Positions 1-64,000 of a stretch of 64,000 bases of DNA are shown here, piece after piece (position 1 is the first letter of the stretch; the number at the start of each line of letters is the position of its first letter). Source of the DNA: Polytrichum commune (Eukaryota; Streptophyta; Polytrichopsida; Polytrichales; Polytrichaceae); contig OX485806.1 of NCBI GenBank assembly GCA_950295325.1, positions 13,826,001 through 13,890,000 of the forward strand, read 5' to 3'. The position numbers were made by a program, and so were the translations under genes. Below the pieces are notes generated by a model. That model saw only the letters and a program-made list of their open reading frames with translations. It had not been told where the DNA came from and ran no database searches.

Positions 1-149
1 TTGCAAGTTAACAAGATATAGTCAATTTCACTTTCTAGCATGTGGAGTTGTGTGAGTGTGTCTTCTTACTTATTTATTGCAATGGTTTATTTTTTCTCGT
101 AATTTGGTCCAATATTAAAGTTACTATCACAATATAAATAAGTATAATG

Positions 150-1121
150 CAATCAAGACTCTATAATTGTTACCCCTATAAGCATTCTAATTTCATATAT
201 GTTAAGGAAATTTTACTCCTCTACAAATACACAATTGGTAAGACTAGTGAGTGTTATGTGTTAAGTGTTATAACATGTTGTACTCCCTTCTTTGTTAATT
301 GCACCTCTATAAGTGTTAATTTTGAGAAAATCAAGGTAATAATATATGAGAGCATACATTTTAAACATGTAATCACATTTATCCCATATTATTTGCGAAC
401 AATTCAAAATTGTTGGAGGCACACATGTTTTCTTCCGATCTCTATTGAGAGGGAGATAGAGGAAGCTAGGTGCTTGGTAGAGGTTGATGAAGTTGCTACT
501 CTACTTCATCAACTGACGTTGTTGTCATTTGATAGTGAGGTGGGTGACATGATGAATGCTCATGAATACCTCAATTATGAGATGGACTTTGATTTAAAGA
601 ACCCCTATGAACGTACCGATGAGGACTTTTTGGATATGTATTCCTCATAACATCAAGAAATTAATGTTGATGAGGTTGTGGCTGACGTGGTAGAAGAAGT
701 TGTTTGATTTAGTGTTGCTAAGCGTTCTTTGGAGACTTTGAAGAAATATTTTGAACAAAGACCAAATGATGCCCTATCACACATCAAGAGCATTCAAGGA
801 CTCCAGAAGGAAGTTTCATCTCATCATTTGGAAGCTTTTCGTCATACTACTATAGACTCTTTCTTTCAGTTCGTTTAGTTGAAAAAATCTCATCAACGGT
901 TATTACTATATAGATTATTTCTTTCAATTAGTTTAGTTGAATTATGTACTTTCATTTTTCATTTTTTTTAAATGTTATATTTTTCATTTTGGAAATTTAA
1001 GTGTTATTTCTATAAATGTCATTAATCATCGGTATGAATTCTATAAGTGTTACTTGTTATAATTCTATATATGTGATTTTTTTTCTACTCCCAACCTGTA
1101 ACATTTATAGAGTCCTGACTG
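150..1121 (+). mobile_element. Internally deleted pogo/Tigger-like DNA transposon
   Basis: The ends are imperfect inverted repeats of about 24 bp (left CAATCAAGACTCTATAATTG at 150; the right end read on the minus strand is CAGTCAGGACTCTATAAATG from 1121). The start CAGT/CAAT and a TA next to the right end fit the pogo branch of Tc1/mariner. Between them, about 400-880 on the plus strand reads like the C-terminal tail of a Tigger-type transposase: a run TIQNCWRHT, then a helical stretch with ATLLHQLTLLSFDSEVGDMM, an acidic segment, and a closing segment ending near SHHLEAFRHTTIDSFF. The frame is interrupted by stops, and the helix-turn-helix and DDE core are missing, so it is a dead, non-autonomous relic. 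The family call rests on remembered similarity. Confidence 0.6.
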
Positions 1122-1216
1122 TAGTTATTTTGTAGCTAGTGCTTGTTCTTTAGCCAAGTAGACTCACTTGGGTTCTATAGAGAACCTTAGTTGTAGACCC
1201 ACATTTTAAAAGTAAT

Positions 1217-1590
1217 TATGATATTTAGTGTCACCAACACTAAATGTCAACCCATCACTGTTTGTCATTACTTGTAATTTTTAATGTGTGTGTGTGTGTG
1301 TGTGTGTGTTTTTTTTGTTTTTTTTTGTTTTTTGTTTTTTTTTTGGGGGGGGGGTTATAGATTTAAAGTGTTGCAAGTATTGTCACTCACCAAGTGAATT
1401 TTCATCCAAATTTCAATCATTCATGACAATATTTCACCACAAGTTGCTGACAAGAGAAGGTAGGGTTTCAGCCGACGGATGAACTCATCCATCCATCATC
1501 CATGACAACAAGTTTTCACTTATTCATAAGAAGTGTCATCCAAAAAGTCACCATGGTGACATAAAATACCATATTTAGTGTTGTTAGGAT
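1217..1590 (+). repeat. MITE-like repeat, 'TTTAGTGTCAC' family, copy 1
   Basis: It begins GATATTTAGTGTCACCAACA and ends near GTGACATAAAATACCATAT. The same sequence recurs at 3165-3555 and 9748-10140, with a partial copy at 19268-19445. Shared internal blocks are CATCCATGACAATATTT, GACAAGAGAAGG and AAGTGTCATCCAAAAAGT. The outer ends are inverted versions of each other (TTTAGTGTCAC against GTGACAxxAAAT). This copy contains a TG run and a T/G-rich tract at 1285-1350. No coding capacity is seen. Confidence 0.6.
1285..1309. repeat. (TG)n microsatellite
   Basis: About twelve TG units, followed directly by T-rich and G-rich homopolymer tracts to about 1354. Confidence 0.9.
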
Positions 1591-2051
1591 TCACACCAAT
1601 GAATACGATATCACCTAATTGGTAAAATATGATAATGTGGGGTAAAAAGTTATATCAACACGTAACTCCGAATGGTAACCCACACTAATTAGACAAATAG
1701 TGTCGTAGGCATTGTAGGCATTGAAGGCATCAAGGTGTGTGGGGTGAAGTGCCCAAAAGTTGGAACAAAATGAGTGGGGGAGGTCCTTTATAGGGGGAAA
1801 GGCAATTGGCTTTGGAGCCTAGGATGGCCTCCCATTCCACTGCCCATATTTCTCATGCACGGATGGCCTACTTGCCTCGGAGTTTATGTAGAGGCGGAAT
1901 GAAGGGAAATGATTCGGGGAAGATGAGATATCAAGATAAAGAAAGCCTCCCAAAGTTTGTGTGCATGGGAGATACGGTGGAGTTATATGTAAAGTCCCTC
2001 AAGAAGGATCCAACCGTGGCTTTATCCTTCTTTGACAAAACTTTCTATTAA

Positions 2052-2637
2052 GGGCCACTTCACACTACAACCGAAGGTTGAGAGGCCATTAATTTCCACC
2101 AATCAGATTGCAAGAAACCAAGAATTCGGTCTCTCGACCCTTCACACTAAAGGCCAAAGTCCAAAGGCCGCCCCTCTCCAAAATGCCTGCATGGCAGTAC
2201 TTTTTGACGAAGGCGATGGACTCTCGAAGGAAGTTTGAGTCAGACAGGAATGGGAACCCAAACTATGGTTGACAGACTGTCGATTTTTGTTTCATAAAAA
2301 AATCAACCATTCATATGATCTTGCCCGTTAGATTGGAGGGGTTGTTTTGGGCAAGTGATAAAGTGGGATGCTCCTTCTTCATGGGATGGGTTTGGATTTG
2401 GGATCAACATGTGGAGGCTTCATACTATGGCCGTCCAAGTTGAGAGGCCATGGGAGTTCATGGCCAAAGGTTTGGACTCTAGGCTTGGCTTTGGAGGCTT
2501 CACACTGTGCCTAGCTGAAGGTTCCAATTCCTATATTTCATTGGTTATTTTCAACCCATTTCTTTGGACTCTCAACAAAGTTTGGCCATTCAATCCCACA
2601 ACCTCTCATCTTGGACAACCATAGTGTGAAGCGGCCC
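2052..2637. mobile_element. PIF/Harbinger-like MITE flanked by TAA
   Basis: The left end GGGCCACTTCACACTA and the right end TAGTGTGAAGCGGCCC are inverted repeats, and both are bordered by TAA (2049-2051 and 2638-2640), the three-base target duplication expected of PIF/Harbinger elements. Inside are further blocks in both orientations (GTTGAGAGGCCAT twice, GGCTTCACACT, GGCCAAAG), so the element is itself built of foldback pieces. Short frames inside are not convincing genes. Confidence 0.65.
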
Positions 2638-2640
2638 TAA

Positions 2641-3060
2641 TAATTTCTTAGCTCGTCATACATTGGAGCCTATTTTGAAAGTTGGGTGCAAATTTAGGGA
2701 TTTCATTTTTCCCACTTCTCGAACTTTGAGAGAATTTTAGGATCTACAATAGGATATGCGCATAGGACCTGCCATCCTAACTCTCGGATTGACCTATGCA
2801 AGGCGAGCTTGTCCCATTCATTGTGGTGAGACAAGCTAGAAAGCCAGTTTTCAAAGCCTGAGCAACACCACTCTTTGTGTGTGGTAACTTAAGCATTGAG
2901 AAAACTTGGGTGACTTTGTGTTAATTCTCGTAAACTCAAGGTTTAGGACTAAACCCTTGGTTTCATCTCCTTTACTTCTACAAATAACTCTAGTGTCCAG
3001 GAGGTTTTTGGGCATAGTTGGTAAAAAACTTATTGTTTCCAAGTCCAACTAGTTACATGT
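2641..3060 (-). repeat. Dispersed repeat R1, copy 1
   Basis: This block abuts the MITE at 2052-2637. Read on the minus strand it matches 6080-6420. Shared landmarks are the segment around GAAAGTTGGG, TAGGATxxAxAATAGG, the CTAACTCTCGGAT region, ACACTCTTTGTGT and TCTCGTAAACTCAAGG. Parts also recur at 58340-58440 and 62820-62995. No gene was recognised. Confidence 0.6.
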
Positions 3061-3164
3061 TGTGATATGTCCGTTTTGCTTTGTTGATTTGAAGTACATT
3101 CTATTGATTCCTTTAAAATGATCAGTAATTTTCCTAAAGTCTCGAACTTCAACTCCACTAAGCA

Positions 3165-3555
3165 TGATATTTAGTGTCACCAATTCTAATTGTCTTGCTC
3201 AATACTAGTTGCAAACCACAGCATAGTGTCACCAACACTGAATGTCAACCCACCATTATTTGTGATTCCTTGCAAATTTTTAAAGGAATCATAGATTTAC
3301 AGTGTTGCAATTACTGTCACTTACTAAGTGATTTCTCACTCAAATTCAATCATCCATGACAATATTTGATCACAAGTTACTGACAAGAGAAGGCAAGGGT
3401 TGTGGCCAACGGATGAACTCCATCCATCCATCCATCCATCCATCCATCCATCATCCATGACAATATTTGTCAACTTCATTCATACGAAGTGTCATCCAAA
3501 AAGTTACCGTAGTGACACTAAATACCATAGGACACTAAACATCATACTTAGTGTA
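3165..3555 (+). repeat. 'TTTAGTGTCAC' family MITE-like repeat, copy 2
   Basis: This is the fullest copy, with a 5' part (TGTCTTGCTCAATACTAG) shared with the copy at 9748 and missing from copy 1. It ends with GTGACACTAAATACCATAG and CTTAGTGTAGTTA. The central ATCC run has expanded into a microsatellite. Confidence 0.65.
3420..3453. repeat. (CATC)n microsatellite
   Basis: About eight CATC units inside the MITE-like repeat. The equivalent site in copy 1 (about 1487-1500) has only two or three units, so the run expanded after the copies separated. Confidence 0.9.
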
Positions 3556-3760
3556 GTTATTCTCAATCTCAAACCGGTTCATCTGTACCTAGCGGCCCAT
3601 TTCTCCCCATTCATTTAGAAGAAATATAGTAATAATAAACAACATTAAGTAAGTGGCGCTCTCAAAATGAACTAGGTAGTTGAGAAATGAGAGTTGGGAT
3701 ATGCCGGCATGTACCTGCTATGAAGCCTAGGAGGCCGGGGAAGGATATGGATATACCATT

Positions 3761-4102
3761 GGTACACTCTAGCCTCCTAATATCACGCATGCGGCAACCA
3801 AAGTGCCCGTGATATTAAGGAGTTTTCTAGTGTTGACATGGATGCGTGATGATAGGGAAATAGTGTAGCATGTGATATTACGGAATAACATAAAGTCAAC
3901 GTTGCAATAATGACAACGATGACGACGTGATGCACGCGAAGCATGTGGTTTGAATCAATTGGTGGACTCTTTTAATGTCAACATCCGTGATATATGGGAG
4001 GGAAATGTGACAACATGGAGGGAGGTTTATACTGCGCATATCCCTTCCCTAGGGTTTCAGGATATAAGAGAGGGAGTGACATTACGGAGGTTAGGGTGCA
4101 CA
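3761..4102. mobile_element. Short inverted-repeat element, family M, copy 1
   Basis: The left end GGTACACTCTAGCCTCCTAA and the right end (minus strand) TGTGCACCCTAACCTCCGTA form terminal inverted repeats of about 28 bp. The interior matches 14379-14886 at GGCAACCAAAGTGC, GTGATATTACGGAATAACA, GGAAATGTGACAACA and CCCTAGGGTTTC. No target duplication is clear and the superfamily is not assigned. Confidence 0.6.
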
Positions 4103-4877
4103 TGAAACTTACAAAATTATATGTTTGTATGCATTCATGTCTCGAGTTGCTTTTGGATGGAGCTTTGTTATTATAGAGTTGATGTATCTTTCAATGAACT
4201 CCACTCATAGTTTTGAAAGATATGATATAATTGATTGTGTTTTCATCTAGGGTGATAGTGGTTGGGCCCAACTCAAAGAGGTGGGCCTCTAGCCCTGGTC
4301 CTCCATTCTAATGCTCCTTTAGTACGGTGAATTCATAGAAGGGCAAACTCAATTTCGTGATTTTCCAAACCAATGTAGCATTAGCTCTATTAATTTCATT
4401 GGTGTCATGACCCAAGTTCATTATATAAACAACCGATTTAACTTTCAACCAGTTTCACTACGTGTTGTGAGCAACTTCATGATTTGGTACCCGTATTCAC
4501 AACTTTACAAAATCGATTTCATGAATTACATAACTTTATTTGACAAAGAACAGTTTATCATGTATAAGATTCTCCTGATTGCTCCCCACGACTAGCTCTA
4601 CCAATATTTCAATTAACCTCTCTTATCCAACCTTGGACCATGTATGCAGTGATTGCTTGTACATCATCATTAATGTGACATACTATAATAATGTTCGACA
4701 ATTTTGGAGATCATTCTCTTGGACATGCCTATTGATGTGTCCAACGAGAAGGCAAAGAATGCGAAACAAGGAGACAAGAGGTTGAGAATATGAGCACCAC
4801 AAAGTGCGAAAATATTTATGAAACCGGTTCGGAAGATTCACGAAGTTGCTAGAGGTAAGATCTACTATCATAAAATT
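4103..4877. other. Intergenic, nothing recognised
   Basis: AT-rich sequence with only short chance frames. The last 70 bases contain diverged motifs (GAAACCGGTTCGGAAGATTCA) that resemble the tandem unit that follows. Confidence 0.5.
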
Positions 4878-5072
4878 GAGGTGTGCCACGTGTCAAGTCA
4901 ATTTAGAAGAATCATGAAGTGATTTAAAAGGTTCATGAAATTGAGGTGTGCCACGTGTCAAGTCAATTTAGAAGAATCATGAAGTGATTTAAAAGGTTCA
5001 TGAAATTGAGGTGTGCCACGTGTCAAATCAGTTTAGAAGAATCATGAAGTGATTTAAAAGGTTCATGAAATT
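4878..5072. repeat. Three 65-bp tandem units, each with a G-box core
   Basis: The period is exactly 65 bp, with starts at 4878, 4943 and 5008. The units are nearly identical. Each carries GCCACGTGTCAA, which contains the palindrome CACGTG, and ends in AAGGTTCATGAAATT. No spacer-repeat pattern and no gene adjoins it. Confidence 0.9.
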
Positions 5073-5133
5073 GGAAGAACACTATGGTAACATTGGTTGG
5101 AAGGTTCATGAACTACGTTGAATTGTCCTACTA

Positions 5134-5320
5134 GTGTGGGTTACCATTTGGAGTTATGTCTTGCTATAACTTTTTAATGACATTATCATTTTTTATCAAG
5201 TAAGTTATTTCATGTTCTTTGATGTGCATACTTACAATTTATGTAGCTTGAGTAAAAAACCATACCTCGATAAAAAAAAAATTTATAGCATCATGTAACT
5301 CCAAATGGTAACCCGCTCTC
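5134..5320. mobile_element. Foldback MITE
   Basis: The arms are GGGTTACCATTTGGAGTTA at the left and its reverse complement TAACTCCAAATGGTAACCC at the right, extending inward to a T/A-rich centre. Single arms of the same motif occur near 1660-1690 (ACGTAACTCCGAATGGTAAC) and 18605-18630, so the family is dispersed in the window. Confidence 0.65.
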
Positions 5321-6079
5321 ATAAGAGGATTCAATGTAACTTGGAACCTTCATGAAATTGAGTTTGCACTTTTGTGAAGTCATCTTACCGTCGGCAACGT
5401 GGTAAAGGTTACAAATATATCGACATCTTCAATGAAGATCTGCATCCTAGTAGAAGATGCTGACTTTAGGTTGCATGTTGCAAATGTGTAAACCTAGCTT
5501 GGCCATTAAGTTAGCGGAGGTTTTTGAATGTGTAGGTGTGTGTGCGAATGCGTTTTTAAAGAATAAATGATGAAATCATATTCTATGGTAAAGCATATGA
5601 AACATTTTTGTTGCACAAGAGAACACACCATGTACAATGTGGACACCTTGGAAAGTTTTGTCAACGTATTTCATTTTAGAAACTAACAAAGACAAAAGTG
5701 GAGTCTTAAGTCCATCGTTTTCTCTAATATTTGTGGCTTGATTAATGTCCCGAATATATTGAAGACTCTTCAACCACAAGTCTATGTCAAGAATGAGGTG
5801 GAAAGTTTGCATTGCCTTTCTACCAGCTGGATTATCATGTGGATATTAGTTGTTATCTCACATAGGTTAATGCACTCCACAACTCCATGGAATTACGTAC
5901 CTTTTTTTGACCCCACTTTGATGCACTTCTAGTCTCACAAGTCTGTTGGTTTCTTGGATTTTATAATCAATTCCATTTCATTATAACAACCACCCCAATA
6001 ATTTGGGCCATCAAAACACTACACATGGCTTTAACACATTCCACAAATAATCAAGTCTTGACACTCAACATAGTTATTT
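5321..6079. other. Intergenic with one short dispersed repeat
   Basis: No gene was recognised. About 5920-5985 (from GATGCACTTCTAGTCTCA through AATCAATTCCATTTCA) matches 28111-28175, so it is a fragment of a dispersed repeat. The rest shows nothing I can name. Confidence 0.45.
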
Positions 6080-6500
6080 GTAAAGTAAGGCAAATGAAAC
6101 TATGGGGGTTAGTCCCAAACCTTTGAGTTTATGAGAATTAACAAAATCATCCAAGTTTTGTTTTAAATGCTTGACCATACACAAAGAGTGTTGTTAGGCT
6201 ATCAAAAACATGCTATTTAACTTGTCCTACTAGGATGGGTGGACCAAGCTATCCTTACCTAGACTAATCTAGGATTTAGAATAGCGGGTCCCATGCACAT
6301 TCCCTATTTTATATCCTAAAATTCTGGCAAAATTTGAGAGAAGAGATGGAAAGAGGAAGTCCCAAAAATTTTACCCAACTTTCAAAACAAGCTCCAATAC
6401 ACAAAGAACTAATGAGCTTTTAGTAGATTTTTATTTCTCAAAGAAGGATCTAACTCATGGTTTCATCTCTCCTTGTGTGACTTTATGGATAAGTTAGCTC
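6080..6500 (+). repeat. Dispersed repeat R1, copy 2
   Basis: It is the reverse complement of 2641-3060 over about 340 bp. Its last 150 bases (CCCAACTTTCAAAACAAGCT onward) match 62860-62990, immediately downstream of the SARD4-like gene. Identity looks moderate, implying an old repeat. Confidence 0.6.
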
Positions 6501-7569
6501 TCCTAACATTTATATGTCCTCCTCTATGTAATGATGTCGAATACCTTCATTTTTGGAACGAAGTCCATCATATCTGCACTTATTACAATATTTTATAATG
6601 TCACGTTGATTTTGAGACTAGTTATTTTATATAGGTGCCACACAAGTGCTTTGAGACTTCTTAGACGTTGACCAACCTACAATTAGATGTTGAGCACATT
6701 ATTTTGACTCTTCCACATTTTGAATTTACCACCCACACCACATAACACTATCATTGTAGTGGCAAGGTCAACCACGTAATATGCACATAAATTATTGTGG
6801 GTTTAGTTGTACTTCACTCCATTTGGTGTAGCCAAACTATTTTGACTATTCAACACATGTTAAGATGATTAAAAAAAGAAAAAAGAATTGTCATATTAGC
6901 AAAACATGATTCAACCACGTGGGTCGGTTTCATGATCATGGAATATGTCAATTATATTATGTGAGTCCCTTGACAAAGTGGGAATATTGATTTTCTATTC
7001 ATACATTCAGGTTGAACTTGAAAATTTGGGTGAATTTATACTCCTGGCACTATGCGCATGATTTATAGCTCAAACCAATTATTATTCCTTCTAACTATCC
7101 TTAGTAATATAATTATCATTGAAAATACTAAACTTATTCATAATATTCTTACTATTCAAACCAACACACTATTCATAATTCGTATTGGCGTGAATTTCTT
7201 CCCATGAAGGTAAGATAGACAAGACACATCTCACATGCTAAATATAGGATGGAACACAACCATGTAGTTGAATAATGTTATGAGGGAATAAGTCCAGATT
7301 TGAAGCATGCATGCAATGTGTAGGATAACTTGTTGACAACATACGTACCTATCAATTGAATTTGAGTGATTTTGTTCCAATCATATGCAAAAATATGAAG
7401 GTAGATGGCCATGAAACCAACACCTTAAACTCTTGCACAATAGGTGGGACCTCTTTCCGTGCATTAGTGTGTTGCCTTCTCTGATTTTGGTTCTTTGTTG
7501 GCAATGCCTTTGAAGATGCATGCTCTTGTTTGCTCTCAAGTGGAAGCAAGAAGTTGTGCAAGCCTCAAG
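6501..7569. other. Intergenic, nothing recognised
   Basis: AT-rich sequence. Short frames on both strands have no recognisable motif. Confidence 0.45.
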
Positions 7570-8680
7570 TATTTTGAGGCACTGGTAACCATTGTTGTGG
7601 GAGGAGTAGATGTGGACATTAGGATAAATTTGTGAAATTGAAGAGATTTATTGAGGACCAATCCATTACCTGAATGTGTTTGATAGAGAGGGGAGGGGCA
7701 TTAATGCACAAGCATTTTCAAATGGTCGTGAAGGGGAAATTCTCAAGTCTACCAGTGTTAAACAAAAAAACGCAATGAATATATATTTGTTTGGGTTGGG
7801 ATGTGAATTCTCCTACATGTGATGTGGTCTCTTGCAAAAGGTTGCGAGATGAGGGTTTGCATACATTCCTGGGCATGGTGGGGTATTGTATGAAAAGACA
7901 ATGATGAGGAGCAATTTGAATATGTCCATAACAATGTATCGGCGGAGGGCATGAATGATGGCAAAATGGAGTATGCAAAGTTTGGGAAGGTGGGCTTGAA
8001 CAATTATGTAAGTATATCTCATGGCAACATTTTGCAAAGGGCCCACCAATGAGCGTGATTTCCTATGAAAAAACATGTGGGAGTTAGTTTCACCGGCACT
8101 TTGTTCCACATGTGCAAGAGTGGTTAATTCTATCCAAACCCAACGTGGGTCATTTTGTTGAGGATCACATGTATGGATGTCAAGAGAGAGGCATCAATAT
8201 AGAAAATCATGATGAATACTCATGATATTGTCATGGAGATCCATGATACTATCACAGGTGTGTCAAACATGAGAAATTTTAAAGCGCAAGAGACTGCGCT
8301 TGAGCATGAACACGAGGAGAGCAATAAACATAATTCATTGTGGTTTCGATGGTACTCCAATGGACCCCTCATTGAGTGACCTTCAACAACGTTGGCTCAA
8401 TGACGATTTGAAGGATGGCATCGTAGAAGGCATTGTTGTTGTGTTTGCATTGGAGCATTCTCGAAGGACAATGTCTTATGGCGATCCAAGCTCGCAACGT
8501 TGTCGCCATAGCAGAGGCGGACGCAATTGCGGTGGATCTTTAGGCTATGCATCGGAGGCCTCCACGACCTTGGCATCGTTTGATAGCAATTTCCTTCCCC
8601 ATGCCTGTGGTGAGAGGGTGCTTATGTATATCCCTATCATGGGCTTTAAGTCTAGCAATATAGAAGAGGTTTTTTAAGCA
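7570..8680 (+). pseudogene. Broken replicase-like fossil of an unidentified mobile element
   Basis: On the plus strand, short stretches around 7850-8050 look protein-like (for example HTFLGMVGYCM and KMEYAKFGKVGLN). They remind me of replicase-type proteins of rolling-circle elements in plants and algae. A following open stretch (about 8300-8677, with a start at 8300) may belong to the same element. The reading is broken several times. I cannot name the family with confidence; a plain DNA transposon of unknown type is equally possible. Confidence 0.3.
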
Positions 8681-9747
8681 TATGGATGTTTATGTTATGT
8701 ACGTTGTATCAGTAAAGTTTACATTTGGTGATGTGTATGTGGATTTTTCTTTCCTAAAATATTTATTGGGGTGAGGGGGGGGGGGGGAGTGCACTATAAG
8801 AATTTTTTATTATACACTTGTTGATTATAAGAATGTCCACCACCTTAACTCCTAAAGGATGAGAAAGACGTTTTGTCCATGCAACCACCTTTATCTGATC
8901 ATACTAATGTGTGTGTTTACGTTATAATTTTATGATTTGGATATGTGGATGGATGAAATTTTGTGTGGAAGCCCCAACTTTGCAAGGATACCATCTATAC
9001 AATCAGATCCAACATCCGTACAATTCATATCCACATCAACAAATACAAAATTTGTTTAATAAGCTATTGAAATGGGGTGAATTTTATTAGATGCTTATGG
9101 GTAACTCATGTGTTGAATGTGGGTCATCTATGAGAGAAATGTTGAACCCTAGAACTTTTGCATATGGAATTCAAATAAAACATATTTTGGTGTGATGAAA
9201 TAAACCATTATAAACTATTCCAATTTGGTGATAGAGCTATGAGCTTCACTATTCTTTTTAAATACCGTAACACAATAGCTGGTTCGTCCCCTGGCGAACG
9301 AATATTTATTTATTTTGAAAAAATAAGGTTCGCCTCTCAAAAAACTGAATTTCTCAATTTTCATTTTTAGCAAAAAAATCAGTAAAAATGACCTTAAATG
9401 GCTTAGAAACACCAAAAGATTGCAAAAATTAATTAATTTTATTTTCGTTTTTCTGTCTTCATAATTTCATAATTTTTACGTTTTTTATTTTTAGAATTAT
9501 TTTTGAACGAACCAGCTATGGTACTACGGTATCTACTTGACACCAGTGAATGGGGAGAAATTTGAGCCAACTCGATCGATATCCTTACTTCTTGATCATC
9601 AAGCGGTCATTTATTTAAATGCTTCGCTTACTTCTTGTAGGTTTACTTCGATTAGTACATTTTCTAGAATATGGTTAGGTTGGTTTCATGGAGGTTTGAT
9701 ATTGAACCAGTGATTCGGGAAAACAAAACCTGTTGATCTGTAACTAC
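8681..9747. other. Intergenic, nothing recognised
   Basis: AT-rich with a G homopolymer near 8777-8788. The motif GAACGAACCAGCTATGG near 9507, mirrored by ATAGCTGGTTCGTCC near 9277, forms arms about 230 bp apart and may be an old foldback element. Confidence 0.4.
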
Positions 9748-10140
9748 ACGAAGTGTTTTATTTAGTGTCACTAATTCGATTTGTCTTGCTCAATATTGAT
9801 TGTAATTAAACCACCCATGTAGTGTCCCGAACACTAAATTTAAACCTTACATTATATGTCATTCCTTGTTTGAAATTTTGGGCATTATAAATGTTGCATT
9901 TGCTGGCACTTGTTTGAGTGATTTTCATCCAAATTTCAATCATCCATGACAATGTTCATTCAAAAACATTTGGATGTAGAATATACCAAACTTTGTTTCA
10001 ATAATTGGCATTTGCATGACCCAAATGTAGATTGAAATGACAATGTTTGTAAACTTATTCATAAGAAGCGTCACTAGAAAAGTAACCACAGTGACACAAA
10101 ATATCATATGGCACTAAATACAATATTTCGTGTAGTTAGT
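9748..10140 (+). repeat. 'TTTAGTGTCAC' family MITE-like repeat, copy 3
   Basis: The ends are the best preserved of the family: ACTACACGAAGTGTTTTATT then TAGTGTCAC at the left, and GTGACACAAAATATCATATG through TTCGTGTAGTTAG at the right, giving terminal inverted repeats of about 30 bp. It has about 55 bp in the middle that the other copies lack (near 9955-10020). That block ends in a partial inverse of its own beginning (ACATTTGGATGTAGA against GCATGACCCAAATGTAGA). Confidence 0.65.
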
Positions 10141-11220
10141 CAGTTCTCCTTGTTTATTGTTTGGCACCTAAGGTAGGTGAGGTTGATTCGGTTAGCTTCC
10201 TTAATCAAACACATGTTTTTGGTTCTTAATCAACAATATAGTTTCCCTCATTTAGTGAATGAGTAATACTTGTTGATGTAGCCGCCACCTTGATGATATT
10301 TAGGTTAGTCACCTTTGCAGAAATCAAACTACACCCAACATTCTTCATAAATAAGAGTGCTACTCATTTGTGCCCTAACACACTTGATTTTTGTGGGGTA
10401 GCTAAAAAACTAGGAGGCAATAATATGGGCAAATTAAGAGGCGGCATGTGATTGTGAGGTGCCAACCAACTTGTATTGTAGGTATTCTATAATGAAAACT
10501 CGGTTCGGCAACAATTTATCTCACTCGTGACCACTTTGGAGACATGATACAATCAATATTGGCATTGAACTTGATTTTCGTTGGCAAATGATCCATATAG
10601 AACCTGCTACATCAGTGATATCATCCACTTACACAACATTGAACAATGGAGGAGTTATGCCCTATAACACCAAATTGAAAAACATAAATCTTCGATTCTA
10701 GAGCCCAAATGAACACCTTCCTCAAATCCGATTTCAGTGCTTTCAAATTCTACAATCTTGATTCGCAATTGCTAAATTGCTGAAGCTTCTAATACTCAAA
10801 TCCATCGGCTGGGTGATTCCACATGGTTGGAGGTGTCCACATTAACCTCATGTACCTTAAGTCTATGACCCTTATTTTGACACCGAGGTGGGGAAGTCAA
10901 AATTCCCAACCCACGTGTCAATAATATTTTTGGGGCCCATGCGTCCCTTTTTTCCGGCCCCGTGAGCATGCAACAGGCAGTAGGCTGCCCAGACAAAAAT
11001 TGGCCGGGTCGGCCTTTATGGGTTAAAAAGCAACACTTGTAGCTAGGAGCCTCTACGACCCTCTTATCTCCCAATCAAACCATGGCAAATCACAAGTAGA
11101 AGCCTCCTATGAGCAAGCTCTTGGACATTTCCCTAATAAAGTCAACAAGTGTTTGGTAGGAATTGAGACCAAGTCGACTTTCTTCAATGGAGTCTTTTCA
11201 TCCAACCTTTTTCCTACAAA
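10141..11220. other. Intergenic, nothing recognised
   Basis: No gene found. A G/C-richer patch at 10900-11060 contains an open minus-strand frame of about 90 codons with no recognisable motif. Confidence 0.4.
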
Positions 11221-12150
11221 TACACCGTTACATGTCACGTACTTTATTTGCAAAGAGCCCAAACAAGATACCTAGAGGCCTTATGGAGCATTCCCACCTG
11301 ATTTTAGTTAAGACCCAAAGTATTTTCTAAAAACCGGGTAAAGCTCCCTCGGTTATAGCGGAGGCATCCGACTATCCCAATGCACCTACAAGAACTTGCT
11401 CCGGAGATTTCCAAGTAGGTTTTAGTTAAGTAGCTTTCACACATGTTCATGGTTTTATCTACCAAGCAATGAATGTTGGGTAGTTTTTGTCCCATCCCCA
11501 AATGCCTTACTACTCACTTATCTTACCATCGGTTTTTGTTAATGAAGCTCCTCGTGCCCTCATAGCTAAGACTAAAAAGCAACCAATCACAAGGGTGGGG
11601 GGCGACACTTTTAAAGTTCCTATATTCTTGCCTCATGTTTAGGTACCGATGGGAGGGTCGGTGGTTGAGGCTTAAAACCTCCACTTTTAAGCCATGCCAC
11701 ATCATTTGCCACCTAGGCTCGGCACTAAAAAGAGCCGTATGTGTGAACCCTAGATAATTAAAACCGCTTTTAGACTAAAACTACTTCTAACTAATGTCAG
11801 GTGGGAATGCCCCATTAAAGTGTTATGTTCGCTAATTGCTAGTATGACACTATCAATCAATATAAGTAAACTTTTTAATGATGTTTAGTGTAGCAGATTG
11901 GGATACTTGAGATGATAGTTTTGCATTTTAGTATGCAGGGAAGATACTTTTCAAGGATACTCGTAGCAAATGTCAATTGTATACTCATGCCAAGATATTA
12001 GTAAGTGCACTTGAACTCCTAGTTGTCATAAGGTGACACTAATGATGAAGTTGTTGATCATCAGCATACGCCTCAAAAAAAATAGGGTAAGCGACACTAT
12101 TACACATGTGACACTAAATATCATGAATGGTGTATATTTTTTATAGTAAA
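11221..12150 (+). repeat. Long MITE-like repeat (family T), copy 1, interrupted
   Basis: The flanks 11221-11283 and 11815-12150 together match the uninterrupted copy at 49215-49700. Shared blocks are TTTGCAAAGAGCCCAAAC, GCTAATTG, TTGGGATACTTGAGAT, CCAAGATATTAGTAAG, GTCATAAGGTGACACTAAT and GAAGTTGTTGATCAT. Its outer end GTGACACTAAATATCAT is shared with the 'TTTAGTGTCAC' family. Confidence 0.6.
11284..11814. mobile_element. PIF/Harbinger-like MITE nested in another repeat
   Basis: The terminal inverted repeats are TGGAGCATTCCCACCTGA (left) and its near-exact inverse TCAGGTGGGAATGCCCCA (right), continuing with lower identity for about 50 bp. TTA lies on both sides (11281-11283 and 11815-11817), the expected target duplication. 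The related repeat at 49215-49700 has the same locus without the insertion, so both borders are confirmed within the window. There is no coding capacity; short inner frames are chance. Confidence 0.75.
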
Positions 12151-14378
12151 TACTATGGGCCATATTATATACAAGGCAATCAACACGAAAAACATTGGGG
12201 GATAATATTGTGGGTGCACGCTCTTTCCAACTCACATTACATATCATTTAAGACCTTCATTGTAGGTCATAATATTTTAATTGGATGGAAAATAATGTGC
12301 ATCTGAGAGACTCAATGAATGTCCCATGGCCCTGCTCAAACTTGTCCTATAGCCTTGCTCGGTAAACCCGCTCTACGTTTGCATATGAGCTCGTGGCTTA
12401 ATGATCAAGGTCAAGCGTCCCACTATATATACCATAGAAGACAATGTACTATGCACTTTTGACCCCTCTTAATGTGGATTGAAAGTGTTGTGAGTAGAAT
12501 ATTTTGTGGCCTATCAAATTCTATGTGTGGGTTGGGAATCAAGATGGTATGTATATATATATAATAACATTTTTGAAAATCAATCTAAAAATGATATATA
12601 TATATATAGAACAAAAAAGCATTGATGATGTTGATATAATATCTATCTATCTATCTCCCATCACCTAATTGATGTGAAATTCATGGATGAGTTTTTTTGA
12701 CACCATTCCCCGACCATACCTTTGTCAAATCCATACGGTTGGCTATGATCCCTACCACTTCCTGATCACCCTCTAAGTATTCGCAAAGTGAACCGTGACC
12801 TTAACGCGCGATTTCGACAACATGGTGTCTTAGAAATCTAAACGTTAAGGACATTTAACCCCTTATATGTTTATTAACCCATAAAATAGTTGAAGGATAA
12901 ACATTATTATTAGGGATTGAACTTGGTTGATTAGCCTTTTGTTCCCCCCCCCCCTCCCTTCTTCCCGCAAAAAGATTTTGATAGTTGAAAACCTCACAGT
13001 ACACAACTCGAGTGCTCCCCATAAATGAGGAACCCCATAATTAAAAGAGAATTATGCTCACGCGACTCAACCCTTGGGAACGCCGCAATCAAGATGTTCT
13101 GTAACGTTATTGTAAATTGTCATTATCCTCATGCAAAAGGCACACCACACCACACCATAGGCAAGTCACGGTAGTTTTGGTAACATAGTATGACAACTTC
13201 GAGATCGATCGATCGAGTCCTCGTTGCGTGATTAGATTGCAACTTCCTATCACCTTACGAGCGTCGTCCATGTAATGTACCCAGTCTATCACCACCACCC
13301 CCAACTTAGTAGTGGGCGTTGTGTGTGTTTTTCGTGTGTTGCAAAATACACTAAAACGAACAAATAATTCATTGTAGCATTTGTATTATATGTTTTCGGT
13401 TCCATCAAAACACATACCACTTCTTGCACGTTCTTCCGCAACTCGATCATGCCATGGACACCATGCAACAACCAATGAGCTCAAGTGTATCTTCCATTTG
13501 CCCTAGATTTGAATATCGGTCGTGTAGTGTATATATATGGAGAGCGAGATGCAAAGACCGGCCAACCAAGTTTATCCGGAACCTCTAAATTTAGAGGAAC
13601 GCTGTCTCTTGAAGTGCGATATGGGTTAAGAAGAGAAGGTGAGGTGGGATCATCATTATAGAGGAGATATTATATAAGCTCAGCCCAACTGCCAAATTTT
13701 ACAAGCTGATAGTGTGGAATATGAATCCATATTATACCCGGCCACTTGGTGTGATATGGGAATAGAGGTTCAGAAGAATTCCAGAATATAGAGGCGGCTG
13801 ATATTTTAGAGAATCGCGATTTAGGTATACATCGCTTCCGCCACACTAGCTAGCAGCGGCTCCGCTAGCTAACTTCCAACTTGGCCCTAGATTTGAACAT
13901 TGAATATCTATCTATATGTTTAGAAATATAGATACACGGATATTTGTTTAGTTGTAGAATAGTCGGTGGAGTGAGAAGGAGGTCGAGTTCAATGAACGGG
14001 GCAGGAACCCGGTTACTGCCACTAAACCGTCCTAATGCTGTGGGCCACACTACTTTCCAACCCACACTAAATTTGGAATAGAGAGTTAGTGTGGTTCACA
14101 CGAGTTATTTTGCAAGAAAATTAGTGTGGTTGATAATTTGATTCTGTGTTGCTTTTTGTTTTAGGAATAATACTCAATGTGTTGGTCGGAAGTTTGAATG
14201 AAGACTTAGGGGATGACCCGAGGACTTGGATCCAATTGACTGCAAAGTAGTGTGGTCCACACTAATAAGATTGTTTAGTGTAGTTACAAATGGACTGGTG
14301 GGGTTTGAGATACAAGCGTTCGAAGTTTGAAGTTTGGCATGTGAAGGAACTCCATCAATTAACTTGGGAATAATGAAA
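12151..14378. other. Intergenic with simple repeats
   Basis: It holds TA-rich runs (12550-12610), short (ATCT)n near 12640, and a C-run near 12945. Repeated AGTGTGGxxCACACTA motifs at about 14040-14110 and 14245-14265 may be the ends of further small foldback elements. A tRNA-like A-box motif (GTGGCTTAATGATCAAGG) lies near 12390. No gene was recognised. Confidence 0.4.
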
Positions 14379-14628
14379 GTACACTCTAAACTACATAGTA
14401 TCACACCTATGGCAACCAAAGTGCACATGACATTATGAATTTTTGTAGTGTTAACATGAATGCATGATACTAAAAAATTAGTGTAACATGTGACATTATG
14501 GAATAACACAAAGGAGGTGTGAGGACAATTTGAATTCGTTGCCCTGTCACCTACACGAGTGCGGTCCACTCCACTTGGCCTTCCCGGGCGATGTGGCAGA
14601 CGCATGCGCCAACATTCAACAAGTGGCA

Positions 14629-14659
<31 letters not shown>

Positions 14660-14886
14660 AAGAAGAAGAAGAAGGTCACACTCCACATGTCGACACATGG
14701 CACAATGCAAGGGTGTGGGTTGACTTCTTTGGTGGTTTGCATCAATGACACATTCTGTGATATAAAGGAGAGAAATGTGACAACAAGGAGTGAGATTTGA
14801 ATTGCGAACATCCGTTCCCTACGGTTTCGGGATATTAGACAGTGTGTGACATCATGGGGGTTGATATTACGGAGTTTAGGGTGTAA
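14379..14886. mobile_element. Short inverted-repeat element, family M, copy 2
   Basis: The ends GTACACTCTAAACTACATAG (left) and the minus-strand right end ATTACACCCTAAACTCCGTA match the termini of 3761-4102. The middle (about 14515-14700) differs from copy 1 and includes a G/C-rich segment and a long (GAA)n run, which may represent a separate insertion. Confidence 0.55.
14630..14674. repeat. (GAA)n microsatellite
   Basis: About fifteen uninterrupted GAA units. It creates spurious poly-lysine, poly-leucine and poly-phenylalanine frames on the two strands, which should not be annotated as proteins. Confidence 0.95.
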
Positions 14887-14911
14887 TGTCAACTTGAACA
14901 TCTATTACGTT

Positions 14912-15045
14912 GACCGGGTATTGTCACATTGGCTCCCAACAGGGAAGAGTCCCCACGCAGATGTGGGCAGGAAGACCAGGCAGCAAAGGAGGCGTGGGAG
15001 GGGCAGGGCCCAGCCAATCAAACGAAGATGTGATCTAGCCCAGGG
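14912..15045. repeat. Single arm of the 18.2-kb foldback family
   Basis: It runs from GACCGGGTATTGTCACATTG to GATGTGATCTAGCCCAGGGC and matches the right arm of the foldback at 18165-18500 over its full length, including CCCAACAGGGAAGAG and GGCGTGGGAGGGGC. Confidence 0.6.
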
Positions 15046-18000
15046 CCGTACGTAACCTAATGGACTTGGAAACCCTAGGATCTCAACCGATTGTGCCCCA
15101 AAATCTCCCCGGACACGACACCGGAGTAGTTGAATGTCAATCGATTTATTACTGCAGATAATTATTAAGGACCTATTCATTCATTCATTCATTCATTCAT
15201 TTATTCATTCATTCATTTCGATCCGTTTGTGAAGTCTATATACAAGTTTAGTATGTGTATGCGGCGCCCGACCGAAGCTCCTTGCACTAACTGTGGCCCA
15301 TTCAATCCGGATCCTGTCTTTGAAGTTACGCCCTCCAACGATTCCCGCACCAGCCAGCTCTCGGCTGCCCCCAACCACCTTATTTTTAACTCCCAAATGC
15401 CCAAGGGACAATTCCCAAGCCATTTTTTTATTCATGTTTCTTTTTGGGTTTGAATGAGGCATCTACCACCGAGGAGGAGGGAGGGATTCATGGTGTCTCC
15501 AAGAACTCGTCCCTTGCGAAGGTGAAAAGTTGAAAACACATCCAATTAAATGTAACTTGTGAATGATTCATTTCAGATGATTTGATTCCAGAAGTAGAGT
15601 CAGAGACCCCGAATTGTCTGGAGGTTTTAAATTATAATGCATTGGCCCTCAACTTTGTAAGGGGACTTAAATTTTTTTTAAATAACTAACACTATAGTCC
15701 CTTCATCCACAATGGAGGAGTTTATGTAGACGTCAAAAATGCCTTGAAATAGTATGTGTCCTGGATGATATTGTTTTAAGTTGCGCGAACATCGGAATTA
15801 GGTAGAGACACCTCGCACCAGTGTACTGGAGGTCGTTTGAGATGAATTGGCAACAAAGATGTAGGAGGTCTTTTAAAAAAAAATTGTTTTTATGTTGGAT
15901 GGATGAGAGGTACGCTCGTATACGATAATTCCCTCTCTCCTGATAATCCCTTCTCCCCTACATTGATATGTGCAATTAGGTTTGGCCATGCTCGTTCATC
16001 CAACATTCCACACTACTTTGTCAAGTATTTATTACCACGATATCAAAATACATGAATGGTTTGAACATGTTGTTGTTACATGGATGACGATAGATAGATA
16101 GATAGATAGCTAGAAACGCCAACCTTGTATGGGGCAAGCAAACATGAAGAGTCTTTTGCACCTAAGGGCTAGGGATGAACAAACAAAGTTTTTTAATTTT
16201 GTGAACTGATTTTGACCCAAGGCATTTTGCATCGGTAAAGAGGCAACCTATTTGTAAGGGCAACCTAATTGCACATGTCATTGTGATTAGTTTCAATGAA
16301 TATAAAATTGCACCTATCTGTAATTTTATATTCATTTTGAAATTGAGCGTCGAATGAAATTTGTCAAACATACACACTGGTGGGCAATGAAGATTTAGGA
16401 GACATATATAGAGGGACAGACAAACATGCCCGCCTTGCTTTTGGTAATAAGGAAATCTAGAGGGCCATGTGGGAAGGTTCATAGGGCACTCCTCAAGCCC
16501 AACATTAGGGCACCCATTGGAGTGTTGATTAAGGCCGATTACGGGCTAATACGTCTCAAAGTAATTAAGGAGGTAGATAAGATAGAGGTGGAGGGTAGGT
16601 AGGTAGGTAGGTAGGTAGGGTTCAAACATATGGGTAAGTTTGTAAAATTTTGTGGGTAAAAGTAGGGCATGTTTACACCAAATGCATTAGATCGTGGCTT
16701 TTAAATGACCATGGTACCTTACTTTTTGGATGAGAACATAGAGACTATAGTTTAAAGTAGTTTGGAGGTTACAAGCTCTTAGTGTACACCCAAATGGGAT
16801 AATCGTAAAGAATTCAAATTGTTTTTAAGTAGATTAGAGAATGCATCAAGGAGGAGAGATGAAAGAAATGTGTTTGTAATCTTGTTTAAGTTTTGTATAT
16901 ATCGATTCAACAAGTTTTAAGCTTTGTAACATGTATAGTAGAACATGTTGACATAATATACAAATTTCCTTGTATAACATAAATGTTGCACATTAGGAAA
17001 ATGACTACACGATATTTACACAAAGGCAACTTTCGGCATTAGCTCCAACATTCACATTATGCATTCAATGTGAATAATACTAGAGTATGTATTTAGATAA
17101 GTTGTCATGGATTGCCCTTTGGGACATGCTGCAAATTCCATCAACCCTACCTTCAAGAACTACCCCAGAAAAATCCCCTACAATCCCGCCAACATTATCC
17201 ATACTTGCCATTTGGGATTTCATGTAGAATTTACATCCACTTAAAAAAGTTACAGGTTGTGATCCAAAACTACCCTTGTGTAAACCTAAAGTGGGGGCGG
17301 TAACACTTTCAACCAAGGAGAATCCAAGGAGAATTCTCCAAAGCCGTGGCCTAATGGCTTTCGTGTAAGCACGTCCTTATCTCACTTCAAACTTGTGCCA
17401 TGGTAAGCCTAACATAATGGTAACTTAGTATCAAAGTGGATAGTTTACACTTTCTAAGCGGGAAAAAAAAACGTGCTCATTTCACGGAGTTTACGCACAT
17501 GCGGGTGATTTTTCTTAACTTATTGGGTAACAATATCTCACTTCATACTTTGTGATGTGGTTAGCCTAACTTATTGTTAGTATAACATCAAAGAATGTTT
17601 ACCTATGCTAGTGGCGAGAGCATGCTCATTTATGTGTCTAAGTTACCGTAGGCCCTTGAGGAGGGCTAAGGTCGTGCTTAGCATAAGTGTCTAATGAGAC
17701 GAGATGAGCCACAATACATTAGCATTAACAATCCTCCACGTGTTCACATGTATGCTAATTTACATGTATGCATGAACAATACTAGTTTAGATATCACATC
17801 ACACCCTTAATGATATTTAGTGTCACCCGATAAATAGTGGTTGTAACCACACGTGGCCTCCGAAGGTTAAGAAGATCATAGCCAAATCCAAGTTGTAGGA
17901 AAGCTAAAAGGTAAACCACATGTATATGGGGACCCTCCCTATGAAGGTAGCCACCTAGTAGAGCGAACAATACTTAGGACGAGTTTCGTTCAGTTTGCAA

Positions 18001-18164
18001 GGGAGGCCCAACATAAGGGGGGCATCATTCATTAAAAATGTTCCGAATTTCTAGCACCAAGGGAGGACCAACACCCCAGTGCTAAGTAATGTCCCATGTA
18101 CAATGTCTGAACAACTTAATGGACCATTGTTGGTACAAAATTTTGATACATGTCCCACAACGTC
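15046..18164. other. Intergenic with microsatellites
   Basis: (ATTC)n lies at 15176-15218, (GATA)n near 16088-16110 and (GGTA)n near 16597-16620. About 15880-15945 (GTTGGATGGATGAGAGGTAC) is a relic of the element at 57391-57553. A G/C-richer patch at 15240-15470 is open on both strands but has no recognisable product. Near 17343 the motif GTGGCCTAATGGCTTTCGTG resembles a tRNA A-box. No gene was recognised. Confidence 0.4.
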
Positions 18165-18500
18165 AGCCCCGGGCTAGATCACATCTTCATTTGGCTGGGT
18201 CCCGCCCCCCTCCCATGCCTCCTTCATTGCCCAATCTTCTTGCCCTCACCTGCGTATGAACTCTTCCTCATTGGGAACCCAATGTGACAATACCTGGTCA
18301 AATTTGCAAATATTCAAGTTGACATCACTTTCATTATTCCTAGGCTAATTGATGGGAGTTCCTCCACATGCCAAAGGAGCTCAATGGCTTTAGTGACCGG
18401 GTATTGTCACATTGGTTCCCAACAGGGAAGAGCTCCCACACATGGCGTGGGAGGGGCGGGACCCAACCGAATAAAGATGTGATCTAACCCAGGGCAAAAA
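18165..18500. mobile_element. Foldback element with long arms
   Basis: The left arm (CCGGGCTAGATCACATCTTC through CCAATGTGACAATACC) and the right arm (GACCGGGTATTGTCACATTG through GATGTGATCTAACCCAGGG) are inverted copies of about 120-130 bp around a central spacer containing CAAGTTGACATCAC. A solitary arm sits at 14912-15045. No target duplication is evident. Confidence 0.65.
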
Positions 18501-19170
18501 GTTAAACTTAAGCACAATTCCAAACAATAAAGTGACACTAAAGACCCTCAACAACCCACCTATTTACATCATCGGTAACAACAACAACAAAAAGCTCTAT
18601 CAACATGTAACTCCAAATGGTAAACCACAATAACATAGGGCGTAGGAAAGGTTGAAAAGATAGGCACATGTGAAGTATATGTGAAGTCACCCTTCCTTAA
18701 GAGGAGGGTAGGCGCTTAGTAGGTACCTTTTGGGTGTGGATGAGGCCTTGTATGGTATGGAGGGAACATGGGTGTCAGCGGGAATAGGGGAAAAACAACG
18801 CCATTCATATCTCTTTTAAATAAAATAAAATATTATTGGTGATATAGCAGCTACTAGTAGGGGTTTCCCATTAAATCTAGGCCTGCATGATCCTCGTCCA
18901 ACACAATACAACACAACACAGCAGAAGGAATCCTTTGATGAGTAGTTCGTTAGCTAGGTCTGCTTGTCGCCCTTTCCAGCTTTTACCCCCCGGTCCCCAT
19001 CTCTGACCGCTGGGTAACAGTCACATCTGATGGGTAATTATCCCGCCAGCTGGCAGCTGGGGCTGGGCCACGTGGGCTTAGTTCAGTTCTATCTTCCTCA
19101 TTTGCTTATTAAACTGTGGGTGTGCCAGAAGGGATGGCCGTGGTTAATTTTGTTGTTTCCTTAATCGGTG
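18501..19170. other. Intergenic, nothing recognised
   Basis: About 18600-18640 carries one arm of the foldback family seen at 5134-5320. A moderately G/C-rich patch at 18950-19090 has no open frame of note. Confidence 0.4.
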
Positions 19171-19197
19171 TTTAGGGTTTAGGGTTTAGGGTTTAGA
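19171..19197 (+). repeat. Interstitial plant telomere repeat
   Basis: Three and a half perfect tandem units of TTTAGGG. This is the standard plant telomere heptamer and, on the complement, the telo-box AAACCCTAA. Confidence 0.85.
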
Positions 19198-19267
19198 GCA
19201 TGTTTAAGTTAAGCACCGAACTGAAAGCATGGGTTTCCGTTATTGGGTGGGTTTAGGTGTATTGGAA

Positions 19268-19445
19268 TATCGGTCATTGTATTTAGTAGTGTCACCGATG
19301 CCATGGTTTCTCTTGGCTCAATATTATGTTAATTGTAATCCACCTGTGTTGTGGTGTCACCAACGCTATTATTTGTGAACCTAACACTATTTGTCGTCCC
19401 AAAATTGGGCATTACATATTTACAATGTTGCATTTTATGTCACGT
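19268..19445 (+). repeat. 'TTTAGTGTCAC' family, partial copy 4
   Basis: It matches the left half of the copies at 3165 and 9748: GTCACCGATGCCATGG, TTGGCTCAATATTATGTTAA, GGTGTCACCAACGCTATT and TTGGGCATTACATATTTAC. The right half is absent. Confidence 0.5.
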
Positions 19446-21230
19446 ACAACACACAATTAGAAAGCGATGGTTAGCAAATGCAAATCAAGGCCATATCCAC
19501 TTTTCTAGTGAATTTCGGAGCTCATATGAATATCTTGTTCATTAGAGTTCCACATTCGTGTCCCTTCATTAAGTTGGACACTAACAATTAGAGTAACTCC
19601 TTTGGAGGGTCCAAAATTTTGATCTCGACCAATAGGATTAATTGAGGATTTGGTGTTTCTTTGACCATGGAACTCAGTGTAAACCCATCATTAGGGTTCT
19701 CCATTAAGAGCTTGTCAAAAATGACAAAGTGCTTGTTGTAGTCGTTCCACATGAGATCCATCCAACCACCACGTAAGAGATGAGACCCATGGTGAAAGCT
19801 CAAGTGTAAAGTGGGCTTAATAAGTGAACAAGTGTGAGTAAGAAGTTCCGACTAATGAGGTGACTCCTTTCTTCAAGTTTCTCCTTTGTCGAGCTCTCAA
19901 CCTCTCTACACTAAACATTTGGTATACAATGCCATTAAGGTTGATGACCATGCAAATTTGCGTAGTCTTCATGACTTGTCATGTACCATCAAGTTCCCCA
20001 TGTCACCTTACCAGATGTCACCTAGTGATTGCAAGACCATGTAAGTGGATCAAGGATGAATAATGAGAGCCAGAGTAGAACAACATGATTGGTATCACAA
20101 GTTTGATACCCGTGGAGTAGGATATTTGACACCATCATTGATGATGTACATGCATTGATACCATGCATCCGCATTTATACCAACCAAACACTTGTCAAGA
20201 CCCACCCCTCCCAAGTTATTGTGAATTCATCCCAATCGGGTCCCACTGGATACAATGGGGTCGCTGACCTTGATGTAGAGGCCAATTGGGATAAGAATAC
20301 ACATCCATGGGCCTATACAATGTTTCTTTGCGTTTTCACCCCTCCCCCCATGGTAGACATCCCGACACTTGACTAGATGTTAGCGTACAATGTTATCTCA
20401 ATTAGTGTGTGCTACTATTCAGAGTTATGCAGCGCAATAACATCTTACTCATAAGTCCAACATGTTGTCTGTACATTATAGAATATAATTGATATTTCTT
20501 GGTAAAACATTCCATTCTCATTAAATATTTATATCATTACAGTGTAACTAGTAATAATAACGCACACTAGTTGGGATAATCAATGTACTGATTTGTGAAT
20601 TGGTAGGGATATAACAAATTTTGCGTTTTTCCAAAATAGAATTAATATTAATTTTGCTTCTAGTTGGTAGCCATCACCAACATGTTCTACCTTGTAAAGT
20701 TCCTTTCATTCAAGTTTGAAAAGAATGAAGTTGCTTCCAAGCTCCATACAACACATAACTGACTGCTCACCCAAGAGCATAAGGATCATTAAACGTTGTT
20801 GCAATTTATCATCAATGGAGACACAATGTCAACCACAATTCTTAGATTTTGTCCATGAGCTGATCGGTTCTCATCGTTAGCCAACGCCAATAAGTGGGAT
20901 GACACACTACCCTTGTGACTCATTGTCCATTGTTGTCGGTTACTAGTTATCTAGTCCAATATGATGGGGATTGTGCACATTGTTATATACAATTAGGTGT
21001 TGCACGCTAATTTATCGACATTCCACATTAATTGTGACTATTTACTACCACATGAACAAATTACAATAATATATATTCTATTATGGGATTTAATACGATC
21101 GCATAAACAAACTCATAAGGTTTTATAATCTCATTTTTGACTTACACTAATATGTGTGAGTAAAGAGACAAACTATTTTTTTTGGAACACATAATATGTT
21201 TTTTGGCTAGTTTTTTTCATCAAGTAGAGA
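19446..21230. other. Intergenic, nothing recognised
   Basis: Short frames only. No repeat structure or domain was recognised on either strand. Confidence 0.4.
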
Positions 21231-21234
21231 GACG

Positions 21235-21300
21235 ATTTCATGGCCGGGAATCGAACTGCCGATCAATCCGTTCGGTTTGGGTACCTTTTCACTATCATCT
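21235..21300 (-). repeat. Possible tRNA-derived SINE head
   Basis: On the minus strand TAGTGAAAAGG (A-box-like) is followed about 35 bp later by GGCAGTTCGATTCCC (a good B-box), the spacing of an RNA polymerase III internal promoter. It does not fold as a complete tRNA to my eye. No second full copy was seen, though B-box-like sequence also occurs near 41064. Confidence 0.3.
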
Positions 21301-21336
21301 GGTAGTTTAGGGTCATCTCGGACCAAATACAGAGTA

Positions 21337-21977
21337 CAATACTCTCCCGCTTAAGTATGCACTTTGAACTGGAGCCGTTGGTGCGCACTTTACTCATATT
21401 GCTTTCTAGACCCTCTTATTCGATGAATCTCAATGGGAAACAGTTGAAACCTGAGGCAACCCGCTTGACCGAAGCCCAACGACATAAAATCGTAATAAAT
21501 GAGCGGTTTTTGGAATATCGATGATGCAAACAACAAAGAATATTGTGTTGTTATGCTGGAGGATGTTGACGAAGTTCTAGAAACAACGTGAATTGAAGAA
21601 GAACCACAGTCTAATTGATGACGAAATCCAACTATCGAGACATTTGATGAATCTGAAAGTGCTACCGACTTCAAAGGCTTTGAAGCTCTATACAACATTG
21701 TCCTTGACATATATAGACGATCAATTGCTTTGCTCCGACGTTCAAACAAAAACTGGATATATGTATGATGAATTGCGATGATCATTTGAGACATTTCAGC
21801 GAAACGTTAACAAACTGACATTGAATGTCAAGTGTACAAAACACATGCATTCGCCGCAACTGACTCTGCATCACATGTTCAAACAATACAATATGAACCC
21901 TAATTTTTGTCAAAAACATTGCGCACTTAACCAGGATGCATACTTAAACGGGTGTGTACTTAAGCGGGAGATCACTG
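21337..21977 (+). mobile_element. Short pogo/Tigger-like element with TA target duplication
   Basis: The ends are CAATACTCTCCCGCTTAAGT and the inverse of CAGTGATCTCCCGCTTAAGT, each bordered by TA (21335-21336 and 21978-21979). This is the typical Tigger signature: CAGT start, CCGCTTAAG motif and TA duplication. The interior holds remnants of a transposase tail in broken frames (about 21500-21780). At 641 bp it is an internally deleted, non-autonomous copy. Its termini differ from those of 150-1121, so it belongs to a different subfamily. Confidence 0.7.
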
Positions 21978-22267
21978 TAGAGAGATGACCCTATTTGCAA
22001 AGGGCAACCTAATTTCAAAGACCAGCATACTTACATTATACTCTCGTCATTGTGTCTGACTTCAAATATCATTCCCACGTGACAAGACCCTTGTCCTTAT
22101 AAAAGTAGACCTCATAGTTTGTTCACTAGCTAGCAATCCGACGTAATGATGATCAATCGTCATCAAATTAAAAAGAATTAAAATAAAAATTAAAATAAAA
22201 ATTCAATGCATTGCAATGATGGAGCGTACATTAGTTGAACATACACAAAAAAAGCCTGCCATGAAAA

Positions 22268-22300
22268 CTACACTAAATGTCACGTTTAGTAGTGTAGCGT
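22268..22300. repeat. Minimal palindrome made of 'TTTAGTGTCAC' ends
   Basis: CTACACTAAATGTCAC is followed immediately by GTTTAGTAGTGTAG. The two outer ends of the dispersed family lie head to head with no interior, as if left by a large internal deletion. Confidence 0.45.
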
Positions 22301-23049
22301 CGAAACAAGCATCCTTTGTTGTGGGCCCCTTCACCAAATGTTCTTTTTGTAAAAAGGGCCACAAGAAGTGAAGAAGAAGACGGGCAAGTTGAATTTTGTG
22401 TATGGAGGCTTTGTCGTATTCGGTTGCTTACGAAGCTTCATTGAAGTGTGGATGCCAAGGGCATCTCAATTGCCACCATCCCCAATCCTATGTAGAAGTG
22501 GCGGTGGAGGAGCTTGTGGAGTACTAAGGTGAGTGCACTTATTATGAATGTTCTTTTTAGATTTCAGTCCCTTGGTTGTGTTATGTGGGACCATGTATCA
22601 TGCAAGCATAATTCTTAGGCCCGATTTGTGATATAACAGAGGTAACTAATGCGCGAATGTGGTGGAACCCACACAAGGTATTTGCCTTGGGATCGGGGAG
22701 TACTTGGTGAATTCATCAATGGGTTATCTTAACTTAACCTAACTTAACTCAAGTTCGTTGTTTTAAACCTTGGTTTCATAACAAACGTTTCACTATTGAG
22801 TCTTTGGATTTGGGTGGGGGTTGAAAGGTTTAGGGATTGTTGGATCTGTGGACTAGAATCATGAAGTTGTTGATGATTTCTATTCTTGGTTCAAAAGTCA
22901 TCCTCCTCCCTAAACCTTACATCTCTTTAGATTGGAAATTTCAGTCCTTACCAACTTATTGGCTATAATTTCAATAATTTCGGTGTTGATGACCACGTCA
23001 ACATTATAAAGCAACTTGTGCACAATTTGGTAACCACCAACCTCCTCAA
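22301..23049. other. Upstream flank of the transposase relic
   Basis: No gene was recognised. It may contain the missing N-terminal part and left end of the element that continues at 23050, but no inverted repeat could be matched. Confidence 0.35.
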
Positions 23050-24005
23050 CATTGGTTATGGCACCAGAAGATGTTTACAATATGGATGAGATTGAAAATT
23101 GTATCATGCCCAACCAAACAAGATTTTTACGCAAGGAAAATTTCGCGGGCACCGTTTCACTCTTCCACTTAATGTAAACACGACATACATTGATAAGTTG
23201 AAACTTGTGATTATTTACAAATGTCTATGCTCAATATGCTTTGGAAGGTGGTTGCCAACATATTATGTGTGGTGTTTTACAAACCAAATGGCATGGATGA
23301 CATCAAATGTATTTAAGAGTTGGTTAATGAGCCTGAATGTACACTTTCAAAACTCAAAAACAGTAGGTACTTTTGATTACGGACAATTATGCTACTCGTT
23401 CTCTTAACCATGTTGGTAGGGGTTACTCATTTGGTTTTTCAACCTTGCCATTGAGCAATATTACTATTGCTTTCTTACCACCTAATGTTACAAGTGTGGT
23501 AGAACCCGTGGATCGGGGGATAGTTGCTTCATTCAATTCAAGAAGTTTTTGGAATGGGTTCTCTCTCCATTTGAGTCTTCTACTACTTAACATGACTTGA
23601 GAAAAATAGTGTCTGATGGAAGGCATGCTATTATGTGGTGCTTTGAAGTATGAAGAGAGATGAAACCCCAAACCATACGAAAGAACTGGAGGATATCCAA
23701 GATTTCACTAGCAAATTGGAGTGCTAATTTTGCCATGGATGATGAACGTGAGAAATCAAAAATGAAAGAAGCAACAAATGAATTGGCAAGTCTCATTCCT
23801 CTTTGAATCTTGGAAGGGAAGAAATGCCTATTGAAGAATATGCGCGATTGGCAAGATAGGAAATTGTTGATGCAAAGTGCAACATGGTTAGGTTGGTAAA
23901 TCTGGCAAGGGGGTAGAGAAATCCATTTGGTTTAGATTTGAACGAAGAACCAATGGAGGGGAATAGTGTGGACAACCAACCACCACCAATAGTCAAGTTT
24001 CCTCA
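23050..24005 (+). pseudogene. Degenerate pogo/Tigger transposase (DDE core)
   Basis: The sequence follows a Tigger-type DDE domain in order: DVYNMDE (first Asp codon near 23085), a segment like PNKTRF and GKFRGHRFTLPLNVN, CFGRWLPTYYVW, NQMAWMTSNVFKSWLMSLNV, then TDNYATRSLNHVG (second Asp at 23382) and LPPNVTSVVEPVDRGIVASF (third Asp at 23511). A C-terminal tail continues to about 24000. All three catalytic Asp codons are still visible, but the protein lies in at least three frames with internal stops, so it is dead. Terminal inverted repeats could not be located. The TIQNCWRHT tail motif of 150-1121 has a counterpart here near 23675. Confidence 0.8.
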
Positions 24006-26176
24006 AGCCTGTTAGTGTGCCCAACTACTATCAAAATTTTACAGTGGAGAATCTTTCAGAGTTTTCAGTTGTAGATGTGACAAACGTGCGACCTTTCATG
24101 GATAAACTAAACAAGATGCTAATTTCCAAAACCAACAAACATCATTAGAAGACAATAAATTCTTACTTTCACAGTATGATATATGGTGAAAACATATTCA
24201 TGGGAATTGTTTTTTCTTTCAAAACTCCATGGTGTTTGATGTTGTGAACAAAACATCCTCTCATACTTATGTATCTTCATTGTGTGTACAAATAAACATG
24301 TTACACTAAAATAAGCCATTTTCCTCAAAAAAAAACTCGATAATACAATATTTGAGGCCGAAATGTCATGTTATGCAAAATTCAACATTCGGAGAATATG
24401 ACATTTTCTTGCATGACCAAACGTGTCATACTATCATTTGATAACGCTCTCCCTCTTTAATTTGACACGTTTGATTGCCGTATTATCCGAAGTGAATGTT
24501 GTATATATTCTGGGTACAGCAGGACAATGGCCAACATGAAACGAGCGGCTGGTCTCCATCCTTTCTTTAAGTTTAGAGACCCACACAGATCTTGCCTTTC
24601 TGCACAAACTGACTGGCCCCTGGAAATGGTCTCACTTAAAATGTCTCGGGCAACAACTTCCTATCTGAAGCAGCAGCAGCAGCAGTAGTAGTTGTAGTAG
24701 CAGCAGTGGCTAAATTTGAATCCAGCCTTCGGCTTGGGCTTGGCACTGTCTACAGATATTATTTCATTAGAAAGTGTTCCTATTAAAGATCACGTCGGAA
24801 TTTCAACGTGGGAAACAGGCCTTGGAGCTCAGGCTGATCCATAATATGTGACACGAGGAGCACTACTCTCTCTCTCTCTAGCTATTTCAAGTTGATGACC
24901 ACCGTACAGTTAGTGGGCATTGGAATTTAGGGTTTCGGAGCTCAACGTGAGTTATTTACGACTAGCAATCCAAATATCTCGCAGCCGGGCCTTCCAGCAT
25001 GTGTGTTAGATAAGGTGGAGGGCATCTATAACAAGATAGAATAAGAGAGTTTTCCATGTGTTTAGGAGGAGTGATAGTGGGGAAATTAGTTTTCTAGCGA
25101 AGAGAAACATATCCAAAGGAGAATGCATTTCTATTTTGATTTTTTCATGAATATGGAAATTAATTGCTACAAATTTTGAAGAAGTGGAGTTTAAGGTAAC
25201 ACACAGTCAATTTATAGGTTAACCCATAATCACTCGTCTGAATGTTGATTCTTGGCTACGACAGCGGTCAAAAGTCTTATGAGGGTTAGGTCAAGGCATC
25301 CGTAATTGATCACTTGCATTTGACCGCTCATTAGGGTCATGTAATGCTAACATAGATGAGATCTATGTTATATGGGCGAACAAACTTTAAGTTTATGTGT
25401 TGGCGGCTTGTGATTGATTACCCCCATATGAGTTTTGACAATTGTCGTAGCCAAGAGGTAGCATTGCGATGAGTGGTTATGGGCTAACTTGTGTCACCCT
25501 TAAATTTATGCTTTGAAATTTGCAGCAATTTCTGTATTCATGATTGTTTTTTATTAAAAAAAAAATTGCATTTCTCCTTAGAATTTGTTTCTTTTCACAA
25601 GAATAATATTTCGTTGTTATTACACCTCCTAAACATATGCAAGCCCTCCTATTTCATTGGTTGTAGATGCCTCGACCATAATCAATCACAAGCCACCACC
25701 GCACAAACCTTAACTCCGTTCGCCTAAAATACATAGATCTCATCCATGTTGGCACTACACGACCTTAGTGAGCAGTTAAATGGGCCTGGTCAACTATGGA
25801 TGCCTCGACCTTAAACATGTGTGGCTAACGAAGGGAAGATCATGTGCCCCATGGTTAGTTGTTTGGTTAAGTACCCTACAATTGGAGCATCGATTTTACC
25901 ATTTTGTAGTACAACTTTTAAGGTAGATGAGTTGTAAATGGTCACTTTTTGAGACTAGCCAAATTCTCATGAGGCCCACTTCACATGCAAGACTAAAGGC
26001 CCATGACCATTGCATTCTAAGATCTCTCATGTTGGTGTTGCATAAGATAGTAACACAAGGTGTATTGTGAAGTCATTCAACGCAAAGAATCTTGTGTGTA
26101 TGTGTGTCACATGTGGCATCACTGTTGCCATCAAAGTGCATCACACTAAGGTAAGGTAGACGAGTCTCGTTGCAAA
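24006..26176. other. Intergenic, nothing firm
   Basis: (CT)n at 24869-24881 and a CAG/TAG-rich patch at 24668-24710. The region 24500-24970 is less AT-rich than its surroundings, but no convincing frame was found. Inverted motifs around 24360-24480 (ACGTGTCATACTATCATTTG) may be transposon ends. Confidence 0.35.
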
Positions 26177-26390
26177 CTTTGTGCACCCTTTCCCCTTTTG
26201 TGTTCAATATGGAAGCAATTTCACCTACCGCCATGTGTGTGCACTTTCCCCTTCGAAATCCAAAGCTATACTTGTCAGCAAAGGCTTCCATTACAGGTTC
26301 AATAGCTAATTCGATCAAGTGCCGAACAATCCTGTCAAATATAATTGGTATTCCCAACAACCTTTTACCACCTCTGGATTGAAAGATGAA
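26177..26390 (-). pseudogene. Group II intron maturase (reverse transcriptase) fragment
   Basis: On the minus strand about 70 codons read GGKRLLGIPIIFDRIVRHLI, then ELAIEPVMEAFADKYSFGFR and RGKCTHMAVGEIASI. This is the conserved N-terminal reverse transcriptase block of mitochondrial group II intron-encoded maturases (the LGIP, AIEP and SFGFR motifs). The catalytic YxDD region and the maturase domain are absent. It lies directly after the nad7 fragment on the same strand, which suggests that both came from mitochondrial DNA. It is a truncated, non-functional nuclear insertion. Confidence 0.75.
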
Positions 26391-26399
26391 AACATGGCG

Positions 26400-26960
26400 A
26401 ACAAGTGAGCTTTTGTTGTTTTTTGGATTGAGATCATGAGGGAGGACATAGTTGACGATCATCCACTTTAATCATATATGCCACTAGGCATTTGATTAAG
26501 ACATTGCATGATGATTCGAATACTTTGTTGCATCTCTTCAATACAAATACAATAACAATCATAACAATCTCCTCTGGTACCTACAGGTACATCAAATATC
26601 AATTGGTTATAACATCGTAAGGTGTTGATTTTCGCAAATCCCAACACATTCCTGAGCCTCTTAACATTACGACACTAAATCCCCAATCCAAAGCTTGTTG
26701 TGCAGTGGCAGTACCAATATCAACTAATCGTTGTTTCCAGATACGATTGTTGGTCAAAATTTCTTTGATTTTATCAATACGAGAAGCAAATTGTTGTGTA
26801 AATAGAAAAATATCTTCACTTAAGCCTAAAGGCATGTCTTGTGGAACTCCCAGCAGGTTTGGCCTCTTTTGATGTGTAGTAAAATCCAAAAACAAAAACT
26901 GCATTGGTCTACAAATTTCTTTATGAACCCATGCCATAAGAACGAGATCAAGGTGTTTGA
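26400..26960 (-). pseudogene. nad7: Nuclear insertion of mitochondrial nad7 (complex I subunit) fragment
   Basis: On the minus strand this reads as the middle of NADH dehydrogenase subunit 7: [53 protein letters not shown], then in other frames [33 protein letters not shown] and DDRQLCPPS. The homologue is a highly conserved 49-kDa subunit of complex I. Several small insertions or deletions and stops break the frame, so this is a NUMT, not a transferred working gene. It runs without interruption through the region where seed plants have an intron, which means either that the donor lacked that intron or that the source was spliced. Confidence 0.85.
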
Positions 26961-28539
26961 AGCTCAAATTGTTGAAGAAACTCTCAAATAAAGATAGCCA
27001 ATCTTAAAGTGCTTAGTGTTGAGTTGATGTTAAGCATTAACTATTTGAAAATTCCAACCAAATGAACTATCATATTGATTCATAGAATAACATGTAAAAG
27101 TCTTCATTTTAAGAGAATATTGGACCATTTTACACCCAAGTAGGTGTTTAGATTAAAATATTTTCTTGTGCTCAAATTAAGATGTATCGTTATAGAGTGT
27201 TGTGTGGTTCCACACTTTGAGTGCCAAAAGCTAATTTCCACGTTAGGTTGAAAATTGTCTTGACCAATGTAGATGCGACATGTGGAAATTCTAATTCCAA
27301 ATTGCAATTATTTTGTGTCAATCCAGATAATAGAATATGGCATGAGTCAATTGACTTGAATGTCTCGTCCATAAGTCATGTAGCAACACTATTGTCATTA
27401 GTGCACATCCCATCATGCCACTTGTGGATTTGTTGATATAAGTTGATTACATCCACCACTCTAATTCCAAGGCATTTGGAAATTGATTTCGTCCACTCTA
27501 TCTATCTATCTATCATAACGAAGTCCACTCTCATTATAGCATGAAGACATCTTTTGGTAAAGTTCTCCAAGACACAATCTAGCCGTTTTGAGATTTCTGT
27601 GGCCACGAATTGATTAAGAGACTTCTCAACAAAACAATCAAGCAATTTTGATATTTCTGTGGCCAGAAATAGTTTGATGTGGCTAACTTGGAATGCGTGG
27701 CAATCAAAAGGAACAAACGCATTAATTGGGCACCTCACAATTGTGAGCCCTGTCAAAGATATTCAAAGATTAAAAATGTTGGTATTTGTGACTTGCATTG
27801 ATCAACAAAAAAATCTAATTGACACCACCCCAATACTAAATCATTGCGGCTTACCACAACTCAAATCATAGACTCGCCATCGAAATTGGCTGGTGGTTAA
27901 CTATCCCAATCTCTAGAGATGATAGATTATGCTAGTTCTGCTCTGACGATGTAGTTGAAATGAAACACACTTTATTATGTAGTGTCCTCTCTACAACTCC
28001 ATCAGAGATACGTTTCCTTCCATGTTTCAAGTTTTTCTTCCAATTGGAACCGTCAAGTTGAGGCGACTGCCCCCCATTACTCTAGGGAAATAGCCTTTCC
28101 AACACCATCTTGATGTACTTCTAGTCTCATAAGCCTTTTGGCTTCCTGGACTTTAGAATCAATTTCATTTCAGTTCATTTCACTTGACTTTAATGAGTTT
28201 ATGATGTACGTCATCCTGCTTTTACTAAGATACTCAACTTGTCCAAGGACCACTGATGGGCAGGTTTTTGAATCATCTTGCACTGACAGGTCCTTCAAGA
28301 AATATCAGAGAGCTGCTGGAAAATCCCTGAGAAATAAGGCATTGCAAACTCTTGGATCAAATTCTTACCTGATACAATTCAACTGCGTTAATCCCATACA
28401 ACTATACCTTCTATTTAGATACTTTGTGGACAAGCCATGACCCTTGGGACTGTCCAAGAAGGTACGTAGGCACTTCCAACTACACACAATTTTGACAGTT
28501 GAATCAAATTCGGTTAGCAGTTTTGATTCACACGACTGT
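26961..28539. other. Intergenic with a short internal duplication
   Basis: At 27586-27668 a block of about 70 bp containing ATTTCTGTGGCCA is duplicated. On the minus strand it reads as two related peptides starting VATEISK. (ATCT)n lies near 27497-27514. About 28111-28175 matches 5920-5985. No gene was named. Confidence 0.4.
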
Positions 28540-28800
28540 CAATTCAAGTTTCAGAATCAGAGTTGAGATCCAAAAGTCATGGTAGTCAAAGTGAAGATTT
28601 CTTTTCTTTTTAACAAAGTGATCACTTAGGCCCTCAAAAATTGTGTTAACAATTGAATCTAGAATAATAATAGCATTTTGAGAACATAGTCCAATCTGAA
28701 TGTAACATGTCTTTCTGGTGTCCATTCTTGACTACAAGCCTTGCCAATTTCCACTCAAATATGGCTGTTCAATTAAGAAAACTGACCCCATGATGCTCAC
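28540..28800. repeat. Dispersed 250-bp repeat (family D), copy 1
   Basis: It matches 44490-44740 and 52880-53130 at GTCAAAGTGAAGATTTCTTT, GTGATCACTTAGG, ATTGTGTTAAC, TCTTTCTGGTGTCCAT and TTCCACTCAAATATGG. It sits about 430 bp beyond the VPS51 stop codon. Confidence 0.5.
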
Positions 28801-29226
28801 ATACCTTACAAACATATGAGAACTGAGTCTCATTTGAGGTGGATGGCTCTCTTCCTGGGCTATGCTTGGAGCTGCATTCATCATCAGAAATAGGACCTGT
28901 CTGTCCCGCAAAATTGAGCTCCAGGAACATTCCTCTCAGTGTGAAATAAAGGTAATGCAGCCAGAAGGATTCAGAAGGAAAAATGTGCTAACCCTGAAAT
29001 TTTGCGGGTATTGCATAAGTGGGCTCTGCCAACAACTTTCATTTTGTACAAGAGTGCCAACAAAATGGCTGGTATGCTAGTGAAATTAACTAACAATCAC
29101 TGTGCCTCACAAGGCCTGCATACAGATTCAATTAACAGCTATTAGAAGCTGCCAAAAGAAACAATGGGGGAGAATTGACACTTCAATAAGCTATCACTGG
29201 ACTTCATAAGGACAAACAGCAGGACC

Positions 29227-32200
29227 TCATTCCTGCATTGATTCTTTGGCCGACTCCATTTTGGCCTTCTTTGTTTGCACAAGACGATCCAAGATGGCTG
29301 TTTCTAGTGGAACTGGATCTTGGCACCTCTCTGATGCTGCTGAACAAACCTGCATTCATTTGAGTCCAATGGATGCAATTAGGAAGAATTCTGCACTTTT
29401 GACACCACAATAGTGGAACAAGAGAAAATGAGAAGGGCATTGAGGCTTGACCAGAGACAGATTAAATTCTTTAGATCAATATAAACAAGCAAGGGCAGAA
29501 AAGGTTCTCTATAATTCATTGAAAGCAACGAAGTTTATCTATCTATCTGTTATTAACCCCACAATCATCAACAACATGCTTGTTAGTGACTGGGATGAAA
29601 TTAAAAGAGAACTTACTTCATCTAGCATGATTTCAACCACAGTTCCATTTTCTACCACATGTTGCAACGGTTCCCTTAGGTAGTGACAGTCTAGCTGGAT
29701 CTGCTGATAGCCACCGCGATTGAAGGTCTGGAGTCGAACACACTCTTCAAATGTCTTCAGGGTCATTTTCACCACTGTCGATATAACCCATGTCTGAATA
29801 CAAAAATAACATTACAAATATCAACACTTAGTAGGAATCTTCACCAGCCACATAGTTTCTCTCACATCCAATGGTGCTCACTTGAATCTGCTAAAAAGTC
29901 CTACTCCATAATATGACTTAACTAGAGGGAACACCAACTGACAAAATGGAGAGAGCAGTCAAGTGACTTCTACTGTGTGTTGGTCCAGATACTCTAAATT
30001 TTCAGTGTAATAAGCTCATCTAATACTATGCAAATATTGAGAACTTTTACATGGTCATCAACATTCTAGTGTATCCAAATTCTGGATGCAAACTCTTAGA
30101 CTTGGAGCTGGGATCTGCTAAAGTAGTGAGCAGGTTGGCTTGTTTACATGTGCTTACATGGTTGTGAACATAAACACGAGAGCACGCAAAATCAGGTGTT
30201 ATGTAATCTACCACTGCGAGATACATGCACATACTTCCACGCTCAATGCAATACCAGAGAAGAGAAGAGAAGACCCACCTGGGTGTATTCCAGCTTCGTG
30301 AATATCTCCACTTTTTCAGTGAAAAGTCTTGCCACATCTCGTTCCAATAACTGGCTTCGAGCCCGCTGGGCATTTGAGCGAGTGGAACCCAACCGATGAC
30401 CATCTTCCCTTGTAGAGGCACTTCGTGACGAGCCTATGCTGCCAGAACTATCGGAGTGCCGGTGAGTACGAGGAGGGCCTGGCGCAAGGAGCTGTTGTAC
30501 CTCTTTCTCAATTCCCTCTACCTGCAGTTTTCAACATGGATGAGACAAATTCAGAGAGACTACTGATGATAATGAATCAGAAAATCCAATCTAATTCGCA
30601 TATAATTTACATCTGTAAGCGCCTCATGAAATAAACATGATTAAGAAACCTGGTTCTTGACTTCACATGCTGCAATATACACAGATTACCTCTAAAAGTT
30701 GAACATCAGTACTTCCAAAAGTTTCTGATTACCTACAAGCGCATGAATACTTTGAGCAACCTCATGTGAAGCACCCAAACTGTTGTATAGGGTGTCTACA
30801 GTCACATGCCTCTCAGGCAGATTGTCAGTGCGTAGCTTATATGTTAGATCTGGAACAAGAGTTGAAAGTATTACCTCTTGCAACAGCAAATCAGCAAACA
30901 TACGAACGTCTCTTGGCTCCTTGTACTGCCACAAGAATGTATTAGAACCATCCTACACAACTGTTCTACTCAAAAATGGTCAAGAACATAAAAAATCAGG
31001 CAATTTCATATATTCTGGTAGGCAAATGCAAAAAGGGAGGTAGCTACAGCTCAATCTCAATATGGAACATGAGAGGACTACTGAGACAACATGGATGCTG
31101 TAAGGAATACCTTCAACCAGTTGGGAGTATCCACAGCCTTGCGCACTATGATAGACAATTTACGAGCTTGTATATCTACATACTGTCACCCAACAAACCA
31201 GAAATGGTCGAGTCAATGAGCCAATGAGCAGTTCAGAATGAAATAGATATGCACCTTCTTCCACACCTCTATGTCTGTACAGAAAAGAACTTGGAGATTA
31301 GCTAACTACCAGAGCAGCAAGTTGGGTAAAACCTGTTGCAGCAATCGCTCCCCTGTCGTGTTGAAAAAGCGACAAATTTCAGATGGCACAAAGGCAGGAC
31401 GACCTTCAGACCCCATTGCACCCCCACCAGGGAACCAAGTCCCCACCAACTGCCAATAGAAAGAAATGAATTTGTGATACAGTCAAGTAGAGAACTGTAT
31501 CAGGTAACCATGCATTCATTCCACTAGCTAGGAAGAAAAGGATACATGAAACAAAGGATAAGACGTCTATGAAATGCCATGCCTTCAGAGCACCAAGATT
31601 ACCAACCTGTGGAAGACCTCTCACAACATTCTGAACCATCACCACTGCACAAATTTCTGAACCTCAAGAAGTCTCTTTTAGGAAACTAAATCACATGCTT
31701 ACCTCAGTAATTTGAGGAACAGCCGTCTGATAGATGTAAACTGAAAGCAGTGACACCAGCAGGATTAACCTTGGGGTCACAGGTTGTCCAGTATAAGACT
31801 TGTCCAACGATGACGAAGTTTCAACGGATCTGATGCAAAGAAAGAGGAAATGATCGACCAGATTGGTGAACAACTCCTGGAAACCGCCTTGGACCAAATC
31901 AGTGTACTCATCTGCCCATCGCAGCAAGTACAGCTTACTGTTGTCCAATAGCTCCTTCAGGTCCTGCAAATATGAAATTGTAGAGTTGAAAAACTGTAAC
32001 AAAGGACCAAATGGAGATGCGAAGAACTTGAATGGAGTAGAGAGGTGAATCATCACAACCACCAAACCAATGGAAAATAGAAAGATGAATCCAAAAGCAA
32101 AGCAGAATCAAGTTGCACTAGCCCAGGTAGCATGTAGACTGTCACAAGAGCATCAACTACACTTTGTTGGCTCTTGTTATCCCATGTCATAGCTTCTTGT

Positions 32201-35200
32201 GTGGTTAGCAAGGTCTGAGTGCTTACGCATGTCACCTTGTGCTTTGCATATACAACTACCCAATACTAAAGAAGTGAGGTAAATTGTAGAAGAGTACCTG
32301 CAAAACCTCAAGGCTACCATCTATAATTGTCTTCTGAGCAATTTCAAGCGAAGACTTGAGTGTTCTTGCAGGCTCTGTAGAGTCCCCTTTTCTTGATGCT
32401 GATGGGTCTGAAATCATGAGAGACTCTGCAAATATACAGAAAAAACATAAGACTCATTGGTAAACCATAAGACTCAGTCAACACAGTGATGATAGGAGTT
32501 TCCATTGACACAGCTTCCTTGCTTAAGCAGCTTACTCCATACAAAAGAAATAATTAAACCTGGTTTCTAGAAGTATTGGACTTCGCTGAGAAAGTATTGA
32601 CATCCTTGAAAGCAGAGTAGCATCCACCACAGGGTGGCTAATGTGGTCATTGTGCATTATAATTCAAATCATCCAATCATCCGAGGATAACTATCCATCA
32701 CACATCATGTATACAGATGCATATGACATCCATCTATAGTAAGGGAGTGCCAAATGAATCTAAGGACTGCTTTTGGGAAGTACAGAATAAGAGGAAATCA
32801 TAATGCCCTGGAAGAGATTAATTGCTACATATGTGTACCAATCAATTTAATTCTGCATCCTCGTCACAGAGACCTAGAACTACACCAACCAATCAATGTA
32901 AGACAAGACTTCAGAGATTAAAATGTGATATTTCTGGAGAAGTAACAGCAACAGGAAACACAACAAAAAGAGGTTATCAGTAACCAGACCTTTTATCTGG
33001 CTGTAAAGACCATGAAATTTATTTGCAACATGCCTCCGCACAGCATCTTCTACAGCCTGAGAAATATATCAATGCAAAATGAGGAACCAGGTTAGTCCTG
33101 CAGATGTAGGTCAGAGATCATAATAATCACCTAAAATATTTAAGAGCATCGAGGAACATGAAATGAAAATGCCTTGCATTGTCAAGCATTTGGACCCACA
33201 TGATCACCAACATGGTACCTTAGAAGCACAAGCTGGTAGATTAGCCTCCGGTACAAGCTCATCCATTCTCCTTACATCATCTGACAATTGTCCTACACAC
33301 ATAATACAATAGATTTGAGCTGAAGTAGCCAAAGCTGAACCTCACAATCTACATATAAGAAAAAATATTCCAGTGAAAAGTTTAAGGTGGTTTTCCAGAC
33401 TTCAGATTATGACAAAATATGAAGAAAGTGACTATTGGATGAATTAAATGAAGAAGAGAAGGATGCAGGTTAGACATGAGAAGTTAAAAGACATTGAGGC
33501 TTGACACGTCCAAGTTGTGTGCCACAATGAAACCACTTACTGAAAGCAGCATTTAGTTCTTTGGCAGATGTTAATCCGGTCTCCGGGTGCAGTGACAGCT
33601 GGATGGTCTCAAAGTAACTACAAGAAATGCAAGCCAATTACCACATATATAAATTAACAAATCCAGCACATTGTTGAAAAATACCCTGGAAGTGTTTAGT
33701 TGTACAACAAGTAGAAATTGAACCAGTATTAGACTTAGACTTGATAAATAGCATATCCAAACACAGAACAAGATAAACGCCATCATTGGGAGCAACTGGG
33801 GACTTCTTTGTCATACTTGTCAAAAAACTTAGTTGCAGCCTCCAAGAGCCGCTTTTCACCTTTTGGAAACAACTCCCGAAATGTAGTGGCTGTTTCTATA
33901 AATTCTTGTATAAAATCCTGAGACAGAACAAAAGGTATGTAAATTCAAAGGACATCATCATGGACAAAGTAAGGGGCAGCTTCCATATTGTGTTTCAAAC
34001 CTGAAACTCAGGTAAGTACATGCATCCATCCATCCATCAACATTCAACTGTTGACTTTGGTGAACCCTAAAGATTTGGTACCTTTTCATCCTCCTCTAGC
34101 ATACCAATTTGTGAGGCTGAAGTATCTAGTGCCTTTATGGCTTGTTGTGATGTAAGGCGTTTAGTCAGATCTAACTTCAATCTGACCTGGTTCTCTCCAT
34201 GTGTTGAGAAAAATGTCTCCATCATTGTCTCTACCTGAAACCAACGGTGGCAACAACCGCATAAGTAACTACAATCAAATTGCACTGATTATTCTCTGTA
34301 CATGTACAGATATGTGAGGTATATTGAAGGCAGAGAGATTTGGTAATGAATTTCATCAAAGCCGTTGGTTCTGCGAAATATTCAAGGATCATGCAGACCA
34401 AATTTTGAGCAAGGTTAAGGATGACACAAAGGCAGACCGGATAGTCAAGTTGTTGAAGAAGAGCAACTGCTTGTGCCCGAGCTGAAAGTGGAACAGAACG
34501 ATCCATCACCTGAGCCTGAATAATTTCAAACAATGATTTCCAGTCAGTTATTACAACCTCCCAAGATTAAAGGAATTACGTCAACAAATCTGTTCTTAAA
34601 AATAGGCAATAATTGGGGCACAAATATATGGAAGAAGGTGCTTCTTCAAAAGCTTTACCAGAGTTAAGAGCTACAAACTTCATTATCCCAAAGAATGTAA
34701 GCATGGAAGCCCATTTTGAGTACCTGTAACCGTTTTGATAGCTTGCCTATGATTCCATCAGCTTCTTCCTTGCAGGATCGGAAAGATGTTTGGCCATATG
34801 CCTACATATTCAACAATTGCAAACAAGAATATTAAGTCAGTGCAAAACAAGCAGACTTATGTTGCAGACTTCATCTCAACCTCACTAGACTCTTAAATAC
34901 CATACTTGGAACAAACCGCACTCTGTCTTTGTTGCAGTTTCAGACAAGTACCAGTACGGTCACCACCTAGGCAAGCCAACATTTCACCTAAACCACAGAA
35001 ACATCTGCCACATTAATCACAGCATGTTCTAAAATCTCCACCTTTATCTATTTTCCACTTCATATTACAAACGCATCTATAGATACACCCAACATTATTC
35101 TATACACGAAAGTCAAGGGTGGCGATGGCTTTTCCAGTTGAGATGGCCCCATCTTGAAATAGAAGCAAGACCCTAATGTTTAATCATTTTTACATTCTTG

Positions 35201-38200
35201 GTTCTCTTAACCGGGAAGATCAAACCCTGGCTCCCTCTTGTGACTTTCCTGTTCTATTATCACAAAAGACAGAAGACTCCATTCAAGGATTACAAATGGC
35301 ACATTGAAACTTCCAATAACATGAATGTCTGCTGCTACAAGACTCTTGAACATGACAGGTCCACATGATACATGTATACAATTTGGAGCTCTGGCTTCAC
35401 AAACTGATAATCATCACCTTTGAACTTTCCCAACCTTCTCCAATCTACCAGTCCACAACTAGATGGAGTAATTTACAGGACTCTATACCAATATCTCACA
35501 AGCGTATAGGTAACCTATAGGTTTCTAATAAGTTAAAGCTTATGGTTAAAACCTTGAGAATAGGAAGAGCTCCTTGATAGTATTTGACAGCTGCACCATA
35601 ATTCTCAGCACTCACACATTTGCGAAGACGCTGTGGCAGATCAAATATGAACTGCAAAATCCAGCACCAAAATATGCCCTCCATTCAGTGGATTTTTCTC
35701 TGGGTTCTGATGGGTCAAACTTCCTTGTGACATAAATTTTGTTACATTGAGGTGGTTATAAAATGCAGATATGAGAGTATATGTAGTGTTTAAGCAACCA
35801 TCATTGACCCAAAATGTTGCACACGAGTCAAAAATAAATAAGCATCCTCCTTTTATGTCTATCATCAGAGCTAGCAAGAACCTTACAGCACACCAACCTC
35901 AATCTTCCTACAATAACTGAGCCAATGCGACAATCCACTTCTTGACTTCCACACTGCTCTAAACTTCCGAGGGTTACTATTCCTTTGCGGTAAGCATGCC
36001 TAGCATTCTGAAAACTAAACTCTCGCTTGAATATCAATCATTAGATCAATCTTCGACTGTGAAGATAAAGAGAGGGCGCAACAAGAGCACTCTCTGGAAT
36101 CCAGAGCCTTTCTTTGACATGTTTGCTCATGTAGAAACTCCCACAGATTAGGGCTTGTTCTATACTAAATCTCAAGCTGCTGAAACCACCATTAAACTCC
36201 ACCCACCTGAATTTTTCGAAGAAGGCTTCGTGTACCATTGAGTTCCTCAATTCGTTCACGGCGATCACACAATGAGGCATTGACACCATCACTCTTTGCC
36301 CTCACTACAGTCACCTGCCCAACTATGTTGTGAGCTTTGAATCTTAACATTTTAACTCCTCGAATTTGGTCAGTCGAGAAAACTTCGAGTAATGCAATTA
36401 GGCCAACAAGCAGCCTAACCTATAACAGAAACGATTTCTAACCTATAACTCCTAGAAGATATTCTCATCTCCCTAATTCTTACCATTAATTCTCAGGAAT
36501 TTCAACATAACAAAGGCCCCTCTCCCCCCCCCCCCCAAAATGACGATTACAAGTAATAGATATTAGTTAATCTGAACTATATAATGCAAAAGATGTAGCC
36601 AATTTTCAAGAGGGTACTGCATCAACATCAAGGGTAGACTTTTATTACTGTGTCAAGAAGCTGATCCATATTGGACTCCATTCCGGATACATTCTCCTTC
36701 ATACTGCAACAGAAAAAAACATAGCCACCACCACAAATATTAGTTAAGGTGCACTCTGAAATCTATATATGGCTTAGGTTATGAAAGTCTGCACTGACAG
36801 GCCAATCTGAACAAACTGACATCCCATGCGTACTGTCTGCTTGTATCAGTTGCACTTATATATAAGTTAAGGTGCACTCTGAAATCTATATATCACTTAG
36901 GCTATGAAAGTCTATATGACAGGCCAATATTGACAAACTGACATATCACGCGCACCGTCTGATTGTATCAGTTGCACTAATAAACTTGTTGTAATTTTCA
37001 TACACCAACATTTGCATATCACTGTCCAGATTCTTGATTTCCGCTGCCATTTCCACATGTCGTTGCAGCAAGCGGTCCAAAGGAGTCTTGCGAAGCTGCA
37101 TAACCGACAAAATATCATCAGACTAAAGACATCAATACTTCTAGTTTGCAAGTATTGTGCAGGATAGCCTTAACCTCAGTAGTCAATGCTTAAAGCACTA
37201 GGAGGCCACTATCTAGGAGTTTGATAATTGTCAACAAACACAAGTCTTTTACACAACCTCCTTCCTTCCCCTCTTGTCCCACCTCTCTACCTTGTCAGAG
37301 GGTGATTTAAGCTACAAGGTTCTAATTCCAGCACATACAAACTAATAAAAAGCATCATCCAAATCTTTCCTCAAAGGAAGTGATCAAAATTTGGCCACTA
37401 AACCTGGCATGATTTGGGCAGAACTTACCAGATTATTGGGGTTAAGCTGCCCATTCATCTCAAGTAACATGACATAGAACATCAGAATCAGAATCTATGC
37501 AGCTGTGTTGCTAATATGTCTGTGAAGAATAATTTCCTAGTAATCCACTCAAGGAATACTGCTCTGAATGGCAGCAAAGCCGAGTTTTTATAGATCGCTT
37601 CACATTTAACTTGCATTAGTCAAATTGTGGTGACCCTTGAAACTACAGACGGAGGCACATTTTTTGTGAACTGTTAGTAGTTGGCAAGTCAAGGTTGACA
37701 ATGACTACTACAAGATTTTTTTTGTTCCTATATGAAAGGAAAAGAGCAAATCAGAAAGCTGCAGAAGAATCATAGAACAAGCAGTTCTGTAACCCTTCAC
37801 CTTTGAGATAGTAAGTTGCATAGATAGAGATTTAGGTATGGAAAAAGGCTGCAAGTGTTTGCAGGACCGAGTACTTGATCATCCGTTGAAATCTGCTTTG
37901 AATTTTAATGATAGACATATGAGGTGTAGACACATGAATAATATTTAGGAAATAATTAAAACGACACAATCCTTCTTCACTATGCTGTCATCCTGGTTGC
38001 AGTTAGGATACGTTCAAGCTAAGCATAAATACATTATACGTGTCCCGTCTTCCTGTGTTAGCTCCCTGCTTAAAGCCTTCTCTCCTTACCTAGATTTGAA
38101 CAGAGCATCCCCGCCATTGCAATTTACCTCTTCACCCCTTCACCCCTTCAGCATTCTACTATATACAGAGAGCAGGTCTCCCTTTTTGCACAGATGCATA

Positions 38201-39045
38201 TCTCCATGAGTTCAAATGGTAGAGACACATGAACAGTATTCAGGGAAGACTTAGAATGACGCAATCCAACTTCGCCATGCTACCATCCTGGTTGCATATT
38301 AGGCTACGTTCGAGTTAAGCCTAAGTACATTATATGTGCCCCGTCTCCCTGCTTAAAAGCCTTCTCCCCTGACCTTGATCAAACAGAGCATCCCCGCCAT
38401 TGCAATTATCCCTTGACCCCTCAGCATTCTACTAAATACCGAGGGCAGGTCTTCCCACCTTGAACAGATACATACTGAGGTATAGAAGGTAACTTATTGC
38501 AAAAGGTAATAGAAAACAGCTAAAGGGAAATCTCCTATGAGTTCGAATGGTAGGCATATGAGGTATAGACGCATGGATAGTATTTAGGAAAGGCTAAGAA
38601 AGACCAATACTTCTTCGCGATGCTGTCATCCCGGTTACATGTTAAGCGACGTTGGAGCTAAGCCTAAATAAATCATATGTGCCCCGTCTCCCTGAGTTAG
38701 CTCCCTGCTTAAAGCCTCCTCTCCTTACATTGATTAAACAGAGCATCCCCGCCATTGCAATTCACCCCTTGACCCCTTCAGCATTTCATTAAATACCGAG
38801 GGCAGGTTTTCCTTCTTGAACACATACATACCGAAGCATAGAAGGTAACTTATTGCAAAAGGAAATAGAAAACAGCTAACCAGCGATGAAATGTAGTGAT
38901 CGGCGTCGAAATTCGGGAGGTTGATTCCTTGCAAAGTGTCACGGCGCCCGAGGCGTGCATCGGATTCTGGTGATCCGGAGCCATAGAAGCTGCTCAGAAG
39001 CTCCCGCAAGCGCTTCGATTTCTCATCCTGCTCCTTCGTGGCCAT
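29227..39045 (-). CDS. VPS51: Vacuolar protein sorting-associated protein 51 (GARP/EARP subunit)
   Basis: VPS51 is the small tethering subunit that joins VPS52/53/54 in GARP and its EARP relative, capturing endosome-derived vesicles at the trans-Golgi. The exons I place (minus strand, 5' to 3') are 39045-38881, 37095-36956, 36703-36649, 36314-36207, 35651-35553, 34801-34724, 34515-34438, 34234-34082, 33917-33817, 33617-33541, 33292-33219, 33056-32990, 32425-32298, 31963-31703, 31630-31607, 31449-31333, 31182-31111, 30925-30875, 30521-30279, 29793-29617 and 29349-29227. All introns are GT-AG, phases agree throughout, and the product is about 796 residues, the usual plant size. It starts [20 protein letters not shown]. 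It keeps [32 protein letters not shown] (Vps51 domain), [25 protein letters not shown] and [20 protein letters not shown], and ends AKESMQE. The 24-bp exon at 31607-31630 is inferred from phase and is the least certain. Intron 1 holds a tandem array. Confidence 0.93.
30737..30874 (-). other. Possible in-frame alternative extension of VPS51 exon 18
   Basis: The intron after exon 18 stays open in the exon's frame for about 60 codons. A second GTAGGT donor at 30736, also phase 0, would add 46 residues (beginning [10 protein letters not shown]) before joining exon 19. The main donor at 30874 gives the colinear match to Arabidopsis VPS51. Full retention would instead stop at 30692. The extension has no recognised domain. 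Confidence 0.3.
36743..36985. repeat. 123-bp tandem duplication spanning intron 2 and the end of exon 2 of VPS51
   Basis: Two copies of about 121-123 bp share AAGGTGCACTCTGAAATCTA, GAAAGTCT, GACAGGCCAAT, ACAAACTGACAT and TTGTATCAGTTGCACT. The second copy includes the 3' end of exon 2 (36956-36985), so the first copy carries a duplicated pseudo-donor region inside the intron. Confidence 0.8.
37900..38880. repeat. Tandem triplication in VPS51 intron 1
   Basis: Three diverged units of roughly 300-345 bp begin near 37900, 38215 and 38550. Each contains ATGCTGTCATCCTGGTTG-like sequence, GTGCCCCGTCTCCCTG, GCTTAAAGCCTTCTC, AACAGAGCATCCCCGCCATT and a GAGGGCAGGT segment. The last unit stops at the exon 1 donor. 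No open frame is shared between units, so it is a minisatellite-like array and not a gene cluster. Confidence 0.8.
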
Positions 39046-39700
39046 CTCTTCCGCTTTCCCCTTTACCCTTGAGATACCACTGCTACTACCCGACCTTAAT
39101 GCTAATTCCTATGAATCCTCTAGCATTCCTATAAACCCCGTTCTTCACAATGCAAGCCAGGAAACTTCTTTGCTATTCCAATACGAAGCGTCTTGAGCTC
39201 CACCCGATTGATTCCAGAACCGCAAGAATTTGCCACTGATTTCACACCTCTACAAAATTTCCAAAACCTTCGAACCTTAAATCCAGAAATGTTCAGCTCC
39301 TCAGAGGATAAATTCAAGTGCCATGACCTCGCAATCAGGTCCCTCCTGAGATCCTCATTCCCAATGCAGGGAAAGTAGTCCGATCTTGCTGCAATCCTTT
39401 CTGTCAGCTTCGACTGTCTCGATTGCGATCTACTCCGCCTCAGACACTTCAGCACATCAAAAAAACATCAAAAAATTTACGGGGCTTCGTAATTTCAGGA
39501 AAATGATGAATCGATCCCGCCGCCTACGATACGATGCGAAGCTATGTGAAAAGCGTTGCGATGTCTAATGCGATGTCGCGCAGGTTTCAGGGTTCCAGAG
39601 TTGCCGACGAGCTTCAGGAGCCAACAGAGGAGACGAAGAAGATGACAGAAAATGTGAAGTGTTCATCCATAATGAGTGTCCGTCACGTTCTGATAGATGA
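39046..39700 (-). promoter_or_regulatory. VPS51 5' leader and promoter zone
   Basis: Upstream of the VPS51 ATG the sequence is less AT-rich. On the minus strand it contains an open frame of 108 codons (39455-39129) ending 83 bases before the start codon. It has no recognised domain and could be a leader uORF if transcription starts upstream. No TATA box is evident. Confidence 0.35.
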
Positions 39701-40387
39701 ATGATATAAGGCGCTAATTGTGCAGTGTTCATCCACTTACTGGATGCAATGCAGAAGTTCCGTTACTTTGTCCGTCGACGATCTCGGATGAGATACATCC
39801 ATGCAGCAAATTCAAGCTTCTAATAAAATAAAATAATATAATATTGGGCAGTTTTTAGCCAACGTGAATGAGTGCGTGGGCCAATTCATCCTAAAGCTTA
39901 TCATGTGCTTCCCCCTCTTCTTTATTGCTGGTTTTGTCTGTAGGACAGAGACTATGCATCAACTTCTTTGTTTCAAGAACAAATTTTCTAACCACTTTGC
40001 ATTCACACTTGGACATTACTTGTTCTTGCTATTTTTGGTCTAATTTATTTAATGTGGATGTTAATTATAGTTTTAAATATATATATATAGTTAACTATAG
40101 TTATTTGGGCAATTATTAATTAATTATTTTAAATTTTTCGGGTGATAAATGAGTAGCTTCAGTCCTTGACTTGCATTTGAGAAGAAGGTGCACAAAATCC
40201 AAGAAAGGTTTGATTATGGGTATAGTAAACAACCATGGACTGGCATGAGCAAAGTGGATAGCTACATTTGTAGTCTTTCATAATAAAGAACAAAGCCTCA
40301 TGTTTTCTATTGTTTTCTTGTTATATTTTGCTTGAGATTTGTAAGTTTTTGACTGTAGATGTTTTCTTGGAGGATTTTATGATAAAA
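39701..40387. other. Intergenic, AT-rich
   Basis: Nothing recognised. TA-rich runs lie near 40075-40090. Confidence 0.4.
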
Positions 40388-40533
40388 CATAACATTACTC
40401 AGATTTATAATAATGTTGTGTGGGACTAACAATATTCCACAAAATATTCTCCATGTTCAAATTGAATGTGGAAATATTATGTGGAATGCTACCAATCCCA
40501 CATAACATTATTATGAATCCGAATAATGTTATG
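40388..40533. mobile_element. Foldback MITE A
   Basis: The arms start CATAACATTACTCAGATTTA (left) and, read inward on the minus strand, CATAACATTATTCGGATTCA (right). They continue with ATAATAATGTTxTGTGGGA for about 55 bp each around a short loop. No open frame is present. Confidence 0.7.
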
Positions 40534-40848
40534 AAGGGGCATGGGATTTTTCATCTACTTTGCATTCTTATGTACGCGTTTTATTCCGAGATACCTTGTA
40601 CTAGGATATAAGTATATTAGGATTTATGCATGAATTTTGGATAATTCTAATCGTCAATATGACATACATTAATTTGTAAAATTATACAAATATGATGGTT
40701 GGCAAACATGGAATACAACACGTTCAAAGTTGTGATTGTTGTGTTGTTGTTTTCATGTTATTGTTTGATGTTTTTATCCCGACAAGTGCACATCCCTTAT
40801 TATTTTTGGACAAGTGATTTGTCTAAACATACTTAAATGTCAATTATT

Positions 40849-40973
40849 GTGTTCCCAATGTGGTAGGTAAGGGATGTGGAATTCCCACAACAATCCGTTG
40901 CAATTCCAAATAGGGGAGCACAAGGGATTGTTGTTGGAACTTTGTGTCCCCCACCTACCACATTGGGAACACA
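40849..40973. mobile_element. Foldback MITE B
   Basis: TGTGTTCCCAATGTGGTAGG at the left and its exact inverse CCTACCACATTGGGAACACA at the right. Pairing continues, with mismatches, through AACAATCC to the centre. It has no relation in sequence to the foldback at 40388. Confidence 0.75.
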
Positions 40974-41019
40974 CGTTCTTAAGAAACCTAACAATACACC
41001 ATCTCCTACTTGTTAGATT

Positions 41020-41080
41020 GGCTAAGCCCTAAAATATATTGAGGTTCAAGTTCAAGCCCACATGGGTTCGAATTTCACCA
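41020..41080 (+). repeat. Possible tRNA-derived SINE head
   Basis: TGGCTAAGCCC (A-box-like) is followed about 45 bp later by GGGTTCGAATTTC (a strong B-box match), suggesting a polymerase III internal promoter remnant. No complete tRNA fold is visible. Confidence 0.3.
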
Positions 41081-41142
41081 ATAGGGCTTTTCAATTTGTG
41101 TGTGTAGAGTTTTTAAATGGAGAATATTCCACAAATTTCTAA

Positions 41143-41287
41143 GGGGCGGTTTACACTATGGACCATGAAGTCGTCCCACGTAAGAGGCCTATTTTGCGTG
41201 GGACGACTTCATGGGACGACTTCCATGGTCCGAGTTACTAAAATATTAGTTTTCATGATTCATGGGCCCTTCAGTAGGTGTAAACCG
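41143..41287. mobile_element. Foldback MITE C
   Basis: It opens GGGGCGGTTTACACTATGG after a TAA and closes with GTGTAAACCG. Inside is a second inverted repeat, ATGAAGTCGTCCCACG against CGTGGGACGACTTCAT. The right border is blurred by a repeat of GTGGACCATGAAGAATG, so the end is approximate. Confidence 0.55.
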
Positions 41288-41289
41288 AA

Positions 41290-43898
41290 TGTGGACCATG
41301 AAGAATGACCATGCACCAAAAAGTGGAGGTGCTAATTTTTTTAATAATTAAAAAAGGGCAGTTTTTGGAAAAAGTCAAGTTTGACCATTCTCTTCACTTC
41401 TATTGACTTCTCTTCTCTTCACTTCTTTTCTCTTCATTTGTCTTGTAGTTTTCGCTTGCTTGAACCTAAAATTTCAGCAAGCAATGGAGGAGAGGAGGAG
41501 GACATTTGTTTTGCTTTTAGGATTGTACATGTTTTTGTACATGCTCGTAAAGCATGTGGTAGACATTCAAGCGTTGGTTTTGCAAGGAGAATGGGAGAAG
41601 TTAGCAATTTTGAGCTTGGTTTATGAGAATATGGGGTATAGAGAGAGGAGTATATGGAGTCAAAAACGGATGATTGGATTCGTAGACCGCTTATTGTTGG
41701 GTTCGTGGACGGAGAATGAACTTCATTTGACCAAGGAGAATCTATCTTTCCCGGGCTATGAACATGGATGATCGGGGCACACATCCATGTATATACAATA
41801 ACCTGACCCGAAGGAAGGTATTTGTCCTAGAGAGAGAGAGAGAGGGAGTTTTGTGCCATTTGGAAATGAAAGAAAGAAAAATTGTCTCCAATGTTGCCAC
41901 CAACGTGATTTATGGTGTTATTTCATTTTCGAACTGGTTTAAGTTTGCATGTAATCCCAAAATGGACATCGCAAAGCCCGCATAGACTATTGCCTCTTTC
42001 AAAGGTGAATACCTTGAGAAGTTGTAGACGCTTTGCATTTATAATCTCTATGGGTAAACGCCTAGGTTTCCACATGTTTTGCTGAAAAAGATTTGATTCA
42101 CGTGAGTACCCCATTGTGATTGGGTGGACCATATGTGGTGGGTTGCACGGGAATTCAAGTGTTTGGAAGGCCACCCACATGAGCAGTATTCCAACCTTAG
42201 GTTGCTTAACCTCAAAGTTCCCATGGTGTCCAAGGTAAGGCTTTGGGTTTAAACCCCTTTGCCATCTCACTCCATCCAAGGCAAGGTTTCAGTCTAAGCC
42301 TTTTGAGGTTTTTGGTTTTGGTTTTGAATAATATTAAAAGTTTAGGGTCCTCATTTGAAATGTCGAGGTTGCATGCTTTAATGTAGAAATATATTTTTTA
42401 TCACTAAAGAGGCATGGTTTGAACCTTGTATACCCTATAATGGTAATTAATGTAGGAAATTGGTGATACCATTTTTGAGCTTGGTGAAACGTGGGGTTGC
42501 TTCATAAGATGTGGTCTTTGCATTTTGTTTGCATTTTCTTCATGAGAGATTAAAGGCGTACGTGGGGGTGAATGATTGATATGTTCCAAATAGATATGTA
42601 GCTATCGTATTCATAGGATATTTTGTAACATCGCAAGTAATTTAGATGCTTTGGCCTAGATTTTTGGTTAGGATATTTTGTTAACATGCATAGGAAGGCC
42701 CGAGTGGCCAATGATTTGCCCAATGCATGATAGAGTTCATTTTAAGATTTGTAAGACATGACACAATGATGGTTCTTGGATGGTGGTCGTAGGGTAAGTA
42801 ATTTCTCTTGTACTCGCGTCATGTATGTTTTATGGGAATGGTTTGCCAAATGAGTTATGACATTTGAAGGTGGATGCATATTTAACAATATATTGTTGGG
42901 AAGAAGAGCACATCACCCATACCATGAGACATTCTTGGGTGGGTGCGTTCCAATCAAGGGCATGGATGCACGATGTGGTCATATCACTTCACATGGTCCC
43001 ACACATGCATGACTAGGTGGGTCTCTAATGAAAGGAAATTTTCACCATCACAATGAGGTGTTTTTTTGGATGATTTTGGAGAGAAAAACTATTTTGGAGA
43101 TATTCTGAATGAGGGAATGATGAACTTTTTGAATTTATAATAAAAAGTTAAAGTGGTCCAAATGATTTGAGTTAAATTGACTAATTAGATTATTGATTAA
43201 TGAATTAAATTTGCCAAGATTTTACAAACATACAAATGTGAATCAACATCGTCTGGCACAGAAGGATAGGGGATGAGATACAACTTCTTTATAACATACC
43301 ACATTATATGAGATGTTCCATGTGAGTGGAAGCCTTTTTTTTGTGACCGATGATTTGATCTTCTTTTCAAGGCGTCCTTCTTTATAATCCTTCTTTATAA
43401 TCGATCCTGGACTCAAGCCGCTTGCAGTGACTTTGGAGTTTGGAAGATGACTTTGCAATTTTGAAGATGACCATTATCTTCAAAATCGCTCGCAATAATT
43501 TTGTTGATATCTCATGATTCTTTACATCGCATGAGATTGGATGCACATCACAAAATATACAGTGGACACATCTTTTGAGCAACCGTCGAGCACAAGTGGC
43601 ACTGAGAAGCTCAATAATATGCCTTCTGCCTCATAGTACTCTTAAGAAAACAAGCCATATTCTCGTGCTTTCATGCTTGAATCGTAGAATCAACTCCTAG
43701 TGGTGGCTGGATTTTGCCTCCTGCAACCCATGAGTTCTTCTTCCTCTTTACATGATCAGTTCTTACATGTTAAAATTACTACCTTTGCAGTTATTTTCTT
43801 ACAAATTTGTTGCAATTCGGATAAAAGAAAGAGCATTGTGGTAACAAGGCTGCCGATTGCGGAATGTGATTCACCTTTTGATGTGTGGTGTGACAAAG
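41290..43898. other. Intergenic, no gene recognised
   Basis: (GA)n lies at about 41830-41845. A frame at 41403-41771 (plus, 122 codons, starting MTSLLFTSFLFICLVVFACL) looks hydrophobic at its start. No domain is recognised and codon use does not stand out; it may be chance or a transposon remnant. Confidence 0.35.
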
Positions 43899-45645
43899 CT
43901 AAGCTCGAAGACCCAGGCTTCGCCGACCAGTCTCGTTGAGATCCTTCTCCTGGAAGCGGTCGAACCAGTTGGCTTCGTAGTTCTCGTTGGGGAAATCAGG
44001 CGGGCTGTGGCCGAGCAGGAATGCCTTGTGAACCTCCTTTGCGTACTTGGCGTTTTTCGAACACCACGGTGCGCCGGGGATGTACATCACGTTGCCCCAA
44101 CCCTGTTGATTCTTCACAGGCGCGACCGAGTGGATCATGTCGCAATGCCACCAGACAGAGTCCCCTGGCTGGACGCTGGGGATAGCGGACACCGCGTCCA
44201 TGAGGATTTCGTGCCACCGTTTTGTGACGGGGAAGGTCCGGTTCAAGCTCACGCCACACATGTCATCCCCGGCAACATCGCTCAGCAAGGGGCGCAACAT
44301 CAAGTAGGCCATGGCCTTGGGGATGGGGACGGTGTGCAACACGCCCTGGTCGTTGCGCATCTCACTCAACGCGGTCCACCCTTGGAACGTCCGGAATGCC
44401 GAGCACATCGTGGAGCCTTGCAAATTGATGACAGCAGAAACCTATCAAGGAATGCTGTTATAAAATGCTATTCAAAAGATTGGCTGAGATGCAAAGCTCA
44501 TAAAGGGTCAAAGTGAAGAGTCTCTTTCTCTATAAATGATCGCATAGATCCTCCCAATTGTGTTAACTACTGAAACCTGGAATGGGTGTCTATCTTTTGA
44601 GCATGCATATAGTCCAGTCTCATGGTAACAAGTCTCTTTCTAGTGTCGATTCGCAGCTACAAACCTTCCCATATGCCACTCAAATATAAGTGTCCGATTA
44701 AGAAGGGTGACCACGTACAGCCGACAGACCTTACCTTGTAAACAATTTGTTGGCGATGGAGATGTTTTCTTCTCGGCATCAGTTAAGCAACCTCAAATAC
44801 CCCAAGCAACTAACCACTTTGAGGTAAAACGGAAAGCACATTCGGGCAAATTTCGCGGCCTTACCAGGGAATTGCGCAGCCTCTGTGCGGTAGGCGGCGT
44901 CCCATGGGTTGTAGGAGGAAAAATCGCCTGCAAATAGGTGCCGGAAGAATTGCTGGTAACCCTCTGTCATCCACAAGTCCAAGGTTCCGGCGTCAAGGTG
45001 TGTGCCTAACCCATTGGAGTTGGTTCCGGGTGGACGGCGGCGCATGCGGTCAGGGTAAAGACAGTGTTGGTTGAGGTCGAACCATGTTTTGTTGTCGGAT
45101 TCGTTCTGCCACTGGGAGTTCAGAAACTTCTGCGCCGTGACCATCCGGGGGTGCTGCCGAGCTTCCATCTGCGTGCGGGACCAGTAGATTGGATAAATCT
45201 CCGGTTTCGACATCTCGAGCGTGCCGAAGAAGTCGTCCGCCGGGCCAGAGTATTTTTTAAAGAATTGGTTCGAATCCACGTACTCGACTGCGTCGGAGTC
45301 CCATTTCTTGGCTTGCTCACAGTCGAAGTGGCCGCGAATCATGACACACCCGCGCCGCTGGAGCTTGGCTATGGCGTCTTGGGTGACAGTTCCATTCTGG
45401 ATATCGGAGAAGTTGATGATAGGCCACACTTCCTCCCCACGCACCTTGGCGGCCTTGATGTCTTCAACCTCGGCAACCAAAAACTCCTTGATCTCATCGA
45501 CGACCTCCTCGACGGTGCGACCGGTGGCTTCAATTTTCTTCCGTATCGCAGCCTTGATTTCCCGGATTGCGTGTGGCAAGTCTTTTGGGATGGTTTCCCA
45601 GTGTGGCAAGCCGCTCACAGGGCTGATGTGCACCATGGTGGCCAT
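43899..45645 (-). CDS. DUF1479 family protein (predicted iron/2-oxoglutarate-type oxygenase fold)
   Basis: Two exons on the minus strand, 45645-44865 and 44416-43899, joined through a GT-AG intron that splits a Gly codon (FPG-STMCSAFRTFQGWTAL). The product is 432 residues, about the normal length for DUF1479 proteins such as E. coli YbiU and fungal relatives. I chose the first ATG (45645, MATMVHIS); a second ATG nine bases on sits in a strong GCCACCATGG context. An HxD pair (His216 and Asp218 in GTHLDAGTLDLWM) and a distal His (His356 in WWHCDMIHSV) look like the metal-binding facial triad of cupin-fold oxygenases. There is no signal peptide or membrane segment. The substrate is unknown. G/C content is clearly higher than in the flanks, and the family is mainly microbial, so horizontal origin is plausible; the intron and clean splicing indicate a settled plant gene. 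Confidence 0.9.
44490..44740. repeat. Dispersed 250-bp repeat (family D), copy 2, in the DUF1479 intron
   Basis: It matches 28540-28800 and 52880-53130 in the same orientation (GGTCAAAGTGAAGAG, AATTGTGTTAACTA, AAGTCTCTTTCTAGTGTCGA, CACTCAAATATAAGTGTCC). It fills over half of the 448-bp intron. Confidence 0.55.
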
Positions 45646-46889
45646 GGATGTCTCCTCTCCGTTGTGGTTTTTCAAAAGATTCCAGCTAGAATTTGGTGCG
45701 TCTCAGCATGTTACGACAACAATGGACACCACCGCAGCCAGTTCCTCAACAAAATCGAGGTGATGCAACCTGCAAGCAAATTTTAAGGAACCATTCAGTT
45801 GCCATCACCACAAATCTTCTCCCCAGATAAAGCCTAGTTGACCTTCAAGAAACAACATGCAGTTGTCACTAGATGGCAGGACATGATACCAAAAGAAAAC
45901 AGCACAGGCATCTCAATTCTGCTACTAACTCACATACTCAAGAACCTAACCCACGTGAAAGATAGAAATCATGACGAGCATCATGAAAAATGCGAAGAAC
46001 TCTGTATGACAACAATTTTCTCACTGGTTGAGCGACACGCACTACAATTCATGTGAGTAGCTTGCATAATGTGCTACTCCGTGTGCCACTTACACCTAAT
46101 GCGCAAATATACACGGTTTATAGCATAATGTCTCACACCTATACACTGGAAAATGTCTCACATTAAGTTCCTCTTCACCGAAATCACTTCTGAAAACCCT
46201 CACTTCTGTTGGCAATGCTAGATCTGAAACATTCATCCTCGAAGGACAAGCGGCTCTGCAACGAGAGGCTCTGTATAACTCACACTGCTTCTAAGACTAG
46301 GCAACTTAAGTCTAACTTAGACTTATAAGTGACCTCGGTCAACCTATACATTAAGCCTATAAAGTAACTTGATTCTTTGCTACTACGTGTGCCACTGCAG
46401 AAGAGAAGAGAATCAAGTGCTTTCTCGAGCGACTCTCCAAGAGCAAAGATAGGGGACATCAGCAATTCATGACAATTATTCTTCACAGAGTGAGAACTAC
46501 TGGGAGAAGTTAGAATTACAGAAACATCAGAAATCATCCCTATTATGATTGATTGATTAAGGTTGGTATGGAGTAGATTGAAGTAGCATAAATTGGAAAG
46601 GATGGCGAAGAAATTAGTGAATCGTATTAGACACCATTGCAGCAACAGTAATAGTATCAGGTGCTCATAATTTGATACTTCGCTGAACTAGCTCTTGGCA
46701 TTACACTCATCAAGAGAGTTCTAAGTCCTGGTACGAGCTTTCAGCCACCAAAATACTGTAGTCACACAGCCTTCCTGAGAAGCTTGCTTCTAAGCAGGAC
46801 AAATCCACAGAGACAAACTCGTCATACTCCTTCAGGCAAGATGATAGTTCTACACGTCCGCATTGTATAATTTTTTTCGCCCAGTCGTT
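45646..46889. other. Upstream flank of the DUF1479 gene
   Basis: It should contain the promoter, but I see no clear TATA element. The rest has only short frames without motifs. Confidence 0.35.
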
Positions 46890-46955
46890 CCTGGATCTGC
46901 ATCTGCATCCGGAATGAAAAGTGGCCTCCACCCAGAATGCAGATGCAGACCCAGG
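46890..46955. repeat. GCATCTGCATC hairpin 1
   Basis: CCTGGATCTGCATCTGCAT pairs with ATGCAGATGCAGACCCAGG around a loop containing GGCCTCCACC. A related hairpin lies at 47180-47238. Confidence 0.6.
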
Positions 46956-47179
46956 CAAAACTGCCACTCATTCTACCTTACTACTAAAGAATTTCCTCTA
47001 AAATGATTTGTAGTTTTCTGCGGCCCTACCATATTGAGTTGTCTTTAGTTAAAAGCCGCCATGAAGTTGTTTGTCCTTAGCTGATGGCAGGCTCCCTGCA
47101 TATCTCGCCGAAATGCAGGGAGTTCTGTACTTCCTGTATTACTTTACATCCAATTTTAGGGTATAGCAGGGTGACTGGG

Positions 47180-47238
47180 CCAGTATCCTGCATCTGCATC
47201 GGGATGAGAAAGCGCAGATGCAGATGCAGGGTCACTGG
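47180..47238. repeat. GCATCTGCATC hairpin 2
   Basis: CCAGTATCCTGCATCTGCAT pairs with CAGATGCAGATGCAGGGTCA around a short loop with GGGATGAGAAAGC. It shares its stem sequence with the hairpin at 46890. Confidence 0.6.
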
Positions 47239-47899
47239 GCTTGCCCTAATCACTTAATCGTTTTACCTCGAACATTTAAGGGCAACGCCAATCTCTCTAA
47301 GTGCTTTTTGATCTAAGGCACTTGTCTCCCGTCGCTTCAGTACACTTAAGCGAGAGCCGGAGCAATCACAGTCGAAACAGTACCAATGATTTCTTGTTGG
47401 AAGTTGGACCACTTAGGGCTCAACACAGAATAATATTCTGTGAAGCGCGCTGGGCAAAACAATTCAACTTAAATTGAGGAAGACCGACGATCAATTAAGC
47501 ATGTGTGTAGTTTCGACTCAATTTTATTTAGTTCAGCACTTCTCTCTAAACCCCTTGATTTCGAGCCGACCTTTCCAATTCAAATCCGACGTCGAGTCAG
47601 TCCACTGCCATGCAGTTTCTCATTCCTGGCTGGAAATCCTTCCTGGTGGAGATTCTAGCACTGCAGAATCCCTTCAAACATTTCCGCAAGTTCGAGCTCC
47701 GACTAGAGACACAACCTTATTCTCGTAAAGACGTTTCATTATCCATTCGCGAATTGAGACTAGATTCTAAATGTACCCATTGACTCCCAACTAAAAAGAT
47801 ATATCCCTGCCGGACTTCAAAATAAAGAATGACGCCGGGCGAGTAGTCTCTCCAAAAACAAAAAAACTCCAAGGACCAGAAGGCAAGGGAATTACCTCC
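47239..47899. other. Intergenic, nothing recognised
   Basis: Short frames only. Confidence 0.35.
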
Positions 47900-48840
47900 T
47901 CAGATCTGCGGCTTATATTGCGCTTGCCGCAGCTTCGCCTCCGCAAGATCGCAAAAAGCAGTAAAAACTTTCCTGCAACACCATCGACACTCCTTCAATC
48001 CTCCTTGGACAACAACGGGAGCAAGACGCGCAAATTAAATGAGCCGTGGCTACAATGGTGGGGCCGAAAGACATGGGTGGATGGTATGGCGGAGCTTCCC
48101 ACTTATGGAGGCTCAATCAATTGCCACCTTGCACTCCAGCTGTTCTTTCCCATCCGACTCATAATAATACTTGTTGAATCCATCTGACGTATGCATGTCA
48201 TACCAACAGAAGCATGCGTACAGTGATGGCCTTGGTTCGGTGGACTTCTCTCCCTTCCTAGATTCTCTGAACAACACAAACCCTCCTGCAACATCGACAT
48301 TCCTTATATACTCGTCCTTGGACAATTAACGAGAGCAAGATGCACAGATTGAGCGAGCGGTGGCTACAATGGCGGAGATGAAGAAATGTGTGGACGGCTA
48401 ATAAGGCGGGCCTCCAATGGCATTGCGCCGTGATCAAATTGCCACCTTGCACTCCAGCTGTTTCCCCTCCGACTCATCCTCCTTGTTGAACGCATCTGAC
48501 GTCATTTCCTTCAGGAGGAGATTATGCCCCTCACGCGAAGTCTTAAGGTGAACCACACATTCAAGCACGCCCACCTCACAAAAATAAAAATAATAATGAC
48601 CCCGCAGATTGTCCACAAAGTTCTAAATAATGCGCATATATATTCTCTCCCTGACGGAACTTACGTGTACAGCGATGGCCTTGGTTCGAGTGATCTCTCT
48701 CTCTCTCTGTCACGTCTTAGATTTCCGGAGCGAGTCAAACCTTCTTGCAACATCGACAAACTCCTTAATTATTCCTCCTTGGACAGGAACGAGAGCTAGA
48801 TGCACAGATTGAGCAAGCGGTGGTTACAATGGCAGGGAAC
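47900..48840 (-). repeat. Diverged tandem triplication carrying related small minus-strand frames
   Basis: Three units (about 47930-48220, 48225-48650 and 48655-48840) share ACAGTGATGGCCTTGGTTCG, CCTGCAACATCGACA, CTCCTTGGACAA, GAGAGCAAGATGCACAGATT, GCGGTGGCTACAATGG and TTGCCACCTTGCACTCCAGC. On the minus strand two units end in similar peptides: TSDGFNKYYYESDGKEQLEC followed by KVAID, and TSDAFNKEDESEGKQLEC followed by KVAI, each then stopping. The upstream parts differ, and one lacks an ATG before MHTSDG. One unit has TATATAAGG in the corresponding upstream position. They may be remnants of a small duplicated gene of unknown function. Confidence 0.45.
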
Positions 48841-49214
48841 GAAGCTAATTCCTTCGGAATCAGTGTCCGGGGAGATATTGGGCACAATCAAGTCTTGACC
48901 TTCAACCGGTTATTTCTCAAACTCAACCGGTTCATCTGTAACTTTCGGCTAATTCATTGGAATTGTGTTTGCATGCCAGCATGCACCAAAAAATTATGCA
49001 ATTCAGCTTCCGACTCGATGATCTTCCCCACTGCAAAGTTGGTGCAGGATGCTTAAAAGCGCATGAAGAACCGAGATTCCTTTCACACCTTGAAGAACCG
49101 AGACATGCCGGGCCTTCTATTTCACTTTACAGGCCCTCCATATCTTAGTTCAGGGCCTAAGCTTTGGAGTTCATCGCCTCTATCCCAATATCTAAGATTT
49201 TCATAAATGGAACT
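48841..49214. other. Intergenic, nothing recognised
   Basis: No domain or repeat recognised. Confidence 0.35.
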
Positions 49215-49700
49215 TATCACTACACCATGTATGCTATTTAGTGTTACATACACTATTTGCGAAGGGCCTAAACTAGATGTCTAAAGGTTTCTAAGTATCA
49301 TGTTTGCTAATTGTCAATATAAATAATTTTTCAAAGTGAAAAAAAAAATCCCATATGACATGTAGTGTAACACATTGGGATACTTGAGATTTCAATTGAT
49401 AGTTTTGCATTCAATATGCAAGGGGAAGACATCATTGAGCATGTTAATGGCAAGTGTCATGTGTTTTCATTTTATTATGCAAGAGAAAGATATTCTTGAG
49501 CATACTAATGTCAAGTGTCATACACCTCAATAATATTATTGGACATACTCATGCCAAGATATTAGTAAGCGTAATTAATATCCAAGTGTCATAAGGTGAC
49601 ACTAATTATGAAGTTGTTGATCATTAGTGTATAGCCTAGCATATGCCTCAAAATAGGGTAAGTGACACTAAATACCATAAATGATATACTAACACTTGAT
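49215..49700 (+). repeat. Long MITE-like repeat (family T), copy 2
   Basis: This is the uninterrupted counterpart of 11221-12150. Left end CTATTTAGTGTTACATACAC, right end GTGACACTAAATACCATAAA. It contains the empty site for the MITE at 11284, within GGTTTCTAAGTATCATGTTT. Internally it has an extra partial duplication (AAGTGTCAT with AAGAxATxxTTGAGCAT twice, 49430-49520). Confidence 0.6.
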
Positions 49701-51607
49701 CGATGTATCATATTGACATTACAATATGTGGCAATGGTAGTGTCGGTAGTACTTAGATGTATCAATGGTAGTGTTGATAGTGGAACATCTATCAGCATTA
49801 AGACAAAGGTGATGAATGTTCCTTGGGGGGTGGACTCTTCATAGCATGTACGAACCAACATGAGTGTAAGAAGGGGTATTTTTTGAGGCATTGGCATACA
49901 TAGTATGCATAAAGCATATGTCTTATTTTTCTCTAGTGTGTACATTCAAAAAGACTATTAAGAATTTTGAATGAAAGGTACATGTGCAAAAGGAGATGTG
50001 AAGGTTTTAGAGGAAAATTTCACAATAGACATGTTTCATCCAACACATGTTTTCATCCATAGTTGTCATATGGTAATAGTCCTTGATGACTACCATATCC
50101 ATTATTATTAGGGTTTGCATTTGGGTTCTAGTTTTTTACCCATGGGGCTCTTGGGCTCTTGAAGTGCTCATGGGCTCCCTTGAGTTGTGCTCTACAAATT
50201 ATGGCTAAGTTAGTGTGCTCTTGTCTTTGTTTGTTTGATGCAATCATTGAGTTACATGCCATGAATGAAAAAATGTTCAATGACTTTCTCATTGGAAAGT
50301 GAAAGTAGATTTTCTATGTAAGAAAGGCCTACTTAATTCATGATTTTTATTTTGTATTTATAGTGAGGCTTTTATCACATTAAATATAAATACATTACTA
50401 TAAATACATTAGTCCACTTCCTAGCATGCTTTTAATACGTATGCATTTGTCTTTCTCTACAAACCTCTCATGTATAGGGGGTTCAATTTCATAATGACCC
50501 ACGAATGTCATTTAGTTCTCCGAGGAAGAGTCCAACCCCATGGGAATGTCCAAGCCCTTGTGTCTAGGCCCTTTGATTTTTCAAGCATGTCACTTTGGTT
50601 TGTGTTGTCATGACATTATACAACATCAAACCGATGCACTATATATGGACCACCCTCAAGAAATGAACACTGCTCAACATGAGTATTGTTCATTACGCAC
50701 CACCAAACAAACATTTGCCAACACCCAAGTTGACATTATCAAACATAACAATTTTAATTTATCTATCTAATAGTTATGTTGCAGTGTTGAATAATTGTGG
50801 TTGACGATGCCATGTGGGCATGCTTACTTGTTGTGCATGGTTTAGGGCCCGGGAATAAATGAGGGCCAAGAATAACAATGCCCATAGTCATTGAACATCG
50901 CCAACTCTCACTATTTGGACCCCACTTAGAGAGGGTTACTTAGTGAGAGGATGAGTAATGTTATGAGAGAGAGAGAGAGAGAGAGATAGAGAGCCAACAT
51001 GAATGATGGACACATCACCTTAATTGTAGATACTAGCTTGCATGTGAACCTGAAACAAGTTTGTTGAACATGGTTGGAATCGTATTAATACTAGTAAAAG
51101 ACAACATAAAAACACACTAATAGAAAACATGGTCTCAACATGAATTACTTTGTAAAATCAGAATGAATAATCTAGACTCCTAAGAAAAAAAGATGGGCAT
51201 GTTATATGGGATCATTTAATACAATTTGTGATGAAATACACATAGCGTTCTTTTCTAATATCATGTGCATCGACAAACGAGCTTGGCATTAGAATGATTG
51301 ATTGGGAAAAAACTCTCGGTAGTCAAGGGTGGTTTTAATTTCCACAAACAATCCCACCACCCTTAGACAATAAGGGTTAATAAACTTAAGATTTGCGGAG
51401 GAAACAAGTTTAACCTTTAAGGACTTGTGCAACATGAAATGGGCCGCCACCTAATATTATGATGGGCTTTGCGACCTACTAGGTGGCAATCTACATGGAT
51501 GAAAGGTATCTACTAATGTAGGGTGGTGCACATTATCATGTGAGCCAAAAGAACGTATAAAAACCTCGTACTCCAACCATGTAAGACATAATATTACTCC
51601 ATAATAT
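49701..51607. other. Intergenic with one microsatellite
   Basis: (GA)n lies at 50964-50987. No gene or strong repeat was recognised otherwise. Confidence 0.4.
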
Positions 51608-51706
51608 GGGTCCTTAGAATATAATAGTGGGATGTTGGGGATTCAGTCCGAAATTGAGTCTCTTTGCACAACTTTTTGAGCATCCCGCTATTATGTTCTA
51701 AGGCCC
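51608..51706. mobile_element. 99-bp foldback MITE
   Basis: GGGTCCTTAGAATATAATAG at the left pairs with CTATTATGTTCTAAGGCCC at the right, and pairing continues to GGGATG/CATCCC. The GGGYCC start resembles the TAA-flanked elements in this window, but the flanking three bases do not match cleanly. Confidence 0.65.
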
Positions 51707-52879
51707 ATGGAACAAGAGTTGCTCGTTGAGTACTATTATGAATTTTTTTTGTTAGGTTGAAATTGCTTGTTTTGGGAGGTGGTCCCATGAGCTACCTAGA
51801 TGTAGGAGCTAAATTTAGGAGCCAATATCTTTCACATACGATGCCCAATTTGGGTGGGTGTTTTTTTCCCCTTAGGACAAGGTGACAGTTGTGCATAACT
51901 TGACCGGATGGATTTGGAAACAAAATTAGTGCACATTGCTTGTTCCATGAAGAAAGGGAAATCCCCCAAAAATGGCCTCATGTGACCCTCCAACTTTGAG
52001 GATGACGGACTTCATCTAAATTTGCTCAAAATAATCCAATTTTTTTGGGAGTAGCTGATTCGTCATCCACATAACATATTACGGCAAAGATGCCAACTTT
52101 CCAAAATTTGTGACATGACCGAAATGGTCATGAAACACAAAATTAAGAGTTTTCTCTAGCTGCCCCCCCGGATGAAAAACCATGTTCATATGTCAAGCCG
52201 ACCTAACAAATGTAGTCCGACTGACTTCAAATTCTCACAACAAGAATACATGATGGTCTAGTTCACATCCATACGGTCGAATTTCAAAAATCCAGACTCT
52301 AATTTGTTACGTAACAGAAGTTGTCAGCAATGGTGCTGGAAATGCCCGAAAATGGAGTGTGAAGGCTTGAGCATTGAGGGGTTAAGTTACAAATCATCTC
52401 TTTTGAGGTAGGTAACTTAGCTTGCAAGATTGTCGTGTCGTTTATATTCTTAGCACGCCACACGAGAGCCACATAAGTGCCACCTCTTCACACTCAATCC
52501 TATGGGTGACTTGGACCAATTAAAAGCCAACATCAGTTGACAAAAACACCAAGATATACGATAATTCTCCCCTATCTATCAATCAAAATGTACATATATA
52601 TCAGTTGTCGTCATTGGTTCAAATTACTATAAAGAATGTTCCTCTCTCTTCACCACCGTCCGAGATGAGTCAAGGGGTGGGAGTAATCTTCTTAGAAGCA
52701 AGTCCTTCATTCAGGCCCGGGTTCATCACATCGAGATCTACGTTAAGGTACAAGTTAATGGTGGCTCTGTTAAACACTTCCGACTCCATGGATAATAATT
52801 TTGGCTGTTGGATCGGTTTGGGAATTGCCTCATCCAATTAGTAGTTTTGAATCACAAAAACTATCATCGCAAGTGTCGA
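51707..52879. other. Intergenic, nothing recognised
   Basis: No domain, repeat or promoter feature could be named. Confidence 0.35.
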
Positions 52880-53130
52880 AATTCGAGCTGAAAAATGCAA
52901 AGTTAGAAGAGGTCAAAGTGCATATTTCTTTAAATTTATTGAGTGATCACATAGGTTTTTCCAACTATGGCTATTATTAAATCTAAAATGATTGATACAT
53001 TAGGTTTACTCCACTTTCGTTGAAGTGCACGTCTTTTTGACATTCATCGTGAACCACAAATTTTTCATGTATACCATTTAGAGATTGGTGTCCAATTATG
53101 AAGGATGATCACATAAGGTCCACACCAGGT
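52880..53130. repeat. Dispersed 250-bp repeat (family D), copy 3
   Basis: It matches 28540-28800 and 44490-44740 at GGTCAAAGTGCATATTTCTT, GAGTGATCACATAGG, CTTTTTGACATTCATCGTGA, and the closing GATGATCACATAAGG block. Confidence 0.45.
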
Positions 53131-53189
53131 AAGCATGTCGAATTCGGTTACTTATCTTGATCTAATACCTAGTATATTTGAGTGGCGTG

Positions 53190-53410
53190 CTTTTGATAAG
53201 AGATTGGACGTATGTGCACACTATTTGTCAACCATTCTAGATGCAATAATGAACATGATCATAATTTGGGGGACATTGTATGATCATTTAGTAAGAAAAG
53301 AAGTCATTCACTTTGACAATGAATGAGATATTCATACGAGCTCCAAAAATTATGAGGAATTTATGGTTACAACTTCGATTCGGATTGGCTAGCTAGTCAT
53401 CTCGTACTCC
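53190..53410. repeat. Dispersed repeat E, copy 1
   Basis: It matches 57640-57835: GTATGATCATTTAGTAAGAA, CACTTTGACAATGAATGAGA, TATTCATACGAGCTC and ATTCGGATTGGCTAGCTAGT correspond to diverged versions there. Confidence 0.4.
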
Positions 53411-53760
53411 CTAATCGCATGTTTATTCCTTACTTACTCGCAAGAGTCTCATGGTCTGTCCCTCAAAAAAGAAGCCACCGTAGAGCCACATCATATTTTT
53501 ATTTTATTTTTTGGAAGCTTGTAAAAAGTCATTGATACATGAAAGAGGAAACACATTTTCATGTCCAGGGTGTTGCCGATTGCAAGGATCAACCATATCT
53601 TTAGTGGTGTGGGAGACACCCTGAATCAAAAGTGTTTCAAAATTGACATTCAAGCTCCATATGAGAGAGACTCATCATCTGGTCAACAAACTTCAACCAT
53701 CTCTAGAAGAGGCATATGAGCTCCAAATCATAGTAGAAGTAGGATAATTGAAAACACTAA

Positions 53761-53880
53761 GGGTTGGTTTCCATGTAGCCGCTCGCCCACCAGATTCTAG
53801 CGAAAATGTAGATGCCACCAGGTGGAATCTTCATATCCACTAGAATCTGGTGGGCGAGCGGCCTAGATGGAAACTAACCC
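53761..53880. mobile_element. 120-bp hairpin MITE flanked by TAA (PIF/Harbinger-like)
   Basis: The arms of about 42 bp (GGGTTGGTTTCCATGTAGCC then GCTCGCCCACCAGATTCTAG, and the inverse at the right) are nearly identical. TAA lies directly on both sides (53758-53760 and 53881-53883). The transcript of either strand would fold into a long hairpin. Confidence 0.75.
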
Positions 53881-53883
53881 TAA

Positions 53884-54431
53884 CCGTTTAAGACCATTGC
53901 ACCTTAGATGCACATCCCCTCATTCCGGGATCATCACATGAAGATCTAATAAGTTACCCAAGAAGGAAGTAGTCCAGATCAGCATCTGACGAGGAGCAAG
54001 CTACTCAGCGGATCCGGCACTCAATTGTTTCCAAACAATGTGGTTCGGAGCATCTTGAAGAGCGTCAAGATGTAGAGACATCATTGTTTGTATATATTGT
54101 AATTCAAAGTAGAAGCAAGAGGGAGGGTGGTTGTGAAGTTGTGAAGGATGGTCGATACCAATGCCATCGATTTCGTGCTTGATGGATAACGAGACGAATG
54201 ACTGAAATGTCGTTTTTGTGACTTTTTCAGGTTGCAGGGACGAGGAAGTGCCAGCAGATTTTCTGGCTCTTAGGATGCAGGGAAACTCAATTCTTAGGTG
54301 ATTCGGCAAGCTGATTAGGTCTACTTGCGAGTATGTGATCTGGATTGTGTCATTCTGTGAAACTCGAAGGGGAGGTGAAGGACAACGCAGTCGTTTTGAC
54401 ATCTTGTGATTGGAATTGAAAGCAAGGAGGG
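53884..54431 (+). promoter_or_regulatory. BOU promoter and 5' leader zone
   Basis: The G/C content rises before the start codon. CTTTTTCAGGTTGCAGGG near 54222 looks like a 3' splice site and could end a leader intron, but no donor can be fixed. No clear TATA box was seen. Confidence 0.3.
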
Positions 54432-56423
54432 ATGGGGGGTGAAGTTGCGAAGGATCTCACGGCCGGGACGTTTGCGGGAGCAGCGCAGCTTCTGGTAGGT
54501 CATCCATTCGACACCATCAAGGTGAAGTTGCAGAGCCAGCCAGCAGCAGCTCCGGGCCATCCAGCCAAATATGCAGGGGCCATAGACGCAGTGAAGAAGA
54601 CCTTGGCGGCCGAGGGCACCAAGGGATTGTACAAAGGCATGGGGGCCCCTCTTGCCACGGTGGCGGTTTCGAATGCGGTTCTATTCTGCGCACGGGGCCA
54701 GATGGAGGCTGTGTTGAGGGCGTACCCTGGGCAACATCTGGGTGTGGCTCAGCAGATGGTGGCCGGGGCAGGTGCGGGAGTGGCAGTGGCCTTTGTGGCA
54801 TGCCCTACCGAGCTTGTCAAGTGTAAGTTGCAAGCCCAGAGTGCGTTAGCATCAGCTGGTGCAGCAGGGAAGAGCATTGTGCAGCAAGTGTACAATGGTC
54901 CAGTTGATGTTGTCAAGCAGATCTTGCGAGGCGAGGGGGGCGTCATTGGCTTGTTCAAAGGGCTCACACCAACTCTGCTCCGAGAGGTTTGTACTTACTT
55001 ATTCCTTCAACCCTTTGTGCAGAGTTTCTTGTCTTGTCAGGCAATGGATACTCCTGAATCCCTTTCTGCACATACATTCTAACAGCTCTGATTTTGACTT
55101 TCTTAAGAATTTATTAGTATTTTGAGTAGGTTTCTGCTACTGGATTATTCGGACTGAGCAGTCAATAAGAGAAAAAAAAAGTTCCATCGATCTAGAAGCA
55201 TACACCCTAGCATATAATCCTGTCCATCCTTTCTGAATTCTGCTACTGTGCAGAATTTCTGATCTAGTGGCTTGGGTCAGGCGAGATTCTTGGATTTCCT
55301 GTTTGGTTTTAACAGCTTTGAATTGGGCTTTCTTAGGAATTAGTGTACCAAGTAGGTGTCCTCCACTGTATTGTTCGAACTGAGCACTTGATGTTATTGA
55401 CAACCTCGGGGGAGAAAAAAATACTGTCATTGATCTAGGAGCAGAAACCCTATAATCTTCTTCCATCTTTCCAAAAATCTGTTAGTGTGCAGAGTTTCTG
55501 ATCTAGAGCTAGCTTTTAGAGGCAATCGGATTGCGTTGAGTGTGATTTTTGGATGCTTTTCTGAACAATCTAATTCCTACTTGGTTCTAACAGCTCTGAT
55601 TTTGACTTGCTTAGGAAATTACTTAAGTAGGTTTCCATTACTGGATTGTTCCAAACTGAGCAATTGATGTTATTGACAACCTTGAGAGGAAAAGGTGCCG
55701 TTATATAGAAGTATGAACCCTAGATTCTGCGACTGTGCAGAGTTTCTTGTCTAGGGCTAGCTTTTAGAGGCAAGTAGATTACGCCAGGTGTGATTCTTGG
55801 ATGCTATTCTGCACAATCCAGTCCCTGGCTGGTTCTCACATTTTTACTTCGGACTTTCTTGGGAAATCAAGACTTAAGTAAGTTTTTGCTACTGGATTGT
55901 TCCCACTGAGCACTTTGATGTTGGTGGCAATCTTGACACAAAAGAAGTGCCATCCATCTGGAGTATAATCTCTGAACTTACCAAATTTCCATTCTTTCCA
56001 AAATTCTGCAGTAATGTGATGAGAGCAGTGGCCTGTGTTGATCCTGTAATTGCCTTCTGTGATCCATGGTAGGTGCCAGGTAATGCAGCCATGTTTGCAG
56101 CATATGAAGCTACCAAGCAATTCTTAGCTGGCGGTGAAGACACTTCAAAACTTGGCAAGGGGTCTCAAATCTTGGCAGGTGGTGTTGCAGGTGCAATGTT
56201 TTGGGCGCCAGTATACCCAACCGATGTGATCAAAAGTGTGATCCAGGTGGATAGTTACCAAAGTCCCAAGTACAAGGGCACCATGGATGCGGGCAGGAAG
56301 GTGTTTGCTTCGGAGGGTGTGAAAGGGTTGTATCGAGGGTTTGGTCCAGCCATGGCCCGCAGTATCCCCGCCAATGCAGCTTGTTTTGTTGCCTATGAGC
56401 TTGTGAGAGAAACCCTTGGTTGA
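54432..56423 (+). CDS. BOU: Mitochondrial carnitine/acylcarnitine carrier-like protein (A BOUT DE SOUFFLE)
   Basis: Two exons, 54432-54986 and 56073-56423, joined by a GT-AG intron (LLRE then VPGNAAMF) to give 301 residues, the length of Arabidopsis BOU. It is a mitochondrial inner-membrane carrier with the three-fold repeat. The signature PxDxxK-type motifs are PFDTIK (25-30), PTELVK (125-130) and PTDVIK (234-239), each followed by a QxQ or similar. BOU-like residues include GTKGLYKGMGAPLATVA, REVPGNAAMFAAYEA and GFGPAMARSIPANAACF. In Arabidopsis BOU is needed for growth under photorespiratory conditions, and its real substrate is still debated (glutamate or acyl-carnitine transport). The coding part is G/C-rich compared with the flanks. 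The single intron is largely a tandem array. Confidence 0.95.
55010..56020. repeat. Tandem array inside the BOU intron
   Basis: About four diverged units of roughly 235-275 bp, starting near 55080, 55313, 55589 and 55833. Recurrent blocks are AACAGCTCTGATTTTGACTT, CTACTGGATTATTCGGACTG, GAGCACTTGATGTTATTGAC, TGTGCAGAGTTTCTGATCTAG and GATTCTTGGATGC. The unit start (TTGTGCAGAGTTTCTTG) lies just inside the donor end of the intron. There is no conserved frame. Confidence 0.85.
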
Positions 56424-57390
56424 GCATTGCATCCTGACAAAACTTGGAGATTGCATAGTTTGTGGGATCGAATGAGTTTTCATACTTGGTCTTCGTCTAC
56501 TTGGTATGAACTTTCATCCTTTCCCATACGAACCCATTTGAGGTTGTTCACTTGACAGTTGTCAACTTCTACTTTGTGGGTCCCTTCTAGATTTCCCACA
56601 GTTTACAGCTGCTTGAGTTGACCGTAGAAATCCTTCAATCGTCAGCTTGATACCTGAATCTGGTTACTGGCTGTTTACATCATTCATCCTTTTAGTTTTC
56701 TCATCAATAATTGTCAGCAGTAGGATTGGCATAGGTATGCTTTGGCTCATGACAATTGAGAGTTGAAGAGCTTCTGTCATTATGGAAGACCAGGACCAAC
56801 TCTTTTGGAAGCCAGAGTTGTTGCAGACATCTCAAGTGTATATATATTGAAGACACGGGGGTAACATTTCCCCTTGAACTTTACAGCTGAATTGGAGAAA
56901 GTTCCTACTTATGTTACTGAACTTGGTTCACAAGCATAAATCAAAGTAGCTGGCTCTTGGGAGGCTCTGTCTGCAATTACGGGATGATAGGCTGAGCTGG
57001 AAAAAATGTTAAGAGTGCTGAGGACCTACTTTGTTTTGAGGCTGAGGCTTCTAGTCCTATTATTTACTTCTAGATGTCAAACATGTTCAAATTTGCTCAT
57101 CAGTGAAAATGTGGAATTGGAGATTTTGGTTACTCATTCAGGTGGTTGGAATGTTTCATCCTGGTATCTAGTGTATTAGATGTCAAAGTATTATGAGTTA
57201 CTTGTTTACTGTAGGTCACTGTCTGATAACAGGCGTTGTAGAATCAGAATTTAGGTTGGAGCCCGTTGTCATCTATCTTTGTGGTATACACTTTATTCCA
57301 TGATTTTACTACAATCATGCTTCAGATTTCACTTAAAACTGAGTGACTACAATAAAAGTAGTGTGAGTGCTCCACAGAGAGGCAATTGTT
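56424..57390. other. Downstream flank of BOU
   Basis: It probably begins with the BOU 3' untranslated region. No second gene or strong repeat was recognised. Confidence 0.4.
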
Positions 57391-57553
57391 GGAATTGAGC
57401 ATACCTCTCATCCATCCAACATAACAACTTGACCCTGAATTTGCAGCTGATTCATCTCAAATGACTCGAAGTAGACTAATTTAGGGTCTTTGCATACAAT
57501 TTCAGGGCTTTTATGTTGGATGAATAAGAGGTATGCTCCTTTTTGATAATTCC
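57391..57553. mobile_element. Short inverted-repeat element, family P
   Basis: GGAATTGAGCATACCTCTCA followed by TCCATCCAACATAA at the left pairs with TTATGTTGGATGAATAAGAG then GTATGCTCC and GATAATTCC at the right. A relic of one end is at about 15880-15945. Confidence 0.55.
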
Positions 57554-57639
57554 CTCTTGGCCCTACTATGGGAGATGGCACCACCTGCAAGCAGTTGATA
57601 TAATTGGGGACCACAGAGCTTGGAGGTTTGAGATTCAGC

Positions 57640-57835
57640 ATTGAAACTAGAGCTGCAAGGGTATTGGAAGAATTATTATATATATTAGGGTACCTATATG
57701 ACCATTTACAAGAAATGATAATTTTCACTTTGATAATGAATAAGGTATTCATATTAGCTCTGAAAGTAACGAGAAACATGGCCTTGATTTGGATTTTCTG
57801 GTCATCTCTTTCTAATCACGGTTTTGATATCCCAG
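57640..57835. repeat. Dispersed repeat E, copy 2
   Basis: It matches 53190-53410 with CTATATGACCATTTACAAGA, TTTTCACTTTGATAATGAAT, AAGGTATTCATATTAGCTCT and TTGATTTGGATTTTCTGGTC. It diverges at many positions. Confidence 0.4.
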
Positions 57836-57944
57836 GAAAGTGGGCCACTAAAAAATAATTTCCAATGTTGGGGTGGTTCTGGAAATTGATAAATTGGAGG
57901 TTGCACTGATGCACTTAGTAATAAGATGTGCCGCTAAAACATAT

Positions 57945-58335
57945 CAGTGAAGAGTAGTACTCAACTCCTTTGCATCTCTACAACATAAGGTTAGCTCGAG
58001 CTTAGCAAGAAGAGCTACTATTTAGCTTGCCCATTGATATTTGTTCATATACAATTTGTACTATTGTCAATTCTATCATAGTGCAACCCACATTTTTGTA
58101 CAAAGTCATCTCATTTGGTGACATCCTCGTGGGCATATTTCAAGGGTGAAAAGCTACATTGTTTATGGTTGGTTTTGTATTTTCACATGTTTTATCAATA
58201 TAGGCTTGAGACTCAGTTGCATAAGTTATAATGTAAGTCATTAAATCATTGGCATTTACAAGTAAAGTTATGAAGTAGTCAGACACCTCTAGTACTTCAT
58301 GTTCTCCTAGTAGAGGCTAAGATCTCAAATATGAG
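57945..58335 (-). pseudogene. Broken copy of the end of the SARD4-like gene
   Basis: 57945-58148 matches 62975-63165, that is the 3' flank and the last 40 or so codons of the gene at 63035-63723 (minus-strand remnants of RISPDEITMYKSVG, VADLTVAQIVYE). A second block at about 58280-58335 matches 63445-63495 further upstream in the same exon. The 280 bp that should lie between them are missing or replaced, and substitutions break the frame. The order and orientation are preserved, so it is an internally deleted DNA duplicate, not a processed copy. Confidence 0.75.
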
Positions 58336-58339
58336 CTAT

Positions 58340-58440
58340 TAAAAACTAGTTTTTTTTGCTTGTCCTACTAAAATGTATGGACTAGGCTAACCTTGCATAA
58401 TATAGATACTAAATATTATCATTATACTAACATTGTATTG
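58340..58440 (+). repeat. Dispersed repeat R1, fragment
   Basis: TTGCTTGTCCTACTAAAATG and GGACTAGGCTAACC match 6217-6260 of R1 copy 2 in the same orientation. It directly follows the SARD4 pseudogene. Confidence 0.45.
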
Positions 58441-58449
58441 TTGTATTAC

Positions 58450-58473
58450 TATATATATATATATATATATATA
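58450..58473. repeat. (AT)n microsatellite
   Basis: About twelve AT units at the outer edge of the inverted duplication. The opposite arm has a shorter run of the same kind near 59780. Confidence 0.9.
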
Positions 58474-59095
58474 ATTTCCATCCATTGCAAAATACAAAGA
58501 ATTGAGTTGAACACAATGGATTCATAGATAAAATAAATGTCCATGTCAGGTGTTTCAAGTGCAATGCTCATATCCAGAGATACCAAGAATTGAAGAACTT
58601 GAAAGATTACCGTCATTACCGTATAGTGCTCAAAGAATATGAAATTAAAGTTGTTGCTGCAATTGGTTGCTTTGAGAATTTCCGCCAAAACCATGTTCAG
58701 AATGAGCTTAAGAAATTTGACATGCCCGAAAAAATAAGACAATTAGAGTTATCCTTTAACTCAAAGGAGTTTGGTAGGGAGTTTCTTACAAAACCTTCCA
58801 TGTTTGGCAAGCTTGAGGTGCATGCGTCGGAGGTCGTGTGGAGGTTTGAACCGATATAGAATGTTATTGGTTCAAACCTCCACACGACCTCCGACGCATG
58901 CACCTCAAGCTTGCCAAACATGGAAGGTTTTGTAAGAAACTCCCTACCAAACTCCTTTGAGTTAAAGGATAACTCTAATAAGCATTGAAATGAGGATAAT
59001 CATTATAGTTTCAAATTTTTAAGAAATAACCTTTGAGGAACTACAATTTTGGTCTTTAAGATTAGACTTAGTGAGAATGGGTGAAAATAATTACA
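58474..59095 (+). repeat. Left arm of a large inverted duplication, with an unknown coding-like fragment
   Basis: It matches 59390-59770 in inverted orientation, apart from the palindrome inserted at 58744-58977. At 58507-58743 on the plus strand there is an open frame with a Cys pair (RCFKCNAHIQRY) followed by ELKNLKDYRHYRIVLKEYE, then VAAIGCFENFRQNHVQNELK and KFDMPEKIRQ. The other arm encodes a clearly related peptide, with changes mostly conservative. No known family was recognised. A stop lies in frame just before the fragment in both arms, so it may be an internal or last exon. Confidence 0.6.
58744..58977. mobile_element. Perfect 234-bp palindromic insertion
   Basis: The identical arms extend over 58742-58852 and 58869-58979 (111 bp, no mismatch) around a 16-bp loop, starting TAGAGTTATCCTTTAACTCA. 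The sister arm of the surrounding duplication lacks it and reads GACAATAAGCATTG at the site. This places the insertion between AT and AT, giving an AT flank on both sides. No coding role is evident, although it extends the upstream frame to MFGKLEVHASEVVWRFEPI before a stop in the loop. Confidence 0.8.
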
Positions 59096-59389
59096 ATATA
59101 TTTTTTTTCATCACTATGAACAATGTTGAATGGTTCTATTCTATAAGAATGTTGGAAAAAAAATATACGTCCATTAATAACATGTTTTATACAATATTTA
59201 TTAATTATACAAAACGGTTATTATACAGTACAAACTTAAGAAGATATTCGATACATAAACTTGCAATTGAACGAACAAACAAATGCTTATGATCCTCAAA
59301 CGCCTACACCAAATATATGATAATCATTACAATGTACGGATATTCGTTCTCCAATAAAAGAATATTAATTTTCACATTATGCAAAAATA

Positions 59390-59770
59390 CCGCAGATTTC
59401 TTCAGCCATTCTTGCTCAATCTAATACTATGGACCAAAACTGTGGTTCTTCAAAGGCCATTGCTTGAAAATTTGAAACAATGACAATTATTCTCATTTCA
59501 ATGCTTATTGTCTCGTTTTCTCGGCCATGTCAAATTTCTTGAGCTCGTTCTGAACATGATTTCGGTATAAATTCTCAAAGCAACTAGTTGCAGTAGCAAT
59601 CTTAGCCTCATATTCCTTAAGTGATATGCGGTAGTGAAGGTAATCCTTCAGGTTCTTCATTTCTTCGTACCTCTGGACGTGAGCGTTGCATTTGAAACAT
59701 TTGACATGGATATTTATTTTATCTATGAGCTTATTGTATTCAATTCAACTCCTTGTATTTTGCAATGAAT
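59390..59770 (-). repeat. Right arm of the large inverted duplication
   Basis: Read on the minus strand it runs GCAAAATACAAGG, then the coding-like fragment CFKCNAHVQRYEEMKNLKDY and SLKEYEAKIATATSCFEN, then QNELKKFDMAEKTRQ and a stop. After this it continues as AAGCATTGAAATGAGAATAA with no palindrome. About 295 bp of unrelated AT-rich sequence separate it from the left arm. Confidence 0.6.
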
Positions 59771-60629
59771 GAAAAAAAAACATATATATATTGATTAAAA
59801 TATAATATATATACAAATATCATAATACATAAAATATAAACCAATAAAACATCCAAAATTAAACAAATATATCATAACAATAAAAAACTACAAATTGAAG
59901 GACGTACTTGCATATTATCATATAGGTATCATATAGGTATATACATGTTGGCCAATTATCCAATCTTCCAACTGTTGGTGAATGTATTACATGCATACGT
60001 CTGGATAGTCGACAAACTCTTTTGGCACACATTTCTCATCCGTCTTGATGATGATAATGTACGAGGGAGAACTTATATAGAAAGCTCTATGGATGTCGAC
60101 ATTCTTGTAACCCTACACATTCAAAATCATATAAAAATGTTATTAATGAAGCGATGTTCTTCACCCTCATTACCAAAATATGACAATAAAAGAAAATGAA
60201 CATGATGTTAATGGTTATTGAAAATAACAATAAATACATAAGCATTCAAACAAATGCAGTGTACGTTTTAATATGATACAATATACTATTCAAGAAATTT
60301 AAAAGTGAATTGTAGATTACTATTTTGTAACACTCAATGAACAGTGAAAATGATGCTTTTATAATACTCCAAAAAATGAAAACCTATAGATTGCAGCATG
60401 AAGGCGTTGGTGATATCATGTTTGGATACGATATGTTGAGATTTTGATGTTTTCAATAAATGACTTGAGTTCTAGTGTAGGGTTTTTATATGCAATGAAA
60501 AATATGCAGGATTTGAATGAAAAGACTAGGTTCACTTTGTTGAATGAATTGATGAGGGAAATTGTATTTTGTGGGTTGTTAGATTTTTTATGTTTGGAGA
60601 AGGAAAAATAAAAATTATATGATCATGTA
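59771..60629. other. Intergenic, very AT-rich
   Basis: Nothing recognised. Confidence 0.4.
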
Positions 60630-60900
60630 ACTTCTGGTTACAGATGGACAGAATTGTCCAGAAGTTACAGATGAGCTTGATGAGTTTGAGAAATAAATGA
60701 AACTGGTTCAAGACTTTAAGGAGCGATTGGTTTGAGTTTGGTTTGACTTCTGGTTACAGATGGACATAACCATCCAATAGTTATAGATGAGGTTGTTGAG
60801 TTTGAGAAATGAACGAATTTGGTTCAAGACTGTAGGGAGATATTGGTTTGAGTTTGGTTTGACTCCCGGTTACAAATGGTTACAAATGGTTTCAGGTTTG
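60630..60900. repeat. 122-bp tandem repeat
   Basis: Two full units and part of a third. They share ACTTCTGGTTACAGATGGAC, GAGTTTGAGAAAT, GGTTCAAGACT and GGTTTGAGTTTGGTTTGACT. The unit starts are near 60630, 60752 and 60870. Confidence 0.8.
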
Positions 60901-61364
60901 AGATCGGTTTGAGTTTGTGAGTGTAAATGAGAGGTGATGTTTTAGAGGAGTTAGGGGCTGAAATTTTTTAGCAATGCTTCCACATAAGGTGTGAAGTTGT
61001 GAAATTTTGAAGTCCGGGTTTAATTTAAAGAATATTGAGTCAATGTGAGAGGAGACTTACTTGGTTCAACTTTGCAAGTTTGTTGCGGATGAAGATGCAA
61101 AAAGATGCTTTGTGTGGCATTGCTCCAGGTCTTTGTGAGGTAGCTACAATCTTTTTCCTGCAATGGATTTGAGATCTCCGAGGCTGTTTTTGTGTTGCTT
61201 CATTCTTCCTCAGCATATGCCTTGGATCATGTGCGTAATTACTCCTCGTAGCCAAGGTCAAATCAACACCTACACAGAAGATCTCTAACTTCTGTGTAGG
61301 TCGAACTCAGGAGAGTCACACCCACTTGGGAGAAATATGAGTTCACTGACCTGTGAAGCCGCCA
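60901..61364. other. Intergenic with a perfect hairpin
   Basis: At 61269-61300 CCTACACAGAAG pairs perfectly with CTTCTGTGTAGG around an 8-base loop. No T-run follows, so it is not a plain terminator. A minus-strand frame of 73 codons at 61040-61261 has no recognised motif. Confidence 0.45.
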
Positions 61365-62150
61365 ACCTTGAAGTGTTCAGCCTACTATCTGCAGAACCCA
61401 AAAACCCTAACCATTCAAGACAAGGTCTCGAAGCCAAACTCACCACCCAGAAAACTCAGACATAACCCCGCTTCTTCCACTCGAAATGAGTTTCTACTTT
61501 ACAGAACAATAATCCGAAGAACCCTCCCAATCTCTCAAGGAAACAATTTGCTCACATTCAACTTGCTGCATCAATGGTGATGAACAGTTACTGATTTCCC
61601 AAATCACTTTACTTTGATACCACTATCATACACATATATTTAACCTAGTCTTAAGAGATGCTGGACTGTGAAGATCGCCACTGTGTATTCTAGAATATCA
61701 CTAATGCATTTCGGTGGATGGTGGCTAGAAAAGAGATTCACATTTCTCGCATACTACACAAATTTGCAAGTTATTTTTGCAACTGAGATCAATTGAAATT
61801 ATTGGTGAGTGTCTTGTTATTCAAAGCCTGCCAGGTGCACTGACGTGAAGGGATGAAGTGATGTGAAGTGACATAAAATATACACATCGCAATTGTAGAT
61901 AACCCCGCCTCTCATCACAGGCATTGCTAAGAGCACCCAACAAACTCAGACATAACCCCATCTCTCATCACAAGCATTGCTAAGAGCATTGTGATATCAT
62001 AGCAACACATCACCTACAACAATCTAATACAACACAAAGTGTTCAGTTTCCGATCTGCACAACCTAAAAATCTGAGAACATTCAAGAGAGGGTCTTGGAG
62101 CCACACTCAGCACCCAAAAAACTAACCCGTAACCCCACTTCTCATCACAA
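61365..62150. repeat. Locally duplicated segments
   Basis: 61365-61470 (GAAGTGTTCAGCCTACTATC, CATTCAAGACAAGGTCTCG, CAGACATAACCCCG) is repeated in diverged form at 62035-62150. The end section (CATAACCCCxxxTCTCATCACAxGCATTG) occurs again at 61895-61930, 61945-61985 and 62120-62155. Confidence 0.6.
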
Positions 62151-62819
62151 GCATTGACAACAGAGCACAGAACGGGGCGAGGGAGGGCTCGAGAGTTCGG
62201 GAGCTTACATCACATGAGAATCAAAATTGGAGGGTCTGGTGTGAGGTGGAGATGGAGTCGCGAGGGTGGTTTACGCTGAAATCATAACGAAACCCTGAAT
62301 CTTGATGTTGATGATGGGCGTGGCTGAAGCAATCATTCCGCCCTAGATCCTAAAGTTGATTATGACACACATATTTTGAATGATGACTAAAGCCTAGGCG
62401 TATCATCGTGCAAGGAACTCCATCAAACAACCCTATGCGTGTAGCATCCAACATTGAATCACCGTAGGAAGTAGTAAAGGTCTAATCACCAAAGATTTAA
62501 TCACGAACAAAACATTATGGACATGATAGAGTTTGGAGAAGATGGGGGATTGGAGAGAATCAGCTGCAAGAGTGATTGTGTGGACCCTAGAGAACAAAGT
62601 GCAAGACACAAGTGAAGTACATCGTAACCCAGAAATCTTCAAAGTGAAGTACAACCAACCCTCAAGAATCCACACTTAATCCCATACCTCAAGGTTGTGC
62701 AGTCCTCCCTATCGTCCCTGCATCGTCGTCGCCGTTGATGGAAACCGGTAAACCGGTGAGCTATTACACCAGTCACCAGGTATGTGTGGGCAGGGCCAAA
62801 ATGTTCTATGCCTGCCCTA
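62151..62819. other. Intergenic, nothing recognised
   Basis: Short frames only. Confidence 0.35.
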
Positions 62820-62995
62820 TCAGTCCCCCCTAGTTTGTATGAGCGTCCGCCAAAGTTTCACCCAACTTTCAAAACAGGCTCTGATACACAATGAGCTGAT
62901 GAGCTCTTCATAGAAAGTTTTCTCAAAGGATCAAACCCACGGTTTTGTCCCTGTTTGGAGGACTTTACGGATAACTTTAGTACTGAGCTCCTTGC
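62820..62995 (+). repeat. Dispersed repeat R1, copy at the SARD4 3' flank
   Basis: CCCAACTTTCAAAACAGGCT, GATACACAATGAGCTGATGA and TCTCAAAGGATCAAACCCAC match 6368-6490. It ends about 40 bp beyond the stop codon of the SARD4-like gene and is probably part of its 3' untranslated region. Confidence 0.55.
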
Positions 62996-63034
62996 GCAAC
63001 TCCGCAACATAAGATCAACTCAAAGAGATACTAC

Positions 63035-63723
63035 TTACTTAACCTGCCCTTGGAATTTTTCATACACTATTTGTGCCACTGTCAAATCTGCCACTGTGTA
63101 ACCCACACTTTTGTACATAGTGATCTCATCCGGTGATATCCTCGCAGGCACATTTCCCTGCACCAAGTCAGCCAGAGTTCCTACGATATGCTCCCTTGAA
63201 ATGACTCTCTGCTGGATGGGTTGAATCAGATCTCCAGACTTTTCCACTGCATCCATGGTGTCCACCACAACCCTAGCCCTCTTGACAGCCGCATTGTCGC
63301 ATTCGCGCATCAAGGGTGTGAAGGATCCCACCAGATCCAAATGAGTACCTGGTGTTAGCCACGATCCCAGTACAAGCGGCTCAGTTGCAAGAGTTGCACA
63401 CGAGATCAAGTCCCCAGCTCTTACAGACGATTCCAAGTCGGTCACCGCCTCCACCACCACATGGTCTCCTAGCAGAGGCCATGATCTCAAGCCCTCCACA
63501 AGTTTCACTGCTGTTCCATGGTTGCGATTCCACACAAGAATTTTCTCGAGGGACGGCTGGCAGTGTAAATGTGCTTTAATAATGTGTGGGGCCAATGCAC
63601 CAGCTCCAATCATCACCATGACCTTGGCATCCTTCCGGGCCAGGTAGTCAGCTGCTAAAACCGATGCACATGCGGTTCTCCATAAAATGAGCTCAGTTCC
63701 ATCCATCACTGCCAATGGTATCC
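63035..63723 (-). CDS. SARD4: Ornithine cyclodeaminase/mu-crystallin family protein, SARD4-like (last exon)
   Basis: The last exon of the gene is seen; it begins at 63723 after a CAG acceptor and runs to a TAA at 63035-63037. The upstream exon(s) lie beyond the right edge. The 229 residues align through the C-terminal two-thirds of Arabidopsis SARD4: GIPLAVMDGTELILWRT, the Rossmann motif VMIGAGALAPHIIKAHL, EKILVWNRN, DLISCATLATEPLV, GTHLDLVGSFTPLMRECD, DITMYKSVG-like DEITMYKSVGYTVADLTVAQ. SARD4 reduces the ALD1 product 2,3-dehydropipecolate to pipecolate, a precursor of the systemic immunity signal, acting in plastids. A role in the same step here is inferred from similarity, and other imine or keto-acid substrates of this family are possible. 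No break is seen in the visible part. A decayed partial copy lies at 57945-58335. Confidence 0.88.
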
Positions 63724-63947
63724 CTGCACATACCAATTCATTGCAAATTCATCACAAATAGGTCACAGATACAAATTCAGGCAGCTTCAATGCCATCTCG
63801 AAGCAACTTGGGTTTTTGCTGCAAACCTCCAGACTTTCTTAAGCTTCTGAAAGGAAAATCACTGTCAAAATGCAAGCATCTCATCTACCACTCTTTAACT
63901 TTGAATGCGGAAGTTACGACATCCAAGTTCATAATCCCCCAAAAGTG

Positions 63948-63990
<43 letters not shown>

Positions 63991-64000
63991 CCCAGTCCAA
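63724..64000 (-). other. Intron of the SARD4-like gene with (GA)n run
   Basis: The sequence upstream of the last exon's acceptor has no further recognisable SARD4 exon within the window. A (GA)n microsatellite occupies 63951-63986. Confidence 0.6.

Follow-up and report, generated by a model that had tools for sequence, protein, structure and literature searches.

A recently inserted, centre-deleted copy of a palindromic MITE family within an older inverted duplication, and relatives broken near the element centre

Elements of the Pangu group (PHIS superfamily) are characterized by an ANT target duplication and by TIRs that usually begin with AG or GG; the hosts listed for them in the survey include two algae and no land plant (PMC4482050). 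A near-complete palindrome with a tiny loop, on the other hand, is typified by Made1/hsa-mir-548, which shares with the element described here the predicted capability to form hairpin RNA, but which is mariner-related and 80 bp long, whereas the present family has an AWT target and is typically 318 bp long (PMC1784062).

The window, by which we mean the whole 64-kb stretch of DNA that was analysed (C4:13826001-13890000), contains a palindrome in which the 111-bp arm at 58742-58852 is matched, after a further 16 nt, by its exact reverse complement at 58869-58979; this bears out the preliminary description of the locus. If the single mismatch between 58853 and 58868 is tolerated (a G-U pair in RNA), the arms extend to 115 bp (58742-58856 and 58865-58979, both drawn on the plus strand) and enclose a loop of 8 nt (58857-58864). 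The runner-up among exact inverted repeats in the 64-kb window (arms within 5 kb) measures 23 bp. Two more near-palindromic, MITE-like elements with diverged arms are found at 40388-40533 and 40848-40973, and a Tourist-like MITE at 53760-53881 is bounded by GGGTTGG ends and flanked on both sides by TAA.

The palindrome was used as a query against its own genome (407.8 Mb in 64 contigs), giving 1403 unscored first-look candidates, the best 40 of which were scored (126 match rows) and resolve into 39 loci besides the window copy. Of these 39, 26 enter the tables as two-ended elements, L032 has two ends but a larger centre, and the remaining 12 are one-ended. Most two-ended copies share a length of 318 bp and the form AGAGTTATCC...GGATAACTCT, and the arms of two-ended copies, about 155 bp each, align as inverted copies nearly to the centre. 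The window copy, delimited by comparison with these relatives, occupies 58745-58976 (232 bp, AGAGTTATCC...GGATAACTCT) and is a centre-deleted member of the typically 318-bp family. Across the whole genome the exact 24-base end occurs 57 and 56 times on the two strands (113 in total; reversed control 0 and 0), and a related, shorter end motif that is followed by another base, AGAGTTATCCTV, matches 129 and 133 times (262; controls 0 and 1), so that related ends are also common. A second set of 36 loci was taken from the first 100 matches listed of the exact 24-base end pattern including the left AWT; by-eye assignment placed 15 of them in a repeat marked by the motif GGTAAT and recognized 7 exact two-ended copies, 3 two-armed copies that are diverged or have an altered end (L060, L062 and L073) and 11 one-ended copies. 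Copies with clean borders, for which a genome search had been suggested, were thus found, with 3-bp duplications at other loci. Elements of less than 800 bp with terminal inverted repeats, no coding capacity, a target duplication of fixed length and multiple dispersed copies are MITEs, and on these sequence comparisons the palindrome is a copy of a multi-copy MITE family that is palindromic almost from end to end. An exact 20-mer from the palindrome gave no match in the collections of viral contigs and genome contigs, and a distant search of plasmids with one palindrome arm was likewise negative. The one palindrome-arm frame tested had no Pfam match, and a literature search on six short element motifs listed three papers, all on other subjects.

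The RNA fold predicted for the palindrome has an energy of -224 kcal/mol, whereas 200 shuffled sequences average -57.9 (sd 4.5), which gives a z of -37. So stable a fold would suit a selectively conserved hairpin RNA gene or small-RNA precursor; we nevertheless regard such a gene as very improbable, since no match in the 64-kb window attains the gathering score of any Rfam family and since L010, the sole full-length relative folded, also folds onto itself almost completely and resembles the window copy in this simply by being a palindrome. No function beyond self-propagation is needed to account for the element.

A duplication of AAT or ATT flanks 31 of the 34 two-ended copies in both sets together. 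In the first set with the window copy added, identical 3-bp flanks are seen in 24 of 27 two-ended copies (15 AAT, 9 ATT; L032 is absent from this table), and these represent 21 independent sites, because L011, L013 and L014 share their flanks, as do L019 and L023. All 24 matching copies have C or T immediately before the duplication and A or G immediately after it; in the three non-matching ones (the window copy, L009 and L030) the left flank is ATT and the right flank AAT. Outside the GGTAAT repeat, the second set adds seven exact two-ended copies, all with matching AAT or ATT, where the left AWT belonged to the search pattern and the right AWT did not. Inside that repeat the two-ended L072 and L077 are mismatched, with AAT on one side and ATT on the other. 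The middle base of the target was always A or T in the copies examined. At the window copy itself, the occupied and empty sites and the family pattern together place the left duplication (AAT) at 58741-58743 and the right one (AAT) at 58977-58979, both on the plus strand; one extra T at 58744, which belongs to this copy, follows the left AAT, and its duplication is therefore not clean. The borders had earlier been read as AT, wrongly, for the relatives duplicate 3 bp and the element starts with AGAG: the AT is the visible part of the AAT duplication, and some target bases fall within the palindrome as drawn, namely 58742-58743 with the extra T in its left arm and 58977-58979 in its right arm.

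The MITE is hosted by the left arm (58410-59085, plus strand) of an older inverted duplication, the sister arm of which (59401-59838, minus strand) is without it. Of 388 sites compared between these two arms, 75 differ. The sister reads GACAATAAGC, and the occupied arm reads GACAAT-T-AGAG...CTCT-AAT-AAGC (GACAATTAGAG...CTCTAATAAGC), a net gain of 236 bp, with the inverted repeat of the MITE flush with both insertion junctions. The empty target, AAT on the minus strand (ATT on the plus strand), lies at 59507-59509. This empty site and the cleanly bordered copies elsewhere support the view, already put forward in the preliminary description, that the palindrome is an insertion. Both arms of the duplication carry a 79-codon open frame (58506-58741 and its sister counterpart) with dN 0.15 and dS 0.72, a ratio of about 0.2; no Pfam family matched it. 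The TAA stop of the sister frame overlaps the empty target, so the sister frame ends where the MITE sits in the occupied arm, and the occupied frame continues for 38 codons into the first palindrome arm. This extension was rejected as coding sequence, having no Pfam match and being the expected product of an insertion at a stop codon.

The surrounding genes are one for a mitochondrial carrier (plus strand, to about 56.4 kb) and one of ornithine cyclodeaminase type (minus strand, from about 63.0 kb). Elsewhere in the window, a fragment of nad7 (49-kDa subunit) is located at 26076-27003 on the minus strand, beside a weak reverse-transcriptase match below the Pfam cut-off, and is possibly mitochondrial DNA in the nucleus. 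A short interstitial telomere run lies at 19170-19196, where GTTTAGG is repeated 3.9 times; the plant telomere repeat unit is TTTAGGG, of which GTTTAGG is the same unit read in another frame. This run, the nad7 piece with its neighbouring reverse-transcriptase piece and the gene content point to a plant nuclear genome.

The window copy is identical (0/232 differences) to any of five 318-bp copies, L010-L014, from which the 86 bp between two TGAACC repeats are removed; these five represent three independent insertions. One TGAACC survives at 58847-58852 (plus strand), as comparison with the 318-bp copies reveals. The twelve remaining 318-bp copies, cut in the same way, show 2 to 6 differences from the window copy. 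Its identity to L010-L014 indicates that the window copy is very young, one of the origins considered in the preliminary description. Age bounds depend on a substitution rate of 7e-9, and the bounds are not relied on here. What the alignments show is a recent insertion with a central 86-bp deletion between 6-bp repeats. It could be argued instead that the palindrome dates back to the host duplication, that the sister arm later lost it and that gene conversion kept the palindrome arms alike: flanking AAT repeats would permit the deletion, and some arm conversion has taken place in the family. The absence of any difference over 232 bp from copies at other loci, set against the 75/388 differences between the host arms, makes this history very improbable.

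Conversion was examined on its own account, the preliminary description having proposed that it keeps the arms identical. Arm-to-arm differences within a copy are 1.33 per 104 sites as compared with 1.90 for permuted arms (p 0.0006; n=21 copies, the window copy included), a comparison that leaves out L016, L030, L008, L009, L013, L014 and L032 (indels, a divergent arm, duplicates of L011, a large centre). At position 16 the minor base is present in both arms of ten copies and in a single arm of none, a pattern that points to at least one arm-to-arm conversion in the history of the family, with a contribution from subfamily structure; the conversion signal rests largely on this position, which is also a subfamily marker. 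Steady conversion is argued against by position 22, unequal between the arms in 9 of the 21 copies, and by minor bases at positions 81, 84 and 92, found in one arm only (3, 2 and 2 copies, respectively). The family-wide signal thus lends the proposal some substance, but for the window copy youth alone suffices, and its perfect arms are mainly due to recency, with arm conversion in the family adding to it.

A single foldback event, or the capture of filler DNA at a double-strand break, would likewise give perfect arms, a short loop and a border of microhomology size; it can hardly be credited here, where the same sequence and ends recur at other loci with 3-bp duplications and the inverted repeat is flush at both junctions. 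Perfect palindromes are typical assembly artefacts, and a foldback artefact of assembly or library had been among the possibilities raised for this locus, but with both flanks continuing in register with the sister arm, and with all 232 bp common to three independent insertions elsewhere, such an origin is, as far as the sequence goes, scarcely tenable.

Many members of the family have lost one arm. Twelve of the 39 first-set loci consist of one arm with an AAT or ATT outer border followed by DNA that is not common to the twelve. A full second arm, sought within about 9.7 kb of each, was found for none of them (12/12), and the sole other match was 69 bp (81%) to the element centre in L042, about 4.9 kb away in a 10-kb stretch. 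In the second set, 11 of the 36 loci are one-ended within the approximately 900 bp searched per locus. The element centre lies at 159.5, and by script 18 of the 23 one-ended copies break at nt 145-164; the figure becomes 20 of 23 near the centre after two corrections by hand (L063 from 125 to 152, L059 from 129 to 162), made because the ungapped extension had halted at a small indel or an insertion, as gapped matches show. One breakpoint (67) is out of range, and 20 of the 22 in range fall within 145-174, which is 30 of the 219 possible positions, though a P value derived from this is not to be taken literally, since a uniform null is assumed and the loci of the first set had been ranked by their similarity. 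A target duplication at the broken side is seen in 6 of 23, not clearly above background at a control rate of 0.148.

Hairpin tips are cleaved by nucleases of the Mre11/SbcCD type, and the simplest reading of the one-ended copies is that a break starts at the hairpin tip and that repair removes the other arm, usually together with its border. We would give an even chance to the wider proposition that dispersed palindromic MITEs act as centre-break sites, where the tip of an extruded hairpin is opened or skipped and the broken end joins DNA nearby or far off, so that flanking sequence is lost and a one-ended scar remains, and that a shorter version of the element, lying within another repeat in the second set, seems to break at a different centre of its own. 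No claim is made that such one-ended scars are unreported.

The shorter version is that of the GGTAAT repeat, in which 15 of the 36 second-set loci (among L057-L089) share a common flank ending in GGTAAT and a shorter piece of the element. In 14 of the 15, the match between left piece and element runs up to nt 84-89, and in L072 it stops at nt 40, so that the left break is nearly constant. The right break varies: the sequence picks up again at many different points in one or other of two right flanks, which themselves come from two of the fifteen loci, at offsets of 1, 1, 1, 6, 19 (three loci), 21, 29, 42 (two), 52 (two) and 222; for L087 the right side was not found. A separate element of 169 bp, L073, is a palindrome centred at about nt 80-88. 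Were the GGTAAT loci descended from an L073-like element, their deletions would start at its own centre, a reading that is suggestive only, owing to shared ancestry (several loci have the same right end) and to the flanks, the two sides of the repeat being partly inverted copies of each other.

Taken together, the locus is very probably a young, non-autonomous MITE that inserted at AAT in an older inverted duplication and lacks its centre, in a family that seems fragile at the centre. A DDE transposase would have inserted the MITE at the AAT target in the left arm of the duplication, and the window copy or its immediate source would then have lost the central 86 bp between the TGAACC repeats, leaving the 8-nt loop. 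Deletions occur between short repeats across hairpins, and slippage across the hairpin is the probable route. The geometry of the palindrome would also make the family fragile, with losses of a whole arm starting near the centre; we surmise that an extruded hairpin is cut at its tip, or skipped in replication, and that the end is joined elsewhere to give a one-ended copy.

As an element the window copy is ordinary, one more young MITE; the record of centre breaks is the interesting part. Dozens of near-identical palindromes with a known centre, whether intact, centre-deleted or halved, are available in one assembly, and could make the family a natural record of palindrome breakage. Its copies allow a test of whether eukaryotic palindromes break at their tips and of how far repair erodes the flanks. 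If a transposase were to agree with the AAT/ATT target and the AG ends, Pangu-like mobility would be extended to what seems to be a land plant.

A transposase was looked for through DDE_Tnp_4 (PF13359), which gave 990 candidates in this genome, at least 150 of them over the cut-off and many with open frames of more than 450 aa. At least 150 such matches represent a large population of PIF/Harbinger type in its own right. Inspection of five of the 150 listed loci revealed neither AGAGTTAT ends nor inverted ends of any other kind accompanied by a 3-bp duplication; by eye, among the matches listed (the first 100 per end pattern), no pair of AGAGTTATCC ends surrounds a listed PF13359 locus at an element-like distance. 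No autonomous partner was thus found among the loci inspected.

Several known groups can be set aside on their ends and targets. Helitrons (no target duplication, 5′ TC, 3′ CTRR) are ruled out by the 3-bp duplication and the AGAG...CTCT ends, and the TA target of Tc1/mariner (Stowaway) elements does not agree with the sites observed and would need a further loss of 4 bases in the sister arm. The Tourist-type MITEs of PIF/Harbinger are similar in having a 3-bp A/T-rich duplication, and DDE_Tnp_4 genes are plentiful here, but their duplication is TWA whereas that of the present family is AWT, which rules them out (PMC4482050). The ATons of Aedes aegypti are likewise small, non-autonomous elements with TIRs, an A/T-rich target and no autonomous partner tied to their ends; they insert, however, at the dinucleotide AT, which would fit the window copy alone and not a family that duplicates the three bases AAT or ATT (PMC3422177). 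ISL2EU, of the PHIS superfamily, shares the A/T-rich target, but it duplicates AT, its TIRs usually begin with GG and in the survey it is confined to animals; the AWT target and AG ends exclude it (PMC4482050). Pangu differs in having TIRs of 11-40 bp and in being a group defined with its transposase, whereas the arms here are about 155 bp and none of the loci inspected ties a transposase to the ends (PMC4482050). The AWT duplication (AAT/ATT) and TIRs beginning with AG nonetheless agree with the features given for Pangu (ANT; AG or GG), by which the family may be termed a MITE that is Pangu-like in its target and first TIR bases and a putative member of the PHIS superfamily (PMC4482050).
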